A DNA stretch of 64,000 bases, taken from positions 1 through 64,000 of the IMG/VR virus record IMGVR_UViG_3300028008_000009; one strand, 5' to 3'. How positions within the stretch are numbered: the stretch's first letter is position 1; every line of letters begins with the position of its first letter. The notes under the pieces were generated by a model, which saw nothing but the letters and a program-made list of their open reading frames with translations, had not been told where the DNA came from and made no database searches. The position numbers and the translations under genes are program-made. This document shows positions 1-64,000 of the stretch, piece by piece. Origin of the DNA: a virus.

Positions 1-217
1 TACGCATTTCTGTATTTAGATGTTCTAATATTGCTTCTACTTCTTGTAATTGATTAAATCTGTGTTCGACAATACCTGGCATTTCTCTACTGTGTTTTTC
101 TAACACACCTTTCATACCACACTCGAATCTGGCGGCTTCAATTTCACGTTCGTAGAAAGAGATAGCCGAAACTATCTCTGCCATGTTCTGCGAAACTTTA
201 CGATACCAGTTACTCAT
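1..217 (-). CDS. partial conserved T4-like phage protein, possibly UvsY-like
   Basis: A reading frame opens with ATG at 217 and runs off the left edge, giving 72 N-terminal residues; the stop lies outside the window. Its ATG overlaps the stop of the next gene upstream (TAATG), so the two are translationally coupled. The peptide is helical and charged, with a central EMPGIVEHRFNQLQ stretch. From memory this resembles a conserved protein of marine T4-like phages that sits beside uvsX, and a recombination mediator role (UvsY) would suit the place, but I cannot confirm that name. Existence is certain; function is tentative. Confidence 0.55.
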   Translation of the reverse strand, partial: MSNWYRKVSQNMAEIVSAISFYEREIEAARFECGMKGVLEKHSREMPGIVEHRFNQLQEVEAILEHLNTEMR

Positions 218-483
218 TAATCTTCATCTTCCCAATATTCTTCTGCATATTCTTCGTCTGAATCATAATCGTCGTTTTCATCAAAGTGACTAACTAATGC
301 ATTATCAAGGTGCTCACAATGTTCACCAATTTCTGTTGCATTACGTTTAAGATCTACTCCGTAATCATCTAAAGTAAAAATAAAATCTTCTGCAAAATCG
401 CTTTTTACTTTTCCTGGCACGTACTTAATTGCCTTGTCGTATATCTGTAAAAATAACTCTAAATCGTTATCACTCAGATTCAT
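217..483 (-). CDS. small acidic hypothetical protein
   Basis: This encodes 88 residues starting MNLSDNDLELFLQIYDKA and ending in a very acidic tail (DDYDSDEEYAEEYWEDED). I chose the ATG at 483 because GGAGA lies just upstream; the frame stays open to a start at 501, which would lengthen it by six residues. It overlaps the last 14 bases of uvsX, and its stop overlaps the start of the following gene, so it is cotranslated in a recombination operon. No known domain is recognised. The acidic tail could mimic DNA or bind a basic partner, but that is only inference. Confidence 0.75.
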   Translation of the reverse strand: MNLSDNDLELFLQIYDKAIKYVPGKVKSDFAEDFIFTLDDYGVDLKRNATEIGEHCEHLDNALVSHFDENDDYDSDEEYAEEYWEDED

Positions 484-1561
484 TATTGGTCTCCATGTCA
501 ATTATTTCTTCTTCAACTGCATCAACCACATCGTTGTTATACTCTGCCATTACAGTTTCTAATGCACCGTCTTTGTTAGCATTCCAAGGTTTACGGAACA
601 TTTTAATTACTTCACCTGTTACCGGGCTAATGTATTCTAAACTGTTTCCGCTTTTCTTTAACAAGCCTTTTGCTTCAAAGAAGTCAGTCAAGCCACTGTA
701 TGGACTCATACCTGTTTCATATGGAATTTCAACTTGTACACTTTCAAATGGTTTTGCATAACGTGACTTCATAACTTTACAAGCGGCACGTATACCAAAT
801 ACTTGTGATGTTTTGTTGCCATCTGCATCAACTTTTAGTTTAAGTTTACGCATTGCAATAACAATACTACTTGCATAGATAAAGCCCTGTCCGCCTGAGA
901 TCTTATCATCTGGATCGAACATGTCTTGTGATGCATATGTATGGTTTGTACACAACATACCAACATTGTATTGTCCTAGCATATTAACTGTATTACGTAC
1001 TAATGATGTTAGTGCTTTAGGTTTACGACCCATGTCACCTTTCATATCACCTTTTTGAAACTGATCTACATCAGTAGGTGTTAGTAGCATACCCAACGAG
1101 TCAACCACAAATAATACTTTAGGTCGATCGTCATCTTCTGCATCGGCATATTCTGCCTTGTAATCCTTCATAAAGTCACTAATTGTTTTAGCAACATCAT
1201 CAATCATACTCATGTTAAGTTTTAATAGTTTTTCTGGACTAGTATCTACATCAAGTGCATGTAACCAACTCTCATCAAGTGCATTCTCACTATCAATTAG
1301 TACTACAAAAATACCTTGCTGTTGTGCTGACTTAACTACATTGCCTGCTGCAATAAAAGATTTACCTGCACCACTCTCGCCTGCAAGTACTGTTACTTTA
1401 CCAAGTGGAATTCCTTTGTGGAAGTCATTACTGATAAGTTTGTTTAGGGTGTAATTTCCTGTGCTAATCCATGTGTCTGGATCATTAAAGCCTACGCTTA
1501 ATCCTGGTACACTTTTAGTAATAGCTTTACGGAATTTACTTACGTCAAAAGGTTTTGCCAT
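470..1561 (-). CDS. uvsX: UvsX, RecA-like recombinase
   Basis: This 363-residue protein is the strand-exchange recombinase of T4-like phages. It polymerises on single-stranded DNA coated by gp32 and drives recombination-dependent replication and repair. The Walker A loop GESGAGKS is at residues 61-68 and Walker B (VLFVVDS) at about 149-155. A RecA-like core follows, with SGGQGFIYASS resembling loop L2. The length fits UvsX (T4: about 390). The start ATG is preceded by GGAGA at good spacing. It follows gp32 after a hairpin and is followed by a small acidic ORF, all on the same strand. Confidence 0.95.
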   Translation of the reverse strand: MAKPFDVSKFRKAITKSVPGLSVGFNDPDTWISTGNYTLNKLISNDFHKGIPLGKVTVLAGESGAGKSFIAAGNVVKSAQQQGIFVVLIDSENALDESWLHALDVDTSPEKLLKLNMSMIDDVAKTISDFMKDYKAEYADAEDDDRPKVLFVVDSLGMLLTPTDVDQFQKGDMKGDMGRKPKALTSLVRNTVNMLGQYNVGMLCTNHTYASQDMFDPDDKISGGQGFIYASSIVIAMRKLKLKVDADGNKTSQVFGIRAACKVMKSRYAKPFESVQVEIPYETGMSPYSGLTDFFEAKGLLKKSGNSLEYISPVTGEVIKMFRKPWNANKDGALETVMAEYNNDVVDAVEEEIIDMETNNESE

Positions 1562-1580
1562 TTATATCTCCAATCTAAGA

Positions 1581-1610
1581 AACTTGGACATGCTTGTGCA
1601 TGCCCAAGTT
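1581..1610 (-). terminator. hairpin between gp32 and uvsX
   Basis: A 13-bp stem (arms 1581-1593 and 1598-1610, one G-U pair in the minus-strand RNA) closes a 4-nt loop and is followed by TTCTTAG. It lies between the gp32 stop and the uvsX Shine-Dalgarno. It could attenuate readthrough so that gp32 is made in excess of UvsX, or act as a processing site. The U-tract is weak. Confidence 0.6.
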
Positions 1611-1617
1611 TTGTTAT

Positions 1618-2625
1618 TTACTTACGGTTACGAATTTGTGCTAAGATGTCTTCTGCACTTGGTGCCGCTCCTGCAGGTGCTGGTGCTGGTGCTGGTGCTG
1701 CCGCTGGTGCGGGTGCTGCCACTGGTGCTTCAACAACTGGTGCTGGAGCTACAGGTGCCGCTTCTGCAACTGGTTCCGGTGCAACTGGTGCCGCTGGTGC
1801 GGGTGCCATTGCCTTAGGTGCAGTTGTAGTTGGTGCATCTACGCCGTATGGACGATAAAACTGTCCAAAACGTTCTGGATCATATAACTGTCCATCTACA
1901 CTTGCTTCAAACATTTCAAAGATTGCTTGTAGATGTTCTGCATCTGGCTTCTTAGGTAAGAAGTCATTTAGGTTATGTAATCCATTAGCCGATACTGCAT
2001 CACGTTCTGTTTGATCTAAACTACGTGAGCGTCTGCTCCAATTACTTGTACTGTAATCTGCATATCCGCCTTTGCTTGATTTCACTACTTTAAAATCAGT
2101 ACCAGCTTCGTAATCTGTAGGAATTTCTTCAAACTCCGGATCCATTAGTGCGGCACTAATAATTTTATAAATTTGTGGTGAAATAACAAACCTACGAATA
2201 GGATTCTCTGGTACGTTATCTTCTGGTGAGTCGTTTTGTGTAACAAAACCTTGGAATATATAACTACGTTTCTTCCAATACTTACGTGCAGTATCTTCTA
2301 GTGCCGGGTCTTTAAACCACGGACGAATTTCTGCATGTACTGGACATTGTTCTCCCCACATTTCAACACAAGGAACTTGAACCATTACTGGTTTGTTCTC
2401 GTCTTGTCCTTTAACGCCTGGAAAGCTCAAACGGATCATTTGACGTTCTTTCCAAAAGAACGTATTGCCTTCGTCTGCGTCTGGTAGGAATCGTAGTGTT
2501 GCACTTGAACCTTCTGCAATGTTCCAATGTGCAAAGATGGCGTTGTCGCCGCCTTGTTGTCTTGAGCCTGAGCTCTTGTTTTCCTGTGCTTGTAGTTTTG
2601 CACGGATTTCTGCTAATGTTGCCAT
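1618..2625 (-). CDS. 32: gp32, single-stranded DNA-binding protein
   Basis: The 335-residue protein matches the layout of T4 gp32 (301 aa). It has a basic N-terminal segment for cooperative self-contact, a central OB-fold core with aromatic and basic residues, and a C-terminal tail used to recruit replication proteins. A putative zinc site is C86-x7-C94-x2-H97. The tail differs from T4: about residues 270-325 are a low-complexity Ala/Pro/Val run ending in an acidic patch (SAEDILAQIRNRK). The start follows AGGAG. A near-consensus sigma70 promoter and a repeated leader element precede it. Confidence 0.93.
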   Translation of the reverse strand: MATLAEIRAKLQAQENKSSGSRQQGGDNAIFAHWNIAEGSSATLRFLPDADEGNTFFWKERQMIRLSFPGVKGQDENKPVMVQVPCVEMWGEQCPVHAEIRPWFKDPALEDTARKYWKKRSYIFQGFVTQNDSPEDNVPENPIRRFVISPQIYKIISAALMDPEFEEIPTDYEAGTDFKVVKSSKGGYADYSTSNWSRRSRSLDQTERDAVSANGLHNLNDFLPKKPDAEHLQAIFEMFEASVDGQLYDPERFGQFYRPYGVDAPTTTAPKAMAPAPAAPVAPEPVAEAAPVAPAPVVEAPVAAPAPAAAPAPAPAPAGAAPSAEDILAQIRNRK

Positions 2626-2634
2626 AGTATTTCT

Positions 2635-2719
2635 CCTTTGTTAGCCTATGATAGCCTTTATTAGTTTTATAAAGTATACAATTCACTTGCATACAGTTGT
2701 TTTGCCTTTGTTAGCCTAT
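2635..2719 (-). repeat. 15-bp direct repeat in the gp32 leader
   Basis: CCTTTGTTAGCCTAT occurs at 2635-2649 and again at 2705-2719, 70 bp apart. Both lie in the transcribed leader, between the promoter -10 and the start of gp32; the proximal copy includes the Shine-Dalgarno. T4 gp32 represses its own translation by binding its leader, so a duplicated element overlapping the ribosome site is a candidate operator. Confidence 0.6.
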
Positions 2720-2721
2720 AC

Positions 2722-2750
2722 AGTATACTACTTTAAGTGCTTACTGTCAA
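2722..2750 (-). promoter_or_regulatory. sigma70-type promoter of gp32
   Basis: Minus strand: TTGACA (2745-2750), 17-nt spacer, TATACT (2722-2727). It reads into gp32 about 100 bases downstream, in a 144-bp intergenic gap. Confidence 0.85.
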
Positions 2751-2769
2751 GCACTATTCCCAATTATTT

Positions 2770-4050
2770 TTAGGAAATTCTTTTACGAAGTTCTGCAATT
2801 ACAGAATCTGTAATAGATTCTTCTGTCGTTACAGCTACTTCCATTTTTGTTGCTGATCCCTTTTTATACAAGAAGTTAGCAATTTTTGCCGCTAACATTG
2901 TATTATTAGTTTTCATATCATGAACATCATTACTCATTTGTGTTAACACATTAAATAATGCATCATTCTTAGTTGTCATACCAATATAAGATAACATCGC
3001 ACTTAACTTAGCAAGTGGGCCCATTCCGCCGCTCCATTTTACTGGATCTTCGTTGTTAGGGTTATCTGGATCGTTTGCGTCAATATTTAATTTAAGATCA
3101 TCACCGGATTTGATTATAGCCATTGTATCATTTAATAGTTTATCATGCATAGTATCTTTACCCTCACGTTCGTTAAAAATGCGAGATACTGTTGAAAGAA
3201 CTTCATTCATATCTACAGTCTCAAATGTATTATACAAGAACTTATCAGATATGTCAACCGAATTTTCTTCGGTTTCTACTATTTCTTTTGATTGGTAACT
3301 ATTATAGCCTCTTAATGTTTGAAGACCTCTTACTGTTTCTTTAATGCTTTTTAGTTGTGATTTGATAGTTTCAACTACGTTAGCATTGCCTTCGTTAACT
3401 AGTTTGTTTGTTCTTACGTGTGTAAGGAACTGTGCCATTTCTGTTGCTTCTTTGCACATATTCATAATACCTGTGCCTTTAGCATCTTCAAATGTTCCAC
3501 CATGATTAACATGCATGGCCATAGCTTTAGCGCCTGCCATATATTTGTATGGGAATCTTGTTTGTTCTTTATTTGCATTTTCAATAAACAGACTGTGTAT
3601 ATTTCTGCTTCTGGCTCCACGCTTTTCTTCGTTAACACCTTTACTGTGCTTAACAATTAATCTTGCGTTTTCTAATTGAATGTAGCTTGTTTTCACGCTA
3701 CCAAATGCTTTACTAAATCCTTCTGTCACACTTTGGTGTGAGAAGTCTTTTGGTTCTATGTTTTTATCAAATCGTTTCACTGTATATTCACCCATCTGTT
3801 TGTGTACTGCACTCTTAAAACTATCTAACAATGTTTTATTGGCATTAATGTCAAAATCAGCACCTAGTTGAACTACTAATTCTAACTTGTTATCTTCTGA
3901 TCTCACAGAAATCATCATGTCATGCTCACTGACGTAAAACCTTGTTGCCGATTCAGCATCTAGTGTTTTTTCGCCTGCCTCTGTAAAAAGCACAACATCA
4001 TAGTTTGCGCCTTTTATAATATTAAATATTTCCTGTGAAACAGTTGCCAT
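2770..4050 (-). CDS. conserved hypothetical protein, 426 aa
   Basis: This 426-residue protein begins MATVSQEIFNIIKGANYDVV and has an alpha/beta N-terminal part followed by long helical segments (about residues 190-330). No catalytic motif, signal peptide or membrane segment is visible. A late-type promoter lies 25 bases upstream and AAGGAA precedes the ATG, which implies late expression, so a virion or assembly role is likely. It lies between gp32 and the terminase. Proteins of this kind recur in marine T4-like phages in my recollection, but I know no function for them. Confidence 0.8.
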   Translation of the reverse strand: MATVSQEIFNIIKGANYDVVLFTEAGEKTLDAESATRFYVSEHDMMISVRSEDNKLELVVQLGADFDINANKTLLDSFKSAVHKQMGEYTVKRFDKNIEPKDFSHQSVTEGFSKAFGSVKTSYIQLENARLIVKHSKGVNEEKRGARSRNIHSLFIENANKEQTRFPYKYMAGAKAMAMHVNHGGTFEDAKGTGIMNMCKEATEMAQFLTHVRTNKLVNEGNANVVETIKSQLKSIKETVRGLQTLRGYNSYQSKEIVETEENSVDISDKFLYNTFETVDMNEVLSTVSRIFNEREGKDTMHDKLLNDTMAIIKSGDDLKLNIDANDPDNPNNEDPVKWSGGMGPLAKLSAMLSYIGMTTKNDALFNVLTQMSNDVHDMKTNNTMLAAKIANFLYKKGSATKMEVAVTTEESITDSVIAELRKRIS

Positions 4051-4074
4051 GTTTAATTCCTTGTTGTTCTATAT

Positions 4075-4083
4075 GTATTTATG
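4075..4083 (-). promoter_or_regulatory. late promoter upstream of the 426-aa gene
   Basis: Minus strand CATAAATAC, one mismatch from the T4 late octamer, 25 bases before the start at 4050. Confidence 0.75.
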
Positions 4084-4095
4084 CCTTTGTGCAAA

Positions 4096-5658
<1,563 letters not shown>

Positions 5659-5662
5659 ACTT

Positions 5663-5670
5663 GTATTTAG
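5663..5670 (-). promoter_or_regulatory. possible degenerate late promoter abutting gp17
   Basis: Minus strand CTAAATAC ends 5 bases before the gp17 ATG. If used, the transcript would be leaderless or nearly so. It is weaker than the other late elements. Confidence 0.35.
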
Positions 5671-5673
5671 TCA

Positions 5674-5708
5674 AGAAAAACGGCGTAGTTAATTAAAACT
5701 ACACCGTT
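5674..5708 (-). terminator. terminator after the 408-aa gene
   Basis: A 12-bp stem (arms 5679-5690 and 5697-5708) is followed on the minus strand by a T-run. It separates the gene ending at 5731 from gp17. Confidence 0.85.
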
Positions 5709-5730
5709 CTGTTATTCACCTGGGAGTAAA

Positions 5731-6957
5731 TTATTTCGATTTTTTTGCTTTGTAGGCTTCTTTAAGATCTTCTACTGTATGTTCTTTAATTCCTACTTTC
5801 ATGCTTTCCGCATCTAAGTATCTTTTTAAACTTAGGTTAACGCTTTGTGCAAGTTCATATGGCTCAGCATATACTGTAGATTCTTCTTCAGCTGCGCCGT
5901 CTGGTGTGTTTGCCCATTCGTTTAATTTTTCACTAATTGCTTCTTCTGATAAACCTGCGTTTTTCATCATAGTAACTAGTTGTGTAGTATCCATTGTTGG
6001 AGACTCTTCTAATTCTTCTTTATCATCTTCGGCTACTGCTACTTCTTCAAGCTCTTCAGTTTCTTCAACTTTATCATCTTCGTCATCTTTTTTAGCACCT
6101 TTTTTAGAAGCTAACATTTTTGCAAATGCGTCTTTTTGTGCTTGGCTTTGTGCTTCTTCAAGTCCAGATAATTCTTTTAATCTGTTCATATCAGATTCCA
6201 TTGATGCAATTTTTGTCCAACCTTCTTGATCAGCCATTTCGTCATCCATGTCTTGGAAGTTATTATCTTGTGGTTCAAAATATGTAAATTCACTTGATGG
6301 CATCATGTGTGTAAAGTTGTGAAGTTCGTCTTTGTTACAATATCCAAAAGCACCTGTTTCAGTGTTAATACATGCATATTCAGGAACATCGCCTTCAGTT
6401 ACTGCTTCTTCTGATTCAACTTTGTATTTTTTGCCGTCAACTTCAAATTCTTTCTTATTGGCCGCTTTAGCTTTTGCTAATTCGCCTGAGAATTCATTGC
6501 CTTCATTTGGAGCTTCTTCTAATGAATCTGGAACGCCATTGCCGTTCTCATCTTTCCACCAGCTACCTGTTTCATCATTGCAATCATGTGAACAATCTGT
6601 AGTTGGTTCATGCATTGTGTCGCCACAGTCTTCGCATTTGTAGTCTGATGCGTTTAGTTGTTGTGCTTCGTCCATGTCATCACCCATGTCATTTAAATCA
6701 TGGTTGCGTCTAAAGTCTGCAACAAAATCTTCAATTTGATCGCCACTTAAATAACGAACTAAATCGTCAAATACTGGTTGACAGTCGCCTTCAAAATGCA
6801 TATCAATTAAATCATAAATTGGTTCTGCAAATTCGCCAACTGCTTCTTGTGCCACTGGTTTCATTTCTCTTTGTGTTGCTTCAGGAGCCGGGCTTGGTGT
6901 TTGTTCTACCGTTGCTTGGCTACCAGCAAGTTTTAATATTCTCTCTAAATCACTCAT
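5731..6957 (-). CDS. acidic hypothetical protein with Cys motif and calcium-loop-like segment
   Basis: This 408-residue, strongly acidic protein starts MSDLERILKLAG and has low-complexity Glu/Asp stretches near residues 270-325. A Cys-rich stretch (CEDCGDTMHE, then CSHDC) around residues 106-125 looks metal binding. It is followed by DENGNGVPDSLEE, which resembles an EF-hand or thrombospondin-type calcium loop. Its ATG overlaps the end of the 151-aa gene (ATGA), so the two are coupled, and both lie in the packaging region with gp16 and gp4. It may be an internal head or scaffold-related protein, but this is inferred from acidity and location only. Confidence 0.75.
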   Translation of the reverse strand: MSDLERILKLAGSQATVEQTPSPAPEATQREMKPVAQEAVGEFAEPIYDLIDMHFEGDCQPVFDDLVRYLSGDQIEDFVADFRRNHDLNDMGDDMDEAQQLNASDYKCEDCGDTMHEPTTDCSHDCNDETGSWWKDENGNGVPDSLEEAPNEGNEFSGELAKAKAANKKEFEVDGKKYKVESEEAVTEGDVPEYACINTETGAFGYCNKDELHNFTHMMPSSEFTYFEPQDNNFQDMDDEMADQEGWTKIASMESDMNRLKELSGLEEAQSQAQKDAFAKMLASKKGAKKDDEDDKVEETEELEEVAVAEDDKEELEESPTMDTTQLVTMMKNAGLSEEAISEKLNEWANTPDGAAEEESTVYAEPYELAQSVNLSLKRYLDAESMKVGIKEHTVEDLKEAYKAKKSK

Positions 6958-7405
6958 TGCCTTTTTCCTTTTCTTTACGAAGTTTTAACAACTCCTTGAT
7001 TAAATTAGCGTTATGCTTTTCACCTGATAGTTCGTCTGCTGGAACTTCTTCTGGTTCAAAGTGTTCTTCTTTTGTATCAACATCTGTTTCGTGTTCGCCT
7101 TTTACTTTTAGCACACCATCTCTTAATCCCAACATGTTTCCAATCTCAGTTTGTACTTGAGCGGATGTTGTAATTAACTTTGTTTCAAATTCATATGAAT
7201 AAACTTCATATCCTCTGTGTTGAGGGAAGTCTCTTGGTATACTTTGTAGTATTGTTTTCTTTTCAGCACTGAGTCCTGTCGAGTCATATTTCATTAGGTG
7301 CTTCTCGATGCGATCACACTGTTCATCTGTTAGTTGATGAATTGTTTTGATGCAGAAATTCCAAGTTTTATTAGATTCTACAAGATATTGTGTAAATGAT
7401 TTCAT
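6950..7405 (-). CDS. hypothetical protein, 151 aa
   Basis: A 151-residue protein starting MKSFTQYLVESNKTWNF, an opening shared by many small proteins of marine T4-like phages. It has a compact N-terminal half with an aromatic YEVYSYEF strand and a charged, probably disordered C-terminal half. GGAGA precedes the ATG. It sits between gp16 and the acidic 408-aa protein, with a 4-base ATGA-type overlap to the latter. No function is recognised; membership of the packaging operon is the only clue. Confidence 0.75.
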   Translation of the reverse strand: MKSFTQYLVESNKTWNFCIKTIHQLTDEQCDRIEKHLMKYDSTGLSAEKKTILQSIPRDFPQHRGYEVYSYEFETKLITTSAQVQTEIGNMLGLRDGVLKVKGEHETDVDTKEEHFEPEEVPADELSGEKHNANLIKELLKLRKEKEKGNE

Positions 7406-7423
7406 AACGTCTTCTCCATAATA

Positions 7424-7432
7424 CTATTTATC
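7424..7432 (-). promoter_or_regulatory. possible weak late promoter
   Basis: Minus strand GATAAATAG at the very end of the gp16 gene, 19 bases before the start at 7405. The last base departs from the usual C. Confidence 0.35.
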
Positions 7433-7966
7433 ATCGTTCTTCATTTTATTCATGATTTCGGCTAATAACTCTGATCTATCTCCAATTATACGTCCTGTAA
7501 CTTCTTCTGTATCTTCATCTGTTCCAAGTTTATCTTTTACATATGCATCAGTTTTCTTTTCTTCTTGCTGTATTCGTTGTTGACGCATTTGTAGTTCAAT
7601 CATTTTCATTTTTTTGTCCATTTTAGCTTGTTTGGCCTGTAATGCGGCCGCAAGCATTTTACTTGCACTATCAAATATTGGTGCAGCGTGTCTATCTTCT
7701 ACATTTCTACCTAAATCTACTAAATCATCAAATGTTGCCATAGCCTTTGATGCATATGCATCCATTTCTCTGTCGAGCTCTTCCATTCCTGTTACCATAG
7801 GAAGTGCTGCATCGGCACGTTCTGCAATGCTTAAATCATCTTTATATTTAACTATTTCGTTTTGAGTTTCTTCAACAGTTGGCTCTAATTCTTCTTCAGG
7901 TTCAACATCTGGCATTAATTCTTCTATTGATGGTAAGTTAAATTCTTCTTCTAATTTTTTTGTCAT
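7424..7966 (-). CDS. 16: gp16, terminase small subunit
   Basis: This 180-residue protein has the plan of T4 gp16 (164 aa), the ring-forming subunit that recognises DNA and stimulates gp17. It has an acidic N-terminus (residues 1-45), a central pair of long helices ending in a Lys/Met/Gln-rich coiled coil (about 95-130), and a C-terminal segment with RIIGDRSELLAEIMNKM that resembles T4 gp16's PTELMDEI tail. GAGGAA precedes the start, and the ATG overlaps the end of gp4. Clustering with gp17 and gp4 supports the call. Confidence 0.82.
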   Translation of the reverse strand: MTKKLEEEFNLPSIEELMPDVEPEEELEPTVEETQNEIVKYKDDLSIAERADAALPMVTGMEELDREMDAYASKAMATFDDLVDLGRNVEDRHAAPIFDSASKMLAAALQAKQAKMDKKMKMIELQMRQQRIQQEEKKTDAYVKDKLGTDEDTEEVTGRIIGDRSELLAEIMNKMKNDDK

Positions 7967-8412
7967 TTCTTCCTCTTTTTAGAACGAGTAGGCTTGTTAA
8001 ATATTTGATGTTCAGTTATAACTCTAAAGCCCATTCCTTGTTGCTTACACCATGCTCTTGCTGATTCCCACTTAGCATGATTAACCACTGCTTGCGCTTT
8101 ATCCATTTGTGTTTTAGCTTCACCTAATGTTTGCTTTGCTGGTTTTATTTCAACCATTTCTGCATGGTTTCCGCCGCCTGCATCCTTGTATACCATAAGT
8201 AAATCTGGAACATAGGTTGATGCTTTACCTGTCAATGGATTTCTATACGGAATTCTGTGTGTTTCACTTCCCCAACCTAGTACGGCTGGATGATTGTCAC
8301 ACATACGGAATACTGCTAGTTCCCACCCGCTTCTATATCTTGGTGCTTTTTTACCTAAGTATTTACCTGGGTTAGAAACCTCGTAAATGCCTTGCATGTA
8401 GTTCTTAGGCAT
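7963..8412 (-). CDS. 4: gp4, head completion nuclease-like protein
   Basis: This 149-residue protein matches T4 gp4 (also called gp50/65), which is needed to finish the packaged head before tail joining. Visible elements are the N-terminal NPGKYLGKKAPRYRSGWE, a SYVPD-type segment (STYVPDLLMVY) and a downstream EIKP; the order E, PD, ExK is that of a PD-(D/E)xK nuclease-like core (about residues 30-95). The C-terminus is very basic (RSKKRKK). The start has AGGAG. It overlaps gp16 by 4 bases. Confidence 0.88.
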   Translation of the reverse strand: MPKNYMQGIYEVSNPGKYLGKKAPRYRSGWELAVFRMCDNHPAVLGWGSETHRIPYRNPLTGKASTYVPDLLMVYKDAGGGNHAEMVEIKPAKQTLGEAKTQMDKAQAVVNHAKWESARAWCKQQGMGFRVITEHQIFNKPTRSKKRKK

Positions 8413-8420
8413 TGAGTCTC

Positions 8421-9026
8421 CTAAGTGTTTGATATGTCTCTGATATCGTAGCCTTCGTAAACAAATGTAAGTTTGTATTGTACAAGGCTACTATCTGAGT
8501 AATCTAATGTATCTGCGTCTATTGATGTAATAACTGGATTGTATACGGTTATTTTATTAACTGACTGATTATCGCTTCTTACAATATCTAATGTTTTGAT
8601 AAAGTTTCTATCTCGCTGTAATTTAAAACCTGCATCTAGTGTAGCAAAATCATCAGTTGGATCAATGTTCATTGGTCCTGCAAAATAGTAGTTTGAATAA
8701 TCTTTTAAGAAATTTTGCAGGACCGAAGGAGAATGGATATCGTATGCGGTTAGTATTATTGGAGAATATTCATAGTTTGTTTGAACTACTCTCTTTTTGT
8801 TATATGCGTTCATTGTCACAGCTGACGAAGTCCAACTTGGCATTTGGATATTTAATATTTTATCCAATTCCAATGTTTGAATTCCATTATCAAACACACT
8901 GCTTCCAGTGTCGCTGACATACTTTAAGCTGGCAGTAAAATTAAATTTATGCCTTGGAACCCCTTTGACTACTTGCTTTGCGCCAGTGCCTTGGTTATAC
9001 TTATCGTATGCGTAGTTGGTTCTCAT
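8421..9026 (-). CDS. tail-tube-family protein (second gp19-like)
   Basis: A 201-residue beta-rich protein whose end (SSLVQYKLTFVYEGYDI) resembles the terminal strand of tube-fold proteins. It lies directly after the gp19 tube gene. T4-like phages build tube, tube initiator (gp54), cap (gp48) and terminator (gp3) from related folds, so this could be a second tube protein or an initiator/adaptor. It is too short for T4 gp54 (320 aa). AGGAG precedes the start. The identity as a tail-tube-fold protein is moderately supported; the exact role is open. Confidence 0.6.
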   Translation of the reverse strand: MRTNYAYDKYNQGTGAKQVVKGVPRHKFNFTASLKYVSDTGSSVFDNGIQTLELDKILNIQMPSWTSSAVTMNAYNKKRVVQTNYEYSPIILTAYDIHSPSVLQNFLKDYSNYYFAGPMNIDPTDDFATLDAGFKLQRDRNFIKTLDIVRSDNQSVNKITVYNPVITSIDADTLDYSDSSLVQYKLTFVYEGYDIRDISNT

Positions 9027-9080
9027 CTGTAACTCCTGAACTGATTAGTTGGCCCTAAGAGCCAACTAAATCAATCTAAT

Positions 9081-9674
9081 TTACCCTACGTCTGAAAGTA
9101 AATCGTCGTCTTGAGTTTCAAGTGTGTGTGCTGCATTATCATAACGAATTTGCATAGTTACCTGTACCATGTCACTTGTGCCATAGTTAAGATCTCCATA
9201 CTGTACGTTTGACAAGTAACAACCAGCTAATTCCCACTTATCAAGTGGTGCTGCTGCCGCTGTACCATCGAGGATTTCAATTTCCATATTAAATTTATAT
9301 GACAATCCTGATACTGTTCCATCTGTAGAGATGCCAGCACCTTGTGAGTTATGGTCTAATTGGTTGTTTAACTGTTGTCCAATTAATCTAATTACGCTTG
9401 AATTCACGTCATCACGTAAAACAATACTAATTGGTTCCCAAGTATGTTTACCTGCAATGTATGATTTTGAGTTATATGAATCAACAATAACTTCTTCGTG
9501 TGTAATGCTTGGACGTCCTGCACTAATTACGTTTTGTGTTGAACTAGTACGATCTGCAGCAACGTTTCCCATTCCTGTGAAGTTAACACGGAAACGGTAT
9601 TGTAGTTTTGGCATCAAAGTCGAGTTATCACTAGCCGACGAAGGTACACCAAATTGATTTAAATTTACAGCCAT
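9081..9674 (-). CDS. 19: gp19, tail tube protein
   Basis: This 197-residue protein forms the inner tube of the contractile tail. It begins MAVNLNQFGVPSS, and carries LQYRFRVNFTGMG near residue 25 and VQVTMQIRYDNA near the C-terminus, the paired strands expected of gp19. The length is 197, against 163 in T4. It lies downstream of the sheath gene, as in T4-like genomes generally, and has its own late promoter and AAGGAG site. Confidence 0.88.
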   Translation of the reverse strand: MAVNLNQFGVPSSASDNSTLMPKLQYRFRVNFTGMGNVAADRTSSTQNVISAGRPSITHEEVIVDSYNSKSYIAGKHTWEPISIVLRDDVNSSVIRLIGQQLNNQLDHNSQGAGISTDGTVSGLSYKFNMEIEILDGTAAAAPLDKWELAGCYLSNVQYGDLNYGTSDMVQVTMQIRYDNAAHTLETQDDDLLSDVG

Positions 9675-9714
9675 CTTTTTCTCCTTAATAAACTGTTGTA
9701 GTTATATACTATAT

Positions 9715-9723
9715 GTATTTATC
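9715..9723 (-). promoter_or_regulatory. late promoter of gp19
   Basis: Minus strand GATAAATAC, 41 bases upstream of the gp19 start. Confidence 0.8.
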
Positions 9724-9732
9724 ATAATTGAC

Positions 9733-9783
9733 AAAAAAAATAAAGGCCACTTTTAAAAAAAGCAACCTTTATTAAATTTAGTC
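9733..9783 (-). terminator. terminator after gp18
   Basis: Stem AATAAAGG/CCTTTATT (9739-9746, 9776-9783) followed on the minus strand by eight T residues; it ends the sheath transcript just before the gp19 promoter. Confidence 0.85.
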
Positions 9784-9798
9784 GTATATAGCTACCTT

Positions 9799-12156
9799 TT
9801 AACCAAGTTCGCCAGTATTTACAATTCTAATTGGAATGTAAATAAATTCTGCTGACTTAGTAGGTTCAATTGCAACATCAATCCAAAATTCGTTTGCATC
9901 GATTCTTGCTGCTGTATTGTTTGTTTCGTCACATACTACTGCAAAGTCTGTTACACCTCTTGTTTGTAACACACCTGACATAAAGCCATCAAACGTTGCT
10001 TTTGCATTTGCTCTTGTGCTTTTGTCATTTGGCTCAAACAAGTAAGGTCTTGCTATTACGGCAAAACGTTCTCTTAGATATGCTGTTAAACGAGCAACAT
10101 TAACACGATCAAGTGCTGATGCACCTGCATGTAATGTTTTCTGTCCAAATACAACTGTGCCTTCTGCCGGGAATCTTGCGATTGGGTTTAACTTAGCATT
10201 ATACATTGTGTCTCTGTGACCTTGTGTAAGTGATACACCTACAAATTCGCCTTCTGCATTTAAATGACCTACACCTGATGCGTTTTGTACAACACCACGT
10301 GTTAAGCCTGCTGGTGCAAACCATTGGAAGCTCACGTTATCACTAAATGCATATGTGTATAATGCCATGTGTGATGCTGGAGCAACAACGTTATCACCTG
10401 TAGAAGGGTTAGTTGTTAATGCATGTGGGTAGTAAACTGCACTGTAAGTATTTTTAGTTACTAAGCCTGCTTCGCCATTAGCTGAAGCGCCTGCGCCTTG
10501 TACCCAAGTTACTGCTTGTGCTGGTGTTAAACGGAAAGGTGCGTCAACGATAACAAAACCTGTTTCATTTCTGTCACTGTTTAGTGCTACCATTTCGTCT
10601 GTCATTTCAGGATAACCAGGAGCTGCTATTAAGCTAAATGCTACTGTTTCTGCTCTATGGTCAGCTGCAGATGCACTTGCTTGCATTGCCGCTACAACTA
10701 CTGCTCTTTGAGCATGTCTACCAAATGAACCTGATCCATCTGCTTGTGCTGGAGCATGGTTGCGCCATTTCCAAACTGTTGATAATGAACTATCGTACAT
10801 TCTTACAGTACCACCCGAATGACACATGTTAATACCTGTTGTTCCAACTGGGTGTAATAATGGATTTGCGCCGATAATTACTGATTCAAAGGCACCTGCT
10901 GCTGTATCGTTTGGTGAAAGATCACCAAATACAACACCATTTGATGATGTTTGATCTGCATTGTCTTTCTTAACCCATGCACTACCGCTTGAACGGTAAA
11001 TTGCTGGATAGCCTGCTTCATCAGTGTCGATCCAATAATCGCCTACTGAACCCACTGCTGGTGCGTCTGTTCCGTATGCTACGTTAGTTACACGCTTCCA
11101 TTTTTGTGTTCCACTATCGTCTTCAACTTCGTAAATAGCTAATTCGTTAATGTCGCCATCATGCCAAACTGTACCATCTAATGGTGCACCTGTTGGCATT
11201 GTTGATGATGCTGTTACAACAACATTAGCCCAAGAACCTGATGTGTATGCTTTTACTACTAATTTATTAGCGGCAAGTTCTAACCAAATATCACCTTCTT
11301 GTAATGTTCTAGCTACTGCAGCCGAACCGTTTTGGTTAATGTCGCTTGTAGTTCCGTCTGGATCACTTGCGTCTGCATAAAGAGCCGGAGTTGATACAAA
11401 AGAACCTGATGCTGTTGTGTATTTTGAAATATCTAATTTAACACCGCTACCTGGTGAAGTAGTTTTAACCCATAAGTCTCCAACACTTGGTGAACTTGGT
11501 TCACTGTAGTGTGGTGCAAATGTGGCACCTGAGGCATCCCATGCGCCAGCGCCTGGTGATGCTGCTGCTTTCCAATATTCAATTTCTGTTGAACCTGGTG
11601 CTGCATCAACAGTTACTAGGTATGCGCCTGTAACTGATACAGCTGCTGGTGCTGAACCATCTGTAAGTTCTACTGTTGGTGTTACTGCTACCCAACCTGT
11701 GGCTTGGTATTCAAATAATCCCCAATTTGATTTGCTTGGATTAATCCAATTTGTTCCATTTGCTGCAGGACCAGTTGGTGCTGAGCTTTGTGGGCGTAGT
11801 GCTGTTAAATCAACGTCTGCACGTACAATGTACGCAGCTGAACTTTGACCTAAAAATGAATATGCAGCTAGTAAGCCGTATTCGTTAGTTTCATCACCTT
11901 GTTGAACTGTACCGCCAACTTTATGAAAATCAACGTTACCAAAGTTTTGTGTTAGTTCTCTTTGTGATGTTACTAAAACTGGTTTTCCAGCTTTAGCTTT
12001 GACAGTTTGTGCTGCCGTTGTTGTTGTACCAGTTGGGTCAACTTTGTCCTGACCTGTAGCAATGAATAACATTGGTACTGTGCCTGTTCCAGTTGGGCCG
12101 TATACTGATTCGTCTGTAATTGTTACCTGTACTCCAGGTGAAACAAGATTTGCCAT
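9799..12156 (-). CDS. 18: gp18, contractile tail sheath with large insertion
   Basis: This 785-residue protein is the contractile sheath surrounding the gp19 tube. The N-terminus (NLVSPGVQVTITDESVYG) and the C-terminal third (about 640-785: QKTLHAGASALDRVNVARL, FMSGVLQTRGV, a final strand) are sheath-like. T4 gp18 has 659 residues; the excess lies in about residues 122-405, which contain repeated GD-x-W elements (SVGDLWVKT, EGDIWLELA, VGDYWIDTD, each followed by Y/W-rich strands such as GSAWVKKD). This insertion is probably a surface domain on the sheath. AAGGAG and a late promoter precede it. Confidence 0.92.
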   Translation of the reverse strand: MANLVSPGVQVTITDESVYGPTGTGTVPMLFIATGQDKVDPTGTTTTAAQTVKAKAGKPVLVTSQRELTQNFGNVDFHKVGGTVQQGDETNEYGLLAAYSFLGQSSAAYIVRADVDLTALRPQSSAPTGPAANGTNWINPSKSNWGLFEYQATGWVAVTPTVELTDGSAPAAVSVTGAYLVTVDAAPGSTEIEYWKAAASPGAGAWDASGATFAPHYSEPSSPSVGDLWVKTTSPGSGVKLDISKYTTASGSFVSTPALYADASDPDGTTSDINQNGSAAVARTLQEGDIWLELAANKLVVKAYTSGSWANVVVTASSTMPTGAPLDGTVWHDGDINELAIYEVEDDSGTQKWKRVTNVAYGTDAPAVGSVGDYWIDTDEAGYPAIYRSSGSAWVKKDNADQTSSNGVVFGDLSPNDTAAGAFESVIIGANPLLHPVGTTGINMCHSGGTVRMYDSSLSTVWKWRNHAPAQADGSGSFGRHAQRAVVVAAMQASASAADHRAETVAFSLIAAPGYPEMTDEMVALNSDRNETGFVIVDAPFRLTPAQAVTWVQGAGASANGEAGLVTKNTYSAVYYPHALTTNPSTGDNVVAPASHMALYTYAFSDNVSFQWFAPAGLTRGVVQNASGVGHLNAEGEFVGVSLTQGHRDTMYNAKLNPIARFPAEGTVVFGQKTLHAGASALDRVNVARLTAYLRERFAVIARPYLFEPNDKSTRANAKATFDGFMSGVLQTRGVTDFAVVCDETNNTAARIDANEFWIDVAIEPTKSAEFIYIPIRIVNTGELG

Positions 12157-12197
12157 GATTTAGCTCCTTTAGTTAGTACGTAGAATCGTGTCTACTT

Positions 12198-12206
12198 GTA
12201 TTTATC
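12198..12206 (-). promoter_or_regulatory. late promoter of gp18
   Basis: Minus strand GATAAATAC, 42 bases upstream of the sheath start. Confidence 0.8.
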
Positions 12207-12253
12207 GAAGGTGCTATAAAAAGGGGTGGTTACAGAGTTAAGTATATAGTTTA

Positions 12254-12865
12254 TTATTCAACTATAGTAAGATTTGCCCAATCAGGAACGTTATGGTAAT
12301 GTTCAATACCTTCTCCTTGCGCTGTGTTTTCATCATTTGACCAGTAATAGGGTTTACCTTCAATAGGATAACCTACGCTTACTGCAAAAGAAAATTTGTG
12401 ATGAATTTGAGGTATATTCCATTTGGTTTTCCAACTATCCCATTCTAAGAAGTTATGTGGTATACATTTTGTAAATCCTGTTTTGAGTCCTAATTGTGTT
12501 GCTTTTGCAACTAATAACCCTGATTCAAATCCAGAAAAAAACTGGCTGGGATATATATCTTTACCTCTTTCTAAAGTATAAACATAACATATAGATCCAT
12601 TTATTTGTGGTTGATATATTTTATCTGGGTTGTCTGGTTCCAATCCAAAATCGGGGTAACACAGTTTGCTTAACTCTAGCATACATTCTAAATTGCTAAT
12701 TTTAATTACAGCAACATATCTATCGCTTGTTTGTTGTGGTGGCTTTGACGCCCATTCATCTAATATAGCTATTTTTTCGGGCTCAATGGACTTGGTTTGA
12801 TCAAAGTTTCGTTGACAACTTGATAACTCTTGTAACGATGGATCGTTGTAATAATTGTTTCGCAT
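12254..12865 (-). CDS. nitroreductase-like protein
   Basis: This 203-residue protein shows the element order of FMN-dependent nitroreductases. An N-terminal SCQRNFDQTKSIEP (about 16-29, cf. RRS-x-R-x-F...V-x-x-E) leads into a helix and PPQQTSDRYVAVIKI (cf. APS-x-N-x-QP-x-x-F-x-V-V). A GFESGLLVAKATQLGLKTGF helix (112-131) matches the G-x-A-x-x-N-LLLAAHALGLG-x-x-W segment, and VSVGYP (162-167) matches the conserved LGYP. The usual Asn is absent and the FMN-phosphate Arg/Ser set is imperfect, so activity is unsure. It has a late promoter and is followed by dNMP kinase. Inference: redox enzyme or degenerate derivative. Confidence 0.6.
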   Translation of the reverse strand: MRNNYYNDPSLQELSSCQRNFDQTKSIEPEKIAILDEWASKPPQQTSDRYVAVIKISNLECMLELSKLCYPDFGLEPDNPDKIYQPQINGSICYVYTLERGKDIYPSQFFSGFESGLLVAKATQLGLKTGFTKCIPHNFLEWDSWKTKWNIPQIHHKFSFAVSVGYPIEGKPYYWSNDENTAQGEGIEHYHNVPDWANLTIVE

Positions 12866-12891
12866 TGTGAGTATTCCTTATTGTATAGTAT

Positions 12892-12900
12892 GTATTTATT
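12892..12900 (-). promoter_or_regulatory. late promoter of the nitroreductase-like gene
   Basis: Minus strand AATAAATAC, 27 bases upstream of the ATG at 12865; it overlaps the end of the dNMP kinase gene. Confidence 0.65.
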
Positions 12901-13516
12901 ACAATAAGTATTTTAGCGTTTGTTGACGTAGATCTTCTAATGTGCTTGTGTTATTAATCTGTCTATCAAATGTCCAACCTGCCCAACTCCATTCACTAGG
13001 GTGAACGCTTGGATATTGTGTTTCCATTAGCTGTGGTGCGTGTTCTATGTTTGCCTTACAAGCAGAGCCCCACCATTCGGGTTCACTATCTCGCCATACA
13101 ACGGCTGTTGTTCCGCCTAAACGTTTAATTACATTTAATTCATTGAAGAATCTACAGTCGCTTATAACAACATTCTTTTCAGTCATTGCAATTTGACGTT
13201 CACATGCCGCTACCCATATGTCTGGATGAAAATGTCTACGCATAACATCTGTGCCTACTTGCTGTAGTGCTAGTCTGGGTGTGAAGTTAGGAATACTTAA
13301 ACGTTCGGCCCACCATTCGTCAACAGTTTCTCTCCAGACTCTGCTTTCGGGTGTGTTACCTTCTAGTAGTATTCTATCCCATTGAAATACATTAGCACAT
13401 GCATCTTTTAGCACACCTGCAAAACTGATACGCTGAAATCCTTCTTCAATTAAGAATCCGGCCGCTGTATCTTTGCCGTGTCCAATAAGCCCACATATAC
13501 CAATTACTTTTTTCAA
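12899..13516 (-). CDS. 1: gp1-like deoxynucleoside monophosphate kinase
   Basis: This 205-residue protein phosphorylates dNMPs to dNDPs to feed phage DNA synthesis, as T4 gp1 does. The P-loop is GLIGHGKDT (9-17). ALQQVGTDVMRRHFHPDIWV (about 84-103) and VVISDCRFFNEL (about 115-126) are the family's nucleotide- and acceptor-binding segments. The start codon is TTG at 13516, with AGGAG six bases upstream and no in-frame ATG nearby. A perfect sigma70 promoter overlaps the end of the preceding gene, consistent with early expression. Confidence 0.9.
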   Translation of the reverse strand: MKKVIGICGLIGHGKDTAAGFLIEEGFQRISFAGVLKDACANVFQWDRILLEGNTPESRVWRETVDEWWAERLSIPNFTPRLALQQVGTDVMRRHFHPDIWVAACERQIAMTEKNVVISDCRFFNELNVIKRLGGTTAVVWRDSEPEWWGSACKANIEHAPQLMETQYPSVHPSEWSWAGWTFDRQINNTSTLEDLRQQTLKYLL

Positions 13517-13540
13517 TGAAATCTCCTATAACTTTAATAT

Positions 13541-13569
13541 ATTATAGTGGAATATTAGGAATTTGTCAA
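13541..13569 (-). promoter_or_regulatory. consensus sigma70 promoter of dNMP kinase
   Basis: Minus strand TTGACA (13564-13569), 17-nt spacer, TATAAT (13541-13546): a perfect match. The -35 box overlaps the last codons of the methyltransferase gene. Confidence 0.9.
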
Positions 13570-14183
13570 GAAGTATAATTTGCAACAAACATATTGCAAC
13601 CTGGAACTATTTTAGGTTCTTTGTTAAATTTTTCTGCCCAGTCAAATAATGCATTTCTTACTTCTTGCCAATGTATATCATCGCCACATAGTACTGAAAC
13701 ATCTTTAAAGTATTCAAGTTGATCATACACTTCTTTGTATGTGTGATCTCCATCTAAATATACACCATCAAATTGTATACTTTGTATTTGTTGTTTAGAA
13801 TCTTGAAATGATACTGGTATAATATCTTTTATAATATTATAATTTTGATGCTGTGATATTAATTCTATCATAATATCTTGTTGAGTTTTGTTATTAGAAT
13901 AGGAATCATCTAAATAGTTGTTTACTTCAGTTGTATATGGCATCAAGTAATCCAACTGCTCATGTTTAAGTGTTTTATAATCTAACATAAACAAATCAAC
14001 TATGTAGTATTCAGTAGTTGGCGGTAATACATCAAGCCAGCCCCAAGTACTACGCCCCCATCCACATCCAATTTCTAAAAATTTAGGATTGTCTGGTAAT
14101 TGATTAACTATTTTTTGATAATACTTGTGTTGTAGTGGATCTACCCAACCAGGCACATCTGATGCAACATTGCATTGATACAT
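13566..14183 (-). CDS. class I SAM-dependent methyltransferase-like protein
   Basis: A 205-residue protein with a Rossmann methyltransferase signature. FLEIGCGWGRST (35-46) is motif I, YYIVDLF (about 58-64) carries the acidic ribose-contacting residue, and FDGVYLDGDHTYKEVYDQL (about 138-156) is a later motif typical of the Methyltransf_24-type family, followed by LCGDDIHW. Its substrate cannot be read; small molecules, glycans or proteins are possible. The gene follows gp13 after five bases and lacks a clear Shine-Dalgarno, so it is probably coupled to gp13 translation. Confidence 0.75.
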   Translation of the reverse strand: MYQCNVASDVPGWVDPLQHKYYQKIVNQLPDNPKFLEIGCGWGRSTWGWLDVLPPTTEYYIVDLFMLDYKTLKHEQLDYLMPYTTEVNNYLDDSYSNNKTQQDIMIELISQHQNYNIIKDIIPVSFQDSKQQIQSIQFDGVYLDGDHTYKEVYDQLEYFKDVSVLCGDDIHWQEVRNALFDWAEKFNKEPKIVPGCNMFVANYTS

Positions 14184-14188
14184 GTATA

Positions 14189-14926
14189 TTATCCAATAAC
14201 AAAACCTAAGCCGCTTTGTCCATCATTATATAATGTTAGCTCAGTTTCTAATTTGTCTATCTCAGTCATTGCATCAGTTCTAAGCTGATCTGCATTCATT
14301 GTTGTTCCACCTTGTGGTCCTGCAATCTGTGTAAACTTACCACGTGCTTCAGCTATCATAAGTTTTGCATGACATAATGCATAGTCTTTAAGCCAAGGAC
14401 CAGCATATTGATCAGTTAACAAACCTTCATCTGTTCTATAGTTATAGCACCAAAGCACACAGTTGTCAGGTGCTTTAATTTTTCTATGGATAATAAGTTT
14501 TTTATCTTGATGACGCCAAGTAAACATAAGCTCTGCTCCAAACAAGCGGCCCATTGTTTCTCTGCTTTGTTGTAAGAAGTCAAATGTAGCTAATCCACCT
14601 TTACGTGAAGAGCCGAGCAAGTATGTTTGCATGTATGCTGATTGAAATGGTTCAAAATCGTTACCACTACTTGCACTTACACCAGTTGTACGTCTAAAGA
14701 TATCACGTACTTCAATAACTTCGGTTGGTAATGTATATTCACTTTGATCAACTAATAGTTCCATAACAATAAAACTTTCTTCGACTGCATTTTCACTTCG
14801 CTGTCTATACTTTTGTAAACTTTTGTTAATAGCTAGTTCATAATGTTCTGGATCAAGCTCAACGTCGACCATTCCTCCGCCTAAACGAAGTTCAATTTCT
14901 TTTTGTAATTCTGCTTTTTTACTCAT
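14189..14926 (-). CDS. 13: gp13, neck/head-completion protein
   Basis: This 245-residue protein resembles the gp13 neck protein of marine T4-like phages (T4 gp13: 309 aa), which with gp14 seals the filled head and forms the tail docking site. Recognisable stretches are VDVELDPEHYELAINKSL (20-37), YTLPTEVIEVRDIFRR (about 64-79) and a C-terminal ALCHAKLMIAEARGKF helix. The partner gene gp14 lies at 18963 on the other strand. It has a late promoter; the start at 14926 follows GGAGAATG. Confidence 0.82.
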   Translation of the reverse strand: MSKKAELQKEIELRLGGGMVDVELDPEHYELAINKSLQKYRQRSENAVEESFIVMELLVDQSEYTLPTEVIEVRDIFRRTTGVSASSGNDFEPFQSAYMQTYLLGSSRKGGLATFDFLQQSRETMGRLFGAELMFTWRHQDKKLIIHRKIKAPDNCVLWCYNYRTDEGLLTDQYAGPWLKDYALCHAKLMIAEARGKFTQIAGPQGGTTMNADQLRTDAMTEIDKLETELTLYNDGQSGLGFVIG

Positions 14927-14960
14927 GAATACATTCTCCTGGAATTCTTTTCCTTACTAT

Positions 14961-14969
14961 GTATTTATC
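14961..14969 (-). promoter_or_regulatory. late promoter of gp13
   Basis: Minus strand GATAAATAC, 35 bases upstream of the gp13 start. Confidence 0.8.
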
Positions 14970-14976
14970 ATAGTAC

Positions 14977-15690
14977 CTAGATATTTAACATACGTTCACC
15001 GTACCTAACAGGATTCTCTAAGCATTCATTGAGATAATGTCTAGCTGATTGACGCCAGGCTGCATAACAATCGTCTTTTAAATCTTCTATAAATAAGATT
15101 TGTTCAAAATCTGTAGTTCTATAATAATCCATATCATGTTTATATGTGAAATCAATTAGATCATCAGTTGAAGATGTATGTTTAAAGCTATGTGTTTCAA
15201 TTATGTCAGGTGTATGTGAAGTATAAGTTAACCCATTCCATGCTTCGTTGACATCACTAAATGGTTGATATATGTTATTGCATGTGGGTAATTTATAATC
15301 TAGGAAAATAATTTCTGTAGATTTTTTCTGAGCCCATCTTGCATGTAATCTACTTCCGCCTGGATGTATAACATGACCATTCTTAGAATTTTGTGAATAA
15401 CATACTGGTTTGTAATGTATTTCTTGATCTGCCATCCACAAATATTGAATTAAATGTCTACACATCTCACTTGTAGGATTTTCAATAAAGTTTGATGGAT
15501 CATTAATAAAAAAATCATAATTATCATTAATAGAGTGCCAATTATTTCTAACAAAAGTTATATGACGAGTCATATGACTTATAGCTTGGTCTTCTATATT
15601 ATAAATTGTGCTTGCTTCTAATGTTCCTATATTGCCACCTAATTTTATATGATTGTTATACCATCTTACAAAATCATTGTATGCACTCAT
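14977..15690 (-). CDS. hypothetical protein, 237 aa
   Basis: A 237-residue protein rich in Asn, His, Tyr and Asp, starting MSAYNDFVRWYNNHIKLGG. A HPGGSRLHARW segment near residue 110 is the most conspicuous basic patch. No membrane segment or signal peptide is present. The start overlaps the stop of the 202-aa gene (the two share four bases), so it is the distal member of a three-gene run (17602 to 14977). I recognise no family; a glycan- or nucleotide-handling enzyme is possible but unsupported. Confidence 0.7.
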   Translation of the reverse strand: MSAYNDFVRWYNNHIKLGGNIGTLEASTIYNIEDQAISHMTRHITFVRNNWHSINDNYDFFINDPSNFIENPTSEMCRHLIQYLWMADQEIHYKPVCYSQNSKNGHVIHPGGSRLHARWAQKKSTEIIFLDYKLPTCNNIYQPFSDVNEAWNGLTYTSHTPDIIETHSFKHTSSTDDLIDFTYKHDMDYYRTTDFEQILFIEDLKDDCYAAWRQSARHYLNECLENPVRYGERMLNI

Positions 15691-16295
15691 TTTAATAAGT
15701 CCTCAGAAAGTTCCACTAATGTATCAGCATACTTTATATCTACTTCAGAATCAGTATTTAATTTATCAATGTTAGGTACTTCTTTATTTGCTAAGTCTTC
15801 CAAGAATATATAATTAGTTTCATCTGGGTTTAAGTAGCTTATATCCAGCTCGTCCATGCTTACATGCTTTAGTTTATCTACTACATTACCTAAGAATGGA
15901 TCTCTGATATCAAAGAATTCATATCTACCTGTTTCAAATATAAAGAACTTTCTAAAAACATAATCATCTTTTACAAATGCACTTAGATGTGGGAAGCGTC
16001 TAACAATTCTTGCACTCTTAGGACCAAACAATGTACCAGAGAATACATATATAATTTTCCATATTCCTATTTTTGTTAGCTCTTGTACTGCTACATCAAA
16101 ATCTAGTCTATCTTCAAATAATACAATATTGTTAAAGCCGGCATGTTGAGCAGACTCAAGTGATAACTTTCCTAGTTTCTGATCTAAATCAACATCAAGC
16201 GAGGGAGTTTCAGTGTTCTTACAATCTATAATTACACCAAACTTATCGTCTTCGTTTTTGTTAAAAATTTCATATGGATTAATAAATGCGAACAT
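15687..16295 (-). CDS. hypothetical protein, 202 aa
   Basis: A 202-residue alpha/beta protein starting MFAFINPYEIFNKNEDDKFG. The pattern FGVIIDCKN, GFNNIVLFEDRL, KIIYVFSGTLFGP reads like alternating strands and helices of a Rossmann-like fold. No diagnostic catalytic motif is seen. It overlaps the neighbouring genes by one base at its start and four at its end, indicating tight translational coupling. Function unknown. Confidence 0.7.
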   Translation of the reverse strand: MFAFINPYEIFNKNEDDKFGVIIDCKNTETPSLDVDLDQKLGKLSLESAQHAGFNNIVLFEDRLDFDVAVQELTKIGIWKIIYVFSGTLFGPKSARIVRRFPHLSAFVKDDYVFRKFFIFETGRYEFFDIRDPFLGNVVDKLKHVSMDELDISYLNPDETNYIFLEDLANKEVPNIDKLNTDSEVDIKYADTLVELSEDLLK

Positions 16296-17602
16296 TAAAA
16301 TACCGCCAGTATTATTGTTTCGTCGTTGAACCTACCATTAAGTTTTGTTTCTGTTGTTTTTAGTGTAGCAAACAACTTCTCTGTTTTAGATCTTGTTGTT
16401 TTCTTAATCTGTGGTAAAAACTCATCTGTTTTACGAACAGTTCGTTGTACACTCTTATTCTCATCATAGCCTTGCAGTGTTGTGCCTTTAACACTAAGTC
16501 CGCTACCTTCACGTTGCATTCCTCTTGGGTCTATATTACTTGCATAGTAGAGACCAATTTTACGATTCTTACAATTGAATACCATGGCAATATTTGCCCC
16601 AATTAATTTTTCTGCGGGTACACTTGCAATACCATAGTTAGTATCACTCATTTTAAACTTCAACTTTTTAACTAACTGATCCGCTGATTTAAGTTTTGCT
16701 TTACGTGGCTTTCGTTGTGCTTTATTTTCTACAGAAATAATATCACATGCATCAACAATACGCTGGAACATTTCCAGTATACTTTTTGCTTGTTTAGATG
16801 TTAAATGATTGTATCCTTCTTTAAGTTGAGCATACATATCTTGATCGTACTCGCTCATCTTTTTTAGTTTAGCACTGGTTGGAAAATTTACTAAGTCATA
16901 AATCTCATCACGCTCGCCTTGATACCAAGTTTTAATTAAACGTGCATGTCCGGCTTTGGCTTGTTCACGTCTAAGAATTTTTGCTGGTTCAAATTCTTTT
17001 AGTGCTTTAGTATCATGTGTTTCTAAAAATGAAACTACAAATTCTTCTATTTCAGTAGCCATTACAATACATGCTTCACGCATACGTTCTTGTATAGTAG
17101 GCTGATATGTATTTGCTTTTTCTTTTACAATTTCTTGTTTAGCCTCAAGTATAGGTTTGCCGGCTTTTATTGCAATTTTAATTTGCTTTCGTAAGAATTC
17201 ACCAAGTGGTTTTAGGTCACCCATTGTGCCTGGTAACGACTGCCAATATTCATCTGCTTTTTCGTTGTACTCTGGCATTCCAGATAATATTAATTTTGCT
17301 GTAATGCCTGCTGTTACACTCAACGAATGCCCTGGTGCGGCCTTTACTGCTTTTATATCTTCTTTGGTAAACTCATCACCTTGTTGTATCATCCATGCAC
17401 CAACGGCTGGATAAAGATCTGCAGGTTTATAATTGTGGTAATACCATTCACGGGCATGTGTTGACTTGCGGTGAAATTCTTCACCTGTCCAATCTTCCCA
17501 TCCTTCCCATGATGGTGAATCAAGTTTGGCGCCTCGTTTAATACGTGGAGCGCCTCTGACAACCTTTTTCTTTTTTCGGGTTTTTATATTTGTTGTTGCC
17601 AT
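16295..17602 (-). CDS. conserved hypothetical protein, 435 aa
   Basis: A 435-residue protein with a very basic N-terminus (TRKKKKVVRGAPRIKRG, about 6-22), followed by PSWEGWEDWTGEEFHRK and a largely helical body. Its C-terminal third contains KNRKIGLYYA and a repeat-like TLKTTETK. The basic tail suggests nucleic-acid contact. From memory, similar proteins exist in marine T4-like phages without assigned function. GGAGA precedes the ATG and a good sigma70 promoter lies upstream, suggesting early expression rather than a virion role. Confidence 0.78.
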   Translation of the reverse strand: MATTNIKTRKKKKVVRGAPRIKRGAKLDSPSWEGWEDWTGEEFHRKSTHAREWYYHNYKPADLYPAVGAWMIQQGDEFTKEDIKAVKAAPGHSLSVTAGITAKLILSGMPEYNEKADEYWQSLPGTMGDLKPLGEFLRKQIKIAIKAGKPILEAKQEIVKEKANTYQPTIQERMREACIVMATEIEEFVVSFLETHDTKALKEFEPAKILRREQAKAGHARLIKTWYQGERDEIYDLVNFPTSAKLKKMSEYDQDMYAQLKEGYNHLTSKQAKSILEMFQRIVDACDIISVENKAQRKPRKAKLKSADQLVKKLKFKMSDTNYGIASVPAEKLIGANIAMVFNCKNRKIGLYYASNIDPRGMQREGSGLSVKGTTLQGYDENKSVQRTVRKTDEFLPQIKKTTRSKTEKLFATLKTTETKLNGRFNDETIILAVF

Positions 17603-17629
17603 TTGATTTCTCCATTAAGTTTAGCATAT

Positions 17630-17658
17630 ATGTTAATACAGTTTGTTAGTTTTGTCAA
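17630..17658 (-). promoter_or_regulatory. sigma70-type promoter of the 435-aa gene
   Basis: Minus strand TTGACA (17653-17658), 17-nt spacer, TAACAT (17630-17635). Confidence 0.75.
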
Positions 17659-17659
17659 C

Positions 17660-17776
17660 CTACTCGTTTTCAAACTCACTATCTAGTGTTTCTTGATCAA
17701 CATCTTCGAACCATACATCTTCCATTGCAATTACGTCTGCTGGCATATCTTCGAATTTTACAGTTTGATTTAACAT
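17660..17776 (-). CDS. small acidic protein, 38 aa
   Basis: A short frame starts at ATG 17776 with AAGGAA at ideal distance and ends with TAG at 17660. It encodes MLNQTVKFEDMPADVIAMED and 18 further mostly acidic residues. A near-consensus sigma70 promoter precedes it and the transcript begins right after a terminator, so this is a free-standing unit that reads on into the 435-aa gene. Small acidic early proteins of T4-like phages often modulate host enzymes; that is inference only. Confidence 0.6.
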   Translation of the reverse strand: MLNQTVKFEDMPADVIAMEDVWFEDVDQETLDSEFENE

Positions 17777-17806
17777 TTTGGTTCCTTTTACTTAATTTAC
17801 TTATAC

Positions 17807-17835
17807 AGTATAAGACATCTTGGCGGAGAAGTCAA
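17807..17835 (-). promoter_or_regulatory. sigma70-type promoter of the 38-aa ORF
   Basis: Minus strand TTGACT (17830-17835), 17-nt spacer, TATACT (17807-17812). The -35 box starts immediately after the T-run of the upstream terminator. Confidence 0.85.
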
Positions 17836-17836
17836 G

Positions 17837-17866
17837 AAAAAAGTGCAGAAAAGAATCCTGCACTTT
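17837..17866 (-). terminator. terminator after the SbmA-like gene
   Basis: Stem AAAGTGCAG/CTGCACTTT (17840-17848, 17858-17866) followed by T6 on the minus strand. Confidence 0.92.
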
Positions 17867-17886
17867 CAATAGGTTATAATTTTTCT

Positions 17887-18858
17887 TTATTTTTCGTTGA
17901 TTTGTCTTTCAAATTCTCTTAAACGTTTGAACACACTCATTAACTCAATAAGTGTTGGCCACGCTCTAAAGAGATATTGCATTGAGCCTTCAACTCTACC
18001 AAATGCTCTAATAATCTGTTGCATTACACCTAGTGTTACAACGCCGGCTACAATAGCTGGTGCTAGGAACACATAAGCACTTAATACGTTTGCTTGTAAG
18101 TATGTAATACGTCCTACATTAAAATACAAATAACGCAAATAAGACTTAAAGTGAATACCACGAACATCTGCAAATAATTCATCAATAGTTTTTGGTCTTA
18201 CTGTCTCATCATCTTCTGCAATAACGAGTATCTTTCGGTATGCCGCTTCTTTCTTCTGTAAGTCATATTCTACACCCACAAGTCGTAGTAACCAACCTAG
18301 TGCGATTAAGAATAATGTTCCACCTACTGACCAAACAATAGCACCTGTAACAAGTCCATATTGCCAATCACCAAAGAAGAAGATAGGAATACCAACTGAT
18401 AGTCCTAATAGAATAGGAACGAACTGAACTAGAACCATAATTGATTCAATAAAACTTGTTCCTAAGCCTTCCATAATACGACTAAACTTAATAGTATCTT
18501 CTTGCACACGCTGAGCGGCGCCTTCAATAGTTCTAGCTTTGTCATATACACTATGATACCATTCGACCATTGCTGTGCGCCATCTAAATAGATAGTGTGC
18601 TGTAAAGAAACTTACTACTACTGCGATACCTACATAGATAGCCGCTAAGTATAAGAAACTTGCTAAACTGCCCCAATATTCACCTATGGTGATTGCATTG
18701 GGTGTTGCTAATGCCTTTTGAATCATATCATAAAATTGGCCAAACCATTCGTTAATCTTAACATCAATCTCGACTTGTATCCAAAGCGATGATAGGATTA
18801 TTGCTGATCCTAGCCAGGACCATAAAGCCCATTTTTTTACTGTAAAAAATCTAAACAT
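17887..18858 (-). CDS. SbmA/BacA-family inner-membrane peptide transporter
   Basis: This 323-residue membrane protein closely follows E. coli SbmA and rhizobial BacA, proton-driven importers of antimicrobial peptides, microcins and related cargo. Family signatures are FRWRTAM (91-97), IEGAAQRVQEDT (111-122), EAAYRK (about 205), YLYFNVGRITYLQ (243-255) and ELMSVFKRLREFE (307-319). Hydrophobic segments fall near 12-30, 66-90, 137-162, 166-192 and 258-285. SbmA has 406 residues; the phage version lacks about 80 at the N-terminus, including the first membrane segment. GAGGA precedes the ATG; a strong terminator follows. Such a gene is unexpected among T4 structural genes. Confidence 0.88.
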   Translation of the reverse strand: MFRFFTVKKWALWSWLGSAIILSSLWIQVEIDVKINEWFGQFYDMIQKALATPNAITIGEYWGSLASFLYLAAIYVGIAVVVSFFTAHYLFRWRTAMVEWYHSVYDKARTIEGAAQRVQEDTIKFSRIMEGLGTSFIESIMVLVQFVPILLGLSVGIPIFFFGDWQYGLVTGAIVWSVGGTLFLIALGWLLRLVGVEYDLQKKEAAYRKILVIAEDDETVRPKTIDELFADVRGIHFKSYLRYLYFNVGRITYLQANVLSAYVFLAPAIVAGVVTLGVMQQIIRAFGRVEGSMQYLFRAWPTLIELMSVFKRLREFERQINEK

Positions 18859-18904
18859 AATTTTTCCTCTTTATAATGCTAGTTAAGATTAACTACGCAT
18901 ATAA

Positions 18905-18913
18905 CTATTTACC
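18905..18913 (-). promoter_or_regulatory. possible weak late promoter of the SbmA-like gene
   Basis: Minus strand GGTAAATAG, 47 bases before the start at 18858. It is degenerate at the second and last bases, and no good sigma70 alternative is visible in this divergent gap. Confidence 0.35.
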
Positions 18914-18932
18914 ATCTTGGAAGTTCGCAAGT

Positions 18933-18941
18933 CATAAATAC
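18933..18941 (+). promoter_or_regulatory. late promoter of gp14
   Basis: CATAAATAC on the plus strand, 22 bases before the gp14 ATG at 18963. Confidence 0.8.
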
Positions 18942-18962
18942 TGTATATAATAGGAAAACCAT

Positions 18963-20048
18963 ATGCCAAGATTAAGTTTATATAAACCATACAAAAGCAA
19001 CGATTATAACTTCATGGATAGGAGTATTCTCGAGCAATTTTCAATTGGTGGTACTGCAATACATGTACACAAGTACTTAGGTCCTGATTCAGATTCGTCT
19101 AATGATGATCCAAGTGAACCAAATTATAAAAGTGGCTTACAAAAAGATATGCTATCAGGTGAAGAAATTAATCCTGAAGGTTTAGTAGACGAAACTAAAA
19201 TACAAGACTTACTGTTTATGGAAAACAGAGATCGTAAGTACGATCCGGATATTTTTGAACTACGTGGCGTATATAATGTAAGTGACAATGATTTTGATTT
19301 AACACAGTTTGGTTTGTTTTTAACAAACGATACATTGTTTATTACATTTCATATTAACGATATGGTTCAAAAACTTGGTAGAAGATTAATGCCAGGAGAT
19401 GTAATTGAATTACCGCATTTACGTGATGAATTACTATTAAGCACAGACAGAGATGCTGTTAACAAATTTTATGTTGTACAAGATGCCGCAAGAGGAAGTG
19501 AAGGATTCTCACAAACTTGGTATCCACACATTTGGCGTGTTAAAGTAGCACCATTAACAGATACACAAGAATACGCAGATATACTTGGAACTGCTGGTGA
19601 TCCAGATAGTCTTAAAAATGATATAAGTGCATACAAAACAGAGCTTAATATTAGTAACGCTATTGTACAAGCTGCAGAAGAAGCCGATCCTAATGGATTG
19701 CCATTAGCTGAACATTTGTTTGGTGTGGATGACAAAAAAGAGCCAGAATATGATCACGGTGAAACACTACAACAAGGTGATCAATTTCCTGTTCAACCAA
19801 AAGATGGTGAATTCTTTATACGAAATGATTTTAATCCAAATAGATTATTTGTGTTTAGAGGAAGCAGATGGCAAAGACTATATGATAACGTGACTGAAAA
19901 AACTTGGAGCGATAAAACATATAACGCTGGTGACTTTATTAATAATAATTCAACAACAGTTGTGGATGATAAAGAAACTCCAGAACGTCAAGCATTAAGT
20001 AAAGTAATGAACCCTTCTAAGAAAAAAGGGCTAGATTCAGACTTTTAG
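18963..20048 (+). CDS. 14: gp14, neck protein
   Basis: This 361-residue protein matches the marine T4-like gp14, which with gp13 forms the neck below the portal. Diagnostic stretches are MPRLSLYKPYKSNDYNFMDR at the start, LLFMENRDRKYDPDIFELRG (about 83-102) and GDVIELPHLRDE (about 147-158). T4 gp14 has 256 residues; the extra C-terminal part includes a DGEFFIRND...LFVFRGSRWQRLYD element like those in the sheath insertion. AGGAAA precedes the ATG. It is followed after nine bases by gp15. Confidence 0.85.
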   Translation: MPRLSLYKPYKSNDYNFMDRSILEQFSIGGTAIHVHKYLGPDSDSSNDDPSEPNYKSGLQKDMLSGEEINPEGLVDETKIQDLLFMENRDRKYDPDIFELRGVYNVSDNDFDLTQFGLFLTNDTLFITFHINDMVQKLGRRLMPGDVIELPHLRDELLLSTDRDAVNKFYVVQDAARGSEGFSQTWYPHIWRVKVAPLTDTQEYADILGTAGDPDSLKNDISAYKTELNISNAIVQAAEEADPNGLPLAEHLFGVDDKKEPEYDHGETLQQGDQFPVQPKDGEFFIRNDFNPNRLFVFRGSRWQRLYDNVTEKTWSDKTYNAGDFINNNSTTVVDDKETPERQALSKVMNPSKKKGLDSDF

Positions 20049-20057
20049 GAATAAACA

Positions 20058-21419
20058 ATGGCAGAGCAACAATACTTTTACGATAAACAAATTAGAAGAT
20101 ACATTCAACAGTTTATAAGACTGTTTAGTGGATTCAGTGTACAAATGGGCAAAGATGATACTGGGCTTCCAGTAATGCAATTAGTTCCAGTACGCTATGG
20201 TGATATCAATCGTATGGCGGCACACATAACCAGAGAAAACTCAGAGAACATTGTTAACACTGTTCCATTTATTAGTTGTTATGTTACTAACTTAGCAATG
20301 GCGCCTGAATTAAGAACATCACCAGGACACATAGACAAAGTTCAAGTTATAGAAAAGAAATATAATGATACAACTGGTGAATATTCAAACGAACCTGGCA
20401 ATAGATATACAATAGAAAGACATAATCCAGTTACATATGTACTATCAATGAACTGCGATATATGGACTTCAAATACAGAACAAAAGTTACAACTAATGGA
20501 ACAAATATTAGTATTGTTTAATCCTACGTTAGATGTTAGGACTTCCAATAATCCATATGACTGGAGTTCGTTAACTTATATAGAAATGAAAAATACCACA
20601 TGGAGTAGTAGAAGCATAGGTAGTAGCATTGACGATATTATTGATGTAGCTTCTATAAATTTTGATTTACCTATATTAATCAATCCACCAGCTAAGGTAA
20701 AACAACAAAAACTTATACATACTATTATTAATCAAATGTATAATTTAGACGATGTACAATTAGATAACTTTAAAGAGAATGTTGCATTTGATAGATCTAC
20801 TGTAGAATATACTGTAGTTACACTTGAAAATAGAAAAGTCATGTATGAAGATAATAAATTAACTTTACTTGCATTAGATGAAACTGCATTTGACTCTGAT
20901 GGTAATGAAGTATCGTGGACAAATGATCTAAAGAAATTTGGAGAGTTAAGAGATGGTATTAGTCAAATTAGATTAAGAAAAAGTTCTGACCCAGGCGACA
21001 CAGACAATGACATTATTGGTCGTGTGAGCAAACTTAATGATAATATATTATCAGTTGATATTGATACGTCAACATTGCCTACTAATACATTATCTGCAAT
21101 AAATGGAATTATAGATGGATCAAAAAACTATCCAGGTGATGGTACTGTTCCTTCTGCAAATGCTGGTGTTAGATACTTATTACTTAATCCTATTCCTGTT
21201 AGTTCAAATTGGAATGGTTTATCAAGTGCTAACCGATATGATATTGTAGAGTTTGACGGAAGTGCATGGTCTATAGTATTTGACTCTGCTGCAAATAACA
21301 ACTTAACACATTACGTAACTAATGTCAGCACAGATGATCAATTAGAGTGGAACGGCTCTGGTTGGGTTAACAGTTACGAAGCAATTTACAACGCAGGCTT
21401 TTGGAGACTGTACTTATAA
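20058..21419 (+). CDS. 15: gp15, tail sheath stabiliser/terminator
   Basis: This 453-residue protein corresponds to gp15, which caps the sheath and connects the tail to the neck. It begins EQQYFYDKQIRRYIQQFIRLFSG in the way gp15 begins with a Y-F-Y...RRY segment. Other gp15-like features are LVPVRYGD, a central YVLSMNCDIWTSNTEQ...LMEQILVLFNP strand-helix unit (about 130-160) and INFDLPILINPP. T4 gp15 has 272 residues; the C-terminal extension (about 250-453) ends in RYDIVEFDGSAWSIV and WNGSGWVNSY repeats like those in gp14 and gp18. Its stop overlaps the Nudix start. Confidence 0.85.
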   Translation: MAEQQYFYDKQIRRYIQQFIRLFSGFSVQMGKDDTGLPVMQLVPVRYGDINRMAAHITRENSENIVNTVPFISCYVTNLAMAPELRTSPGHIDKVQVIEKKYNDTTGEYSNEPGNRYTIERHNPVTYVLSMNCDIWTSNTEQKLQLMEQILVLFNPTLDVRTSNNPYDWSSLTYIEMKNTTWSSRSIGSSIDDIIDVASINFDLPILINPPAKVKQQKLIHTIINQMYNLDDVQLDNFKENVAFDRSTVEYTVVTLENRKVMYEDNKLTLLALDETAFDSDGNEVSWTNDLKKFGELRDGISQIRLRKSSDPGDTDNDIIGRVSKLNDNILSVDIDTSTLPTNTLSAINGIIDGSKNYPGDGTVPSANAGVRYLLLNPIPVSSNWNGLSSANRYDIVEFDGSAWSIVFDSAANNNLTHYVTNVSTDDQLEWNGSGWVNSYEAIYNAGFWRLYL

Positions 21420-21838
21420 TGATAGAAGCAAGTGGTTGTATTTTCTTAAGTACAACAACCGGAAGAGTAATGATGCAACTCAGAAGCGAGAAAGTAACTC
21501 ATTCTAAGAAATGGGGATTTTTTGGTGGTAAGAGTGAAGATCAAGAAAGACCGTCAGAAACTTTATACAGAGAAATAGAAGAAGAAGTTGGCAAGGTTGA
21601 TATTGCCAAGGTTATTCCTGTGAGTAAGTTTACTAGTAAAAATGGAAAGTTTATATATAATAGCTTTGTTGTTTTAGTAAACGAAGAATTTATTCCTAAA
21701 CTAAATTCAGAAAGCAATGGGTATTGCTGGGTTGCTATAGAAAAATGGCCAAAGCCTTTACACCCTGGTGCTAAAATTCAATGTAATTCAAAGGATTTTT
21801 TAAAGAAAATAAAAACTATCTACGACTTGCATAGATAG
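21419..21838 (+). CDS. Nudix hydrolase
   Basis: This 139-residue protein hydrolyses a nucleoside diphosphate linked to another moiety. The Nudix box is complete: G37-x5-E43-x7-R51-E-I-x-E-E-x-G58. I chose the ATG at 21419, which overlaps the gp15 stop as TAATG; the frame is also open from a TTG at 21401 that lies inside gp15. The substrate is not evident; T4 NudE acts on ADP-ribose and Ap3A. It ends within a strong hairpin terminator. Confidence 0.88.
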   Translation: MIEASGCIFLSTTTGRVMMQLRSEKVTHSKKWGFFGGKSEDQERPSETLYREIEEEVGKVDIAKVIPVSKFTSKNGKFIYNSFVVLVNEEFIPKLNSESNGYCWVAIEKWPKPLHPGAKIQCNSKDFLKKIKTIYDLHR

Positions 21839-21842
21839 TTTT
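21812..21842 (+). terminator. bidirectional terminator between Nudix and glycosyltransferase genes
   Basis: Perfect 11-bp stem (21812-21822 and 21832-21842) with A-run on one side and T-run on the other, lying between converging genes; it includes the Nudix stop codon. Confidence 0.88.
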
Positions 21843-21856
21843 ATAGAGATTTGTTT

Positions 21857-22951
21857 TTATTTGGCGCTAATACGTTTTTTCATACTTTCAACAAATTGTT
21901 CACGCAACCATTCAAAATCATTAATTTTGTTTAGTGCTTCAACATCATCTTTGTGTTCAATACCGTATGCTTTTCCTTCCAATGCACCTTTGATACAATA
22001 ACGTCCAAAACGTCCGCCTTCATCAACTGTACACCATGTTTCTAATCTATCTGCTGTTTCTTTTACAGGAGCATTTGGATTAATTTGAGATGATAGTTTT
22101 ACACATTCACGGAATGCACTACGCCATGTACGGAATGGATCTCTATTAAATCTTGTTATGTTAGAAACATCTCTAACTGGTTGATAAAATGCTGCGCCTG
22201 TACTAAAGTCTGGAAGCACATGGCCCATTTCGATTAATTGTTGTCTTGGGAATAATTTAATACCACCATATCCATATTCTAATCCATTAATTGGATTACG
22301 TGCATACCAAACATATGTTGTGTTTGCTCTTTTTGCCATTGGAGGAATATAATCAAAACAGAAGTCATTCATAACATCTGCATCTGCATCAACAATATAT
22401 ACCATTTCTGATGTTGCTAATTCTCCTGCTTTTTTATGAGCATTACCAATGCCTGCTACATTTTTAATATGTCCTGCTTCTGGAAATCTAAGTCTTAGTT
22501 GTTGATAATTATGATCTGCTTCTGCTTCATGGAAACTAATCATAATAATGTCAAAGTCTGCTTCATGGAATGACCCAACAATTTTATTTTTTACTGTTCC
22601 ATGTACTACGCCGCCAGTTGGAACTAATTGAATGTCTCCCCAATTAACCGGACGTCCAGTTCTTTTAATTACTTTTGGAAATCTATGTATTACATTATGT
22701 CCCACATCACTTGGCTTGTAATGCCAAGGAAATTCTGGATTAAGTGTAGCTGTTTTTAGTACTACCCAAACCATTTCTGATTTGCCTAAATATTCGGATG
22801 CAATTTTTGTAAGTTCTTCAGTGTCTGTTATTTTTTCATCTACATACACAATAGGGTAACTTTTAAAAATATATTTTTTTAGTCTATCCCAAGGTGTAAT
22901 AACACTTTGTCCTTTGAAATCTAATAGAGAAGTTGTAGAAGTTTTAATCAT
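21857..22951 (-). CDS. glycosyltransferase-like protein (GT-A fold)
   Basis: This 364-residue protein has the hallmarks of a GT-A sugar transferase: IIMISFHEAEADHNYQQL (about 135-152), an IKNVAGIGNAHKKAGELATSE segment and VYIVDADADV with an acidic metal-binding motif (188-192). An N-terminal extension of about 120 residues has no recognised domain. It overlaps by 8 bases the second glycosyltransferase upstream. Targets may be phage DNA, virion proteins or host surface glycans; nothing in the sequence decides between them. Confidence 0.72.
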   Translation of the reverse strand: MIKTSTTSLLDFKGQSVITPWDRLKKYIFKSYPIVYVDEKITDTEELTKIASEYLGKSEMVWVVLKTATLNPEFPWHYKPSDVGHNVIHRFPKVIKRTGRPVNWGDIQLVPTGGVVHGTVKNKIVGSFHEADFDIIMISFHEAEADHNYQQLRLRFPEAGHIKNVAGIGNAHKKAGELATSEMVYIVDADADVMNDFCFDYIPPMAKRANTTYVWYARNPINGLEYGYGGIKLFPRQQLIEMGHVLPDFSTGAAFYQPVRDVSNITRFNRDPFRTWRSAFRECVKLSSQINPNAPVKETADRLETWCTVDEGGRFGRYCIKGALEGKAYGIEHKDDVEALNKINDFEWLREQFVESMKKRISAK

Positions 22952-23594
22952 AACAGTCGCCTTTTATTGTAAATTCTTTCATGCCTATATGTGCAATTCT
23001 TTCACTTAACGCATGATCGATATGTGATGTATATCCATGCGCTGATGCTTTTTTACAAAAATATATATCTTCGCCCACTAAGTTAGTATAGTTATCATTC
23101 CATTCAATACTATAATGTGGTCTTGACATATTTTCATATACACATCTATTTACCAACAATAGACCACTGCCTACTGCAAACACTTCTTCTATGCCTTGTC
23201 CGCCAAAAACTCTCTTGTCTAGATTGTTTTCATTTTTAAACGCAACGGGTCTGTGCGGTTTTACTCTTGTGCTATAATTTGCTCCAACAATTTCTCTCTT
23301 ATGCGATAGCAAAGAAAATAATGAATCTACTGGAAACTTCATATCACTGTCTACCCAGAATATATGTGTCGCTGACGTTTCCAATACTTCGTCAACTAAT
23401 TGTTGGCGTTGCATTGCTACTTCACTTCCCATAACCATATGTAAGGAAACTTTTTGTCCTTTCTCGCCACACTTTTTCATAAGCATAGCAAGACTATAGG
23501 TAAATGTTGATGTCACATGGTCCCTTACTGGAACACATATTGCGACATTTGAGGTAGGGTCAGATTTTTGTATAAACTTAGGTATACTTACCAT
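22944..23594 (-). CDS. glycosyltransferase-like protein (GT-A fold)
   Basis: A 216-residue protein with VAICVPVRDHVTSTF at the nucleotide-sugar site (about 17-31), an IFWVDSDMKFP motif carrying the DSD metal site (82-84), VGANYSTR, and a terminal GEDIYFCKKASAHGY acceptor segment. This order is typical of small phage family-2-like glycosyltransferases. No strong Shine-Dalgarno is seen; it starts five bases after the preceding gene, implying coupling. With its neighbour it forms a two-enzyme unit under a sigma70 promoter. Confidence 0.75.
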   Translation of the reverse strand: MVSIPKFIQKSDPTSNVAICVPVRDHVTSTFTYSLAMLMKKCGEKGQKVSLHMVMGSEVAMQRQQLVDEVLETSATHIFWVDSDMKFPVDSLFSLLSHKREIVGANYSTRVKPHRPVAFKNENNLDKRVFGGQGIEEVFAVGSGLLLVNRCVYENMSRPHYSIEWNDNYTNLVGEDIYFCKKASAHGYTSHIDHALSERIAHIGMKEFTIKGDCYD

Positions 23595-23599
23595 TTAAT

Positions 23600-24019
23600 T
23601 TAATCAGTAAGTTCTGAACCAAGTTCTGCTTCAATTTCCTGTACTGAATCATTTAATGATTTAGCAAGTGTTGTAGCTGACTTGACACATGAGGAAAATG
23701 CATCATCTGATAGTGATGCCATATAATTCATATGCTCTGGTTGTACTTTACCAATTGTAAGAATATCAATTGCTGCCAAACGTGCAAGACGTGTAGTCCA
23801 ATATTCTTCTTCGGTTGCTTCGATACCGCTAATTAAAGCGTCAAATTCACCGTTTTTAGCAACAAAGTCACTAGCCACTGCTTCTAGCATTGCTAAGTCT
23901 GGATGTTGCTGTGTACGTGCTTGCATTAGCTCATTTTGTAGCTCTAATGCTTGACGCTCTACTGTTGGATGGGCACCCAACAAAAATGTTTCTATTTCGA
24001 ATCTTGTTCTTGAACTCAT
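23600..24019 (-). CDS. hypothetical protein, 139 aa
   Basis: A 139-residue helical protein starting MSSRTRFEIETFLLGAHPT, with long amphipathic helices (about 25-55 and 95-135) and an EEYWTTRLARLAAIDILTIGKV core. From memory, similar proteins with an EIETFLLNAHPTPERQAL start occur in other marine T4-like phages without assigned function. It is the first gene of the glycosyltransferase operon, with AGGAGA before the ATG and a perfect sigma70 promoter, so early expression is likely. Confidence 0.75.
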   Translation of the reverse strand: MSSRTRFEIETFLLGAHPTVERQALELQNELMQARTQQHPDLAMLEAVASDFVAKNGEFDALISGIEATEEEYWTTRLARLAAIDILTIGKVQPEHMNYMASLSDDAFSSCVKSATTLAKSLNDSVQEIEAELGSELTD

Positions 24020-24060
24020 AGTTTTCTCCTGTATTGAGTATACTTGTCTGTATTCATTTA

Positions 24061-24089
24061 ATTATACAACATAAAGTAAACACTGTCAA
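24061..24089 (-). promoter_or_regulatory. consensus sigma70 promoter of the glycosyltransferase operon
   Basis: Minus strand TTGACA (24084-24089), 17-nt spacer, TATAAT (24061-24066): a perfect match. The -35 box lies inside one arm of a long inverted repeat. Confidence 0.9.
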
Positions 24090-24108
24090 GAGCTACTTGA
24101 CAGTGTTT
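24078..24108 (-). repeat. 13-bp inverted repeat overlapping the -35 box
   Basis: Arms 24078-24090 and 24096-24108 pair perfectly around a 5-nt loop. It can act as a terminator for the upstream 60-aa gene and also as an operator for the promoter that it overlaps. Confidence 0.7.
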
Positions 24109-24126
24109 TAAATAATATTTTAAATA

Positions 24127-24309
24127 TTATGATGCGCCTGTTGAATTAGGATTTTGCCATCCGCCAAAGGTGGCTGATAGTTTAATATTTGTTGTTACTT
24201 GCGGTGAGATAAACGTACCTAATTGATATAGTGAAACTGTTCCACTTAATCCAAAATAGTCACGTACTGTACTCATACTTACCGTGTTTCCGGTTGCTGG
24301 TAATGCCAT
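24127..24309 (-). CDS. small tail-associated hypothetical protein, 60 aa
   Basis: A 60-residue protein starting MALPATGNTVSMSTVRDYFG. The pattern M-A-L-P-x-x-G-x-x-(I/V)-S-x-x-x-V followed by SVSLYQLG recurs, from memory, in small proteins next to tail-fibre genes of marine phages. It ends the fibre island transcript and has its own late promoter. No function is known; a fibre-tip or chaperone role is possible. Confidence 0.65.
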   Translation of the reverse strand: MALPATGNTVSMSTVRDYFGLSGTVSLYQLGTFISPQVTTNIKLSATFGGWQNPNSTGAS

Positions 24310-24358
24310 TTGTTACTCCTCGAGTTTATTAACGTTAACAAACATTCGTTTGCTAGTT

Positions 24359-24367
24359 ATATTTATC
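24359..24367 (-). promoter_or_regulatory. late promoter of the 60-aa gene
   Basis: Minus strand GATAAATAT, 50 bases upstream of the start at 24309. Confidence 0.65.
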
Positions 24368-24399
24368 GTAATCGATATTTAAGTTGTGTTTAAGGTTAA

Positions 24400-26844
24400 T
24401 TATCTTTTGCCTTTTAAAAATTCTACTTCCTTTGTAAGATCTTCAATTTGGCTTTGTTGTTCTTTTATTGCTTCAATAAGAACGCCTACTATATTTCCGT
24501 ATGCTACAGATTTATAGCCTGTGTTGTCGTCATTATGCACTACCTCTGGTAATACTTCTTCTGTCTCCTGTGCAATAACACCAGTTGACTGTCTTAGTTC
24601 ACCAGTTAGTGAATTTGTTTTATCAAACATAACACCACGCATTGCTTTAACTTTGTCTAATGCATCTTCTATTGTTGTTATGTTGCTTTTTAGTCTTTCA
24701 TCTGAGTATGCTGTTACATCACCAGATGCTGTAAAATCACCTGTATAACTTCCACTCATTTTAAACTCTGTTCCGGTTAATGTCAACCCATTTCCGGCTG
24801 TATATGTTGTGTCTGTATCGGTGTTTGTGTCTACCCATGGAACGTTTACAAACATTTTTCCACTTGATAATTCTACTGGATAGTTTTTACCATTCTCACC
24901 ATATCCAATTTTAACTAATCCTAGTGTTCCTGATGTCGCAGTTGAATATGTTGTGTTTGTATCAGTGTTTGTATCTGTGCTACTGATAGTAAAGTTAGGA
25001 TATGTTCCACTAATACTTGTAGCACCTGAGCCTGTTAAACTTACAGTTTGATCCGGTGCTGTATTATTAAATGTTGTTCCAACTAAATTTAACCCTGTGC
25101 CTGCTGTGTATGTTGTGTTTGTATCAGTAAAGGATGTAATATATCCTGAATCATTTGTAAATGAACTTACATTAGTTGGTATACGAGCATCAACACGTGC
25201 ATTTGTATGATATAAATTTGTACCTTCTGTTAAATCAGAAGTAGTTTTACCACTAAACACTGTATCAACTCTTGCAGATGTAAAGTAAAGATTATTTGCA
25301 CCTTCTGTTACATCATCTGTAGTATTCGATGATAAGTCATAACCACCGCTTGCTGTTGTTGCCGAAGCAATTGTCATTGTATTAAGCGAATCGTTGTATG
25401 TAAGTGTTATGTTACTGCCCGCTACAAGAAGATTAGAAACTCTATCATCTACTCTTTCATCTGTATAGTAAAGATTTGATCCTAGCCAGGCATCTGCTGT
25501 TGAATTAAAGTCTGCTGTTGCTAACTTTGTTCCTATTTGTGTACTAAGTGTTGTGCTAAGATTTGCATCATCTCCTAGTGCAGCGGCTAATTCGTTTAAT
25601 GTATCTAACGTGCCTGGAGCACCATCGACAATTGCAGCAATTTCTGTATCAGTGTATGCTTTAGCATCTACTTCGGCTTGATCTGCATATGTTTGATATG
25701 CAGTTGTGATTGCTGTTTCTCTTGTATCAGTGTATGCGTTTGCTGTTAATACTGCATCTACTTCGGCTGTATCTGCATAGGTTTCATATGCAGTTGTGAT
25801 TGCTGTTTCTCTTGTATCAGTATATGCTTTTGCATCTACTAATGCTTGATCGGATTTTGTAGTTGCATCTGTGCTTGCTGTACTAATTGCATCTGCTTCG
25901 GCTTGATCTGCATATGATTCTGTAGCATAACCTTTTGTGCCTAATAAAGTGTTTACTCTAGCATCAGTATAATAAAGATTACTTGCTTCTGATATGTCGT
26001 CTGTATCTAATGCGCCTGTTCCGCCTGATATTGCACTATCAACATATGATTTAGTTGCGGCATTATCGGCACTAGTTGGTGCGCCACTTAATGTTAATGC
26101 ACCTGTAAGTGTTCCACCTGTAAGTGGCAATACTGTTGTAATTTCTGTATCTGTATATGACTTAGCAGCATTATATGTTGTGGTGTCACCTGAGTTTGCA
26201 TACGATTCGTATGCTGTTGTAATTGCTATTTCTCTTGTATCAGTGTATAATTCAGCGCCCGATCTAGCTGCATTTGCCTTAGAAGTTGCATCTGCACTTG
26301 CTTGACTAACAGCCTGAGATTTTGCTGCATTTGCCTTATTAGTTGCATCTATACTTGCTTGTGACATTGCTGTACTAATTGCATCTGATTCGGCTTGATC
26401 TGCATATGATCTGTATGCACTTGTAATTACTATTTCTCTTTGATCAGTATATGATCTTGCATCATATTCTGCTTGATCAACATATGATTCTGTAGCATAT
26501 CCTGTTAAATTTGGACTTAATGATGATAAGTTAACTGTATTACCGTTACTTATTGTTAACAGTGGATCTGCAAAAGTTAATGTTTGATTATTAGCATTAA
26601 TAATTTGTTCAACTCTAGCAGTTGTGTGAAATAAGTTTGTAGAGCCTTCAGTAACATTATCAGTATTAATTGATGATTCCATTAAATCATCAATGTTAAC
26701 ATTTTTTAATGTAATTGTAGAGCCATCATGTGTTAATACATCTGTTCCATTAATCTGAAGTTTATCTAGATTACTGTTTGTTTCAATAGCCGCTGTAGCA
26801 TCTATATCTCGTATTACTGTTTGATTACCAATTTTAAAAGCCAC
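24400..26844 (-). CDS. tail fibre with C-terminal S74 chaperone domain
   Basis: This 814-residue fibre begins MAFKIGNQTVIRDIDATA. The middle is Ala/Thr/Asp-rich repeats (YADQAEADAISTA, YTDTRETAITTAYE) predicted to form a trimeric coiled coil, with at least five NLYYTDARVD/LYHTNARVD motifs and one APGTLDTLNELAAALGDD module. The C-terminal 100 residues are a Peptidase_S74 intramolecular chaperone: YSDERLKSNITTIEDALDK (from about 711), TGVIAQETEEVLPEVV, and a terminal coiled coil. S74 domains assist trimerisation and then cleave themselves off. It has a late promoter. Confidence 0.85.
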   Translation of the reverse strand: MAFKIGNQTVIRDIDATAAIETNSNLDKLQINGTDVLTHDGSTITLKNVNIDDLMESSINTDNVTEGSTNLFHTTARVEQIINANNQTLTFADPLLTISNGNTVNLSSLSPNLTGYATESYVDQAEYDARSYTDQREIVITSAYRSYADQAESDAISTAMSQASIDATNKANAAKSQAVSQASADATSKANAARSGAELYTDTREIAITTAYESYANSGDTTTYNAAKSYTDTEITTVLPLTGGTLTGALTLSGAPTSADNAATKSYVDSAISGGTGALDTDDISEASNLYYTDARVNTLLGTKGYATESYADQAEADAISTASTDATTKSDQALVDAKAYTDTRETAITTAYETYADTAEVDAVLTANAYTDTRETAITTAYQTYADQAEVDAKAYTDTEIAAIVDGAPGTLDTLNELAAALGDDANLSTTLSTQIGTKLATADFNSTADAWLGSNLYYTDERVDDRVSNLLVAGSNITLTYNDSLNTMTIASATTASGGYDLSSNTTDDVTEGANNLYFTSARVDTVFSGKTTSDLTEGTNLYHTNARVDARIPTNVSSFTNDSGYITSFTDTNTTYTAGTGLNLVGTTFNNTAPDQTVSLTGSGATSISGTYPNFTISSTDTNTDTNTTYSTATSGTLGLVKIGYGENGKNYPVELSSGKMFVNVPWVDTNTDTDTTYTAGNGLTLTGTEFKMSGSYTGDFTASGDVTAYSDERLKSNITTIEDALDKVKAMRGVMFDKTNSLTGELRQSTGVIAQETEEVLPEVVHNDDNTGYKSVAYGNIVGVLIEAIKEQQSQIEDLTKEVEFLKGKR

Positions 26845-26868
26845 TGCTAATTCTCCATCCTATATTAT

Positions 26869-26877
26869 ATATTTATG
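26869..26877 (-). promoter_or_regulatory. late promoter of the 814-aa fibre
   Basis: Minus strand CATAAATAT, 25 bases upstream of the start at 26844. Confidence 0.65.
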
Positions 26878-26878
26878 C

Positions 26879-28033
26879 TTATGGAATAAGCTGATACGTA
26901 GAAGGAATAAACTGAATCCAGTTTGTTCCATCGTAACCTTCAAACATTTTTGTTGTTTCGTTAAACCATAACATGCCTTCCACTGCTGGAGATGGTCGAC
27001 TTACTGCTAATCCTTTTGGTACTCTAAATACATCAGGAGAAAGTGAGCCTGAGTTATCAATTACAACTTGTCCTTGCGAATTAATAATACCACCTTCAAG
27101 GTTACCTGTAACATTACCATCTACATTACCTACAAGGTTACCTAAAACATCACCAACAACGCCGCCTTGTATGTTTGCATAAACAATAGGTTTAGGAATT
27201 GCAGTATCATCAATAATAAGTGTAGAACCAGTTCTGTCATAAACAGCACCGTTCCAATTACCAATTGTAGTTGTTCCAGTAAAGTCTGCACTACCACCAG
27301 TAAATGTAGCATTGCCACTAATATTAGTAGTGCCTGCATTTAATGTTGTAGTGGTTGCTGAATCAACTGTTAAGGCAGAATCTAAATTACCAGTTCCGCT
27401 TTCTAAAATTTTATTTGCGCCGGTTGGGTTGTAAACATCACCATAAGTGTTACCCATTAGTCCACCAGTAAATGTAGAACTTGTGCTTGACACATCTACA
27501 ATAACTGTGCCACTGTTGTTTATGACATCACCGCGATATGTTGCTGGTGTACTTGCATCACCTGGATCTAATACAATTGAGGTTGTATCAGTTTGATCTG
27601 CTAAATTGTATCCAACTTTTGTTGCGTATGAATAGTCTGTATCAGTAAAGCTAATAACACCAGTTGCACTATCATAAGACAAACTACCAGTTGCTGAAAT
27701 GGCTGCTCTTGCATCTGCATCTGTATATTGTGTTGGTAAATTACCTGCAACAATTGTATCTGCTGTGAGTGTTCTTACTGACAAGTCACCTTTTGTAACT
27801 TCGCCTGCATTTATACTATTAAGAGTATTTGGTGATAGGTCTACTGAATCAATTAGTAGAAACGTATTTGTTTCGTGATCTCTAACAAAGCCTGCATAAG
27901 TTATAGGACCAATTTTACCTAGCCAACCTACATCTGTCGGTAAGCTACTATCTTTGTTTAGTATAAGTAATGGGTCATTAAATCCAACGTCATTGCTTAT
28001 AAGATTGGTTGATTGTATTCCTCTAAATGCCAT
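26879..28033 (-). CDS. tail fibre/structural protein, 384 aa
   Basis: A 384-residue beta-rich protein beginning MAFRGIQSTNLISNDVGFND. It contains short repeated strands (GVVGDVLGNLVGNVDGNVTG, about 285-304, a beta-helix-like run) and ends with VEGMLWFNETTKMFEGYDGT, a common phage fibre closing motif. No S74 domain is present. It lies between two S74 fibres on the same strand with its own late promoter. A trimeric fibre shaft or tip component is likely. Confidence 0.75.
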   Translation of the reverse strand: MAFRGIQSTNLISNDVGFNDPLLILNKDSSLPTDVGWLGKIGPITYAGFVRDHETNTFLLIDSVDLSPNTLNSINAGEVTKGDLSVRTLTADTIVAGNLPTQYTDADARAAISATGSLSYDSATGVISFTDTDYSYATKVGYNLADQTDTTSIVLDPGDASTPATYRGDVINNSGTVIVDVSSTSSTFTGGLMGNTYGDVYNPTGANKILESGTGNLDSALTVDSATTTTLNAGTTNISGNATFTGGSADFTGTTTIGNWNGAVYDRTGSTLIIDDTAIPKPIVYANIQGGVVGDVLGNLVGNVDGNVTGNLEGGIINSQGQVVIDNSGSLSPDVFRVPKGLAVSRPSPAVEGMLWFNETTKMFEGYDGTNWIQFIPSTYQLIP

Positions 28034-28057
28034 TTAAATTCTCTCTATGTTATGTTA

Positions 28058-28066
28058 GTATTTATC
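28058..28066 (-). promoter_or_regulatory. late promoter of the 384-aa fibre
   Basis: Minus strand GATAAATAC, 25 bases upstream of the start at 28033. Confidence 0.8.
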
Positions 28067-28086
28067 AATAAACAAAGTTTAGTCAT

Positions 28087-28115
28087 AAAAAAAGCAGTGC
28101 CTAAGCACTGCTTTT
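28087..28115 (-). terminator. terminator after the 361-aa fibre
   Basis: 11-bp perfect stem (28090-28100, 28105-28115), 4-nt loop, T7 tail on the minus strand. Confidence 0.93.
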
Positions 28116-28134
28116 AGTTTTAGTAATTTAAAAA

Positions 28135-29220
28135 TTACATATTTTTAAGTTCTTTAACTTCTGCTGATAATTCTTTAACTGCTTCAATTAATAGACCTGT
28201 AATGTTACCGTATGCTACTGAGTGAACACCGTTTGCATCTGTGTGAACTGCTTCAGGTAAAACTTCAAGTAGTTCCTGAGCAACAACACCAGTTGATGTT
28301 GATCCGTCTTCGATACGATCAAAAGTAACACCGCGAACTGCTTCAACTCTATCTAGAGCGTTGTCAATTGTTTGAATGTTAGTTTTTAATGATTCATCTG
28401 AGTATGCAGTAATATCACCAGTTGCTGTAAAGCCACCAGTGTATGAACCTGACATTACTACTGAATCACCTGAAATTGTTAAACCGTTGCCAGTGTTAAC
28501 ATTTAGTGATATAGTTTCGTTAGATGTTTGGTTAGTTGTAAAGGCTGCGCCTCCACCTAAACCACTACCTGCTGAAATTGTAATTGTAGCATTACCAATT
28601 GTTAATCCACTAATAGCTGCTGAAAGTTCAGCATCTGTTGCCATTGCATCTTGGATTTCTTTTAGTGTATCAAAAGATGAGTTAGCACCATTTACTAAGT
28701 TTGAAATTGCTGTATCAGTATATGAGTTTGATGAAGTAATCGCTGCTGATTGAGCCGAATTAGCTTTAGATGTTGCATCACTTGCCGCTGTTGCTTCTGC
28801 TGCCGCCTCACGTGCATCAACATATGATTTATTAGCTGCATCACTACTTGATGTTGGTGTAGTTAATGAAGTGATTTTATTACTGCTCATGTTGATCGGA
28901 TCTTTCATGGTCAGTGTTTTAACTATCTCAACACCTTTCTTAAAACGTGTTGTTTTGTTTACGTTTGTATCAAAACTTGTGTTGCTACCATCATCTGCTT
29001 CACCGTCAGTTGTTGTTAGCTTTGTTGCTAGGATCGAAATGTTACGTTCCATGTCCGCCATACGTCTAAGAGACGATTTTGAACCTGAAATTGTAATTTC
29101 TTCTGCACCTGCATCACCTGTAAATTCTTCTAGTGAACCAGTTGAATTATATCTGTATTTCTTTGATTTATTGAATGAAAAGGCACTTGTTGAGCCTCCA
29201 CTTCTTACTTTTCTTCCCAT
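28135..29220 (-). CDS. short tail fibre with S74 chaperone domain
   Basis: This 361-residue protein begins with a basic segment (MGRKVRSGGSTSAFSFNKSK), unlike the other fibres. It then carries a coiled-coil shaft (about 80-175), one NGANSSFDTLKEIQDAMATD module and a C-terminal S74 chaperone: YSDESLKTNIQTIDNALDR (from about 270), TGVVAQELLEVLPEAV and a terminal helix. This domain is clearly paralogous to the one in the 814-aa fibre. AAGGAG precedes the ATG; no good late promoter is visible in the short gap. Confidence 0.83.
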   Translation of the reverse strand: MGRKVRSGGSTSAFSFNKSKKYRYNSTGSLEEFTGDAGAEEITISGSKSSLRRMADMERNISILATKLTTTDGEADDGSNTSFDTNVNKTTRFKKGVEIVKTLTMKDPINMSSNKITSLTTPTSSSDAANKSYVDAREAAAEATAASDATSKANSAQSAAITSSNSYTDTAISNLVNGANSSFDTLKEIQDAMATDAELSAAISGLTIGNATITISAGSGLGGGAAFTTNQTSNETISLNVNTGNGLTISGDSVVMSGSYTGGFTATGDITAYSDESLKTNIQTIDNALDRVEAVRGVTFDRIEDGSTSTGVVAQELLEVLPEAVHTDANGVHSVAYGNITGLLIEAVKELSAEVKELKNM

Positions 29221-29275
29221 TTTAACTCTCCTTAAAAGTTTTTTAGCCTCGTAGTATTAACTCTGTTATTACCAT

Positions 29276-29316
29276 GGCACTTATAAGTGCCTAAGTAGGG
29301 GGTTGGGACCCCCTAC
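29276..29316 (-). terminator. double hairpin after the 740-aa fibre
   Basis: A 9-bp G/C stem (29295-29303, 29308-29316) is followed on the minus strand by a second perfect 16-bp palindrome (29276-29291). No long T-run follows, so it may be a terminator or a processing/stability element. Confidence 0.65.
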
Positions 29317-29333
29317 CTTTGGACTAAATTATA

Positions 29334-31556
29334 TTAGCTAACTAATTTCCATCCTTTGACTTCAATTTCGTCGCCTACTTCAATAACACTTGATGCAAAT
29401 GTTACAACACCTGTTGATAAATTAACTGAAGTTAATTCAGCTGGTCTAACAAGTTGTCTGTTAACATATACTGTGTAATCTTCTGCACCAACAATATCAC
29501 TAAATGTGTATGCTAGTGTTGATGCGTTGCTTACGTCAGTTACACTACTATGGAATGTTGCAGTTGAAATACTTGCTTCAATATTTGCAATTCCAGTGTC
29601 TGTGTATGCTTTTGCATCTACTAGTGCTTGGTTAGCCTTAGAAGTTGCATCTGCACTTGCTGTACTAATTGCGTCTGCTTCGGCTGTATCAGCATATGCT
29701 TGTGCTGATGCCAGTGCTGCATTTGCTTTATTAGTTGCATCTGCTGCCGCTGTACTAATTGCATCTGCCTCAGCTGCGTCAGCTTTAGTAGTTGCATCTG
29801 TTGCCGCTGCAGTAATTGCCGCTGCCTGTGCCGCATCTGCTTTAGCTGTTGCATCATTTGATGCTGCTGTTGCACGTACTACGTCTTTAGCTTCTGCTGA
29901 TGCTATTGCATCTGCTTGTGCTAAGTATACAGAACCTGCGCCAGTACCTTCAACAACATCTAAGCGTCCGCTTAATGCCGTATCTGCACTTGCTCTAGTA
30001 GTGATTTCAGTACCTAATGCTGAATCGTTAGTTGTATCAACTGAGTTAATAAATGTAACGATTTCTGCAAAAGTATCTTTATCAGCACTTGCACCTGAAA
30101 GGATTGCATCAATTCTTCCTGATTCTACATCAATGTTACCTTGTAATGTAGTATCTGCTGCTGCACGTGTAGATGCTTCTGATGTAATGTTAGTTTGCAA
30201 CGTAGTATCTGCTGTTGTTCTAGCATTTGTTTCAACTAATATTTTAGTATCTGCATTTGTACCTGCTGTGCTGACTGCATCTGCTTCGGCTGAATCTGCA
30301 TATGTTTGGTATGCTGATGTAATTATGCCTTCGCGTGTATCAGTGTATGCTTTTGCATCAACTAATGCTGCATCTGCTTTAGTAGTTGCATCTGCACTTG
30401 CTGTAGAAGCCGCTGCTGATGTAACGTTAGTAATTGCAGTTGAAAGCTCTGCATCTGTTGCCATTGCATCTTGGATCTCTTTAAGAGTATCAAAGGCTGC
30501 GCCTGCGCCACCAACTAAGTTAGAAACTGCCGTATCTGCATAAGTTTGTGCTGATGCCAATGCTGCATTTGCTTTAGCTGTTGCATCACTTGCCGCTGCT
30601 GTTGCACGTACGGCGTCTTTTGCTTCTGCTGACGCTACTGCATTTGTTTCTGCTTGAGCAGATTTAGTAGTTGCATCACTTGACGCTGTACTAATTGCAT
30701 CTGCTTCGGCTGTATCTGCATACGTTTCTAGAACAGTTTTTAGTGCTGTGTTAGCCGCCGCTGCTGTTGCTTCTGCTGCCGTTTGTGCCGCGTCTGCTTT
30801 AGTAGTTGCATCTGCTGCCGCTGTACTAATTGCATCTGCTTCGGCTGTATCTGCATATGTTTGTGCTGATGCCAATGCTGCATTTGCTTTAGAAGTTGCG
30901 TCTACTGCCGCGTTTGCTAATGTTGATGAATCTTGGGCATCTACATATGTAGTAGCTGCTTTTAGAGCCAACGCTGTAGTCATTGATGCCGCAAAGTCAT
31001 CGTCGTCACCTAGCGCATTAGCAAGTTCGTTTAGTGTGTCTAAAGCACCTGGGGCGCCGTTCACTAAGCCGTCTACTGCTGCATCTACGTAAGATTTGTT
31101 TGCTGCATCTGTATTTGCTGTAGGAGTTCCAACATTTTCAATTTTGTTATCATCCATGTCAACTTTATCACCAAACGTAACTGCATCTCCGCCTACGTCT
31201 GTGATTTTCTTGCCTGCTGCCATTTGCAACGTGCCGTTCATGTTTATGCTTGTAGCTGAAGTAAGTGTTAAAACACCTGATCCAGATACTTGTGTAGTTA
31301 ATGACTGATTTGGGTCAGCCTGGACAACGATCGTACCTGAGTTCGATTCAATAACTTTTTGTCCATCAATATATAGTGATCCTTCTGAAAGGTATAGATC
31401 ACGCCACTTCTTCGTTGTTGAGCCTAGGTCGAAACCTGTAGATCCGTCAGAGTCAACAGTTGGAATAATGTGGCCGGTCATTTCAAGATTTGCTTCGATT
31501 AATGAATCATCTGTAGTCTTGAAGCCGCCGTCGATTATAAATTTTTTCTGTGCCAT
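29334..31556 (-). CDS. long coiled-coil tail fibre, 740 aa
   Basis: The N-terminus (AQKKFIIDGGFKTTDDSLIE, then DLGSTTKKWRDLYLSEGSLY, about 44-63) is a fibre-attachment module common in marine phages. About residues 150-660 are dominated by Ala/Asp/Thr repeats (ASAQTYADTAEADAISTAA and variants), a long trimeric coiled coil interrupted by GAPGALDTLNELANALGDDD and GAAFDTLKEIQDAMATD modules. The C-terminal ~80 residues are beta-rich (YTVYVNRQLVRPAELTSV, VGDEIEVKGWKLVS) and probably form the tip. No S74 domain is present. Confidence 0.8.
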   Translation of the reverse strand: MAQKKFIIDGGFKTTDDSLIEANLEMTGHIIPTVDSDGSTGFDLGSTTKKWRDLYLSEGSLYIDGQKVIESNSGTIVVQADPNQSLTTQVSGSGVLTLTSATSINMNGTLQMAAGKKITDVGGDAVTFGDKVDMDDNKIENVGTPTANTDAANKSYVDAAVDGLVNGAPGALDTLNELANALGDDDDFAASMTTALALKAATTYVDAQDSSTLANAAVDATSKANAALASAQTYADTAEADAISTAAADATTKADAAQTAAEATAAAANTALKTVLETYADTAEADAISTASSDATTKSAQAETNAVASAEAKDAVRATAAASDATAKANAALASAQTYADTAVSNLVGGAGAAFDTLKEIQDAMATDAELSTAITNVTSAAASTASADATTKADAALVDAKAYTDTREGIITSAYQTYADSAEADAVSTAGTNADTKILVETNARTTADTTLQTNITSEASTRAAADTTLQGNIDVESGRIDAILSGASADKDTFAEIVTFINSVDTTNDSALGTEITTRASADTALSGRLDVVEGTGAGSVYLAQADAIASAEAKDVVRATAASNDATAKADAAQAAAITAAATDATTKADAAEADAISTAAADATNKANAALASAQAYADTAEADAISTASADATSKANQALVDAKAYTDTGIANIEASISTATFHSSVTDVSNASTLAYTFSDIVGAEDYTVYVNRQLVRPAELTSVNLSTGVVTFASSVIEVGDEIEVKGWKLVS

Positions 31557-31605
31557 ATTTTAATTTTCCTTTTTAGCGAAAATAGTATCTATATTGGTCT
31601 TCAAT

Positions 31606-31614
31606 ATATTTACC
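31606..31614 (-). promoter_or_regulatory. possible weak late promoter of the 740-aa fibre
   Basis: Minus strand GGTAAATAT, 50 bases upstream of the start; degenerate at one central base. Confidence 0.35.
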
Positions 31615-31671
31615 GTTATCTTTAACATATTAAGTGCTTTTATATTCATGATATACTTAACCTCTAATATG

Positions 31672-31694
31672 GGGTGCAACCTCTGGCTGCACCC
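31672..31694 (-). terminator. hairpin after the 1501-aa fibre
   Basis: 7-bp G/C-rich stem (31672-31678, 31688-31694) just past the stop at 31717. The T-run is poor. Confidence 0.5.
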
Positions 31695-31716
31695 TATTAA
31701 TCATGGTTACCTCAAC

Positions 31717-34700
31717 TTACACGTCAATGTATGTTGAAATAACCTTCACTGTTGCTGTACCTGAGTTAGTTGTATAAGTTAACTCAACATTGTTACCATT
31801 CATGTTAACACTTGCATCACCGACTAAATCAGCACCTGTGTATACCATCGCATATTCTGTGATGTATGCTGTTGTGCCGTCATGTGTTACTAGTGCTTCA
31901 CGTGTTTCATAGTTACCATTACCATCGTCTGCTTGTATAATATACTTCGCTGAACGATATGTTGCTTTCGCAAACGTGTCGATTACATCGCCACCTGTTG
32001 TAGTTGAAACATTTGAACCTTGTACATACGCTTTAATATCTGCTGATAATTTGTCAGTTGTTACCTGACCAGCTGATAATACTGGTACTAAACCTACGCT
32101 TGGTGCTACAACTACTGCTTGTGTGCCAACTGGCATAGCAGATGTCATTGTAATTACCTGGTTAGCAATGCTATAGTGCGTTACTGGATCCTGGATAACA
32201 CCACCAACGAATACTAATGCATCCGACTGGTCTACTGGGTTTGTTAACGCAAACTGTGTCGCTGTTCCATCACCTGGAATAGTTTGACGCCAGTTGTGTG
32301 CAAAGATATCTAATGGGCTTACAAGCTCCATTCCATCTTCGTTTGCATTTACACGTAATACGTAATCTTCTTTACCTGTGTAATCTGTATCAGATACATC
32401 TGTTAGGTCTAGAACTGATTCGTTAGTATTAATGCTAATAACACCTGTAGTATTGTCGTAGCTTGCTAAGCCGTTGCCTGCTGTATCTGTTACAGATATA
32501 GCTGCTCTTGCTCTTGCAGTTGTAAAGTATAAGTTAGCTGTTGGGCCTGTGCCTTCGTCTAAGTCATTAGTGTCAAAGTTTGACAAGTCTAGTGCTGATA
32601 CTGCCGCATCTAGTTGACCTTTGTTGATTGCATCACCTGAATCTGTGCCGTTAGCAAGTCCAGTTACCTTGTTGCTACCCATTGCAATGTTACCCGACAT
32701 AGTTCCACCAGCAAGTGCTAGTTTAAGGTCGATGTTTGATTGTAATGTAGTATCCGCTGCCTTATAAGCTGTATCTAACGCTGTATCTGCCGCTGCACGA
32801 TCAACTAGCTCTTGAGCTAAGCCTGCCGTGTTAGTTGCGATATTAGTAGTGTTAGTATTTACTAAGCCAGTAATTGTGCCATCATCTGCTTGGAAAGCCG
32901 CTACGATTTCAGTTAATGAATCTAAAGCTGCTGGATCCGTGTTGCTTATGATACCTGCAATTGCTGTTGCGTTTACACCTTCAGCTGCTTGTGCTCTAGC
33001 ACTCTCAGTTGCAAGGTCAGTTGCGTTAGTTGTAATAAGACCAGATAATGTAGCTTCTACACCAGTTGCTCTTGTTGTTTCAGCTGCAATAGCATTTGCG
33101 TTTGCAAGTTCTGCCGCTCTAGCAGTTGAGGCTTCCGCCGCTACCGCTGTAGTTCTGTCAGTAATCTCGCCTGCAATTGCGTCTGCATTTGCTTTAGCTT
33201 GTGCGTCTAATAGTAAGTCAACTGCTTTTAAGTTAGAACCAGCGTCAATGTAGTTTGAACCACTATGTGCTGTATATGTTCCGTCTAAGTTCAGTCCACC
33301 ACTTGCCTGTGTTGCAGTAATTTCTAACAAGTTAGCCGCTGCTGCTGCCGCGTTTGCTTGTTCTGCCGCACGTGCTGTAGTTGCCTCTGCCGCTACTGCA
33401 TTTGTAAGAACTAATTCTGCCGCTTCTGCTCTAGTCTTTTCAGTTAGAACTTCTGCATCAGTATAAGTGCCTGCTGCCGTAATTGCATCTGCTTCAGCTG
33501 TATCGGCATATGCCTGTAAAGCTGTTGTTTGGGCCGCATCTGCTGCCTGGAATGCACCTGTTACTACTACGTCTGCTGCTGTGTAAGCCGCTGTTACAAC
33601 ACCGTCAGCTGCCGCAAATTCTGAACGAATCGCTGCTCTGTCTGTGTCTGCCGCTGTTTTGTTAGCATCTACTTCACCATGCACTTCGTTTACTGCACCA
33701 ACTAAGTTAGATGCTGTAGTATCTAAGTCACCAATAACACCAATGTTAGTTGTGTTAGTGTTTACTTCACCATGCACTTCGTTGATTGCACCAACTAGTG
33801 TTGTTGCTGTAGTATCTAGTGTTTGACCACCAGTTGCCACTACTGCTTCTAAACTATCTAAACGACCTTCTGCTGCGTCCATTTCAGTTTCTAGTGTTAC
33901 GATGTCAGCTTCGTTAGTTGTTAAACGTGTTCCGTTAGCTGTAATTAGACCTTGTAAAGTTGAATCAGCTGCTGCAAATGCATCGCCAATTTCTTTTAAT
34001 GTGTCTAATGCGCCATCGGCGTTTAACAGGATAGCGTCGATACGTGCTGTTTCTGTATCAATGTTACCTTGTAACGTTAAATCAGCTGCCGCTCTTGCTG
34101 TTGCTTCAATTGTAATGTTTGCTGCGTTTGTAGAACCAGTTACTGTGTTAGCGTCTACGTCTGTACGTAAACCTGCTTCAATACCAGTTGCACGTGTTAC
34201 TTCATTTGAAATAGCAGTAGTGTTTGCACCTTCAGCCGCTCTAGCAGTTGTGGCTTCCGCCGTAATTGCTTGAGAGTTAGCAAGTTCTGCCGCTCTGGCT
34301 GTAGTTGCTTCTGATGTAATGTTAGCTTGTAACGTGTTGTCTGCTGTAGTTCTATCTGTAACTTCTTGTGCAATTGCTGCCGTGTTAGTTGCAATGTCAC
34401 CTGTGTTAGTTGCAATGTCACCATCGTTAGCAGTGATTTGAAGTTGTAGAGCTGTGTCAGCCGCTGTAAAGGCATTTGTAATTGCCGTATCGGCGTTTCC
34501 AAATGCTGTTGTTACTGCTGCATCACCACTATCGATACGAGCTTTTACAGTGTTACCTGATGTTCCGTCTACAGTTGCATCACCAATTAACGCCGCGTCT
34601 TCTGTGTCAGCGTGTGCAATTGCAGCATTACGTGCCGCGTCTGCTTTAGTAGTTGCGTCTGTTGCCGCTGATGCTAATGTTACTGCATCTTGGGCAATTC

Positions 34701-36222
34701 TTGCAGTTTCTTCTGCATCGATGTTGCTTTGTAATGTAACATCTGCTGCTGCACGTGTTCCTGCTTCAGCTGTGATATTACCTTGTAGTGTAGTATCAGC
34801 ATTCCCTCTTGCAGTTGCCTCTGTAGCAATTGCAGTAGTGTTTGATGAAATTAATGCACTAAAGTTTGAGTCTGCTGCTTGGAAAGCCGCAACAATCTCT
34901 GTTAATGAGTCTAATGATGCAGGATCAGTATTTGAAATGATTGAATCAATTCTTGCTGTTTCTGTATCAATGTTTCCTTGTAAAACACCTTCGCGTGTGT
35001 CTGTGTATGCTTTTGCATCTACTTCTACTTGGTCAGCGTATGCTTCCCAGGCTGTAGTATTTGCTGTTGTTTGAGCTGTGTCAGCCGCTGCCCACGCCGC
35101 ATTAATAGTTGAAGTTTGTGCCGCATCTGCTGCCGCCCAAGCTGAATTAATTGCTGTTTCACGTGTGTCAGTGTATGCTTTAGCGTCTACTTCTGCTTGA
35201 TCGGCATATGCCTCCCACGCTGTAGTATTTGCTGTTGTCTGAGCCGTATCTGCTGCCGCAAAGTCAGTTCTGATAAGTGTATCAGCATTCTGTCTTGCAG
35301 TTTCTTCAGCCGCGATATCTGATGCGTTCGCTGCCTCGGCACCTCTTGCAGTAGCAATTTCTGCCGCTAAGTTTGTAGTTAATGTTGAGATGTCACCGTT
35401 AGTTGCTGAAATTTCAGCTGCTAAACCATTTGTTAATGTTGTGATGTCACCTTCGTTTGCAGTAACACGAGCGTCTAAGGCATTATCTGCCGCTACTCTT
35501 AATCCTGCTTCAGTAACTACCGCCGCTGCGTTAGTTGCCTCTACACCTTGTGCTCTGCTAATTTCGTTTGCAATGTTAGTTGCGTTAACGCCTTCTGCGC
35601 CAGTGGCACGAGTAGTTTCAGCTGTAATAGCCGCCGCGTTTGCAGCAATACCTGAAGTAAAGACTGAGTCTGCACTTTGGAATGCTGTAACGATTTCACT
35701 CAGCGAGTCTAGTGCTGCTGGATCAGTGTTACTAATAATGTTGTTAATTTGTGTTTGCATAGATGTGTCAGCTGCCTTATAAGCTGTATCTATTGCACTC
35801 TCTGCCGCTAAGGCACGAGTTTCTTCTGCCGTTATTGCTGATGCATTAACGCCTTCAGCTGCTAAAGCACGTGTCTCTTCAGCCGCTATTGCTGTTGTGT
35901 TTACACCTTCTGCTGCTGTAGCACGATTCGTTTCTACTAAAACTGCTGCTGCGATGTCCGAAGCAACTGCCGCCTGTGCTCTTGCATTTGTAAAGAATTT
36001 GTAATCAGCGTGTTCTGTTAGATCTGATGTATCATAAGATCCAATTAGGTCTGCTGCTGTAACTTTCTTTAAAGATGACGAAGCGTTGACGTGTAATAGA
36101 AAAGTATCCGCCGAACCTACTGAACTTGCGCCCGTTTGGCCAGAAACGGATGTTGCGTCTAGTTTTGATTCGATGACTGCTGCATTTGCGAGAGCCGGCG
36201 ATTTAATTTGTCTAAAAGCCAT
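31717..36222 (-). CDS. giant repetitive tail fibre, 1501 aa
   Basis: The largest gene here. I start it at ATG 36222 (MAFRQIKSPALANAAVIESK), which has GGAGA upstream; a TTG five codons earlier is in frame but overlaps that ribosome site. About residues 80-1190 are Ala/Glu/Thr repeats (AIAAEETRALAAEGVNA, TTLQGNIDTETARIDAI) forming a very long coiled coil, with four SNTDPAALDSLTEIVAAFQ-type modules spaced along it. LYFTTARARAAI appears near 1215, followed by a beta-rich C-terminal tip. This is probably the long distal or side fibre for host recognition. Late promoter at 36310. Confidence 0.85.
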   Translation of the reverse strand: MAFRQIKSPALANAAVIESKLDATSVSGQTGASSVGSADTFLLHVNASSSLKKVTAADLIGSYDTSDLTEHADYKFFTNARAQAAVASDIAAAVLVETNRATAAEGVNTTAIAAEETRALAAEGVNASAITAEETRALAAESAIDTAYKAADTSMQTQINNIISNTDPAALDSLSEIVTAFQSADSVFTSGIAANAAAITAETTRATGAEGVNATNIANEISRAQGVEATNAAAVVTEAGLRVAADNALDARVTANEGDITTLTNGLAAEISATNGDISTLTTNLAAEIATARGAEAANASDIAAEETARQNADTLIRTDFAAADTAQTTANTTAWEAYADQAEVDAKAYTDTRETAINSAWAAADAAQTSTINAAWAAADTAQTTANTTAWEAYADQVEVDAKAYTDTREGVLQGNIDTETARIDSIISNTDPASLDSLTEIVAAFQAADSNFSALISSNTTAIATEATARGNADTTLQGNITAEAGTRAAADVTLQSNIDAEETARIAQDAVTLASAATDATTKADAARNAAIAHADTEDAALIGDATVDGTSGNTVKARIDSGDAAVTTAFGNADTAITNAFTAADTALQLQITANDGDIATNTGDIATNTAAIAQEVTDRTTADNTLQANITSEATTARAAELANSQAITAEATTARAAEGANTTAISNEVTRATGIEAGLRTDVDANTVTGSTNAANITIEATARAAADLTLQGNIDTETARIDAILLNADGALDTLKEIGDAFAAADSTLQGLITANGTRLTTNEADIVTLETEMDAAEGRLDSLEAVVATGGQTLDTTATTLVGAINEVHGEVNTNTTNIGVIGDLDTTASNLVGAVNEVHGEVDANKTAADTDRAAIRSEFAAADGVVTAAYTAADVVVTGAFQAADAAQTTALQAYADTAEADAITAAGTYTDAEVLTEKTRAEAAELVLTNAVAAEATTARAAEQANAAAAAANLLEITATQASGGLNLDGTYTAHSGSNYIDAGSNLKAVDLLLDAQAKANADAIAGEITDRTTAVAAEASTARAAELANANAIAAETTRATGVEATLSGLITTNATDLATESARAQAAEGVNATAIAGIISNTDPAALDSLTEIVAAFQADDGTITGLVNTNTTNIATNTAGLAQELVDRAAADTALDTAYKAADTTLQSNIDLKLALAGGTMSGNIAMGSNKVTGLANGTDSGDAINKGQLDAAVSALDLSNFDTNDLDEGTGPTANLYFTTARARAAISVTDTAGNGLASYDNTTGVISINTNESVLDLTDVSDTDYTGKEDYVLRVNANEDGMELVSPLDIFAHNWRQTIPGDGTATQFALTNPVDQSDALVFVGGVIQDPVTHYSIANQVITMTSAMPVGTQAVVVAPSVGLVPVLSAGQVTTDKLSADIKAYVQGSNVSTTTGGDVIDTFAKATYRSAKYIIQADDGNGNYETREALVTHDGTTAYITEYAMVYTGADLVGDASVNMNGNNVELTYTTNSGTATVKVISTYIDV

Positions 36223-36309
36223 GTTAGATTTCTCCAATCAATATTGATAAAAACATATAATTCTTTTATATGCCCGATAGCAATAAGTCAGGTAGACTCA
36301 TTGCGTAAT

Positions 36310-36318
36310 GTATTTATC
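36310..36318 (-). promoter_or_regulatory. late promoter of the giant fibre
   Basis: Minus strand GATAAATAC, 88 bases upstream of the ATG at 36222. An AT-rich hairpin (CATATAA/TTATATG) followed by T5 lies between promoter and gene. Confidence 0.7.
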
Positions 36319-36352
36319 AATACACGGTAGGAGTTATAACGTATGAAAACTG

Positions 36353-37936
36353 TTAATTTGGTAAGTATCTAAAGTCTACTACTGCACCAGCTGTTGGCGG
36401 AGTAGTAATGGTTAGCGTTGATCCGCTAATGCTGTATTCAGTTGGTGGTAGAATTAATCCGTCTACAATAACCAATACACTGTGAATAGTATGTCCAGGT
36501 TGTATCAAGTAATCTGTAGTGGAGTTGTTTCCTGTATACTGACTACTTGTATAAACTAAATTGAGATGGTGATTTTCAATACTAGCGTTTGCTGGTGATG
36601 ACATTGTTGCATATGGATATCTATACTTAACATAAATGTCAAATCCAGAATCTGGTAGCACATTAAATGTTAGCGTTGTTCCATTTACAGAGTAAATGCT
36701 AGGACGTTGTAAGACATCGTTAACATACACATCAATTTCTTCAACACCTGCTGGTGCGTCAGTTAGTGTAAATGCAAAACTTGTTCCGTCTGCTGTAAAT
36801 TGTTGTGATGCTGGAAGTGATGCTTGTGTTAGTGTTCTATCAACAAAACTAAATCCACCATTACCATCTGTTTGTAGTATTTGGCCGTTTGTTCCGTCAC
36901 TGATACCTAAGTCAAGTATTCCACTTACATCACTGGCAATTGTTATGCCTTTTGATCCAGGTGTTGTAACTGGTGTAATAGTAATATTATTACCAGCACG
37001 GATATCAATTTCGTCGACAGCACTTGCAACAATATCAGTAGGTGTTAAGTCGCTTACTGTATCGTATATGTGCCACGTTTTAAATGTGGATTCAATTGTA
37101 ACAGTTACAGTACCGTCTGCGTTGTCAGTTAATGCAAAACCACCATCAACATTAAAGTTAATGCCTGTTACATTTGATACTTCAACATTTGATACTGGGT
37201 CGTTAATTTCCTTAACTGTAAGCGCCAAATCGCTTCGTATAGCGGTGTTTACATCTGCAAGCTCTGTTGATGTTGCAAACGTTCCATCAGCTGTTTGAAA
37301 CGCATTTACGATCTCTGTAAGCGAGTCTAGTGCTGCAGGATCTGTGTTTGTAAGTATGTTTTGAACTTGAGATTGTAGTGTGCTGATATCAGCTGATATA
37401 CTTGCTGATGCTACGCCAAACTGTCCGCTGTATGTAGCACCTGTAATATAAACACTTTTACCTGTAAACGATTTACCATCCGGTAAGTTATCACCAATAA
37501 AGTTTAATACACCTGATTGATAATCAAAGAACCATTCATCATTATTACCACTACCAGTAGTAAAGACTTTGTTGGCCATTGTTTCAGCACCAGCAGGATC
37601 TCCGCTAGTGTGAATATAAACATTTACAAGATATGTTGATCCAAATTCTGTTGGAATCCAATCTGTGATTCCTGTTTTCCAAGTTCTGTTTGTTGACGCT
37701 GTAATATCAGCTGTAGTTTCAACTGCCGTTTGTAGCGTTACGTAGCTACTGGAAGCAGAAGGTTTTACACTTGGTATTTGTCCAGACTCTGCCCAAATCG
37801 TATCACCACGTATTAGTAGTGGACTTGGTAAACTTTCGTTGGCCGCTAATTTATTAAAGACTGTGTCAGTCTTAGTGGCACCGAATCCAACTTTCTTAAA
37901 TAGATAGTCTAACTTTTGATTATCGGAAATTGCCAT
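36353..37936 (-). CDS. tail fibre protein, 527 aa
   Basis: A 527-residue protein starting AISDNQKLDYLFKKVGFGAT. It shows an N-terminal beta-rich base, one LTNTDPAALDSLTEIVNAFQ module (about 205-224) shared with the giant fibre, and two C-terminal copies of a strand unit ending in FDIYVKYRYP and VVDFRYLPN, each preceded by EEIDVYVNDVLQRPSIYSV or a like segment. Its start overlaps the stop of the PKD protein gene by one base (TAATG), so it is made coupled to that protein. Probably a baseplate-proximal fibre. Confidence 0.8.
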   Translation of the reverse strand: MAISDNQKLDYLFKKVGFGATKTDTVFNKLAANESLPSPLLIRGDTIWAESGQIPSVKPSASSSYVTLQTAVETTADITASTNRTWKTGITDWIPTEFGSTYLVNVYIHTSGDPAGAETMANKVFTTGSGNNDEWFFDYQSGVLNFIGDNLPDGKSFTGKSVYITGATYSGQFGVASASISADISTLQSQVQNILTNTDPAALDSLTEIVNAFQTADGTFATSTELADVNTAIRSDLALTVKEINDPVSNVEVSNVTGINFNVDGGFALTDNADGTVTVTIESTFKTWHIYDTVSDLTPTDIVASAVDEIDIRAGNNITITPVTTPGSKGITIASDVSGILDLGISDGTNGQILQTDGNGGFSFVDRTLTQASLPASQQFTADGTSFAFTLTDAPAGVEEIDVYVNDVLQRPSIYSVNGTTLTFNVLPDSGFDIYVKYRYPYATMSSPANASIENHHLNLVYTSSQYTGNNSTTDYLIQPGHTIHSVLVIVDGLILPPTEYSISGSTLTITTPPTAGAVVDFRYLPN

Positions 37937-40900
37937 TAGTTAGCTTCTCCTATTGATAGACTGTTTATTTGTTTGCCACTTGCAATTGCAATTCTAACCA
38001 ACACAACATTGTTTGTTGCGTTACTCATATTTTCTGCACCAAGTGTCATTGTGTAGCTAGAGTTAATGCTTGAGCCTGTTGGTACAACATCTGCACCTGT
38101 TAACGCACAACCATCTGCTCCGTTACCACCATTGGCAGTATCTGTTCCTGGAACACCTGCACCTGCATATTGGCTTGTGCATTCTAACCAACCGTTTGAT
38201 CCACTGGCAGTATCTATGCCAGTACCAGGAGCTGCAATCCACATACCTGCAATGCCTGTAGAGTTAATGCTAATGTCGAAGTTAGCAACAACTTGTCTAC
38301 GGAATGCAAATGTAAAGTATTGTGTTCCTGTATCTGAACTTCTATCAGGACCAACTGGTAGGTAGCCTGTGCTATAATCTGTAGTGTCGTGTTTTAACAC
38401 ACCCCATCTTACAGTAGCTTCTTGCGTTCCACTTACACTAACTGCACCAGTAAATGGTGTAGCTGTGTAATCAGTTGATCCGACAATAGTAGGAGTGTCC
38501 GTAGAATCCGCCACAAAGTCTGCAATACGAATTGCATTGTCTGTGACTACCCCATTACCTAAACTGGATTCTACAGGTATGGACGACTCAATTATTCCAA
38601 ATGGTGTCGCTGTATGCACTTGAACTTTCTCGGGAAGAGAAACAAAATTTCCAGTGCCATTGACATTATAAGCCCTAACTCTCAATGTTTCCACAGCCGC
38701 TATACTTGAATTAGTAATATCGATTGTTTGATCAGCGTATTGATAAGTTAAGGTATTCGCTGTTGGAATACCAGCGTTTAGGTAAGGGGTATTCTCTAAA
38801 TCTGAATAACTCTTATATTGAGTGCTAATAGTTGCGCCACTTGTGCTTTCTAAATTAGCACCGTTGGATATTTCAAACACATTATTTGTATCTCTATATG
38901 CTTGTCCAATCCAATTGTTTACTGTAACACCAGCCATTGTTAATTTTGGACTTCCTGTGTTATAGTATGGTATGCCTGAGATATATCTGTAGCTACCGCT
39001 GACACTTTCTGTAAGTGTTGCACTAGCTACATCAATAGTTGGGCTACTTGTTAGGTCGTCACAAACTACTGTAACATAGTTTGTGTTGCCTGTTTCACTA
39101 TGTTCTATACGCTGGTCGTTAACACCAGTTGTATATTCAGAAAATGGTTTAGTAATTTTTGCATCAAATGTTTGATAGAAACCTGTAGGATAAGTTGAAG
39201 AACTTATACTATCGTTTGCATCTCTTTGATCACTAACAACAAGACTTCCAAAAGTGCCGTTTTCGTTTAAGGAAGTTGTAAAGTTTTGAGAACCATCGTC
39301 AACGCCATTGACAACTGATTTTACTGTTCCACTTAATCCATTGTATGAATTTTGTGCAACACTAGTGTCAAGGTTTCCACTTGTGTATCGTCTTGCTGTA
39401 GTTGTTTCTAAACTTGCACCTGCTACCAATGGAGCTGATGCACTGTTTTCTGTGAACCCATGTGCCAGTCTAGGATCGTGTCCTTGTGCTGGGTCTGTTA
39501 GTGAAATTGTTTTACTGCTCAAACCACTTGGTGCCGATGGCACTGCATTTACTTGGAAAAATATTCCTGCATTGTCTGTTTGTGCTGTTATGTCTGGTGT
39601 GCCGCTTGCTGTGAAATCTAATTCGTAGCTTCCTGGAGTGGCACCAGTAAAGTCGTGTGTTATTATACCATCTGTTGTTGTTGTATCAGTGCTTCCATAA
39701 CCCCAATCGTAGAAATAACTATCGCCGTTGTGACTTGAGTTATCTACTCTTGCTAATGCTCTATTATTACCATTGTAGTCAACACCGTCATATAAATCTA
39801 AATTATTGTCGCCGTTTCTATCTGAAACAAATTCTGCTCTACCATCTATGTATGCTCTTACATCTGGTTCAACATGCACTGTAAAATTTGCACTTGCAAA
39901 TGGACTATTAGTGTGATTACTAATAACTGATAAATTTCCTACAAAGTCTTTTGCTATACCGTTTTCTTGATCTGAATTTGATAATGTATATGTGTGGTGG
40001 AACGGGTGATTTGTGTCACCGTCATCTTCTTCGCCAACTGGTATAGTTGTAATTGTACCATCGCCCATTGTCCATTGATATGTTGTTCCAAATACAGGGT
40101 TAAATGTACCTATAGTAGTCTCTGTGGTATTTAAAAATTCAACATTAACTCCACTATCTTTTTCGTTAATACCTGTAGTAACATCAATGGTGTATGTAGG
40201 AGTATGTGTATCGTAAATTTTATATGTAGCATTGTCAGTCATTGGGAATAGATTCTGATGTGCTGTGCTGTGACTGTCTAATGATAATGTAACGGTTCTT
40301 AGCACCTCTGTTTCTGTGCTAGGAGCAAATGTGTGGGCTATACGTCCGCCGCCTACGCCACCTGCTACATTATCTGCACTAACTACATCATCTGATAATC
40401 CATCGCCCCAATCCCAAGTATATTGAACTGTTGCGTTTGATGTGTTTGTTGCTGTATTTTCAAAATAGACAGTAGCACCGTCATCCCAATATGTTATTGG
40501 ACTGCCACCTGTTGGAGAGGCATATGCCTCAAACGAAACTGTTGGATCAACAGTAGTAATAGTAATATAATCTTCTCTTATTTTAAATACTGAGTGACCT
40601 GCACCTGTTCCACCATTGTTAGCTGCGTTTACTCGAACAGTATATGGTGATCCAGTATTGCTTGTATATGTATGAGATACAGTATTAATGTAGTTAGAGT
40701 TTGGTACGATATTAAGGTTACTTGTGCTATCGCCCCAATGGACAGCATAAACATCTGGATTACCAACTCCTGTTATTGTTAGGGTTACTGTTAATCCTGC
40801 GCCGCCGGCAGTTTTGTCAGCGACAAAGTCTACTGATTCAACATAAGTATTTTTACCTACGTTTTTAATAATTTCTAAAAGTTCTGCAGAGTCGGCATCA

Positions 40901-41097
40901 TTGCCACCGTCTACTGAAGCTAATCTGGTTTCAAGGAATATTTTTGTGACAGCATCTTGATCGTCAACAGGATCCACAACGTTAACGATTCTGTTTGTTT
41001 GGGCACTGATATTGTTATCTAGGCCCTCTGCATCAAGTTTTAAGTCTTTATCACTTGTTGATATCTTTCCACTGTTGTGGTTAATATTAATCGACAT
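37936..41097 (-). CDS. large adhesin with PKD-like repeats, 1053 aa
   Basis: A 1053-residue protein with several PKD/Ig-like beta-sandwich repeats. Their W-x-W-G-D-G signature appears as VHWGDSTSN (about 119-127), WDWGDGLSD (228-236), QWTMGDGTI and YDWGYGST, each followed by H-T-Y/H-T-F before the last strand. The N-terminal 90 residues include VDPVDDQDAVTKIFLETRLA, a fibre-base motif. The C-terminal half is beta-rich without clear repeats and ends in a Gly/Thr-rich tip. PKD domains usually bind glycans or proteins, so host surface binding is inferred. No S74 domain. Confidence 0.8.
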   Translation of the reverse strand: MSININHNSGKISTSDKDLKLDAEGLDNNISAQTNRIVNVVDPVDDQDAVTKIFLETRLASVDGGNDADSAELLEIIKNVGKNTYVESVDFVADKTAGGAGLTVTLTITGVGNPDVYAVHWGDSTSNLNIVPNSNYINTVSHTYTSNTGSPYTVRVNAANNGGTGAGHSVFKIREDYITITTVDPTVSFEAYASPTGGSPITYWDDGATVYFENTATNTSNATVQYTWDWGDGLSDDVVSADNVAGGVGGGRIAHTFAPSTETEVLRTVTLSLDSHSTAHQNLFPMTDNATYKIYDTHTPTYTIDVTTGINEKDSGVNVEFLNTTETTIGTFNPVFGTTYQWTMGDGTITTIPVGEEDDGDTNHPFHHTYTLSNSDQENGIAKDFVGNLSVISNHTNSPFASANFTVHVEPDVRAYIDGRAEFVSDRNGDNNLDLYDGVDYNGNNRALARVDNSSHNGDSYFYDWGYGSTDTTTTDGIITHDFTGATPGSYELDFTASGTPDITAQTDNAGIFFQVNAVPSAPSGLSSKTISLTDPAQGHDPRLAHGFTENSASAPLVAGASLETTTARRYTSGNLDTSVAQNSYNGLSGTVKSVVNGVDDGSQNFTTSLNENGTFGSLVVSDQRDANDSISSSTYPTGFYQTFDAKITKPFSEYTTGVNDQRIEHSETGNTNYVTVVCDDLTSSPTIDVASATLTESVSGSYRYISGIPYYNTGSPKLTMAGVTVNNWIGQAYRDTNNVFEISNGANLESTSGATISTQYKSYSDLENTPYLNAGIPTANTLTYQYADQTIDITNSSIAAVETLRVRAYNVNGTGNFVSLPEKVQVHTATPFGIIESSIPVESSLGNGVVTDNAIRIADFVADSTDTPTIVGSTDYTATPFTGAVSVSGTQEATVRWGVLKHDTTDYSTGYLPVGPDRSSDTGTQYFTFAFRRQVVANFDISINSTGIAGMWIAAPGTGIDTASGSNGWLECTSQYAGAGVPGTDTANGGNGADGCALTGADVVPTGSSINSSYTMTLGAENMSNATNNVVLVRIAIASGKQINSLSIGEAN

Positions 41098-41153
41098 ACT
41101 CTTCCCTTTTTTAACTTTACCACAATGGTTATGTTATTGCAATCAAGTATAAA

Positions 41154-41741
41154 TTATACTGTCACGCTAGAACGGAAGACCGAAACAATGTTCCAACTGC
41201 CATTTACAAATACCAACGATGCACTGTCGCCTTTTGCTGTGAAAGTAACTGACGTAAAACCTGCTCCATTTGTTGGAGTTACTGTAACAGGCCCCGTAGG
41301 TGTAGCTGATACAGTAATAATTTTATGTTGCCCTTCTGTGCCGTCTGATAAAACAAGAGCAACCGCAGTAGAACCATCAATTGCTGATAATGACGTGTCT
41401 GCTGTAATTTCTGTTGTTTCTGTTGTAGTAGATACTACAACTGTTTGTATGTTAAGTTGATCCCACATATTAGTACTACTACCAATATTGTGTGTTTTTG
41501 TAACGCTTGGCAATAAATCAGTTGATATGTTGCTATTAAATGCTACAGATCCACTTGCGTTTCCTAGTGTTATAACATCACCAGATGAAACTATTGAACC
41601 TTCTATGTATAAATGTCCACCAACCCATGCACCGCCTTCGACAAGCAGAGCAGAATCTGTACTATTTAAAGCATTTAAATCAATATCTTTAATACTTTTA
41701 ATTATTAACTGATCACCATCTGGTTTTATATATGATGCCAT
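41154..41741 (-). CDS. short tail fibre/connector, 195 aa
   Basis: A 195-residue protein starting MASYIKPDGDQLIIKSIKDI. Short repeated strands (GGHLYIEGSIVSSGDVITLG) and VTKTHNIGSSTNMWDQLNI, a variant of the LGSTTKKWRDLYL attachment module of the 740-aa fibre, indicate a fibre or connector role. It is the first fibre gene of the island in transcription order after the porin terminator and has its own late promoter. Confidence 0.75.
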   Translation of the reverse strand: MASYIKPDGDQLIIKSIKDIDLNALNSTDSALLVEGGAWVGGHLYIEGSIVSSGDVITLGNASGSVAFNSNISTDLLPSVTKTHNIGSSTNMWDQLNIQTVVVSTTTETTEITADTSLSAIDGSTAVALVLSDGTEGQHKIITVSATPTGPVTVTPTNGAGFTSVTFTAKGDSASLVFVNGSWNIVSVFRSSVTV

Positions 41742-41774
41742 ACGTTATTCTTCCTTATGTTCTCTTTACAATAT

Positions 41775-41783
41775 GTATTTATG
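41775..41783 (-). promoter_or_regulatory. late promoter of the 195-aa fibre
   Basis: Minus strand CATAAATAC, 34 bases upstream of the start at 41741. Confidence 0.8.
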
Positions 41784-41810
41784 CCGATTTAGAAATTGCT
41801 TATAGCCATT

Positions 41811-41837
41811 AAAAAGGGCTCACAATGGAGCCCTTAA
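41811..41837 (-). terminator. terminator after the porin-like gene
   Basis: 8-bp stem AAGGGCTC/GAGCCCTT (41814-41821, 41828-41835) with T5 on the minus strand. Confidence 0.9.
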
Positions 41838-41859
41838 TAAATTCGTAATCTATAATAGC

Positions 41860-42663
41860 TTAGAAGCTAAAAGATACACCAACCGCTGGTGAGGTTGTTT
41901 TAGCATCTACATCATATGATGCTTCTGCATAAAGATCAAGGCCGTTTAATGAACCTTTTACGCCTGCACCAATGTGTTGTACTGTATTATTTTCGTCGCC
42001 GTCCATGAATACTGTTAATCCACCTGTTGTTGCATTTACTTCATATGCTAATGTATCTGCTGCATATGTACCTGTGCCACCAATTGACAATTCTGTTGTA
42101 AGATCCAACTCTGAGCTAAGTGCATATGCTTTAGCTTCTGTGTCAGTGTTATAATCTACTGCTACAGTTGAAGCAATTGCTCCAAGTTCAATGTCATATG
42201 CAAGCTGTACGTTGTCAAGATCAGTTACGTCAGTTTTTAAGCCGTCAAAACCAGCCATTGCTGATAAGTTGCCCATTGTAACCATTACTGATTCGTTAAC
42301 AGTTGGGTTAGCAAGAGTAGTTGAACCTACTGTTTCTAATCCTGCACTTGGAAACAAGTCGCCTTGCTTACCTAGTGATACTGTTGCACCTGCAACTGTT
42401 GTACCAATGTGCCATTCTTCAACACTTACTGATGTGTCTGGAGTCGCTGTAAACGAAATACCGCCAAATGCTGGTCCTGTTCCTGAAATCTCAAGATCAA
42501 GTGTTGTTTTACCAACATACTTGTCTGATGTGTTTTTTGTTACGTCGAACTCAACTGAAGCACTTACTGGTGATGTCGGTGCTGGGTGAGTATGTGCTGT
42601 TGTATCTGCTGATGCAACTGATGCCGCCATCAACATTGCTAAAACGCTTATTGTTGTTTTCAT
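41860..42663 (-). CDS. porin-like outer-membrane beta-barrel
   Basis: A 267-residue protein with a textbook signal peptide: MKTT, a hydrophobic core, and ASA before a predicted cut after residue 19. The mature part alternates polar and nonpolar residues in strands of 8-10 residues separated by Gly/Asp turns (KTTLDLEISG, LDLYAEASYDVDAK) and ends in VGVSFSF, the terminal-Phe signal for outer-membrane insertion. It resembles a small Gram-negative porin more than any T4 protein. It has its own perfect sigma70 promoter, a leader with two hairpins and its own terminator, so it is a stand-alone early unit between capsid and fibre genes. Specificity cannot be read. Confidence 0.82.
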   Translation of the reverse strand: MKTTISVLAMLMAASVASADTTAHTHPAPTSPVSASVEFDVTKNTSDKYVGKTTLDLEISGTGPAFGGISFTATPDTSVSVEEWHIGTTVAGATVSLGKQGDLFPSAGLETVGSTTLANPTVNESVMVTMGNLSAMAGFDGLKTDVTDLDNVQLAYDIELGAIASTVAVDYNTDTEAKAYALSSELDLTTELSIGGTGTYAADTLAYEVNATTGGLTVFMDGDENNTVQHIGAGVKGSLNGLDLYAEASYDVDAKTTSPAVGVSFSF

Positions 42664-42683
42664 AATTTATTCCCTTTAAATAA

Positions 42684-42725
42684 TCTAACTTCGTAGTTAG
42701 AAACAAACTGACTCTCTAGAGTCAG
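42684..42725 (-). promoter_or_regulatory. two hairpins in the porin leader
   Basis: A 7-bp stem (42684-42701, 4-nt loop) and an 8-bp palindromic stem (42708-42725) lie in the transcribed leader between the -10 box and the Shine-Dalgarno. They may stabilise the message or regulate translation. Confidence 0.6.
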
Positions 42726-42737
42726 AATTTAGTGTTA

Positions 42738-42766
42738 ATTATACTACTGTATGTGAAACTTGTCAA
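42738..42766 (-). promoter_or_regulatory. consensus sigma70 promoter of the porin
   Basis: Minus strand TTGACA (42761-42766), 17-nt spacer, TATAAT (42738-42743): a perfect match. Confidence 0.92.
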
Positions 42767-42793
42767 CCTTTTTGTTAACTTTTTTTATTCATC

Positions 42794-42821
42794 AAAAGAA
42801 CAGGCCCCTTAAAGGGACCTG
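42794..42821 (-). terminator. terminator after gp23
   Basis: 8-bp stem (42801-42808, 42814-42821, one G-U pair in the RNA) followed by TTCTTTT on the minus strand. Confidence 0.88.
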
Positions 42822-42848
42822 CTCCATAATATCTTCTTTAAGTAAAAA

Positions 42849-44009
42849 TTACTTAAATGATAGGTTACCTGCATTAACGTCAATTTTCGCTAAGTAGTCA
42901 GCTGCGTTACCAAGTGATGAAGCTTGGTTGTTAAGCTCTACATAACCATAACGTGTCATGAATGACACAGTTGGCTCGAAAGTTGCCGGATCAAGTACAG
43001 TACCAGATGACATCAACGGGATGTATGGGCAATAGAAAGCTGCAGCGTCAATTTCGCCTTCGCCTTTATAACCAACTAATACTGGTGTTGAATCTGATGC
43101 ATACTGGTCAACAAATACACGTACTGTATTGTTCAAAGTACCAACGAATTTAGTGTTAGTTGGAGCTTCGAATGGACCTTCAGTTGTTCTTGCGAACGCT
43201 GAAGTTGTCGCTGATTGTAGTACAGTTAACATAGTTGGTGAAACAACTACGTAGTTACCTGCGCCTCTACGTGTACGTGCTGCAATTAAGTTTGCAGAAC
43301 GGTTGATCAAGATCGCTAGTGCGGCATGCTGGTCACCAACGAAAGTTGCTTGACCTGTTACTGCATTTTGATCGTATGTATCAGTAGCAGTACCTGCCAA
43401 TGAACGTAATGAAGTTAATACTTCTTGATCGATTTCAGCAGTAATCTCTTGTGCAAGTGCTTGCATGATTTCTGCTTCAACATCTAGACCGTGCATTGAA
43501 TTAGCGTCTTGCGCCGCTTCAAAAGTCCAACGTGCTGATAATTTGCGTGTTTTCGCTTCAACAGTTTGCTTTAGAACTTGGATAGACATCTTACGTCCAG
43601 CCGCTGCTTCTAAAGTGCTTGTTGCTTCTGGTCCACCAGTTGCCGCATCGCCTGAGTAACCTTTTGCAATTGCAAATGGGCTCAATGCTTCGTCACCAGC
43701 TGCAACGCCTGCCGCTGCTTCTGAATAACGAATACGTAATGTGTGGATCTGGCCTACTGGACCAGTCATTGGTTGAACACCAACTAATTCGTTCGCAATA
43801 ACCGTCGGCATTACACGTCTGATTACTGGTAGAATTACTTTGTTTAGTGTTGCGATGTTTCCTGACATAGTTGTGCCGGCAGCTGCTGATTCTGAAAGAT
43901 AGCTCTTAGTATTCTCAAGAACTGATTCCATTACCACTTTTTTATTGCCGTCTAAACCGTCAGTTAGGGCGCCTTTAGTTACGTCCCAATTTTCAAATAA
44001 GTTTGACAT
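42849..44009 (-). CDS. 23: gp23, major capsid protein
   Basis: This 386-residue protein is the HK97-fold major capsid subunit. The N-terminus (LFENWDVTKGALTDGLDGNK) and LNKVILPVIRRVMPTVIANE (about 54-73) are gp23 hallmarks, as are VGVQPMTGPVGQIHTLRIRY and the C-terminal FMTRYGYVELN. T4 gp23 has 521 residues; the shorter marine form lacks much of the insertion domain. In T4 the N-terminal ~65 residues are removed by gp21. It follows gp22 by ten bases, has AAGGAG, and ends at a strong terminator. No late promoter is seen directly upstream, so it is read from the 46.6-kb region. Confidence 0.95.
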   Translation of the reverse strand: MSNLFENWDVTKGALTDGLDGNKKVVMESVLENTKSYLSESAAAGTTMSGNIATLNKVILPVIRRVMPTVIANELVGVQPMTGPVGQIHTLRIRYSEAAAGVAAGDEALSPFAIAKGYSGDAATGGPEATSTLEAAAGRKMSIQVLKQTVEAKTRKLSARWTFEAAQDANSMHGLDVEAEIMQALAQEITAEIDQEVLTSLRSLAGTATDTYDQNAVTGQATFVGDQHAALAILINRSANLIAARTRRGAGNYVVVSPTMLTVLQSATTSAFARTTEGPFEAPTNTKFVGTLNNTVRVFVDQYASDSTPVLVGYKGEGEIDAAAFYCPYIPLMSSGTVLDPATFEPTVSFMTRYGYVELNNQASSLGNAADYLAKIDVNAGNLSFK

Positions 44010-44019
44010 GGTATACTCC

Positions 44020-45129
44020 TTAATTTGTAATGATACCTGCTAATTTTTTAAGGTTTATAATTTCAGCTTCGCTGCTAGTTTCCTGCGTAGTTGCATCTTT
44101 ATTACCTGTGACCTCAGTCGTCTGAGTCTCATTTAGCTTAGTTTTGTTAGTTGCTGCTGTAGTTACTGATTCATTTAACACTGTTGGCAAGTACTTATTA
44201 AATGCTGCCTTCAATTTTGGTGTGTTAACTGATTCAAGTAAGTTAGACATCAATTTACGTTTGTCTTTTGACAAAGGTGCAAGCAATTCAGACATAGCTG
44301 TTTCACGAGCGCGACTTTCATTAATCTTAGCAACTTCTTTAGTTGCTTCGACTACTTTAGCCTCTTTATCGTTGATCTCTTTTTGTGATTCCTCTAATTG
44401 AGTCTTCACGTCTAAAAGTTCTGTTGAAAGTTTAGAAATATGTGTGCCTTCTGCAAGGTGTGAACCCATGAATTCAGCTGCAAATGTTTCGAAAATTTTG
44501 CGACCGAACATGTTTTCTTTAGCGGATTTTATATCCTCTTTAAGCATACCTAGTTCTGTTTTAATTGTAGATTCTACAATTTCAGCTAGTTTGCTTGAAG
44601 ATTTGTCAATAAAGTCTGCTTTTGCTTTAGCAATCATATCTTTACCTTCTGCGACAAGTTTTACCTTTTGTTCAATAAGGTCTTTCTTGTCTTGGTGGAA
44701 TTCGTTAAGTTCCGAAGTAAGTTGTTCCATAACGAAATCTTCCAACTGCTCGAAGTTACCTTCTTGTAGTTTTCTGTCTTCGCGTAGTTCTGTAACCTCT
44801 TTTTTAAGAGTTTCCATTACAAAACCATCAAGTAGTTCTGCATGTTCTGAAACTTTACGTTTGTACTCTACTTGAGCCTCAACTGCTTTTTGTTTATCAG
44901 CTTTGAATTCTTCTAATTCGCCTTTGATAGTTTCTGATAACATGGCATCTAGTGCTTCCACCATTTGCTCTTTATCTGTTTCATAGCGATTAGCGAATTC
45001 TTCGCGTAATTCAGTTGTAATCTCTTCACGAGTTTCGTCTAGTTTCTCATTCCATGCTTCTGAAAGTGTTGAACGCACTTCCTCTGATAGGACTTCTGAA
45101 CTTAGGAGTTGTTCTATTGCATGAGCCAT
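44020..45129 (-). CDS. 22: gp22, prohead scaffold core protein
   Basis: A 369-residue, highly charged and almost wholly helical protein (long Glu/Lys-rich stretches from about 10 to 270). It has LSKDKRKLMSNLLESV and KAAFNKYLPTVLNE near residues 285-320, which resemble the C-terminal region of T4 gp22 that contacts gp23. Scaffold proteins are digested by gp21 before DNA packaging. It overlaps gp21 by one base and precedes gp23, the T4 order. AGGAGA precedes the start. Confidence 0.9.
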   Translation of the reverse strand: MAHAIEQLLSSEVLSEEVRSTLSEAWNEKLDETREEITTELREEFANRYETDKEQMVEALDAMLSETIKGELEEFKADKQKAVEAQVEYKRKVSEHAELLDGFVMETLKKEVTELREDRKLQEGNFEQLEDFVMEQLTSELNEFHQDKKDLIEQKVKLVAEGKDMIAKAKADFIDKSSSKLAEIVESTIKTELGMLKEDIKSAKENMFGRKIFETFAAEFMGSHLAEGTHISKLSTELLDVKTQLEESQKEINDKEAKVVEATKEVAKINESRARETAMSELLAPLSKDKRKLMSNLLESVNTPKLKAAFNKYLPTVLNESVTTAATNKTKLNETQTTEVTGNKDATTQETSSEAEIINLKKLAGIITN

Positions 45130-45767
45130 TACTTTCTCCTAATATCTAGTGATTCAATGAACTTCAATACCTCTTCCTGGAGATATTTTTGTGCTGTAGC
45201 ATCATTGTTGTTTGCGGCGGCAACGTCAAGTAAAATATTACCTCTTCTGCCATTCATAATTTGTTCATAAAGTGGATCTGGATACGCATCGGGTGCCGAT
45301 GGGTTTGCAACTATGTCAACCGTTTGGATTTCAAAGCCACTTACATTTCCACTGTTATCAACTTCACCACTGCCGCGTGATGATACACCAAGTTTAACGC
45401 CATTATCCAATAGAGTGATACAAATCTGCCCCATTGGAGTTGGCAACAATTTTAGTCTTCCATAACCATCACTACCTTGCATCCACATACGTTCAATCAT
45501 ATGTGAAACTCGGTCCAAATTAACTTGTAAGTCATCTGGGTGGTCAGCTTCGCCTAATACTGTAAAACCCTCGTCAATTTTACCTTGAACTGAATTAACA
45601 GCCTTAGTAATTTCACTGACGGGATAAACACGTTGGTTCTGATTTTGTTTTGCACCTTGTACAAAGATACCTTCCATGAACAGGCTTTTGCCACCTTTGC
45701 CGTTATCCACGGCTTCGGTGACCATTTTAGCTTGATCAAATGTAAGGTGTTCTTTAAGTGTAAACAT
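45129..45767 (-). CDS. 21: gp21, prohead maturation protease
   Basis: This 212-residue serine protease cleaves scaffold and capsid N-termini during head maturation. The family's catalytic His lies in LGEADHP (H76) and the Ser in LGVSSRGSGEV (S129 or S130). FMEGIFVQGAKQNQNQRVYP (about 30-49) is the typical N-terminal strand pair. The length matches T4 gp21 (212). Overlaps of one base with its neighbours on either side show an operon of prohead genes. Confidence 0.94.
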   Translation of the reverse strand: MFTLKEHLTFDQAKMVTEAVDNGKGGKSLFMEGIFVQGAKQNQNQRVYPVSEITKAVNSVQGKIDEGFTVLGEADHPDDLQVNLDRVSHMIERMWMQGSDGYGRLKLLPTPMGQICITLLDNGVKLGVSSRGSGEVDNSGNVSGFEIQTVDIVANPSAPDAYPDPLYEQIMNGRRGNILLDVAAANNNDATAQKYLQEEVLKFIESLDIRRK

Positions 45768-46615
45768 TACTCAGATTTACCTTTTTTCTCAGCACCATGG
45801 CCACGTGACTCAGGTGATAGTTTTGCACCATCGCCTGGGTGTGTTACGCCCATGTCTTTTGCTGTTTTGTCTGATAGACCTTTGTCTGAACCTTTGCTGT
45901 CTTTTGTCATGTCAACTGCTTTACCGCCCATGTCATTTTTACCTGCAACTGGTGATGCTTTACCATCATCGCCTGCTGGCATGTCTACTGGGTGCATTGC
46001 GCCGTCTTTACCGACTTTTTGTAGATCAGCTGCTTCTTCAAGTTCTTCTGCATTATCGTCTGATTCTGCTTCTTCAGTAACTTCGTCCGCTTCTTCTTCC
46101 TTTGCTTCTACAAACGCTTCTTCCATTTCTGGTTCCATTTCTGGTTCCATTTCTGGTTCGTCGCCCATAATCTTGGCAAATTCTGCTTTAAGGTCGTCTA
46201 GTGCGTCTTCTACACTAACTAATTTGTCTTCGATGTCTCCATGTTCTTCTTCATGTGCGTCTGTTTCACCGTCCATGTCAAAATCCATTTCGCCTTCTTC
46301 TCCGCCTAACTCTTCAGCTGCTTCAAGGTCGTCCATTTCTGGTTCCTCGTCTTCGCCAAAAGCCTCTTCAGCTTCGATTTCTGCTTCATCTGTTTCGATG
46401 TCATCTAGGAAGTTATCAGCTTCTTCGCCGCGGATAGCTTCTTCAATTTCTTCTTCTGCTACGCCATCTTCAACGATTTCATCTGCTTCGACGATATCAT
46501 TCCAGATTTCACGTGCTTTTTCAACGAAAGCCTCATGTAATAGATCTGAAGCTGATGCTTCGTCTCCGTTCACTAAGCTCTCGATTATCTTCGTATAACG
46601 ATCTCGAGTACTCAT
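45767..46615 (-). CDS. acidic prohead core protein, gp67-like
   Basis: I start this at ATG 46615 (STRDRYTKIIESLVNGDEAS), 8 bases after AAGGAG; a TTG seven codons upstream is in frame but spans that ribosome site. The first ~35 residues (SLVNGDEASASDLLHEAFVEKAREI) resemble the N-terminal helix of T4 gp67, an acidic internal prohead protein. The rest is extremely acidic (about residues 40-195), with an EPEM repeat, then a Lys/Asp/Gly tail. At 282 residues it is much longer than T4 gp67 (80). Position between portal and gp21 genes fits a core component. Confidence 0.78.
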   Translation of the reverse strand: MSTRDRYTKIIESLVNGDEASASDLLHEAFVEKAREIWNDIVEADEIVEDGVAEEEIEEAIRGEEADNFLDDIETDEAEIEAEEAFGEDEEPEMDDLEAAEELGGEEGEMDFDMDGETDAHEEEHGDIEDKLVSVEDALDDLKAEFAKIMGDEPEMEPEMEPEMEEAFVEAKEEEADEVTEEAESDDNAEELEEAADLQKVGKDGAMHPVDMPAGDDGKASPVAGKNDMGGKAVDMTKDSKGSDKGLSDKTAKDMGVTHPGDGAKLSPESRGHGAEKKGKSE

Positions 46616-46665
46616 TTGTTGTTCTCCTTTATTCAACCGAATTAATATTATAGGTTATAACATAT

Positions 46666-46674
46666 ATATTTAAG
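46666..46674 (-). promoter_or_regulatory. possible weak late promoter of the head operon
   Basis: Minus strand CTTAAATAT, 51 bases before the start at 46615; degenerate. No better candidate is seen for the gp67-like/gp21/gp22/gp23 unit. Confidence 0.35.
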
Positions 46675-46704
46675 AAGTCTTGGTGTATACCAATACATAA
46701 TACA

Positions 46705-46729
46705 TAAAAAACCGCACTTTTGGCGCGGT
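46705..46729 (-). terminator. terminator after the portal unit
   Basis: Stem ACCGC/GCGGT (46711-46715, 46725-46729) followed by T6 on the minus strand. Confidence 0.85.
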
Positions 46730-46767
46730 CCGTAATATATTTACCTTTTTAGCGAAAATAATGCTAG

Positions 46768-46968
46768 TTATTCAACGCCGTCACCTGCAGACCCATAAAT
46801 GTTTTTAAAGTCTTTTACTCGTTCTGCATGTTCTGTTTTAGCAAGCTCTTTCATATTTCTTAGCTTGTGTAAATGTTTTAATGTAAGTTTAGGTCGACGT
46901 GTATCGTCTACATCCCACTTATTGTAGTTATCATCTTCTGGACTTTGTGCTACATCGTTAAATCTCAT
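46768..46968 (-). CDS. small basic hypothetical protein, 66 aa
   Basis: A 66-residue protein; I start it at ATG 46968 (MRFNDVAQSPEDDNYNKWDV) because AAGGAG sits just upstream, although the frame extends six codons further. It overlaps the end of gp20 by 11 bases. DDTRRPKLTLKHLHKLRNMK is the basic core. From memory, similar small proteins sit between portal and protease genes in marine T4-like phages. A head-assembly accessory role is likely; identity with a named T4 protein is not established. Confidence 0.72.
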   Translation of the reverse strand: MRFNDVAQSPEDDNYNKWDVDDTRRPKLTLKHLHKLRNMKELAKTEHAERVKDFKNIYGSAGDGVE

Positions 46969-48616
46969 CTGTATCTCCTTCTCCACCTAAATCATTAATT
47001 GGTGATGTATCATCACTCATATCTATATCATCGCCTACTTCATTTTCGGCATCCACATCTGTTGGTTCAAACGTGTCTAGGTCTGTGTTTCTAATACCCA
47101 TACCGCCTAAATCAGTTTGTGAATCGCTAGTAAATGATTCGTCGCTGTTTTCTTCTTTCCACATACGCTCGTTATTAATAAGCTCGTCTTCTGACAGCCC
47201 TAGGTACTTGCTCATAATAAATCTCTTAGACATATATGGTGTTGCTTCTATTTGTGAGAATAGACTTGCACGTGCTGTATCTAATTCTAATTCTCTGTAT
47301 TGACTAAAGCTCTGTGGTTCAATAAAGTTTAATTCAAATAAACTACTTGAAACTTCGATACCTCTGTTCTTTAAGAACATTTTAAACTCTTTATCAATTG
47401 GTGGAAGTATTATGTTTTGTAGTCTTTCACAGTATTTGCTGAACCTAAATTCTTGTATCATTGCTGTGCCAACTCGTCCGTCAGTGTATGATGCTGATCC
47501 GTCCTCAGCTCCTGTTGGTAAGTAACTACTTGGTATACGTAGTCCACGCATTAGTTTGTTATTGAAATATTTTAAGTCATCAATTTCGCCTAGGTTTTCA
47601 CCACCTGGTAAAACTTCAACTTTAGATCCACGTCCTTCTGCTGTTTGGGCAAAGAAGTAATCTTCCATGATTGACAGCGGGTTATACGCTGCATCCATAA
47701 CTTTTGTTCCACCACCACTCATATTTGGAATACGTGTTTGGTGAACTTCGTTCTTTGTTCGCTCAACAAAACTCATAGCTTTATGCGGTGGTAAGTTACC
47801 AACGTCTACATAAAATACTCTACGTTCTGGAGCTCTTTGAACACGATAGATAATAATACTATCTTCTAATAATTCTTTTTGTTTGTATACTTTAAATACA
47901 CTATCAAGGATACTGTTACCAAATGGCCATGCATTTGTTAATCCATCGCTTAATGCGATATGCAATACGTTTGTTGAATCAACAGCAAACTCTGACATTT
48001 GGGCGCCTGGTGCACCTGTTTGTATTATTCCTGCATTTGATCTATTGCTAGTTAACACAGTTGAACTTGCATTAACATCAGAAGTTTGTTTTGTGTCTAC
48101 TGCAACTAGATCTTGTAAATTTAAACTAATATTTTTAATCAAATATTGTTCTACTTCTTTACCTTTACTTTCGTTAACAATAACTTTAGAAACATCTTGC
48201 ACATTAACCCAAAATAATTTATATGTTTCTGGATCTCTAATAAAGAATTGATCGCCATACTTAATACAACTACGGAACAATCCATGTATTCTTCTATCAA
48301 AGTCGTTGATGTTGCACCATTGTTTAAGTGCAGTTTCTAATCCAACAACTTCTGATTCAGTTGCTTCTTCTTTGTAATTAATTTTAAATGGAAGCCTGGT
48401 GTCTATGTCTGATTGTGTACTAAATTCAGCAATTGTATCTAATGCTGAGTTAATCTCACTATCTTGGTCCATAATATCATATTGAGTATAACGTTCAACA
48501 CGATTTGGTTGTCCGCTGTATACTTCAGGAAGCCAACTGGCCCATCTGTTTGTTTTTTGTCCAAAAGATCCGGAATTACCAGGATCATATTTTGTAAAAT
48601 GTTTTTTCCAACTCAT
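46958..48616 (-). CDS. 20: gp20, portal vertex protein
   Basis: This 552-residue protein forms the dodecameric portal through which DNA enters and the tail attaches. Typical gp20 stretches are the IMDQDSEINSALDTIAEFST start of the core (about 48-67), a YRVQRAPERRVFYVDVGNLP strand (about 255-274), and AYNPLSIMEDYFFAQTAEGRGSKVE. T4 gp20 has 524 residues. The C-terminal 60 residues are acidic and probably disordered. It heads a short unit with a late promoter 27 bases upstream. Confidence 0.95.
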   Translation of the reverse strand: MSWKKHFTKYDPGNSGSFGQKTNRWASWLPEVYSGQPNRVERYTQYDIMDQDSEINSALDTIAEFSTQSDIDTRLPFKINYKEEATESEVVGLETALKQWCNINDFDRRIHGLFRSCIKYGDQFFIRDPETYKLFWVNVQDVSKVIVNESKGKEVEQYLIKNISLNLQDLVAVDTKQTSDVNASSTVLTSNRSNAGIIQTGAPGAQMSEFAVDSTNVLHIALSDGLTNAWPFGNSILDSVFKVYKQKELLEDSIIIYRVQRAPERRVFYVDVGNLPPHKAMSFVERTKNEVHQTRIPNMSGGGTKVMDAAYNPLSIMEDYFFAQTAEGRGSKVEVLPGGENLGEIDDLKYFNNKLMRGLRIPSSYLPTGAEDGSASYTDGRVGTAMIQEFRFSKYCERLQNIILPPIDKEFKMFLKNRGIEVSSSLFELNFIEPQSFSQYRELELDTARASLFSQIEATPYMSKRFIMSKYLGLSEDELINNERMWKEENSDESFTSDSQTDLGGMGIRNTDLDTFEPTDVDAENEVGDDIDMSDDTSPINDLGGEGDTDEI

Positions 48617-48642
48617 ATTATTTAGGTACCTTTGTTATAAGT

Positions 48643-48651
48643 GTATTTATC
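48643..48651 (-). promoter_or_regulatory. late promoter of gp20
   Basis: Minus strand GATAAATAC, 27 bases before the start at 48616; it overlaps the end of the 1153-aa gene. Confidence 0.8.
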
Positions 48652-51600
48652 TAGAGTTCATCATACGAGTGTTTATTTTTGATTTCTCGTTAATGTTGTA
48701 GCGTTTAACTATGTCTTGCAATACTTTTACTGTTTCTATTGTTGATCTTTTAGCATCAATTAACGCAGATAAATCTTGACTATTGTTCATTATAGCAGGA
48801 TTTGTTAGTTTTGTCAAGTCTCTTTGTATATCCTGTAGTTTAGTAGACATTTGATTATCTGCTGGTGCTACTTGAGGTATTTGTGTGTTATCTTCTACTA
48901 CTGTGTTTACTTCAGTTTCACTGGGTACTTCTGTAGGTGTTCTATTTTCATCAGCAAGTGTTCTATCTGAATTAAATTGTTCAGACATTTCTTCAAATAA
49001 CATTTTATTAGTAGATAGATTGTCTGAGAATGTTTTATTATCTCCAGATAAGCGTTCAGACATTTCTTCAAATAACATTTTATTAGTAGATAGATTGTCT
49101 GAGAATGTTTTATTGTCTCCAGATAAGCGTTCTAAAACTTGATTTAAGTATGTCTTATCAGTTAACATGCTATCTAAGAGTTTTTTATTTTCTTCGCCAA
49201 GTTGTTCTAACAACGTGGCCATATGCGTTTGATTGTCTGATAAATCAGGTGTTTGTTCAAGTTTATTATTTTCACCAACAAGTATTTTATTCTCTTCAGA
49301 TAATTGTTCTATTATATCAAATAATCTTTGTTGACTAGTTAATGATTCCGCAAATCTTTTATTTTCATTAATAAGTTCTACATTCTGTTCAGTTAGTTGT
49401 GATATTTGACTGTTTGATAATGCAGGAATTTTTGCAGTATCAGTGATAAGTTTTTTATTATCATCAATGAGTATATTATTTTCATCAATGAGAGTTTTAT
49501 TCTCATTGAGTAATTGTTCTAGTTGTTCATTTGTTCCAGCTATATGCGAATCAATCTTTTTTGTATTATCTTGACTTATTTGATCTTTGAGATCTTTATT
49601 ACTAACTATTTGTCCTGATTGATCTGGCACAAACATTTCTGCTGTGTCCATGCCCAATTCGTCACCAACAATATATGGTAGTCCAGCTGCAACTGGTCCA
49701 CCGTGTTTTCTTTGAGGAACAGCGTCACCTACTAGGTTTACTTGCGCTCCAAGAGAACTGCCATCTACATTGTTTTCGGTAATAGGTTCTTCAAAAAATT
49801 TCAAAAGACTATTATCTTCTTTATTAAAGATTTTATCACCTGAACCTGAGTAAACAACACCTAAGTTTTGATCAAGTGTAGATTTACCTGTTTCAGAATC
49901 AACACCGGTTGTAAGATCACCCGCTGCCATTGATTCTTTTAATAAGTCATATGCTGATCTGCCTGCTAAATTACCATCGCTATCTGATATTACAAACTGT
50001 GCTATTACGCCGGCATTTTGTGCTGTTTCTTCTTGCAGTGTGCCGTCTTCATTTTCGTCTCGTTCGGTTTTACCGCCTGTCATATTAATAAATTGTGCTG
50101 GCCCACCTGCTTCTACAACAGCATCCATTTTTTTGTCATATGTATCTAATGCTACAATTAATTTTTCAGCGAACCCGGCATCAACAGTATTAATGTATGC
50201 AACTGCACCTTCTAAATTTTTAACATATTCAAGTCCTGCTGATTCTAACATTTCTAATGTTAGTTTTCCTTCGTTTTCTCGCATGGCTGTAATTATAGCA
50301 CCTGCATCACTGGCTCTATCTACCTCTACATCGTTGTCGATTTCTCTTTCAACATCTGGATTAACTTCAGGTCTTTGTACTGCTGATGTATCTGCTACAA
50401 TACCTGCTAGTGATTCAGCAACTCTTTCGTTATCACCGCCTGCACCACCAAAGTCATTTAGTTCATCTCCAAAACCTATTAGTGCTATTATTTTGTCTAA
50501 TTCTTTTTTGCCACTCTTTAAGCTAGATGTTAACATGTCAAACAGTCCTGCGGTGGTTTCCATATCAACTGTTAATGCTTCCTGTACTGCAATAAACTTT
50601 TCACCCATTTCATTCATAGCTAAAACTGTTTTTCCAGACTCTTTCAAATCTTTTTGAGAAGTTACGATTTTATCCTCAATTGCTTGTGAATCTGCTAGTT
50701 TGCCAAGATCTCTTTCTACTACACTGAATTCAGCAGCCAATGTTAATAATGCAGATGAAAATTTATCACCGGCGTTTCCTGCGGCTGCTAGTTTAGTTTG
50801 GTCTGCATTAGAAAGTGCATCAACTATGAATGATAAAAATCCTTCAGCTGGTGCAACACCAGATTTTGTCATTCTTTCTATATCTTCTACTATGTTTACA
50901 TTCATAGCTGTCAGTTGAGCTTCAAGTCCTGGAGATATGTTTTCTAAGACTGCACTCATATCAAAGTTTGTTGGATCGCCAACTGATTTGTATGCAGCTA
51001 TATTGTAAGCATCTAATAGACCTTGCAGACTCGGAGCTTTTTCACTCATAAGTTTTACTCCTTGTGCAATCTCTTTTTGTACTTCTGCTGCTTCTGGGAA
51101 TCCGTTTTTAATAAGTTCTCTTTGTGCTGCTGATCCATAATCATCTAATGCTTCCATTGATGCTCGCATGGCTTCTTGACGTGTTAGTGATGTTAAGTTT
51201 GCAACTGCTCCGGCTTCTATTTGCATATCAATAAATGTGCCATTCATTTCTTCAGCACCCTGATTTAGACTCTTATGAAACTGACCAGTTCTACGTTGAA
51301 AAGATATAAACTCACCATATGCTGACAGCATATCTTTTGAGCTCATTCCTAAGTCTCCAAAACTTTCTGCTGTTTTATCTAACTGTTTATAGTATTTTAC
51401 AAATTGTGTACTACCAGAACTAACACTATCACCAAGTCCTAGCATACCATCACTAAATGTTCCTAGGGTGTTGGATAGATGCAAGTATGTATTACCTGTG
51501 TCTTGTATTCCTTTTCTTAATTCATCGTATGCTGCTGCGCCGCCATTAAATAAAATACCACTATCTATCATTTTTGCTTGTATTGATGCAAACTGTTCTA

Positions 51601-52108
51601 ATTTGGCTGCATTCCAACCTGCATATGCTAAGAAGGCGTCTACTGCAACATTTAAAGTTGTTCCTACACCAGCCATGACAGCACCTGTGCTGTTTGTCAT
51701 TTTTTCAAAGATCTTAAAACCGCCGCCAGTTGCTTTGGCACCTGCTGCTAGTTTACTGACTCCATCTGTCATTGCAGTTAATGGCTTTTCGTGATTATTA
51801 AAGAAGCCCATTGCTCTATCTAGTTTACTAGAAGCTCTGACTACCTTTTTCGTAAATTTTTCTTGTTCGGTATCTGATTTATCATCTGCTTTAATATCAA
51901 CACTTGTTGCTTTTGCCAGTCCGCTAATTTCAGCTTGCAGATCGCCTAAGTCGCCACCAACTTTTTTCATTACCTTATGGAACATTGCATCAGTTTTTGC
52001 TGTTTGGGCCATGTAGCTTGCTACTTGTCCCATTGTTGCTTCTGAGGCCCATGCTGGTACTTGTATTTCTTCTCCGCCAATTAACAGAGTATGCATTTTA
52101 TCAGCCAT
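48647..52108 (-). CDS. tape-measure-like tail protein 1, 1153 aa
   Basis: A 1153-residue protein with a largely helical body, a Gly/Ala-rich hydrophobic stretch (about 150-190) and a motif near residues 797-835 (HGGPVAAGLPYIVGDELG, then FVPDQSG) that is characteristic of phage tape-measure proteins. From about 835 a long coiled coil repeats ENKxLIDEN and LSGDNKTFSDNL units, including two nearly identical 75-bp copies. Tape-measure proteins fill the tail tube and set tail length. It overlaps the second giant gene by 8 bases. AGGGAG precedes the start. Confidence 0.75.
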   Translation of the reverse strand: MADKMHTLLIGGEEIQVPAWASEATMGQVASYMAQTAKTDAMFHKVMKKVGGDLGDLQAEISGLAKATSVDIKADDKSDTEQEKFTKKVVRASSKLDRAMGFFNNHEKPLTAMTDGVSKLAAGAKATGGGFKIFEKMTNSTGAVMAGVGTTLNVAVDAFLAYAGWNAAKLEQFASIQAKMIDSGILFNGGAAAYDELRKGIQDTGNTYLHLSNTLGTFSDGMLGLGDSVSSGSTQFVKYYKQLDKTAESFGDLGMSSKDMLSAYGEFISFQRRTGQFHKSLNQGAEEMNGTFIDMQIEAGAVANLTSLTRQEAMRASMEALDDYGSAAQRELIKNGFPEAAEVQKEIAQGVKLMSEKAPSLQGLLDAYNIAAYKSVGDPTNFDMSAVLENISPGLEAQLTAMNVNIVEDIERMTKSGVAPAEGFLSFIVDALSNADQTKLAAAGNAGDKFSSALLTLAAEFSVVERDLGKLADSQAIEDKIVTSQKDLKESGKTVLAMNEMGEKFIAVQEALTVDMETTAGLFDMLTSSLKSGKKELDKIIALIGFGDELNDFGGAGGDNERVAESLAGIVADTSAVQRPEVNPDVEREIDNDVEVDRASDAGAIITAMRENEGKLTLEMLESAGLEYVKNLEGAVAYINTVDAGFAEKLIVALDTYDKKMDAVVEAGGPAQFINMTGGKTERDENEDGTLQEETAQNAGVIAQFVISDSDGNLAGRSAYDLLKESMAAGDLTTGVDSETGKSTLDQNLGVVYSGSGDKIFNKEDNSLLKFFEEPITENNVDGSSLGAQVNLVGDAVPQRKHGGPVAAGLPYIVGDELGMDTAEMFVPDQSGQIVSNKDLKDQISQDNTKKIDSHIAGTNEQLEQLLNENKTLIDENNILIDDNKKLITDTAKIPALSNSQISQLTEQNVELINENKRFAESLTSQQRLFDIIEQLSEENKILVGENNKLEQTPDLSDNQTHMATLLEQLGEENKKLLDSMLTDKTYLNQVLERLSGDNKTFSDNLSTNKMLFEEMSERLSGDNKTFSDNLSTNKMLFEEMSEQFNSDRTLADENRTPTEVPSETEVNTVVEDNTQIPQVAPADNQMSTKLQDIQRDLTKLTNPAIMNNSQDLSALIDAKRSTIETVKVLQDIVKRYNINEKSKINTRMMNSR
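48982..49131 (-). repeat. two tandem 75-bp copies inside the tape-measure gene
   Basis: 48982-49056 and 49057-49131 differ by about one base and each encode a 25-residue unit (ERLSGDNKTFSDNLSTNKM and six more). The reading frame is kept. Confidence 0.9.
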
Positions 52109-55100
52109 CGCTACGCTCCCTTTCTAGATTTTGTAATTTTTTCATTTCAACTGCTAGTTGTGATTCTAACATTATTAATTCGTTTATATCAGCTTCGTTT
52201 GTTTCATGTGGATATATTGTAGAATACTGGTCTTGTTCTTCGTTGATCTGTTCAATTCTGTTAGTCAATGTTTCAATTGTTGCTTGTACAACAATTACGT
52301 TTTCTATAACTACTTCATCTTGTGTATCTGTAGCAGTTGATTTTTTGTCTTCTGCAACTATTGGAGTTAATGAAGTTGTGTCAGTTGTTTCCGTAGAATT
52401 ATTTTCTAATATTCTTTTTCCATCATTGTAATCTTTTAATTGTTGTGCTGGCAATTCATTGCCCATTGCAATTCTCATTGTGGTTGCTGCAACTTGATTC
52501 TCTGTCATTGGTACTCCAGGAACATACAATTCGTCAGCTATTAGAGTATCATTAGTAGAAAGAGAGGAGGTTGTTTCTTCTACAACTACAGTAGTTGTGG
52601 AAGAGGTTGTTTCTTGATTACTAAGTTGTTGTTCTTTTGTTGCTTTTCTTTCCCTTTCTAAATCTAATTGTGCCTTGCTTAGAGCGGTTGCAACTGATTC
52701 AATTGAGTGACTAGATCGATTGCCATTTCCATACACACTGTTTCCAGTATCTGGATGCGGCAGACTTGCCCACTCACGTGCAAAATCTAGCATAGCATCT
52801 CGTATAGTGACAGTTGTATCTCCTTGCAGGTATGCAGCAAGTTTGGGTCTTTTTGCATAACCATCGTTTCCAACAAGTAATAATTTTCCTAATATGTCTT
52901 GGTTTTCTTCTGTAAACTTATCAGTTAAACTTAGTCCACTATGTGGGAATATTTCTTGCATTGTGTCGGGTATAATTTGATATTTTCCAACTGCAAATAA
53001 TCTATCTACATTGTTTGGATTTTTTATTTTTTGAAGCTCAAAGATTTCTGCAAACGTCATATCTTTTAATGCTTTTCCATCTCTATTTGTATTATGAGTT
53101 GATCCAATTATTCTGTCGTTTATTGTTCCTCTATTACTGCTATTATAACTTCCTTCGCCTTTTCCTATAAAATCTAATAAACGATCTACAGCTGACCCAT
53201 CAACTGGTGCTGTAATATCTGGTGCATCAGAGTCTGTAGCCTCAGATGTTGTAAGCATACCCCAATTTTGTGTATTTTCTTTTTGCCCTTGGACATTACG
53301 CTGAAGTAACTCTTCTACTTGAGCAAGAGTTTCTTGCAATGGTTGTGCTTCTTTTCTTGTTGTTCTAAGTTCTTGTTCGGCTTCGTTGAGATCATTTTGT
53401 GCGTTTACGATATTTGAACCATCTTTATCTGGTTGCAGTTTTGCTTCTTCAAGTTTAGATCTAAGTCTTTCTACAGTAGATAGTTTTCCATCTAAATTTA
53501 AAGACGCTAGTTCAATTTTTACATCATTGCGTTGTCGCATAAGAACACGATTTTCATCTCGCAAATCATTTCGTCTTTGTTCTGAATCTGTTATTGCTTG
53601 ACGTCTTTGATCCTTTGTTGCATCCGCAGGTAAAAATGTAGTGCTTCCACCAATAATAGTTCCTGTGTCAAGTTTAATTGTTTCTAATGAATTTTCTTTT
53701 GAGTCGTCGTTAATATTGTTATCAAGTCCAAATATAGAAGTCCACACAGATGCAAATCCATCTACTGACGTTGCCATAATGTTCATTACTTCGCCTGTGG
53801 TTCCAAATCCTGGTGTGATTAAATTTTGTGCTTGAATAAAAGCCTTGCTCATTCCACCAACAATATCAATAGAATCATCAGCACCATCAACTTTACCAGC
53901 TACAGCATCAAGTCTTGCTCGGATATCTGCCATTGTTCCTTGAAACATCTCAGGCTCTAATAGCATTGCTTGAGCTCTAATTTTTGAAACTTCTAACATG
54001 TCTGGAGATAGTCCATCTAGGATAGGACCTTTTCTGATTAAATCTACCATCTGAGTCATAGCAAAAATAGTTTGTTCTTCTGTTTTTATTTCGTTTGTTT
54101 GGCCTAGTCTTGACATTTCGATAAACTTTTCTAACACACCAGGTCCAAGCATTTGCATTTTTTTGATTAATTCGCTGCTCATGTTATTAATAGGCGTATC
54201 ATCATACTGTATGTCGTTTGCCATATTTGCCATAACAGTAATTAGTTCTTTTCCTAATTCTTCTCCTAGCATTGGGCCAGCCAGCATCGCAAAAACATCA
54301 TTAAACCTTAAAATATTATCTTGGGCATCTTCGCCAAATTGGTCTCTATAAAAGTCTTGATTTTGCCTCATTGCTTGTTTGAAGTTAGCATTGTCACGTA
54401 TTAATGCTCTTGAGTCCATTAGTTCTTGCCTACGTCCGCCCAATGAATCTGCTAGAAATAAACCTACTTTGTTTCCTGTTTCAAAACTACGTACAACTTT
54501 ATTTTGTTCAATTTCGCTAAATTCATTTACTTCATTTAACTCATACAATTGTTTTAATTCATCAGCCATTGCCATTGACAATTGTTTTGGTGCATATCCA
54601 AACTGATTCATACGTTTAAACATTTCTGGATTTTCTAAAAAGTCTAACAACTTACCAGAGCCGTATTGCAATGAACTGCCTATGCCTGTTAATACGTTTG
54701 ATGTATTTTGCATTACTCCATTGTAATCAGCTAATGTCATTCCTAATTGCGCAGCAGTATCACGCAGAGTTGTGTAGTTGTCTTGATCAGACATTACTAA
54801 TCCCAAATCAATCATTGTTCTTAATTCTTTTTCTTGTTGAGATATTAATTTACTAAACACTGCTACTACACCGGCGCCGGCTGCTACACCACCTGTTAGC
54901 CAAGACGCACCTTTGGCAACTGCACTAATTTTTGGAAAGGAAGATGTTAATCCTGCTAATCCACCAGCACCGGCAGAAAGTGCTTCTGCTCCTGCGGCAG
55001 TTAATTCTGTAATTGCATCTAAACCAGACATGTCTCCGCGAACGCCGGCAAATCTGTCTGTATACTTTTTTGTTCTTCTTACACGTGCTGCATTAGCCGC

Positions 55101-55319
55101 CGAACTAGTTCTCAATTCGCTTGCAGTATCTGATATTGTTTTCTTTAATTTTTCTGCACCAGAAATACCATGTAATTCTTGAATTGCTATTGCCAGAGCT
55201 GTGGCTTTAACGGAATTTCTCGTTGACAAGGTAGCTAGTTTTCTAGCTGTTTCTTCACTTGCCCATGGATAATTTGCATATACTTGGTCAAGTTGTTGTT
55301 TTAAAAGTTCTATGTCCAT
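52101..55319 (-). CDS. tape-measure-like tail protein 2 with lysozyme-like domain, 1072 aa
   Basis: A 1072-residue tail protein. The N-terminal part is helical, with a Gly/Ala-rich hydrophobic segment (about 105-165, GAGGLAGLTSSFPKIS, then WLTGGVAAGAGVVAVF). Residues about 575-690 form a coiled coil. Residues about 710-860 look like a muralytic domain: DFIGKGEGSYNSSNRG supplies a Glu near the start and FAVGKYQIIPDTM matches the G-x-YQ-(F/I)-IP-x-T signature of phage lysozyme/transglycosylase tail domains. This would locally open peptidoglycan during infection. AAGAGA precedes the ATG; late promoter at 55377. Confidence 0.75.
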   Translation of the reverse strand: MDIELLKQQLDQVYANYPWASEETARKLATLSTRNSVKATALAIAIQELHGISGAEKLKKTISDTASELRTSSAANAARVRRTKKYTDRFAGVRGDMSGLDAITELTAAGAEALSAGAGGLAGLTSSFPKISAVAKGASWLTGGVAAGAGVVAVFSKLISQQEKELRTMIDLGLVMSDQDNYTTLRDTAAQLGMTLADYNGVMQNTSNVLTGIGSSLQYGSGKLLDFLENPEMFKRMNQFGYAPKQLSMAMADELKQLYELNEVNEFSEIEQNKVVRSFETGNKVGLFLADSLGGRRQELMDSRALIRDNANFKQAMRQNQDFYRDQFGEDAQDNILRFNDVFAMLAGPMLGEELGKELITVMANMANDIQYDDTPINNMSSELIKKMQMLGPGVLEKFIEMSRLGQTNEIKTEEQTIFAMTQMVDLIRKGPILDGLSPDMLEVSKIRAQAMLLEPEMFQGTMADIRARLDAVAGKVDGADDSIDIVGGMSKAFIQAQNLITPGFGTTGEVMNIMATSVDGFASVWTSIFGLDNNINDDSKENSLETIKLDTGTIIGGSTTFLPADATKDQRRQAITDSEQRRNDLRDENRVLMRQRNDVKIELASLNLDGKLSTVERLRSKLEEAKLQPDKDGSNIVNAQNDLNEAEQELRTTRKEAQPLQETLAQVEELLQRNVQGQKENTQNWGMLTTSEATDSDAPDITAPVDGSAVDRLLDFIGKGEGSYNSSNRGTINDRIIGSTHNTNRDGKALKDMTFAEIFELQKIKNPNNVDRLFAVGKYQIIPDTMQEIFPHSGLSLTDKFTEENQDILGKLLLVGNDGYAKRPKLAAYLQGDTTVTIRDAMLDFAREWASLPHPDTGNSVYGNGNRSSHSIESVATALSKAQLDLERERKATKEQQLSNQETTSSTTTVVVEETTSSLSTNDTLIADELYVPGVPMTENQVAATTMRIAMGNELPAQQLKDYNDGKRILENNSTETTDTTSLTPIVAEDKKSTATDTQDEVVIENVIVVQATIETLTNRIEQINEEQDQYSTIYPHETNEADINELIMLESQLAVEMKKLQNLERERSDG

Positions 55320-55350
55320 TGCTTCTCTTAATTAACTGGTGTTTTAATCA

Positions 55351-55359
55351 GATAAATAC
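55351..55359 (+). promoter_or_regulatory. late promoter of gp26-like gene (plus strand)
   Basis: GATAAATAC on the plus strand, 37 bases before the ATG at 55396. It forms a near-palindrome with the opposing minus-strand promoter. Confidence 0.8.
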
Positions 55360-55376
55360 TATTGTACTGTACTACA

Positions 55377-55385
55377 GTATTTATG
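55377..55385 (-). promoter_or_regulatory. late promoter of the 1072-aa tail gene (minus strand)
   Basis: Minus strand CATAAATAC, 58 bases before the start at 55319. It lies downstream of the plus promoter, so the two transcripts initially cross and overlap. Confidence 0.8.
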
Positions 55386-55395
55386 GAGATTAAAT

Positions 55396-56226
55396 ATGAC
55401 GAATCCACTTATACAGGCATATAGGAAGCCTGCTTTGTATGTTTCTTTGCCAAGTGGCGGGAATTATTATAAAGAAAAGCCTAAACTCAGCGTTGATGGT
55501 GAATTAGCTATCTATAGCATGACTGCTAGAGATGAACTAATTTCAAAAACACCTGATGCATTGTTCAATGGAGAAGCAACATTTAGTTTAATTAAAAGTT
55601 GTGCACCTGACATTGCTGATGCACATGATATGCCAGTTAATGACCTTATGGTTGTATTAATTGCTATACGCATGGCCAGTCATGGTGATACTATCAGTGT
55701 TGACATTAAATGTCCAAAGTGTTCGCACCTAAACCAACTTGGTATTAGCACTGCCGGATTGTTGTCTACTGTTGAAGAAAACAAAAGTTCTGACCATATT
55801 ATATTAGATAATGACTTTAAAGTTAACTGTAAACCTTATAGTTTAGCAGACCGTACGCTGTTGCAAATACAACGTATTAAACAAGCTAAATTAATCGAAG
55901 GACTTAACAACGAAGATTTATCTGATGAAGAACGTCAGATTAGATTTGGTGAGACTTTTATTGAGATTGCTGACATTACTGTTACTCTTATTGCAAATGC
56001 AATTACACAAGTAAGTCCACCAGAAGGTGAAAAAGTAGCTGATCATAATATGATATTGGAATGGTTAAAGAGCATTACCAAAGATGATTATGACAAGATC
56101 AAGAACTGTGTAGAAGATTTAAGTGAAAATAATATTGACACTAAATTTGATGCAAGTTGTCAAGCATGTGAACATACTTGGAAAACAACAATAGATCTAG
56201 ACATTGCAAATTTTTTCGTGGGTTGA
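55396..56226 (+). CDS. 26: gp26-like baseplate hub / tail assembly protein
   Basis: This 276-residue protein resembles the T4 gp26 baseplate family: LPSGGNYYKEKPKLSVDGEL (about 18-37), YSMTARDELISKTPDALFNG (40-59) and IAIRMASHGDTI (89-100). Two CxxC pairs (C106-x2-C109 and C255-x2-C258) probably bind one zinc. GGAGA precedes the ATG. The last codons run over AAATTTTTTC just before the stop; the next reading frame lies in the -1 register and lacks a good start, so part of the product is probably extended by frameshifting. Confidence 0.82.
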   Translation: MTNPLIQAYRKPALYVSLPSGGNYYKEKPKLSVDGELAIYSMTARDELISKTPDALFNGEATFSLIKSCAPDIADAHDMPVNDLMVVLIAIRMASHGDTISVDIKCPKCSHLNQLGISTAGLLSTVEENKSSDHIILDNDFKVNCKPYSLADRTLLQIQRIKQAKLIEGLNNEDLSDEERQIRFGETFIEIADITVTLIANAITQVSPPEGEKVADHNMILEWLKSITKDDYDKIKNCVEDLSENNIDTKFDASCQACEHTWKTTIDLDIANFFVG

Positions 56227-56465
56227 TAGCATCTCGACAACCCGCTGAAATAGATGAAATATTAAAACGTTACAACAAAGATCTTGAACAAACTGAAGCC
56301 GGCTATTTAGACTTAGTTATTAAATCGGGAGGCTTGGTAAGTTATGAACAAATACTGGCAATGCCACTTGATGTATTGTCCATGTTTGTTGAGCGTTTGA
56401 ATAAACATAGAGAAGAACAAAATCAGGCCGCTGCAGCAGCGTCAAAGCCTAAGGGCAGAAGATAA
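56178..56465 (+). CDS. -1 frame extension after gp26-like gene (gp51-like candidate)
   Basis: The -1 frame relative to the gp26-like gene is open to 56465 and encodes about 80 residues of clearly protein-like sequence after the overlap (RQPAEIDEILKRYNKDLEQ, YLDLVIKSGGLVSYEQIL, Ala-rich basic tail). Only TTG codons (56178, 56223) are available as starts and neither has a Shine-Dalgarno. The register, a slippery heptamer at 56208-56217 and a stem-loop right after it suggest expression as a gp26 fusion. From memory, marine T4-like phages carry a similar small gene here, sometimes called gp51 (hub assembly); that name is tentative. Confidence 0.65.
   Translation: MENNNRSRHCKFFRGLIASRQPAEIDEILKRYNKDLEQTEAGYLDLVIKSGGLVSYEQILAMPLDVLSMFVERLNKHREEQNQAAAAASKPKGRR
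56208..56245 (+). promoter_or_regulatory. predicted -1 programmed frameshift signal
   Basis: In the gp26 frame the codons are GCA AAT TTT TTC GTG GGT TGA. Both A-AAT-TTT (56208-56214) and T-TTT-TTC (56211-56217) fit X-XXY-YYZ. An 8-bp stem (56218-56225 with 56238-56245, one G-U) with a 12-nt loop follows at once. Confidence 0.6.
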
Positions 56466-56915
56466 TTACTGATCTAACATTATAGATTTGTAATACTCTG
56501 CAGGCCAGCTATCATAATAAGATGTTCTATGCAATGATGCTCTACGTCTAAGCAACTCAGCTCTTATTTGAATTAAAATCACATTAGATATATTTTGAAC
56601 AAAATGCCCAGAAGTTTTTGTACTTTGTAAGTACATTAAATCTGGGTTAAGTTCTGACATGGTGACTAAATCAATAGTATCTAAATCTACTTCATCACCA
56701 AAGTAACATACACCTACCATTTTTACTCTAGGATCAAACTCAAGCATAGCATCAGGATTAGGACCACTGCAATCTATAAACTGTAGTTTATCTTGAACTC
56801 TGGCAGTCTTTGCATATGGACAAGTAGGATATCCATCTTCCTTGTTTACTTCTAATTGGTTTATCATCCAATCAGTAAAGTCTTGTTTAAATTGCTCAAA
56901 GTGTTTATTAGTCAT
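56466..56915 (-). CDS. hypothetical protein, 149 aa
   Basis: A 149-residue protein starting TNKHFEQFKQDFTDWMINQL, with DGYPTCPYAKTARVQDKLQF (about 27-46) and a later DCSGP, so three Cys in the N-terminal half. The middle is alpha/beta (VKMVGVCYFGDEVDLDTIDL). It converges with the gp26 unit: the two stop codons are adjacent. Two perfect hairpins lie just upstream of its start, and no clear Shine-Dalgarno is present. I do not recognise the family. Confidence 0.72.
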   Translation of the reverse strand: MTNKHFEQFKQDFTDWMINQLEVNKEDGYPTCPYAKTARVQDKLQFIDCSGPNPDAMLEFDPRVKMVGVCYFGDEVDLDTIDLVTMSELNPDLMYLQSTKTSGHFVQNISNVILIQIRAELLRRRASLHRTSYYDSWPAEYYKSIMLDQ

Positions 56916-56950
56916 AACTGTCCATTATCTATTATTAAGTTTAGTATATC

Positions 56951-56993
56951 GATGTCTTACGACATCATCATTATCACAAAGCTAACGCTTTGT
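56951..56993. repeat. two perfect hairpins upstream of the 149-aa gene
   Basis: GATGTC/GACATC with a 4-nt loop (56951-56966; GTAA, a GNRA tetraloop, if transcribed from the minus strand) and ACAAAGC/GCTTTGT with a 4-nt loop (56976-56993). No T-run follows either on the minus strand. Confidence 0.7.
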
Positions 56994-57095
56994 TCAATGT
57001 ATGTTTTTAAGAGTTAATATTAGTATCTATAAACAATAAGAACTTATTAACTACTATGTTATTTATATTAGCTTATTTCCTTGATTTTTTATTCA

Positions 57096-57403
57096 CACTT
57101 AGCTTGTTACAGCCAAGTGCAAAATACTCATTTCCCGTCAAGAATACCCACTCGTTATAGTAAAACCTTTTTAGCACAAGGTAGTGGCGGTTATGCGATA
57201 CCACTTTACATACTGCTTATTAACGCAGAAACACTCTAAGCCATAACGACGACTTTCGAGCTATCCGTAAGTTCCAATTGTCAGGAGAGCTTACTCATTT
57301 CGGTTTGTCAAACCATGCATTGACTAAGGCGCACCAGTTCCAGACACTTATGTATCTTCAAGGTGAGTCGAGCGTATCCCGACCAATCTGAGCCATGTGA
57401 GCC
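57096..57403. ncRNA. candidate structured non-coding RNA
   Basis: Within the 518-bp gene-free gap 56916-57433 this stretch has no usable reading frame on either strand and looks more G+C-rich than its AT-rich surroundings. It carries several hairpins: 57096-57119 (9 bp, 6-nt loop), GTAGTGG/CCAC-TT-TAC (57181-57208), CTGC/GCAG (57213-57228), and GTAAGTTCC/GGAGAGCTTAC (57267-57294). A longer pairing brings GACT...CACC near 57328 to GGTG...AGTC near 57362. I could not fit it to tRNA, tmRNA, RNase P, 6S or group I intron. Strand is unknown; the flanking genes are on minus. Confidence 0.45.
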
Positions 57404-57436
57404 TGTGTTAGAAATGTGTTAGTTATGTGTTAGTTA
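57404..57436. repeat. three 11-bp tandem repeats
   Basis: TGTGTTAG plus AAA, TTA and TTA in three consecutive units; the last overlaps the stop codon of the nuclease gene. They mark the boundary between the nuclease gene and the non-coding block. Confidence 0.8.
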
Positions 57437-57979
57437 TCTAGGGTCTATGTTAGCGCCATTGATAGCAAATTTTTCTAGTGTTTCTAGGTTGTCTTTGTTG
57501 TTTGCAAAATCTTCCCAGAATGTAATTGTCCAGGAGCCGTATTGCTGTGAGCCATAAGTAACCCTTCGGGCAGTGAATAGGAATCTATCCAAGTTCGAAG
57601 GAAATGCCAAGTAAATGCCTTTGCGATTAAACTTCATAAACAGTATGTCTAAGTCGTTTTCATCGTGTGCGTCTAATGTTTGTTCTAGCCATTGTTCTAG
57701 TAGTGGTATTGGTTTTTCTTGTATTAAATGATGAAAAGGGAAATCTGCATAGTTCTTACACTCGCAGTTGAAATAGTTCCAATGATCGGGTGGAATGATG
57801 TCCCCTTTAAATGCCTTGATTTGATTTTCCGTAAGTGTACTCTTACGTATGGCGTTCATGCCTCCGACAAACGCACCACTGTGTGGAACACGTTCAAAGT
57901 TGTCGTCGTATATTTTGGAAAGAATGTTACAAACTTCTCGTTCGAATCCTTTACCTTTTGTTTTGCTTTTGCTCGCCAA
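57434..57979 (-). CDS. PD-(D/E)xK endonuclease, Holliday-junction-resolvase-like
   Basis: A 181-residue protein with the order KGKGFEREV (E13 or E15), HSGAF, FKGDII (D60), and FNCECKNYADF (E73, K75): the E...D...ExK core of the PD-(D/E)xK nuclease superfamily as in archaeal Hjc-type resolvases. The start is TTG at 57979 with only a weak purine-rich site upstream, so an alternative start is possible. It lies downstream of gp46/gp47, consistent with a role in recombination or DNA processing. The specific substrate is inferred. Confidence 0.72.
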   Translation of the reverse strand: MASKSKTKGKGFEREVCNILSKIYDDNFERVPHSGAFVGGMNAIRKSTLTENQIKAFKGDIIPPDHWNYFNCECKNYADFPFHHLIQEKPIPLLEQWLEQTLDAHDENDLDILFMKFNRKGIYLAFPSNLDRFLFTARRVTYGSQQYGSWTITFWEDFANNKDNLETLEKFAINGANIDPR

Positions 57980-58097
57980 TTTTTATTTCTTTTTTTAGTC
58001 TTTGTAGGATATCGTATCCTACCTTTTTATCGTCAATGTAATGATTATCTTTTTCAGGCCAAAAATCTATTTGTCTGATATCAGGATAATCATGCAT
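57951..58097 (-). CDS. small overlapping ORF, 48 aa
   Basis: This frame starts at ATG 58097 inside the last codons of gp46 and ends with TAA at 57951, 29 bases into the nuclease gene. It reads MHDYPDIRQIDFWPEKDNHY and then a basic helical tail rich in Lys/Glu. It fills the only gap between two genes of the operon, and its position gives translational coupling on both sides. No Shine-Dalgarno is obvious. Plausible real gene; function unknown. Confidence 0.5.
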   Translation of the reverse strand: MHDYPDIRQIDFWPEKDNHYIDDKKVGYDILQRLKKEIKIGEQKQNKR

Positions 58098-59865
58098 CGA
58101 CTACGTCGAGTTCGACATTAAATGTAGTGAAGCCATTTTCTTTAGTAACTTGTAATACATTATCAACTCTGCCTACTAGTTCATCTCTATGACTAATAAG
58201 CAAAATGTTTTTATGTCGTTCTCGTTCCATTTTCTTTAATACACCTAATGCACTTTCAACACCAATTGTATCCATTCCGCTGTCAACTAATTCGTCAATA
58301 CAAATTAAGTTAATAGGATGATTCATACTTTCGAATACATCACGGAAGCTCCAACTGAGTCCAAGTATAAGTCTATTACGCTCACCACGTGATAAGTTGT
58401 CAAAATCCAAATCTTGTCCTAACTGTGTAATAGTTACAGTTAAATCGCTTTGGAATTGTACTTCATGTGGTAAACCTAATCTTGTGATATAATACTCTAG
58501 TCGAGTATTTAAGAATTGTAAGTTTTGTTCAATAATTTTCTTACGTACAAAACTATCCTTGTTTGTAAGTAGCTTCAGCAAAAAGTCCTGATGCTCTTTC
58601 AATTCTGTAATTCTATTTACCTCATCCCAATTAACTTCCTGCAAACCAGTATCTTTTAATGCGGTTATTTGTTCGTTGTAGGGATTTACCTCTTGTTTGA
58701 TACGTACTAGGTCAGTTTCAGCAGTGCTGAGTTTACCTTGATGTTCGTATGCTTCTTTGATACTATTATAATGCATTGTGGGTGCTTTGTCAAGTGGTCC
58801 TAGTTCATTTAATGCAGTATTATATTCATCTATCTTAGCATTATAATCATCTATATGCTCCTGACTTTCTGTAACTGCTTCTGTTTTTTGTGTTACAAGT
58901 TCTTCATGTTTTTCATCATGTATTTCTTGTCCACACGCATAACATTTGTGTTCTAGTGTATTATTAAGGTCCTTTTGTGCTTTGTCTAAGCGTTTTTGCT
59001 CTCTATCTTTAGTGCTGGTTAGTCTTGCTATTTCGGCAGTTAAAGTATCTATTTGTTGCTTCTTACTAGTGAATTCTTCGTAGTCTGCGTGTGCTTTTAG
59101 TTCAACATCAACATCAATATGTTGCAAGTTTAACAGGTCTGTTTCCAGTTCTTGTATGTCTTTATCACGCTTTGACTCCCATACTGTTTGCCTACGTTCC
59201 AAGTCTGATATACTTTTACCAATACGTTCGTTTGCTTCTTCTGTGCCGCGAATACGATATGTCTCTTCTGTTATTTTGTCTTTGCTTAATTTAGTAAGTT
59301 CTTTAAGTATCTCAGCCTTTTCACTAAGTTTAGTAATACCCAATAGCTGTTCAATCATATCACGTTGATCGTTAGCTCGCATACTCAAGAAAGGTTCAGT
59401 GTATGTGTTTAGTGCAACAATGTGTTTAAACATTGTATGACTCATGCCAACCACACGTTCAATTACACGTTGACTTTCACGGCCTTCGCCCTGCATCTCA
59501 TCAGTAATCTCTCCGTCACCGCCAGCTCCATTAACAAGGAACTTAAAAATATTAGGCTTGCGTCCACGTTCAATTCGATAATCAATTCCATTCATTTCAA
59601 AGTCAACAGTAACCAACATACCTTTGTTGTTTGTTTTGTTAACTAGATTATCTTTTTTAATGTTGTATAATGCATTGCCGTATAGACCAAAACTTAATGC
59701 GTTTATGATAGTAGTTTTACCTGTACCATTACGTGAACCATCTCCACCTAAGTCCATGTTGTTACCTAACACAAGTGTTAGTCCTGAATTATCAAAGTGG
59801 ACAGCCTGTGTGACATTGCCCACACTCATAAAATTACGTACGGTGATATTTTTAATTCTTAGCAT
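58090..59865 (-). CDS. 46: gp46, recombination nuclease ATPase subunit (SbcC/Rad50-like)
   Basis: This 591-residue protein is the SMC-like ATPase partner of the gp47 nuclease, which resects DNA ends for recombination-dependent replication and aids host DNA breakdown. Walker A is GDGSRNGTGKTT (41-52). The coiled coil spans about 180-440 with the zinc hook C308-Y-A-C311 at its apex. The ABC signature LSRGERNRL and Walker B LICIDELVD lie in the C-terminal 120 residues. T4 gp46 has 560 residues. It starts two bases after gp47 ends. Confidence 0.95.
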   Translation of the reverse strand: MLRIKNITVRNFMSVGNVTQAVHFDNSGLTLVLGNNMDLGGDGSRNGTGKTTIINALSFGLYGNALYNIKKDNLVNKTNNKGMLVTVDFEMNGIDYRIERGRKPNIFKFLVNGAGGDGEITDEMQGEGRESQRVIERVVGMSHTMFKHIVALNTYTEPFLSMRANDQRDMIEQLLGITKLSEKAEILKELTKLSKDKITEETYRIRGTEEANERIGKSISDLERRQTVWESKRDKDIQELETDLLNLQHIDVDVELKAHADYEEFTSKKQQIDTLTAEIARLTSTKDREQKRLDKAQKDLNNTLEHKCYACGQEIHDEKHEELVTQKTEAVTESQEHIDDYNAKIDEYNTALNELGPLDKAPTMHYNSIKEAYEHQGKLSTAETDLVRIKQEVNPYNEQITALKDTGLQEVNWDEVNRITELKEHQDFLLKLLTNKDSFVRKKIIEQNLQFLNTRLEYYITRLGLPHEVQFQSDLTVTITQLGQDLDFDNLSRGERNRLILGLSWSFRDVFESMNHPINLICIDELVDSGMDTIGVESALGVLKKMERERHKNILLISHRDELVGRVDNVLQVTKENGFTTFNVELDVVDA

Positions 59866-59867
59866 GT

Positions 59868-60890
59868 TTAACTAGTTAATCCTGTATATATGTCAATAAG
59901 CATTTGTTTTTTGATTGTATCGCTTTGTACTGAATCAAGTTGTGATAGTACAATTGTATCTACGTTTTCTACTTCAATGTCAACACCTTGTTGCCAATCG
60001 TTAGTGTGTTCTTCTTTTTTGCTTGGTATCAAACTAATCTCTCGCAAGTCATATTGTTTAGCAAATGTTTCTTTAATAAAGTTTGCTTCTTCATATGTAA
60101 TGCTTACATCAAGTGTAATGCGACAATATGTTTTGTCTGCTAGATATTTTTCTGGGTTATCAATAAGTTTGCTTAATGGTAGTGTGCGATACTTTGGTGC
60201 ATCCGGCCAAGCTGAATATTCAATAGTACCATCCCAATCAAGGAACATGCAACCTCTGTCATCATCCCATGCATCACTAAAGTTGTGAGGGAAGCAGTTG
60301 CCTGGATAAATTACATTACCACGCTCTTGTCGTTTGTGGAAGTGTCCACTAAAAACTTTTTCAGGACCGCTTAGGTCTTCTGCTTTAAGTCCACCGTGGT
60401 CTGGCATTTGTACAAGTGCGTTCATGTAAAAGCTAGGAAGTTCAAAGTGACCAAACATAAATTTACATTTTACATTTTTAACTTTCTTCCATTCATCTTC
60501 TACTAGCCAAGGAATAAATGCACAATCACCTTCTTCGTAAATTTCTTCGTTTACAATTTTAATGTTAGGGTATTCATCTGCCATTGGGATACTGTGAATC
60601 TCACGCTTCTCTCTATAATAGAGATCGTGATTGCCCATAATCATAATAACTTGTTCAAAGCTATCATTGAGTCTACGTAAATTACTTACTGTATAATTAA
60701 GTGTACTAACATTAATCGTTGCACGATGGTGATGCCAGTCTCCCATAAAGATACATTTAGTAATGCCACGTTTCTTTGCTTCACTAATCATCCAAATAAT
60801 AAAGTCTTCACAGTCTTGATTGTGTAGACGTGAATTATTCTTATTACCTAAATGGATGTCAGTAAAAATTACTGCTTTATCAAATAACAT
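59868..60890 (-). CDS. 47: gp47, recombination nuclease subunit (SbcD/Mre11-like)
   Basis: A 340-residue calcineurin-like phosphoesterase. Metal-binding motifs are D11-x-H13 (FTDIHLG), GDWHH (D51), GNHD (about 86-89), FGHFE and SGHFHKRQ. This is the standard Mre11/SbcD set. T4 gp47 has 339 residues. AGGAGA precedes the ATG. Together with the adjacent gp46 it forms the end-resection complex. Confidence 0.95.
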   Translation of the reverse strand: MLFDKAVIFTDIHLGNKNNSRLHNQDCEDFIIWMISEAKKRGITKCIFMGDWHHHRATINVSTLNYTVSNLRRLNDSFEQVIMIMGNHDLYYREKREIHSIPMADEYPNIKIVNEEIYEEGDCAFIPWLVEDEWKKVKNVKCKFMFGHFELPSFYMNALVQMPDHGGLKAEDLSGPEKVFSGHFHKRQERGNVIYPGNCFPHNFSDAWDDDRGCMFLDWDGTIEYSAWPDAPKYRTLPLSKLIDNPEKYLADKTYCRITLDVSITYEEANFIKETFAKQYDLREISLIPSKKEEHTNDWQQGVDIEVENVDTIVLSQLDSVQSDTIKKQMLIDIYTGLTS

Positions 60891-60898
60891 TCATTCTC

Positions 60899-61816
60899 CT
60901 AGCTAAACGTTTTTCTGACTAATGAATCAAACCAGTCACGTCTTATTTTATACTCATATTTGTATCTGTCAAGAGTTTCATCAAGTTTATTGCATCTTTC
61001 AACTTTTAGAAATTCTAATATCTTATTAGCACTATTAAACCAATTTGGATCACATACATATAATGATCCTGGATTAGACCACAACGTCTGGTCTAACCTT
61101 GTTGGTTGCTTGTTATCAAGTAATCTTTCAAATAATAATCTTTTTAAGTTGTCAGCAGGTTCAAGTGTTGGTTTAATATCTTCACCGTTGATTAAACTAT
61201 TAACATCCCAATGCATATAATTTAATTGCCACATGTACAACAGATTACCTTTGTCAAATTCGTCATGCATCTTTTGATGGTATGTATCATACCATACTTT
61301 TTTCCAATTATCTGTTACCTTGTCATTTACTAATTTATGATCAGTCCACCATATTTCACTATGTTTATCAATAAATTCTTTTGTTAATACTCTGAATGCA
61401 TGACTAACCATATAATGAAAAGCATCTTCGTACGTGTCTTGATTACATATAATAAGTTTATCACATTCTATTTTTTGATCAGGATATAATAAATCTCCAA
61501 AGTAGTTACTCCATACTAACATATCATAATCTTTTTCTAGTGGACGCATAGGAGCAATAATGTCACCACGTATATTTTCCATAAGCCTATGACATTCAGT
61601 ATGCTCTTTGTGTCTAACTGCATCTAAAACTAAAGCACTATCATTATTAGCCTTACCACTCCATTGCCTATTCCGGAGGGGAGGTAATGCACGGTAATAA
61701 AGGTCTGGTACAAACTCATATACCTGTGGACCAATATTCTGGGTCATAGAGTTACATAACCACCAAGCTATACTATCTTGTGTACCACCATAAGTACCAT
61801 ACACTACTGTGAGCAT
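60899..61816 (-). CDS. hypothetical protein, 305 aa
   Basis: A 305-residue protein starting LTVVYGTYGGTQDSIAWWLC, rich in Trp, Asp and Tyr. The ending (LWSNPGSLYVCDPNWFNSAN, then KILEFLKVERC) vaguely recalls the C-terminal helix of sulfotransferase-like proteins, but no PAPS-binding motif is seen at the N-terminus. It is between gp47 and gp55 with 8 and 11 bases of spacing, so it is cotranscribed from the gp55 promoter. AAGGAC precedes the ATG. Function unknown. Confidence 0.7.
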   Translation of the reverse strand: MLTVVYGTYGGTQDSIAWWLCNSMTQNIGPQVYEFVPDLYYRALPPLRNRQWSGKANNDSALVLDAVRHKEHTECHRLMENIRGDIIAPMRPLEKDYDMLVWSNYFGDLLYPDQKIECDKLIICNQDTYEDAFHYMVSHAFRVLTKEFIDKHSEIWWTDHKLVNDKVTDNWKKVWYDTYHQKMHDEFDKGNLLYMWQLNYMHWDVNSLINGEDIKPTLEPADNLKRLLFERLLDNKQPTRLDQTLWSNPGSLYVCDPNWFNSANKILEFLKVERCNKLDETLDRYKYEYKIRRDWFDSLVRKTFS

Positions 61817-61827
61817 CTAGCGTCCTT

Positions 61828-62712
61828 TTATTTTTTAGATTTTGCGTTCTCGGCGTTCATTACTCTAATCTTCTCAATCTCTTTTTTCTCTTTACCTTCC
61901 CATTCAGCATTGAATGTTCTAGTGTGACTTGGATTGAGACCAGCTTCTTCTAGTAAGTCGTCTCTGATATTTTGACTACGTTTTTCTAAGTTAAGAACTC
62001 TTGTGAAGCTGTTGTTGATAGCGGCCGTATAATATGCAAATGGATTCTGTGATTTAAACTCGTTAAACTGTAATCCAATTTGACTAAGTTGAACTAATGC
62101 TTGTCCACGCATCTCATCTACATATGTGTATCCACGCCAGTTGCCTCGCATACTGTAACGTTCGCATAACTTAATATACATTCCGCCTAGTGTATTTGAT
62201 GTTTTACCATGCGTTACACTAAAGTATCCATTATCAATTCCACCTTCCCAATGACTGCGAGTAACTTCTGTTAGCTTGTCGTCAATATAAGCATAATGCT
62301 TAAACGGAGGGAAGTTACATTTTGAATGTAAGTCTGCTTCTGTTTTGGGTTTGTTCTTGCGGTTCTCTAATGGTATATGATCAAATGTCATTACACGAAT
62401 AACAATGTCAGTGTCTTTGATTGTATCAACTTCTACAAGGAAGTCTGCAACACGTGGCTTTGTTTTCTTACCAGTTAAGCCTTTTTCCCATCTAGCAACT
62501 TCGGCAACGTGTGCATTCTTTTGTAAACGTGTTGCACGTGATTGCCTTGCTTCTTCAACTGCTTCTGGTGTAATGTCATCAAACGATTCAACGATTAAGT
62601 CATATTCTGCATATTGATCATCCTTAACATAACAATAGGACATCTTGGATTTATGTATCTCTTTTAACAACTCTTTGTTTGTTAAGTAAAATTGTCTTGG
62701 TGCTCTTGCCAT
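61828..62712 (-). CDS. 55: gp55, late-transcription sigma factor
   Basis: This 294-residue protein is the phage sigma factor that directs host RNA polymerase to late promoters. The opening (YLTNKELLKEIHKSKMSYCY) and the core LGGMYIKLCERYSMRGNWRG, YVDEMRGQALVQL and NPFAYYTAAINNSFTRVLNL (about 175-250) correspond to the region-2-like segment of marine gp55. T4 gp55 has 185 residues; here an extra ~100 lie before the core. It has a sigma70-type promoter, as expected for an early or middle gene that later activates the ATAAATA elements found through the window. Confidence 0.93.
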   Translation of the reverse strand: MARAPRQFYLTNKELLKEIHKSKMSYCYVKDDQYAEYDLIVESFDDITPEAVEEARQSRATRLQKNAHVAEVARWEKGLTGKKTKPRVADFLVEVDTIKDTDIVIRVMTFDHIPLENRKNKPKTEADLHSKCNFPPFKHYAYIDDKLTEVTRSHWEGGIDNGYFSVTHGKTSNTLGGMYIKLCERYSMRGNWRGYTYVDEMRGQALVQLSQIGLQFNEFKSQNPFAYYTAAINNSFTRVLNLEKRSQNIRDDLLEEAGLNPSHTRTFNAEWEGKEKKEIEKIRVMNAENAKSKK

Positions 62713-62734
62713 AATTTATTCCTCTGTTTAAACT

Positions 62735-62762
62735 ATTATAACTGAATGCGTGTAAAAGTCAA
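62735..62762 (-). promoter_or_regulatory. sigma70-type promoter of gp55
   Basis: Minus strand TTGACT (62757-62762), 16-nt spacer, TATAAT (62735-62740). Confidence 0.85.
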
Positions 62763-62777
62763 CCGATTTTTATAAGT

Positions 62778-62786
62778 CATAAATAC
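62778..62786 (+). promoter_or_regulatory. late promoter of the nucleotidylyltransferase gene
   Basis: CATAAATAC on the plus strand, 16 bases before the ATG at 62802; the leader would begin nearly at the GGAGA ribosome site. It is divergent from the gp55 sigma70 promoter. Confidence 0.78.
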
Positions 62787-62801
62787 TTGTGGAGAACAGA
62801 C

Positions 62802-63410
62802 ATGATTATTAATGAAATTATACAAATTAGAGAAGATGTAGGTAGCATTGCAGTGTTTTATGGTGGTCGCTTTCAGCCTATGCACCAAGGACACCGAGAT
62901 GTATATAAACATCTAGTGGGTAAGTTTGGTGCGGATAACGTATTTATCGCTACTACATTTAGTCAAAAAGCTACAAAGGCACACGCTGCAGGCAACTACA
63001 GTGATGATCCATTTACATTTGATGAAAAGAAAAGCATCATGTCTACGATGTTTGGCATACCAGCAGACAAGATTGTAAACAGCAATCCATACAGAAGTGA
63101 ACCATCTACAGTAGGCAGAGACAACAATACAACAGGTATTGTGTTGGTGTTTGGTGCCAAAGATGCAGGACGCTTGGGTGGATCAGCAAATGTACAAAAA
63201 TTGCCAGATGATATCTCACAAATAAAACCACAAAGCGAAATGATATATTTTTACGAAGCACCTCTTATGCAAGGCGGTATGAGTGCAAGTGACTTCCGAG
63301 CAACAATGGCAAGTAATGTATCAACTGAAGAAAAACAAAAAATGTTTACTAAGTTCTTTGGAAAGTTTGATGAAAAGATATTTAGATTCATTGAGGAGAG
63401 ACTGACATGA
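62802..63410 (+). CDS. nucleotidylyltransferase (NMNAT/cytidylyltransferase-like)
   Basis: A 202-residue protein with GGRFQPMHQGH (21-31), the HxGH motif of the nucleotidylyltransferase superfamily, and near the C-terminus MSASDFRATM in place of the usual (I/M)S-x-T-x-(I/L)R. This suits NMN adenylyltransferase or a cytidylyltransferase. I start at ATG 62802, with GGAGA at good spacing; the open frame begins at a TTG at 62787 that overlaps the promoter tail. Its stop overlaps the gp48 start (ATGA), so it is coupled to a baseplate gene and expressed late. Confidence 0.8.
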   Translation: MIINEIIQIREDVGSIAVFYGGRFQPMHQGHRDVYKHLVGKFGADNVFIATTFSQKATKAHAAGNYSDDPFTFDEKKSIMSTMFGIPADKIVNSNPYRSEPSTVGRDNNTTGIVLVFGAKDAGRLGGSANVQKLPDDISQIKPQSEMIYFYEAPLMQGGMSASDFRATMASNVSTEEKQKMFTKFFGKFDEKIFRFIEERLT

Positions 63411-64000
63411 GTATGATAGCAGGTTTTCACAATTCATCGTTGTTTGATCAAGCAGGAATACGAGGGAACAGAGTATCATTAAAAGCACAAAAAGAAAATC
63501 CGTTTCCGTTAACAGGAGTGTTAGCTCCCTTGCGAGATCCAATGCTTGCTGACTTTATGGGTGGAGTTACATTTCCACTTACTCCGACAATACAAATGGG
63601 ACACCAAGCTTCTTATGGAACATACGATGCTACACACACTGCATATCAACCAAATTATTATATTAATACACCAAGTCCAACTATAAGTATTACAGCAAAC
63701 TTTGTTTCAAATGATTTAACCGAAGCAGCATACACAGCCGCCTCTATACAATTTTTTAAATCATGTACCAAGCCAGACTTTGGAGAAGCAGCAAAACAAA
63801 GAGGAACAGCAGGCACACCTCCTCCTATACTAGTGCTTGCAGCATATGGTAAAAATACTATGCATGCACAAAACGTTCCAGTTGTTATTAGAAGCTTCAA
63901 CTACACAATGCAAGAAGATGTAAACTATGTCGAAGGCGACTTTGGTGTACTACCAACTATGCTAGTAATGTCGTTAGAACTATCAGTACAACTATCACCA
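63407..64000 (+). CDS. 48: gp48-like baseplate tail-tube cap (partial)
   Basis: An ATG at 63407 opens a frame that remains open for 198 codons to the right edge. The product (SMIAGFHNSSLFDQAGIRGN start) includes MGGVTFPLTPTIQMGHQASY, THTAYQPNYYINTPSPTISI, ITANFVSNDLTEAAYTAASI and GTAGTPPPILVLAAYGKNTM. This order is that of gp48, the cap on which the tail tube polymerises, in marine T4-like phages; gp54 is the less likely alternative. The C-terminus is missing. Confidence 0.82.
   Translation, partial: MSMIAGFHNSSLFDQAGIRGNRVSLKAQKENPFPLTGVLAPLRDPMLADFMGGVTFPLTPTIQMGHQASYGTYDATHTAYQPNYYINTPSPTISITANFVSNDLTEAAYTAASIQFFKSCTKPDFGEAAKQRGTAGTPPPILVLAAYGKNTMHAQNVPVVIRSFNYTMQEDVNYVEGDFGVLPTMLVMSLELSVQLSP

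Follow-up and report, generated by a model that had tools for sequence, protein, structure and literature searches.

A short SbmA/BacA-family importer gene encoded by a T4-like phage and carried by several unrelated marine phage backbones

The SbmA/BacA family and its short phage-encoded member

SbmA of E. coli and BacA of Sinorhizobium (SbmA-like peptide transporters, SLiPT) have been studied for the uptake of antimicrobial peptides and for symbiosis, and what they do physiologically is still described as unclear (PMC13316013). The proton ladder of SbmA consists of six glutamates (E193, E203, E269, E276, E287 and E378), with Y368 as the central gate, and the transporter is inactive or severely impaired after the loss of any ladder glutamate (PMC13316013). 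A 2025 survey found SbmA/BacA mainly in Hyphomicrobiales and Enterobacterales, scattered in other Pseudomonadota and tied to life with eukaryotic hosts (PMC12003926). The words 'phage', 'virus' and 'Pelagi' occur nowhere in this taxonomic survey, and the open-access literature searched, where absence is no proof, contained no report that phages carry SbmA or BacA or that SAR11 has SbmA, in agreement with the initial annotation of the present DNA, which knew of no established phage role for the family.

The DNA analysed here, referred to as the window, comprises bases 1-64,000 of a 102,438-base IMG/VR virus record. It carries an sbmA-like open reading frame of 323 amino acids with an ATG start:

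17887-18858, minus strand: sbmA-like gene, predicted short SLiPT-type importer without the TM0 domain (open reading frame, profile and structure-sequence matches)
18866-18871, minus strand: putative ribosome-binding site AAGAGG, 5' of the ATG (sequence)
17944-18501, minus strand: predicted ladder glutamates E120, E130, E197, E204, E215 and E305 (SbmA E193, E203, E269, E276, E287 and E378) and gate tyrosine Y295 (SbmA Y368) (7p34 alignment and PMC13316013)

The assignment of this gene to an SbmA/BacA-type importer proved sound. The protein matched Pfam SbmA_BacA (PF05992) with E = 7.8e-140 (466 bits against a gathering cut-off of 24) over profile positions 2-315 of 315, and the four motifs on which the assignment had been based were all located (FRWRTAM at residues 91-97, IEGAAQRVQEDT at 111-122, YLYFNVGRITYLQ at 243-255 and ELMSVFKRL at 305-313). 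A match of residues 5-321 to the E. coli SbmA structure 7p34 (E = 1e-91) suggests that the protein adopts the SbmA fold; the AlphaFold model of the protein itself has low confidence (mean pLDDT 56). Identity to an enterobacterial-type sequence is about 48% over the transmembrane core and, like SbmA and BacA, the window protein keeps the six glutamates of the ladder as well as the central gate tyrosine. Unlike them, it has no TM0 domain (helices TM0a and TM0b) and falls below the SbmA equivalog cut-off. The ABC transporters BclA, Rv1819c and YddA (ABC_membrane_2) have a distantly related transmembrane domain (PF06472, 3.5e-07), from which the phage protein differs in its full glutamate ladder and in the absence of a nucleotide-binding domain, the transmembrane family filling the whole 323-aa frame. 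YddA has no equivalents of E203 and E287 (PMC13316013), both of which are present in the window protein.

The initial annotation had also stated that about 80 N-terminal residues are lacking. This holds for the alignment with E. coli SbmA, in which window residue 5 pairs with SbmA residue 78 and the start corresponds to about residue 74, but it does not hold as a loss, the short form being native both in the family and in the probable hosts. Profile NF009036 (PRK12369, 326 positions) was matched end to end (profile positions 1-324, protein residues 1-322) with 432.9 bits against a curated cut-off of 385, whereas the SbmA equivalog NF008306 was matched only from position 81, its first 80 positions being unmatched, with 374.2 bits against a cut-off of 492, indicating that the missing N-terminus is a native short form and not a deletion. 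The scan for viral relatives covered the best 80 matches listed (86-100% identity), so that frequencies given here describe samples. The ATG site is common to 80/80 of these, giving proteins of 321-324 aa, and a purine-rich GGA-type site precedes it in nearly all. An extra in-frame start lies about 13-31 codons upstream in a few, and most relatives have no 5' reading frame able to encode TM0. Chromosomal SAR11 and SAR116 copies are equally short. Truncation or a pseudogene was ruled out by the end-to-end NF009036 match together with the shared start and intact frame in 80 copies.

As read from its sequence, the window protein is thus a full-length member of a short family without TM0 and not a shortened SbmA. 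This family of short transporters is known, and the window protein joins it as a new member of viral origin; it does not count as an SbmA equivalog. With the 'putative transporter' of NF009036/PRK12369 on SAR11 and SAR116 chromosomes it shares its length, the end-to-end match above the cut-off and 81-91% identity to marine alphaproteobacterial copies; unlike those chromosomal copies, it is phage-encoded, lies amid structural genes and is exchanged between phage types. We favour, at a probability of roughly 0.55, a working short-form, proton-driven importer that derives from marine alphaproteobacteria, has been passed among large marine phages and is kept as an auxiliary nutrient-uptake gene.

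Transport residues and selection

A loss of the residues required for transport, which would have spoken against an importer, was not seen: the six ladder glutamates are invariant in 81/81 close viral copies. In a wider set of 108 sequences (phage, SAR11, SAR116 and outgroup), five of the six are kept throughout, and the E269 equivalent has a single exception, the Acinetobacter outgroup. The single exception at the Y368 equivalent is a distant phage copy (L327). Compared with the window, sbmA gave dN/dS values of 0.04-0.14 and ten neighbouring phage genes gave 0.04-0.38; sbmA was lowest or near-lowest in most comparisons, with few exceptions (e.g. L004 and L021). Judged from these codon substitutions, the gene is shown to be under purifying selection, and the low dN/dS lends indirect backing to the idea that the phage would express it during infection and benefit from it. 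Synonymous divergence among the nearest relatives is low in sbmA (0.05-0.39) compared with its neighbours (about 0.3-0.7), as expected if recombination exchanges the gene.

These observations bear on interference with the host, by inactive mixed dimers with the host transporter, as the initial annotation had considered, or by a block to superinfection through that transporter. SbmA acts as a homodimer (PMC13316013), and with host copies 81-91% identical, mixed dimers are likely. However, given an intact ladder and such similar host copies, a mixed dimer should work, which disfavours the inactive-dimer idea. The ladder glutamates and the gate tyrosine are under strong purifying selection that would be needless for a poison subunit, the absence of TM0 is native to the host copies too, and no report of SbmA as a phage receptor was found in the literature searched. 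Interference of either kind is accordingly regarded as very improbable.

Genome position, spread among phages and bacterial origin

The phage had been described as T4-like, and its gene content bears this out: the large terminase is closest to those of jumbo phages (e.g. PA5oct and Sinorhizobium phage Phosso), and a T4-type major head protein (phrog_138), tail sheath, neck adaptor, sheath stabiliser and tail fibres are present. Around sbmA, the following genes were identified:

18963-20048, plus strand: upstream neighbour, virion structural protein phrog_11591, divergent from sbmA and adjoining it in most backbone-A loci
16295-17602, minus strand: downstream neighbour, conserved phage protein phrog_11903 (PHROGs match, synteny)
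20058-21419, plus strand: tail sheath stabiliser-like protein (phrog_11196, phrog_227), syntenic with sbmA (PHROGs match, synteny)
14189-14926, minus strand: head-tail adaptor Ad2 / neck protein (phrog_211), syntenic with sbmA (PHROGs match, synteny)

Flanking genes stand in the window's order around sbmA in about 50 of the best 80 viral loci, on independent contigs from different metagenome samples. The chimeric assembly that the initial annotation had allowed for is ruled out by these identical junctions; independent assemblies place sbmA, a presumably host-derived gene, inside phage genomes with phage genes on either side. The evidence comes from metagenomic virus records, mostly fragments, some of the sbmA carriers having T4-type head, sheath or terminase genes. 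Among the INPHARED/GenBank records examined there was no genuine phage record with sbmA, and no cultured carrier in the collection searched. The sole INPHARED 'phage' records examined with the gene were rejected as isolates, Acinetobacter phage MD-2021a being bacterial contamination and the other an unverified 7-kb Salmonella contig, which might be taken to favour an artefact, either an assembly error that fused bacterial and phage DNA or a passenger gene in decay. Against this stand the repeated junctions, a frame intact in 80/80 copies, the low dN/dS and a GC content of 36.8% in the gene versus 37.4% in the window, leaving an artefact with hardly any probability. The two MD-2021a records (CAKLQH020000002.1, L082, and CAKLQF020000003.1) show the bacterial chromosomal neighbourhood gatA, gatB, tdcB and yccS, and a viral search with the Acinetobacter-type SbmA as query gave no match.

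The T4 late promoter motif [C/G]ATAAATA lies 22-42 bases 5' of several structural genes. Its 16 sites in the window do not clearly exceed chance (11 expected; 16 reached in 10 of 100 shuffles), and none of these sites precedes sbmA; sigma-70-like sites occur at chance frequency. Beside the major head gene, positions 41860-42663 (minus strand) encode a 267-aa product with an apparent signal peptide, a C-terminal Phe and a beta-rich, outer-membrane-porin-like appearance, which gave no Pfam or PHROGs match.

A search of phage genomes, as the initial annotation had proposed, revealed SbmA_BacA members in several unrelated marine phage backbones. The loci of backbone B (L013, L029-L041, L043 and L047, with genes for QueE, an exonuclease, an ATPase and a tryptophan halogenase), as well as L048, L050 and L080, have essentially no other gene in common with the window, and their sbmA products are 88-97% identical to the window's. 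Further backbones carry a SAR11-type sbmA, including contigs 242 and 328 kb long on which T4-type head and sheath genes are present. Backbone-B records are fragments without structural hallmarks. That they form another part of backbone-A genomes is unlikely, because a backbone-B marker gene is absent from backbone-A records of up to 222 kb and one sbmA per record was found in 14/14 records checked. The sbmA genes of L013 (backbone B) and L001 (backbone A) agree at 83% of third codon positions even though their flanks are unrelated, which indicates transfer between phages.

Several of these loci also contain halogenase genes, raising the possibility of a small natural-product pathway in which a halogenated peptide-like compound would be imported or recycled by SbmA, or SbmA would give self-protection against it. 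A flavin-dependent halogenase (Pfam Trp_halogenase, 1.1e-72) follows sbmA at 1.0-2.9 kb in 24 backbone-A loci (e.g. L058, 11036-12241), a second halogenase type lies 6.4-7.2 kb from sbmA in 10 backbone-B loci, and in L043 (15105-18166) an AMP-binding (adenylating) enzyme stands ahead of the halogenase. However, no halogenase lies close to sbmA in the window or in its nearest relatives. Marine phages often carry flavin-dependent tryptophan halogenases, and the proximity may be due to chance. Such a pathway appears improbable, and we return to the favoured nutrient importer and its origin.

Close bacterial copies are chromosomal, with neighbourhoods conserved within each lineage. The nearest, about 90% identical, belong to marine single-cell genomes of 36% GC labelled as uncultured Alphaproteobacteria. 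By eye, the sbmA neighbours are molybdenum-cofactor and flagellar genes in this 36%-GC group and glpX-like and recJ-like genes in SAR11, and the chromosomal neighbours of the short form point to no substrate. The family tree with bacterial copies, also proposed in the initial annotation, places the window type with backbones B, C and E and the 36%-GC group, and backbones F, G and H with SAR11; it needs at least seven changes between phage and bacterium, only one of which is forced by strongly supported branches. The host of the window phage is probably a marine alphaproteobacterium. The short SbmA_BacA family was present in 138 of 147 genomes sampled from the order of Candidatus Pelagibacter (genome G019), a near-universal distribution that is absent from the 2025 survey (PMC12003926).

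Proposed function and transporter genes in related phages

Under the favoured reading, the product would be a short SbmA/SLiPT inner-membrane importer with a six-helix core, without TM0 or ATPase and driven by protons, whose gene would have left marine alphaproteobacterial hosts and been exchanged repeatedly among large marine phages that are unrelated to one another. In the infected cell, the protein may insert into the inner membrane, forming a homodimer or pairing with the nearly identical protein of the host, and would raise or sustain the uptake of a solute such as a small peptide, a metallophore or a cofactor. This auxiliary nutrient-uptake role would resemble that of the FTR1 iron permease and the Na/Pi cotransporter in islands of related phages. 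A known phage auxiliary transporter gene is PstS of cyanophages; like it, the window gene would be a host-derived uptake gene in a marine phage, although it belongs to a different transporter family. In free-living SAR11 the short form is approximately a core gene, and several marine phage groups carry it, suggesting that it serves a basic uptake function in starving plankton.

The main rival, which we consider unlikely but less so than the other alternatives, is envelope protection or altered sensitivity, in which the importer would clear membrane-active or periplasmic peptides (bacteriocins or eukaryotic peptides) inward and thereby keep the infected cell alive for long enough, a role also proposed for BacA towards NCR peptides in Sinorhizobium. 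The peptide role of BacA is documented in bacteria (PMC12003926), the SbmA family is promiscuous (PMC13316013), and intact transport residues fit peptide clearance as well as nutrient uptake. However, the hosts already hold a near-identical core copy, the habitat and probable hosts indicate free-living plankton and not symbionts, and the partners of sbmA in phage islands are iron and phosphate transporters and not peptide-defence genes.

These partners, which fit the nutrient-uptake role, were found around a three-gene module, X-Y-Z, which in 22 different contigs lies directly 5' of sbmA. X belongs to the MotA/TolQ/ExbB proteins (PF01618, 1.1e-8, above cut-off); a Zorya-type defence assignment for X was rejected, the match being limited to the shared MotA/ExbB domain and of weak score. 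Y begins with a single helix that contains an invariant Asp (FxDLLFN) and may be reminiscent of ExbD/TolR; the model of the beta-sandwich that follows (pLDDT 88) has TerD folds as its nearest, borderline matches (E = 1e-3). Z, the third membrane protein of the module, has two helices predicted by inspection. The module was found at 335 candidate loci in phage contigs. Among the best 80 viral Y loci, X is present in 79 and Z in 78, with sbmA within 6 kb in 22, FTR1 in 6 and a Na/Pi cotransporter gene in 10. One group has the order X-Y-Z-ClpS-[SbmA, FTR1, or both]-Nfu-SufT, showing that importers alternate in a single slot. Without sbmA, the module is likewise present in cultured Rhizobium phages (e.g. 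P10VF, where its genes are annotated as hypothetical proteins), and it is found in alphaproteobacterial chromosomes.

This transporter-rich context belongs to related phages and not to the window's own 102-kb record, from which the X and Y genes are absent. Both occur in 7 of 12 other sbmA records, in some of them, such as the 204-kb backbone-A record G002, far from sbmA. The recurrence of sbmA in unrelated marine phage groups, often beside nutrient transporters, suggests that phages upgrade the uptake of the infected cell. Only tentatively would we extend this to a mobile envelope-uptake island shared by unrelated marine phage groups, which would combine an ExbB/ExbD-like proton-channel module with interchangeable SbmA, FTR1 and Na/Pi importers and rebuild the nutrient uptake of the infected cell, SbmA being the commonest and the window phage keeping SbmA alone. 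The natural variants, together with the slot shared with an iron permease, provide a handle on the physiological substrate.

Representative X-Y-Z modules lie at 8029-9696 in L243, 8414-9991 in L260, 8341-9985 in L080 and 4426-5930 in Rhizobium phage P10VF (L391). Genes for Hsp20-like, ClpS, Nfu (ClpS and Nfu confirmed by Pfam) and SufT-like proteins surround the module and sbmA in L243 (7486-7944 and 9696-11909). The FTR1-family iron permease was found in phage locus L313 (5204-5851) and in L315, L316, L318, L323 and L325, in the sbmA slot or beside sbmA, and a Na/Pi cotransporter-family protein in L360 (11234-11725) and nine other Y loci, in five immediately 3' of the module. Five genes after Z, L327 (8678-9715) and L329 encode a much more distant phage SbmA-family protein with about 36% identity to that of the window and Leu in place of the gate Tyr, which is probably a separate acquisition.
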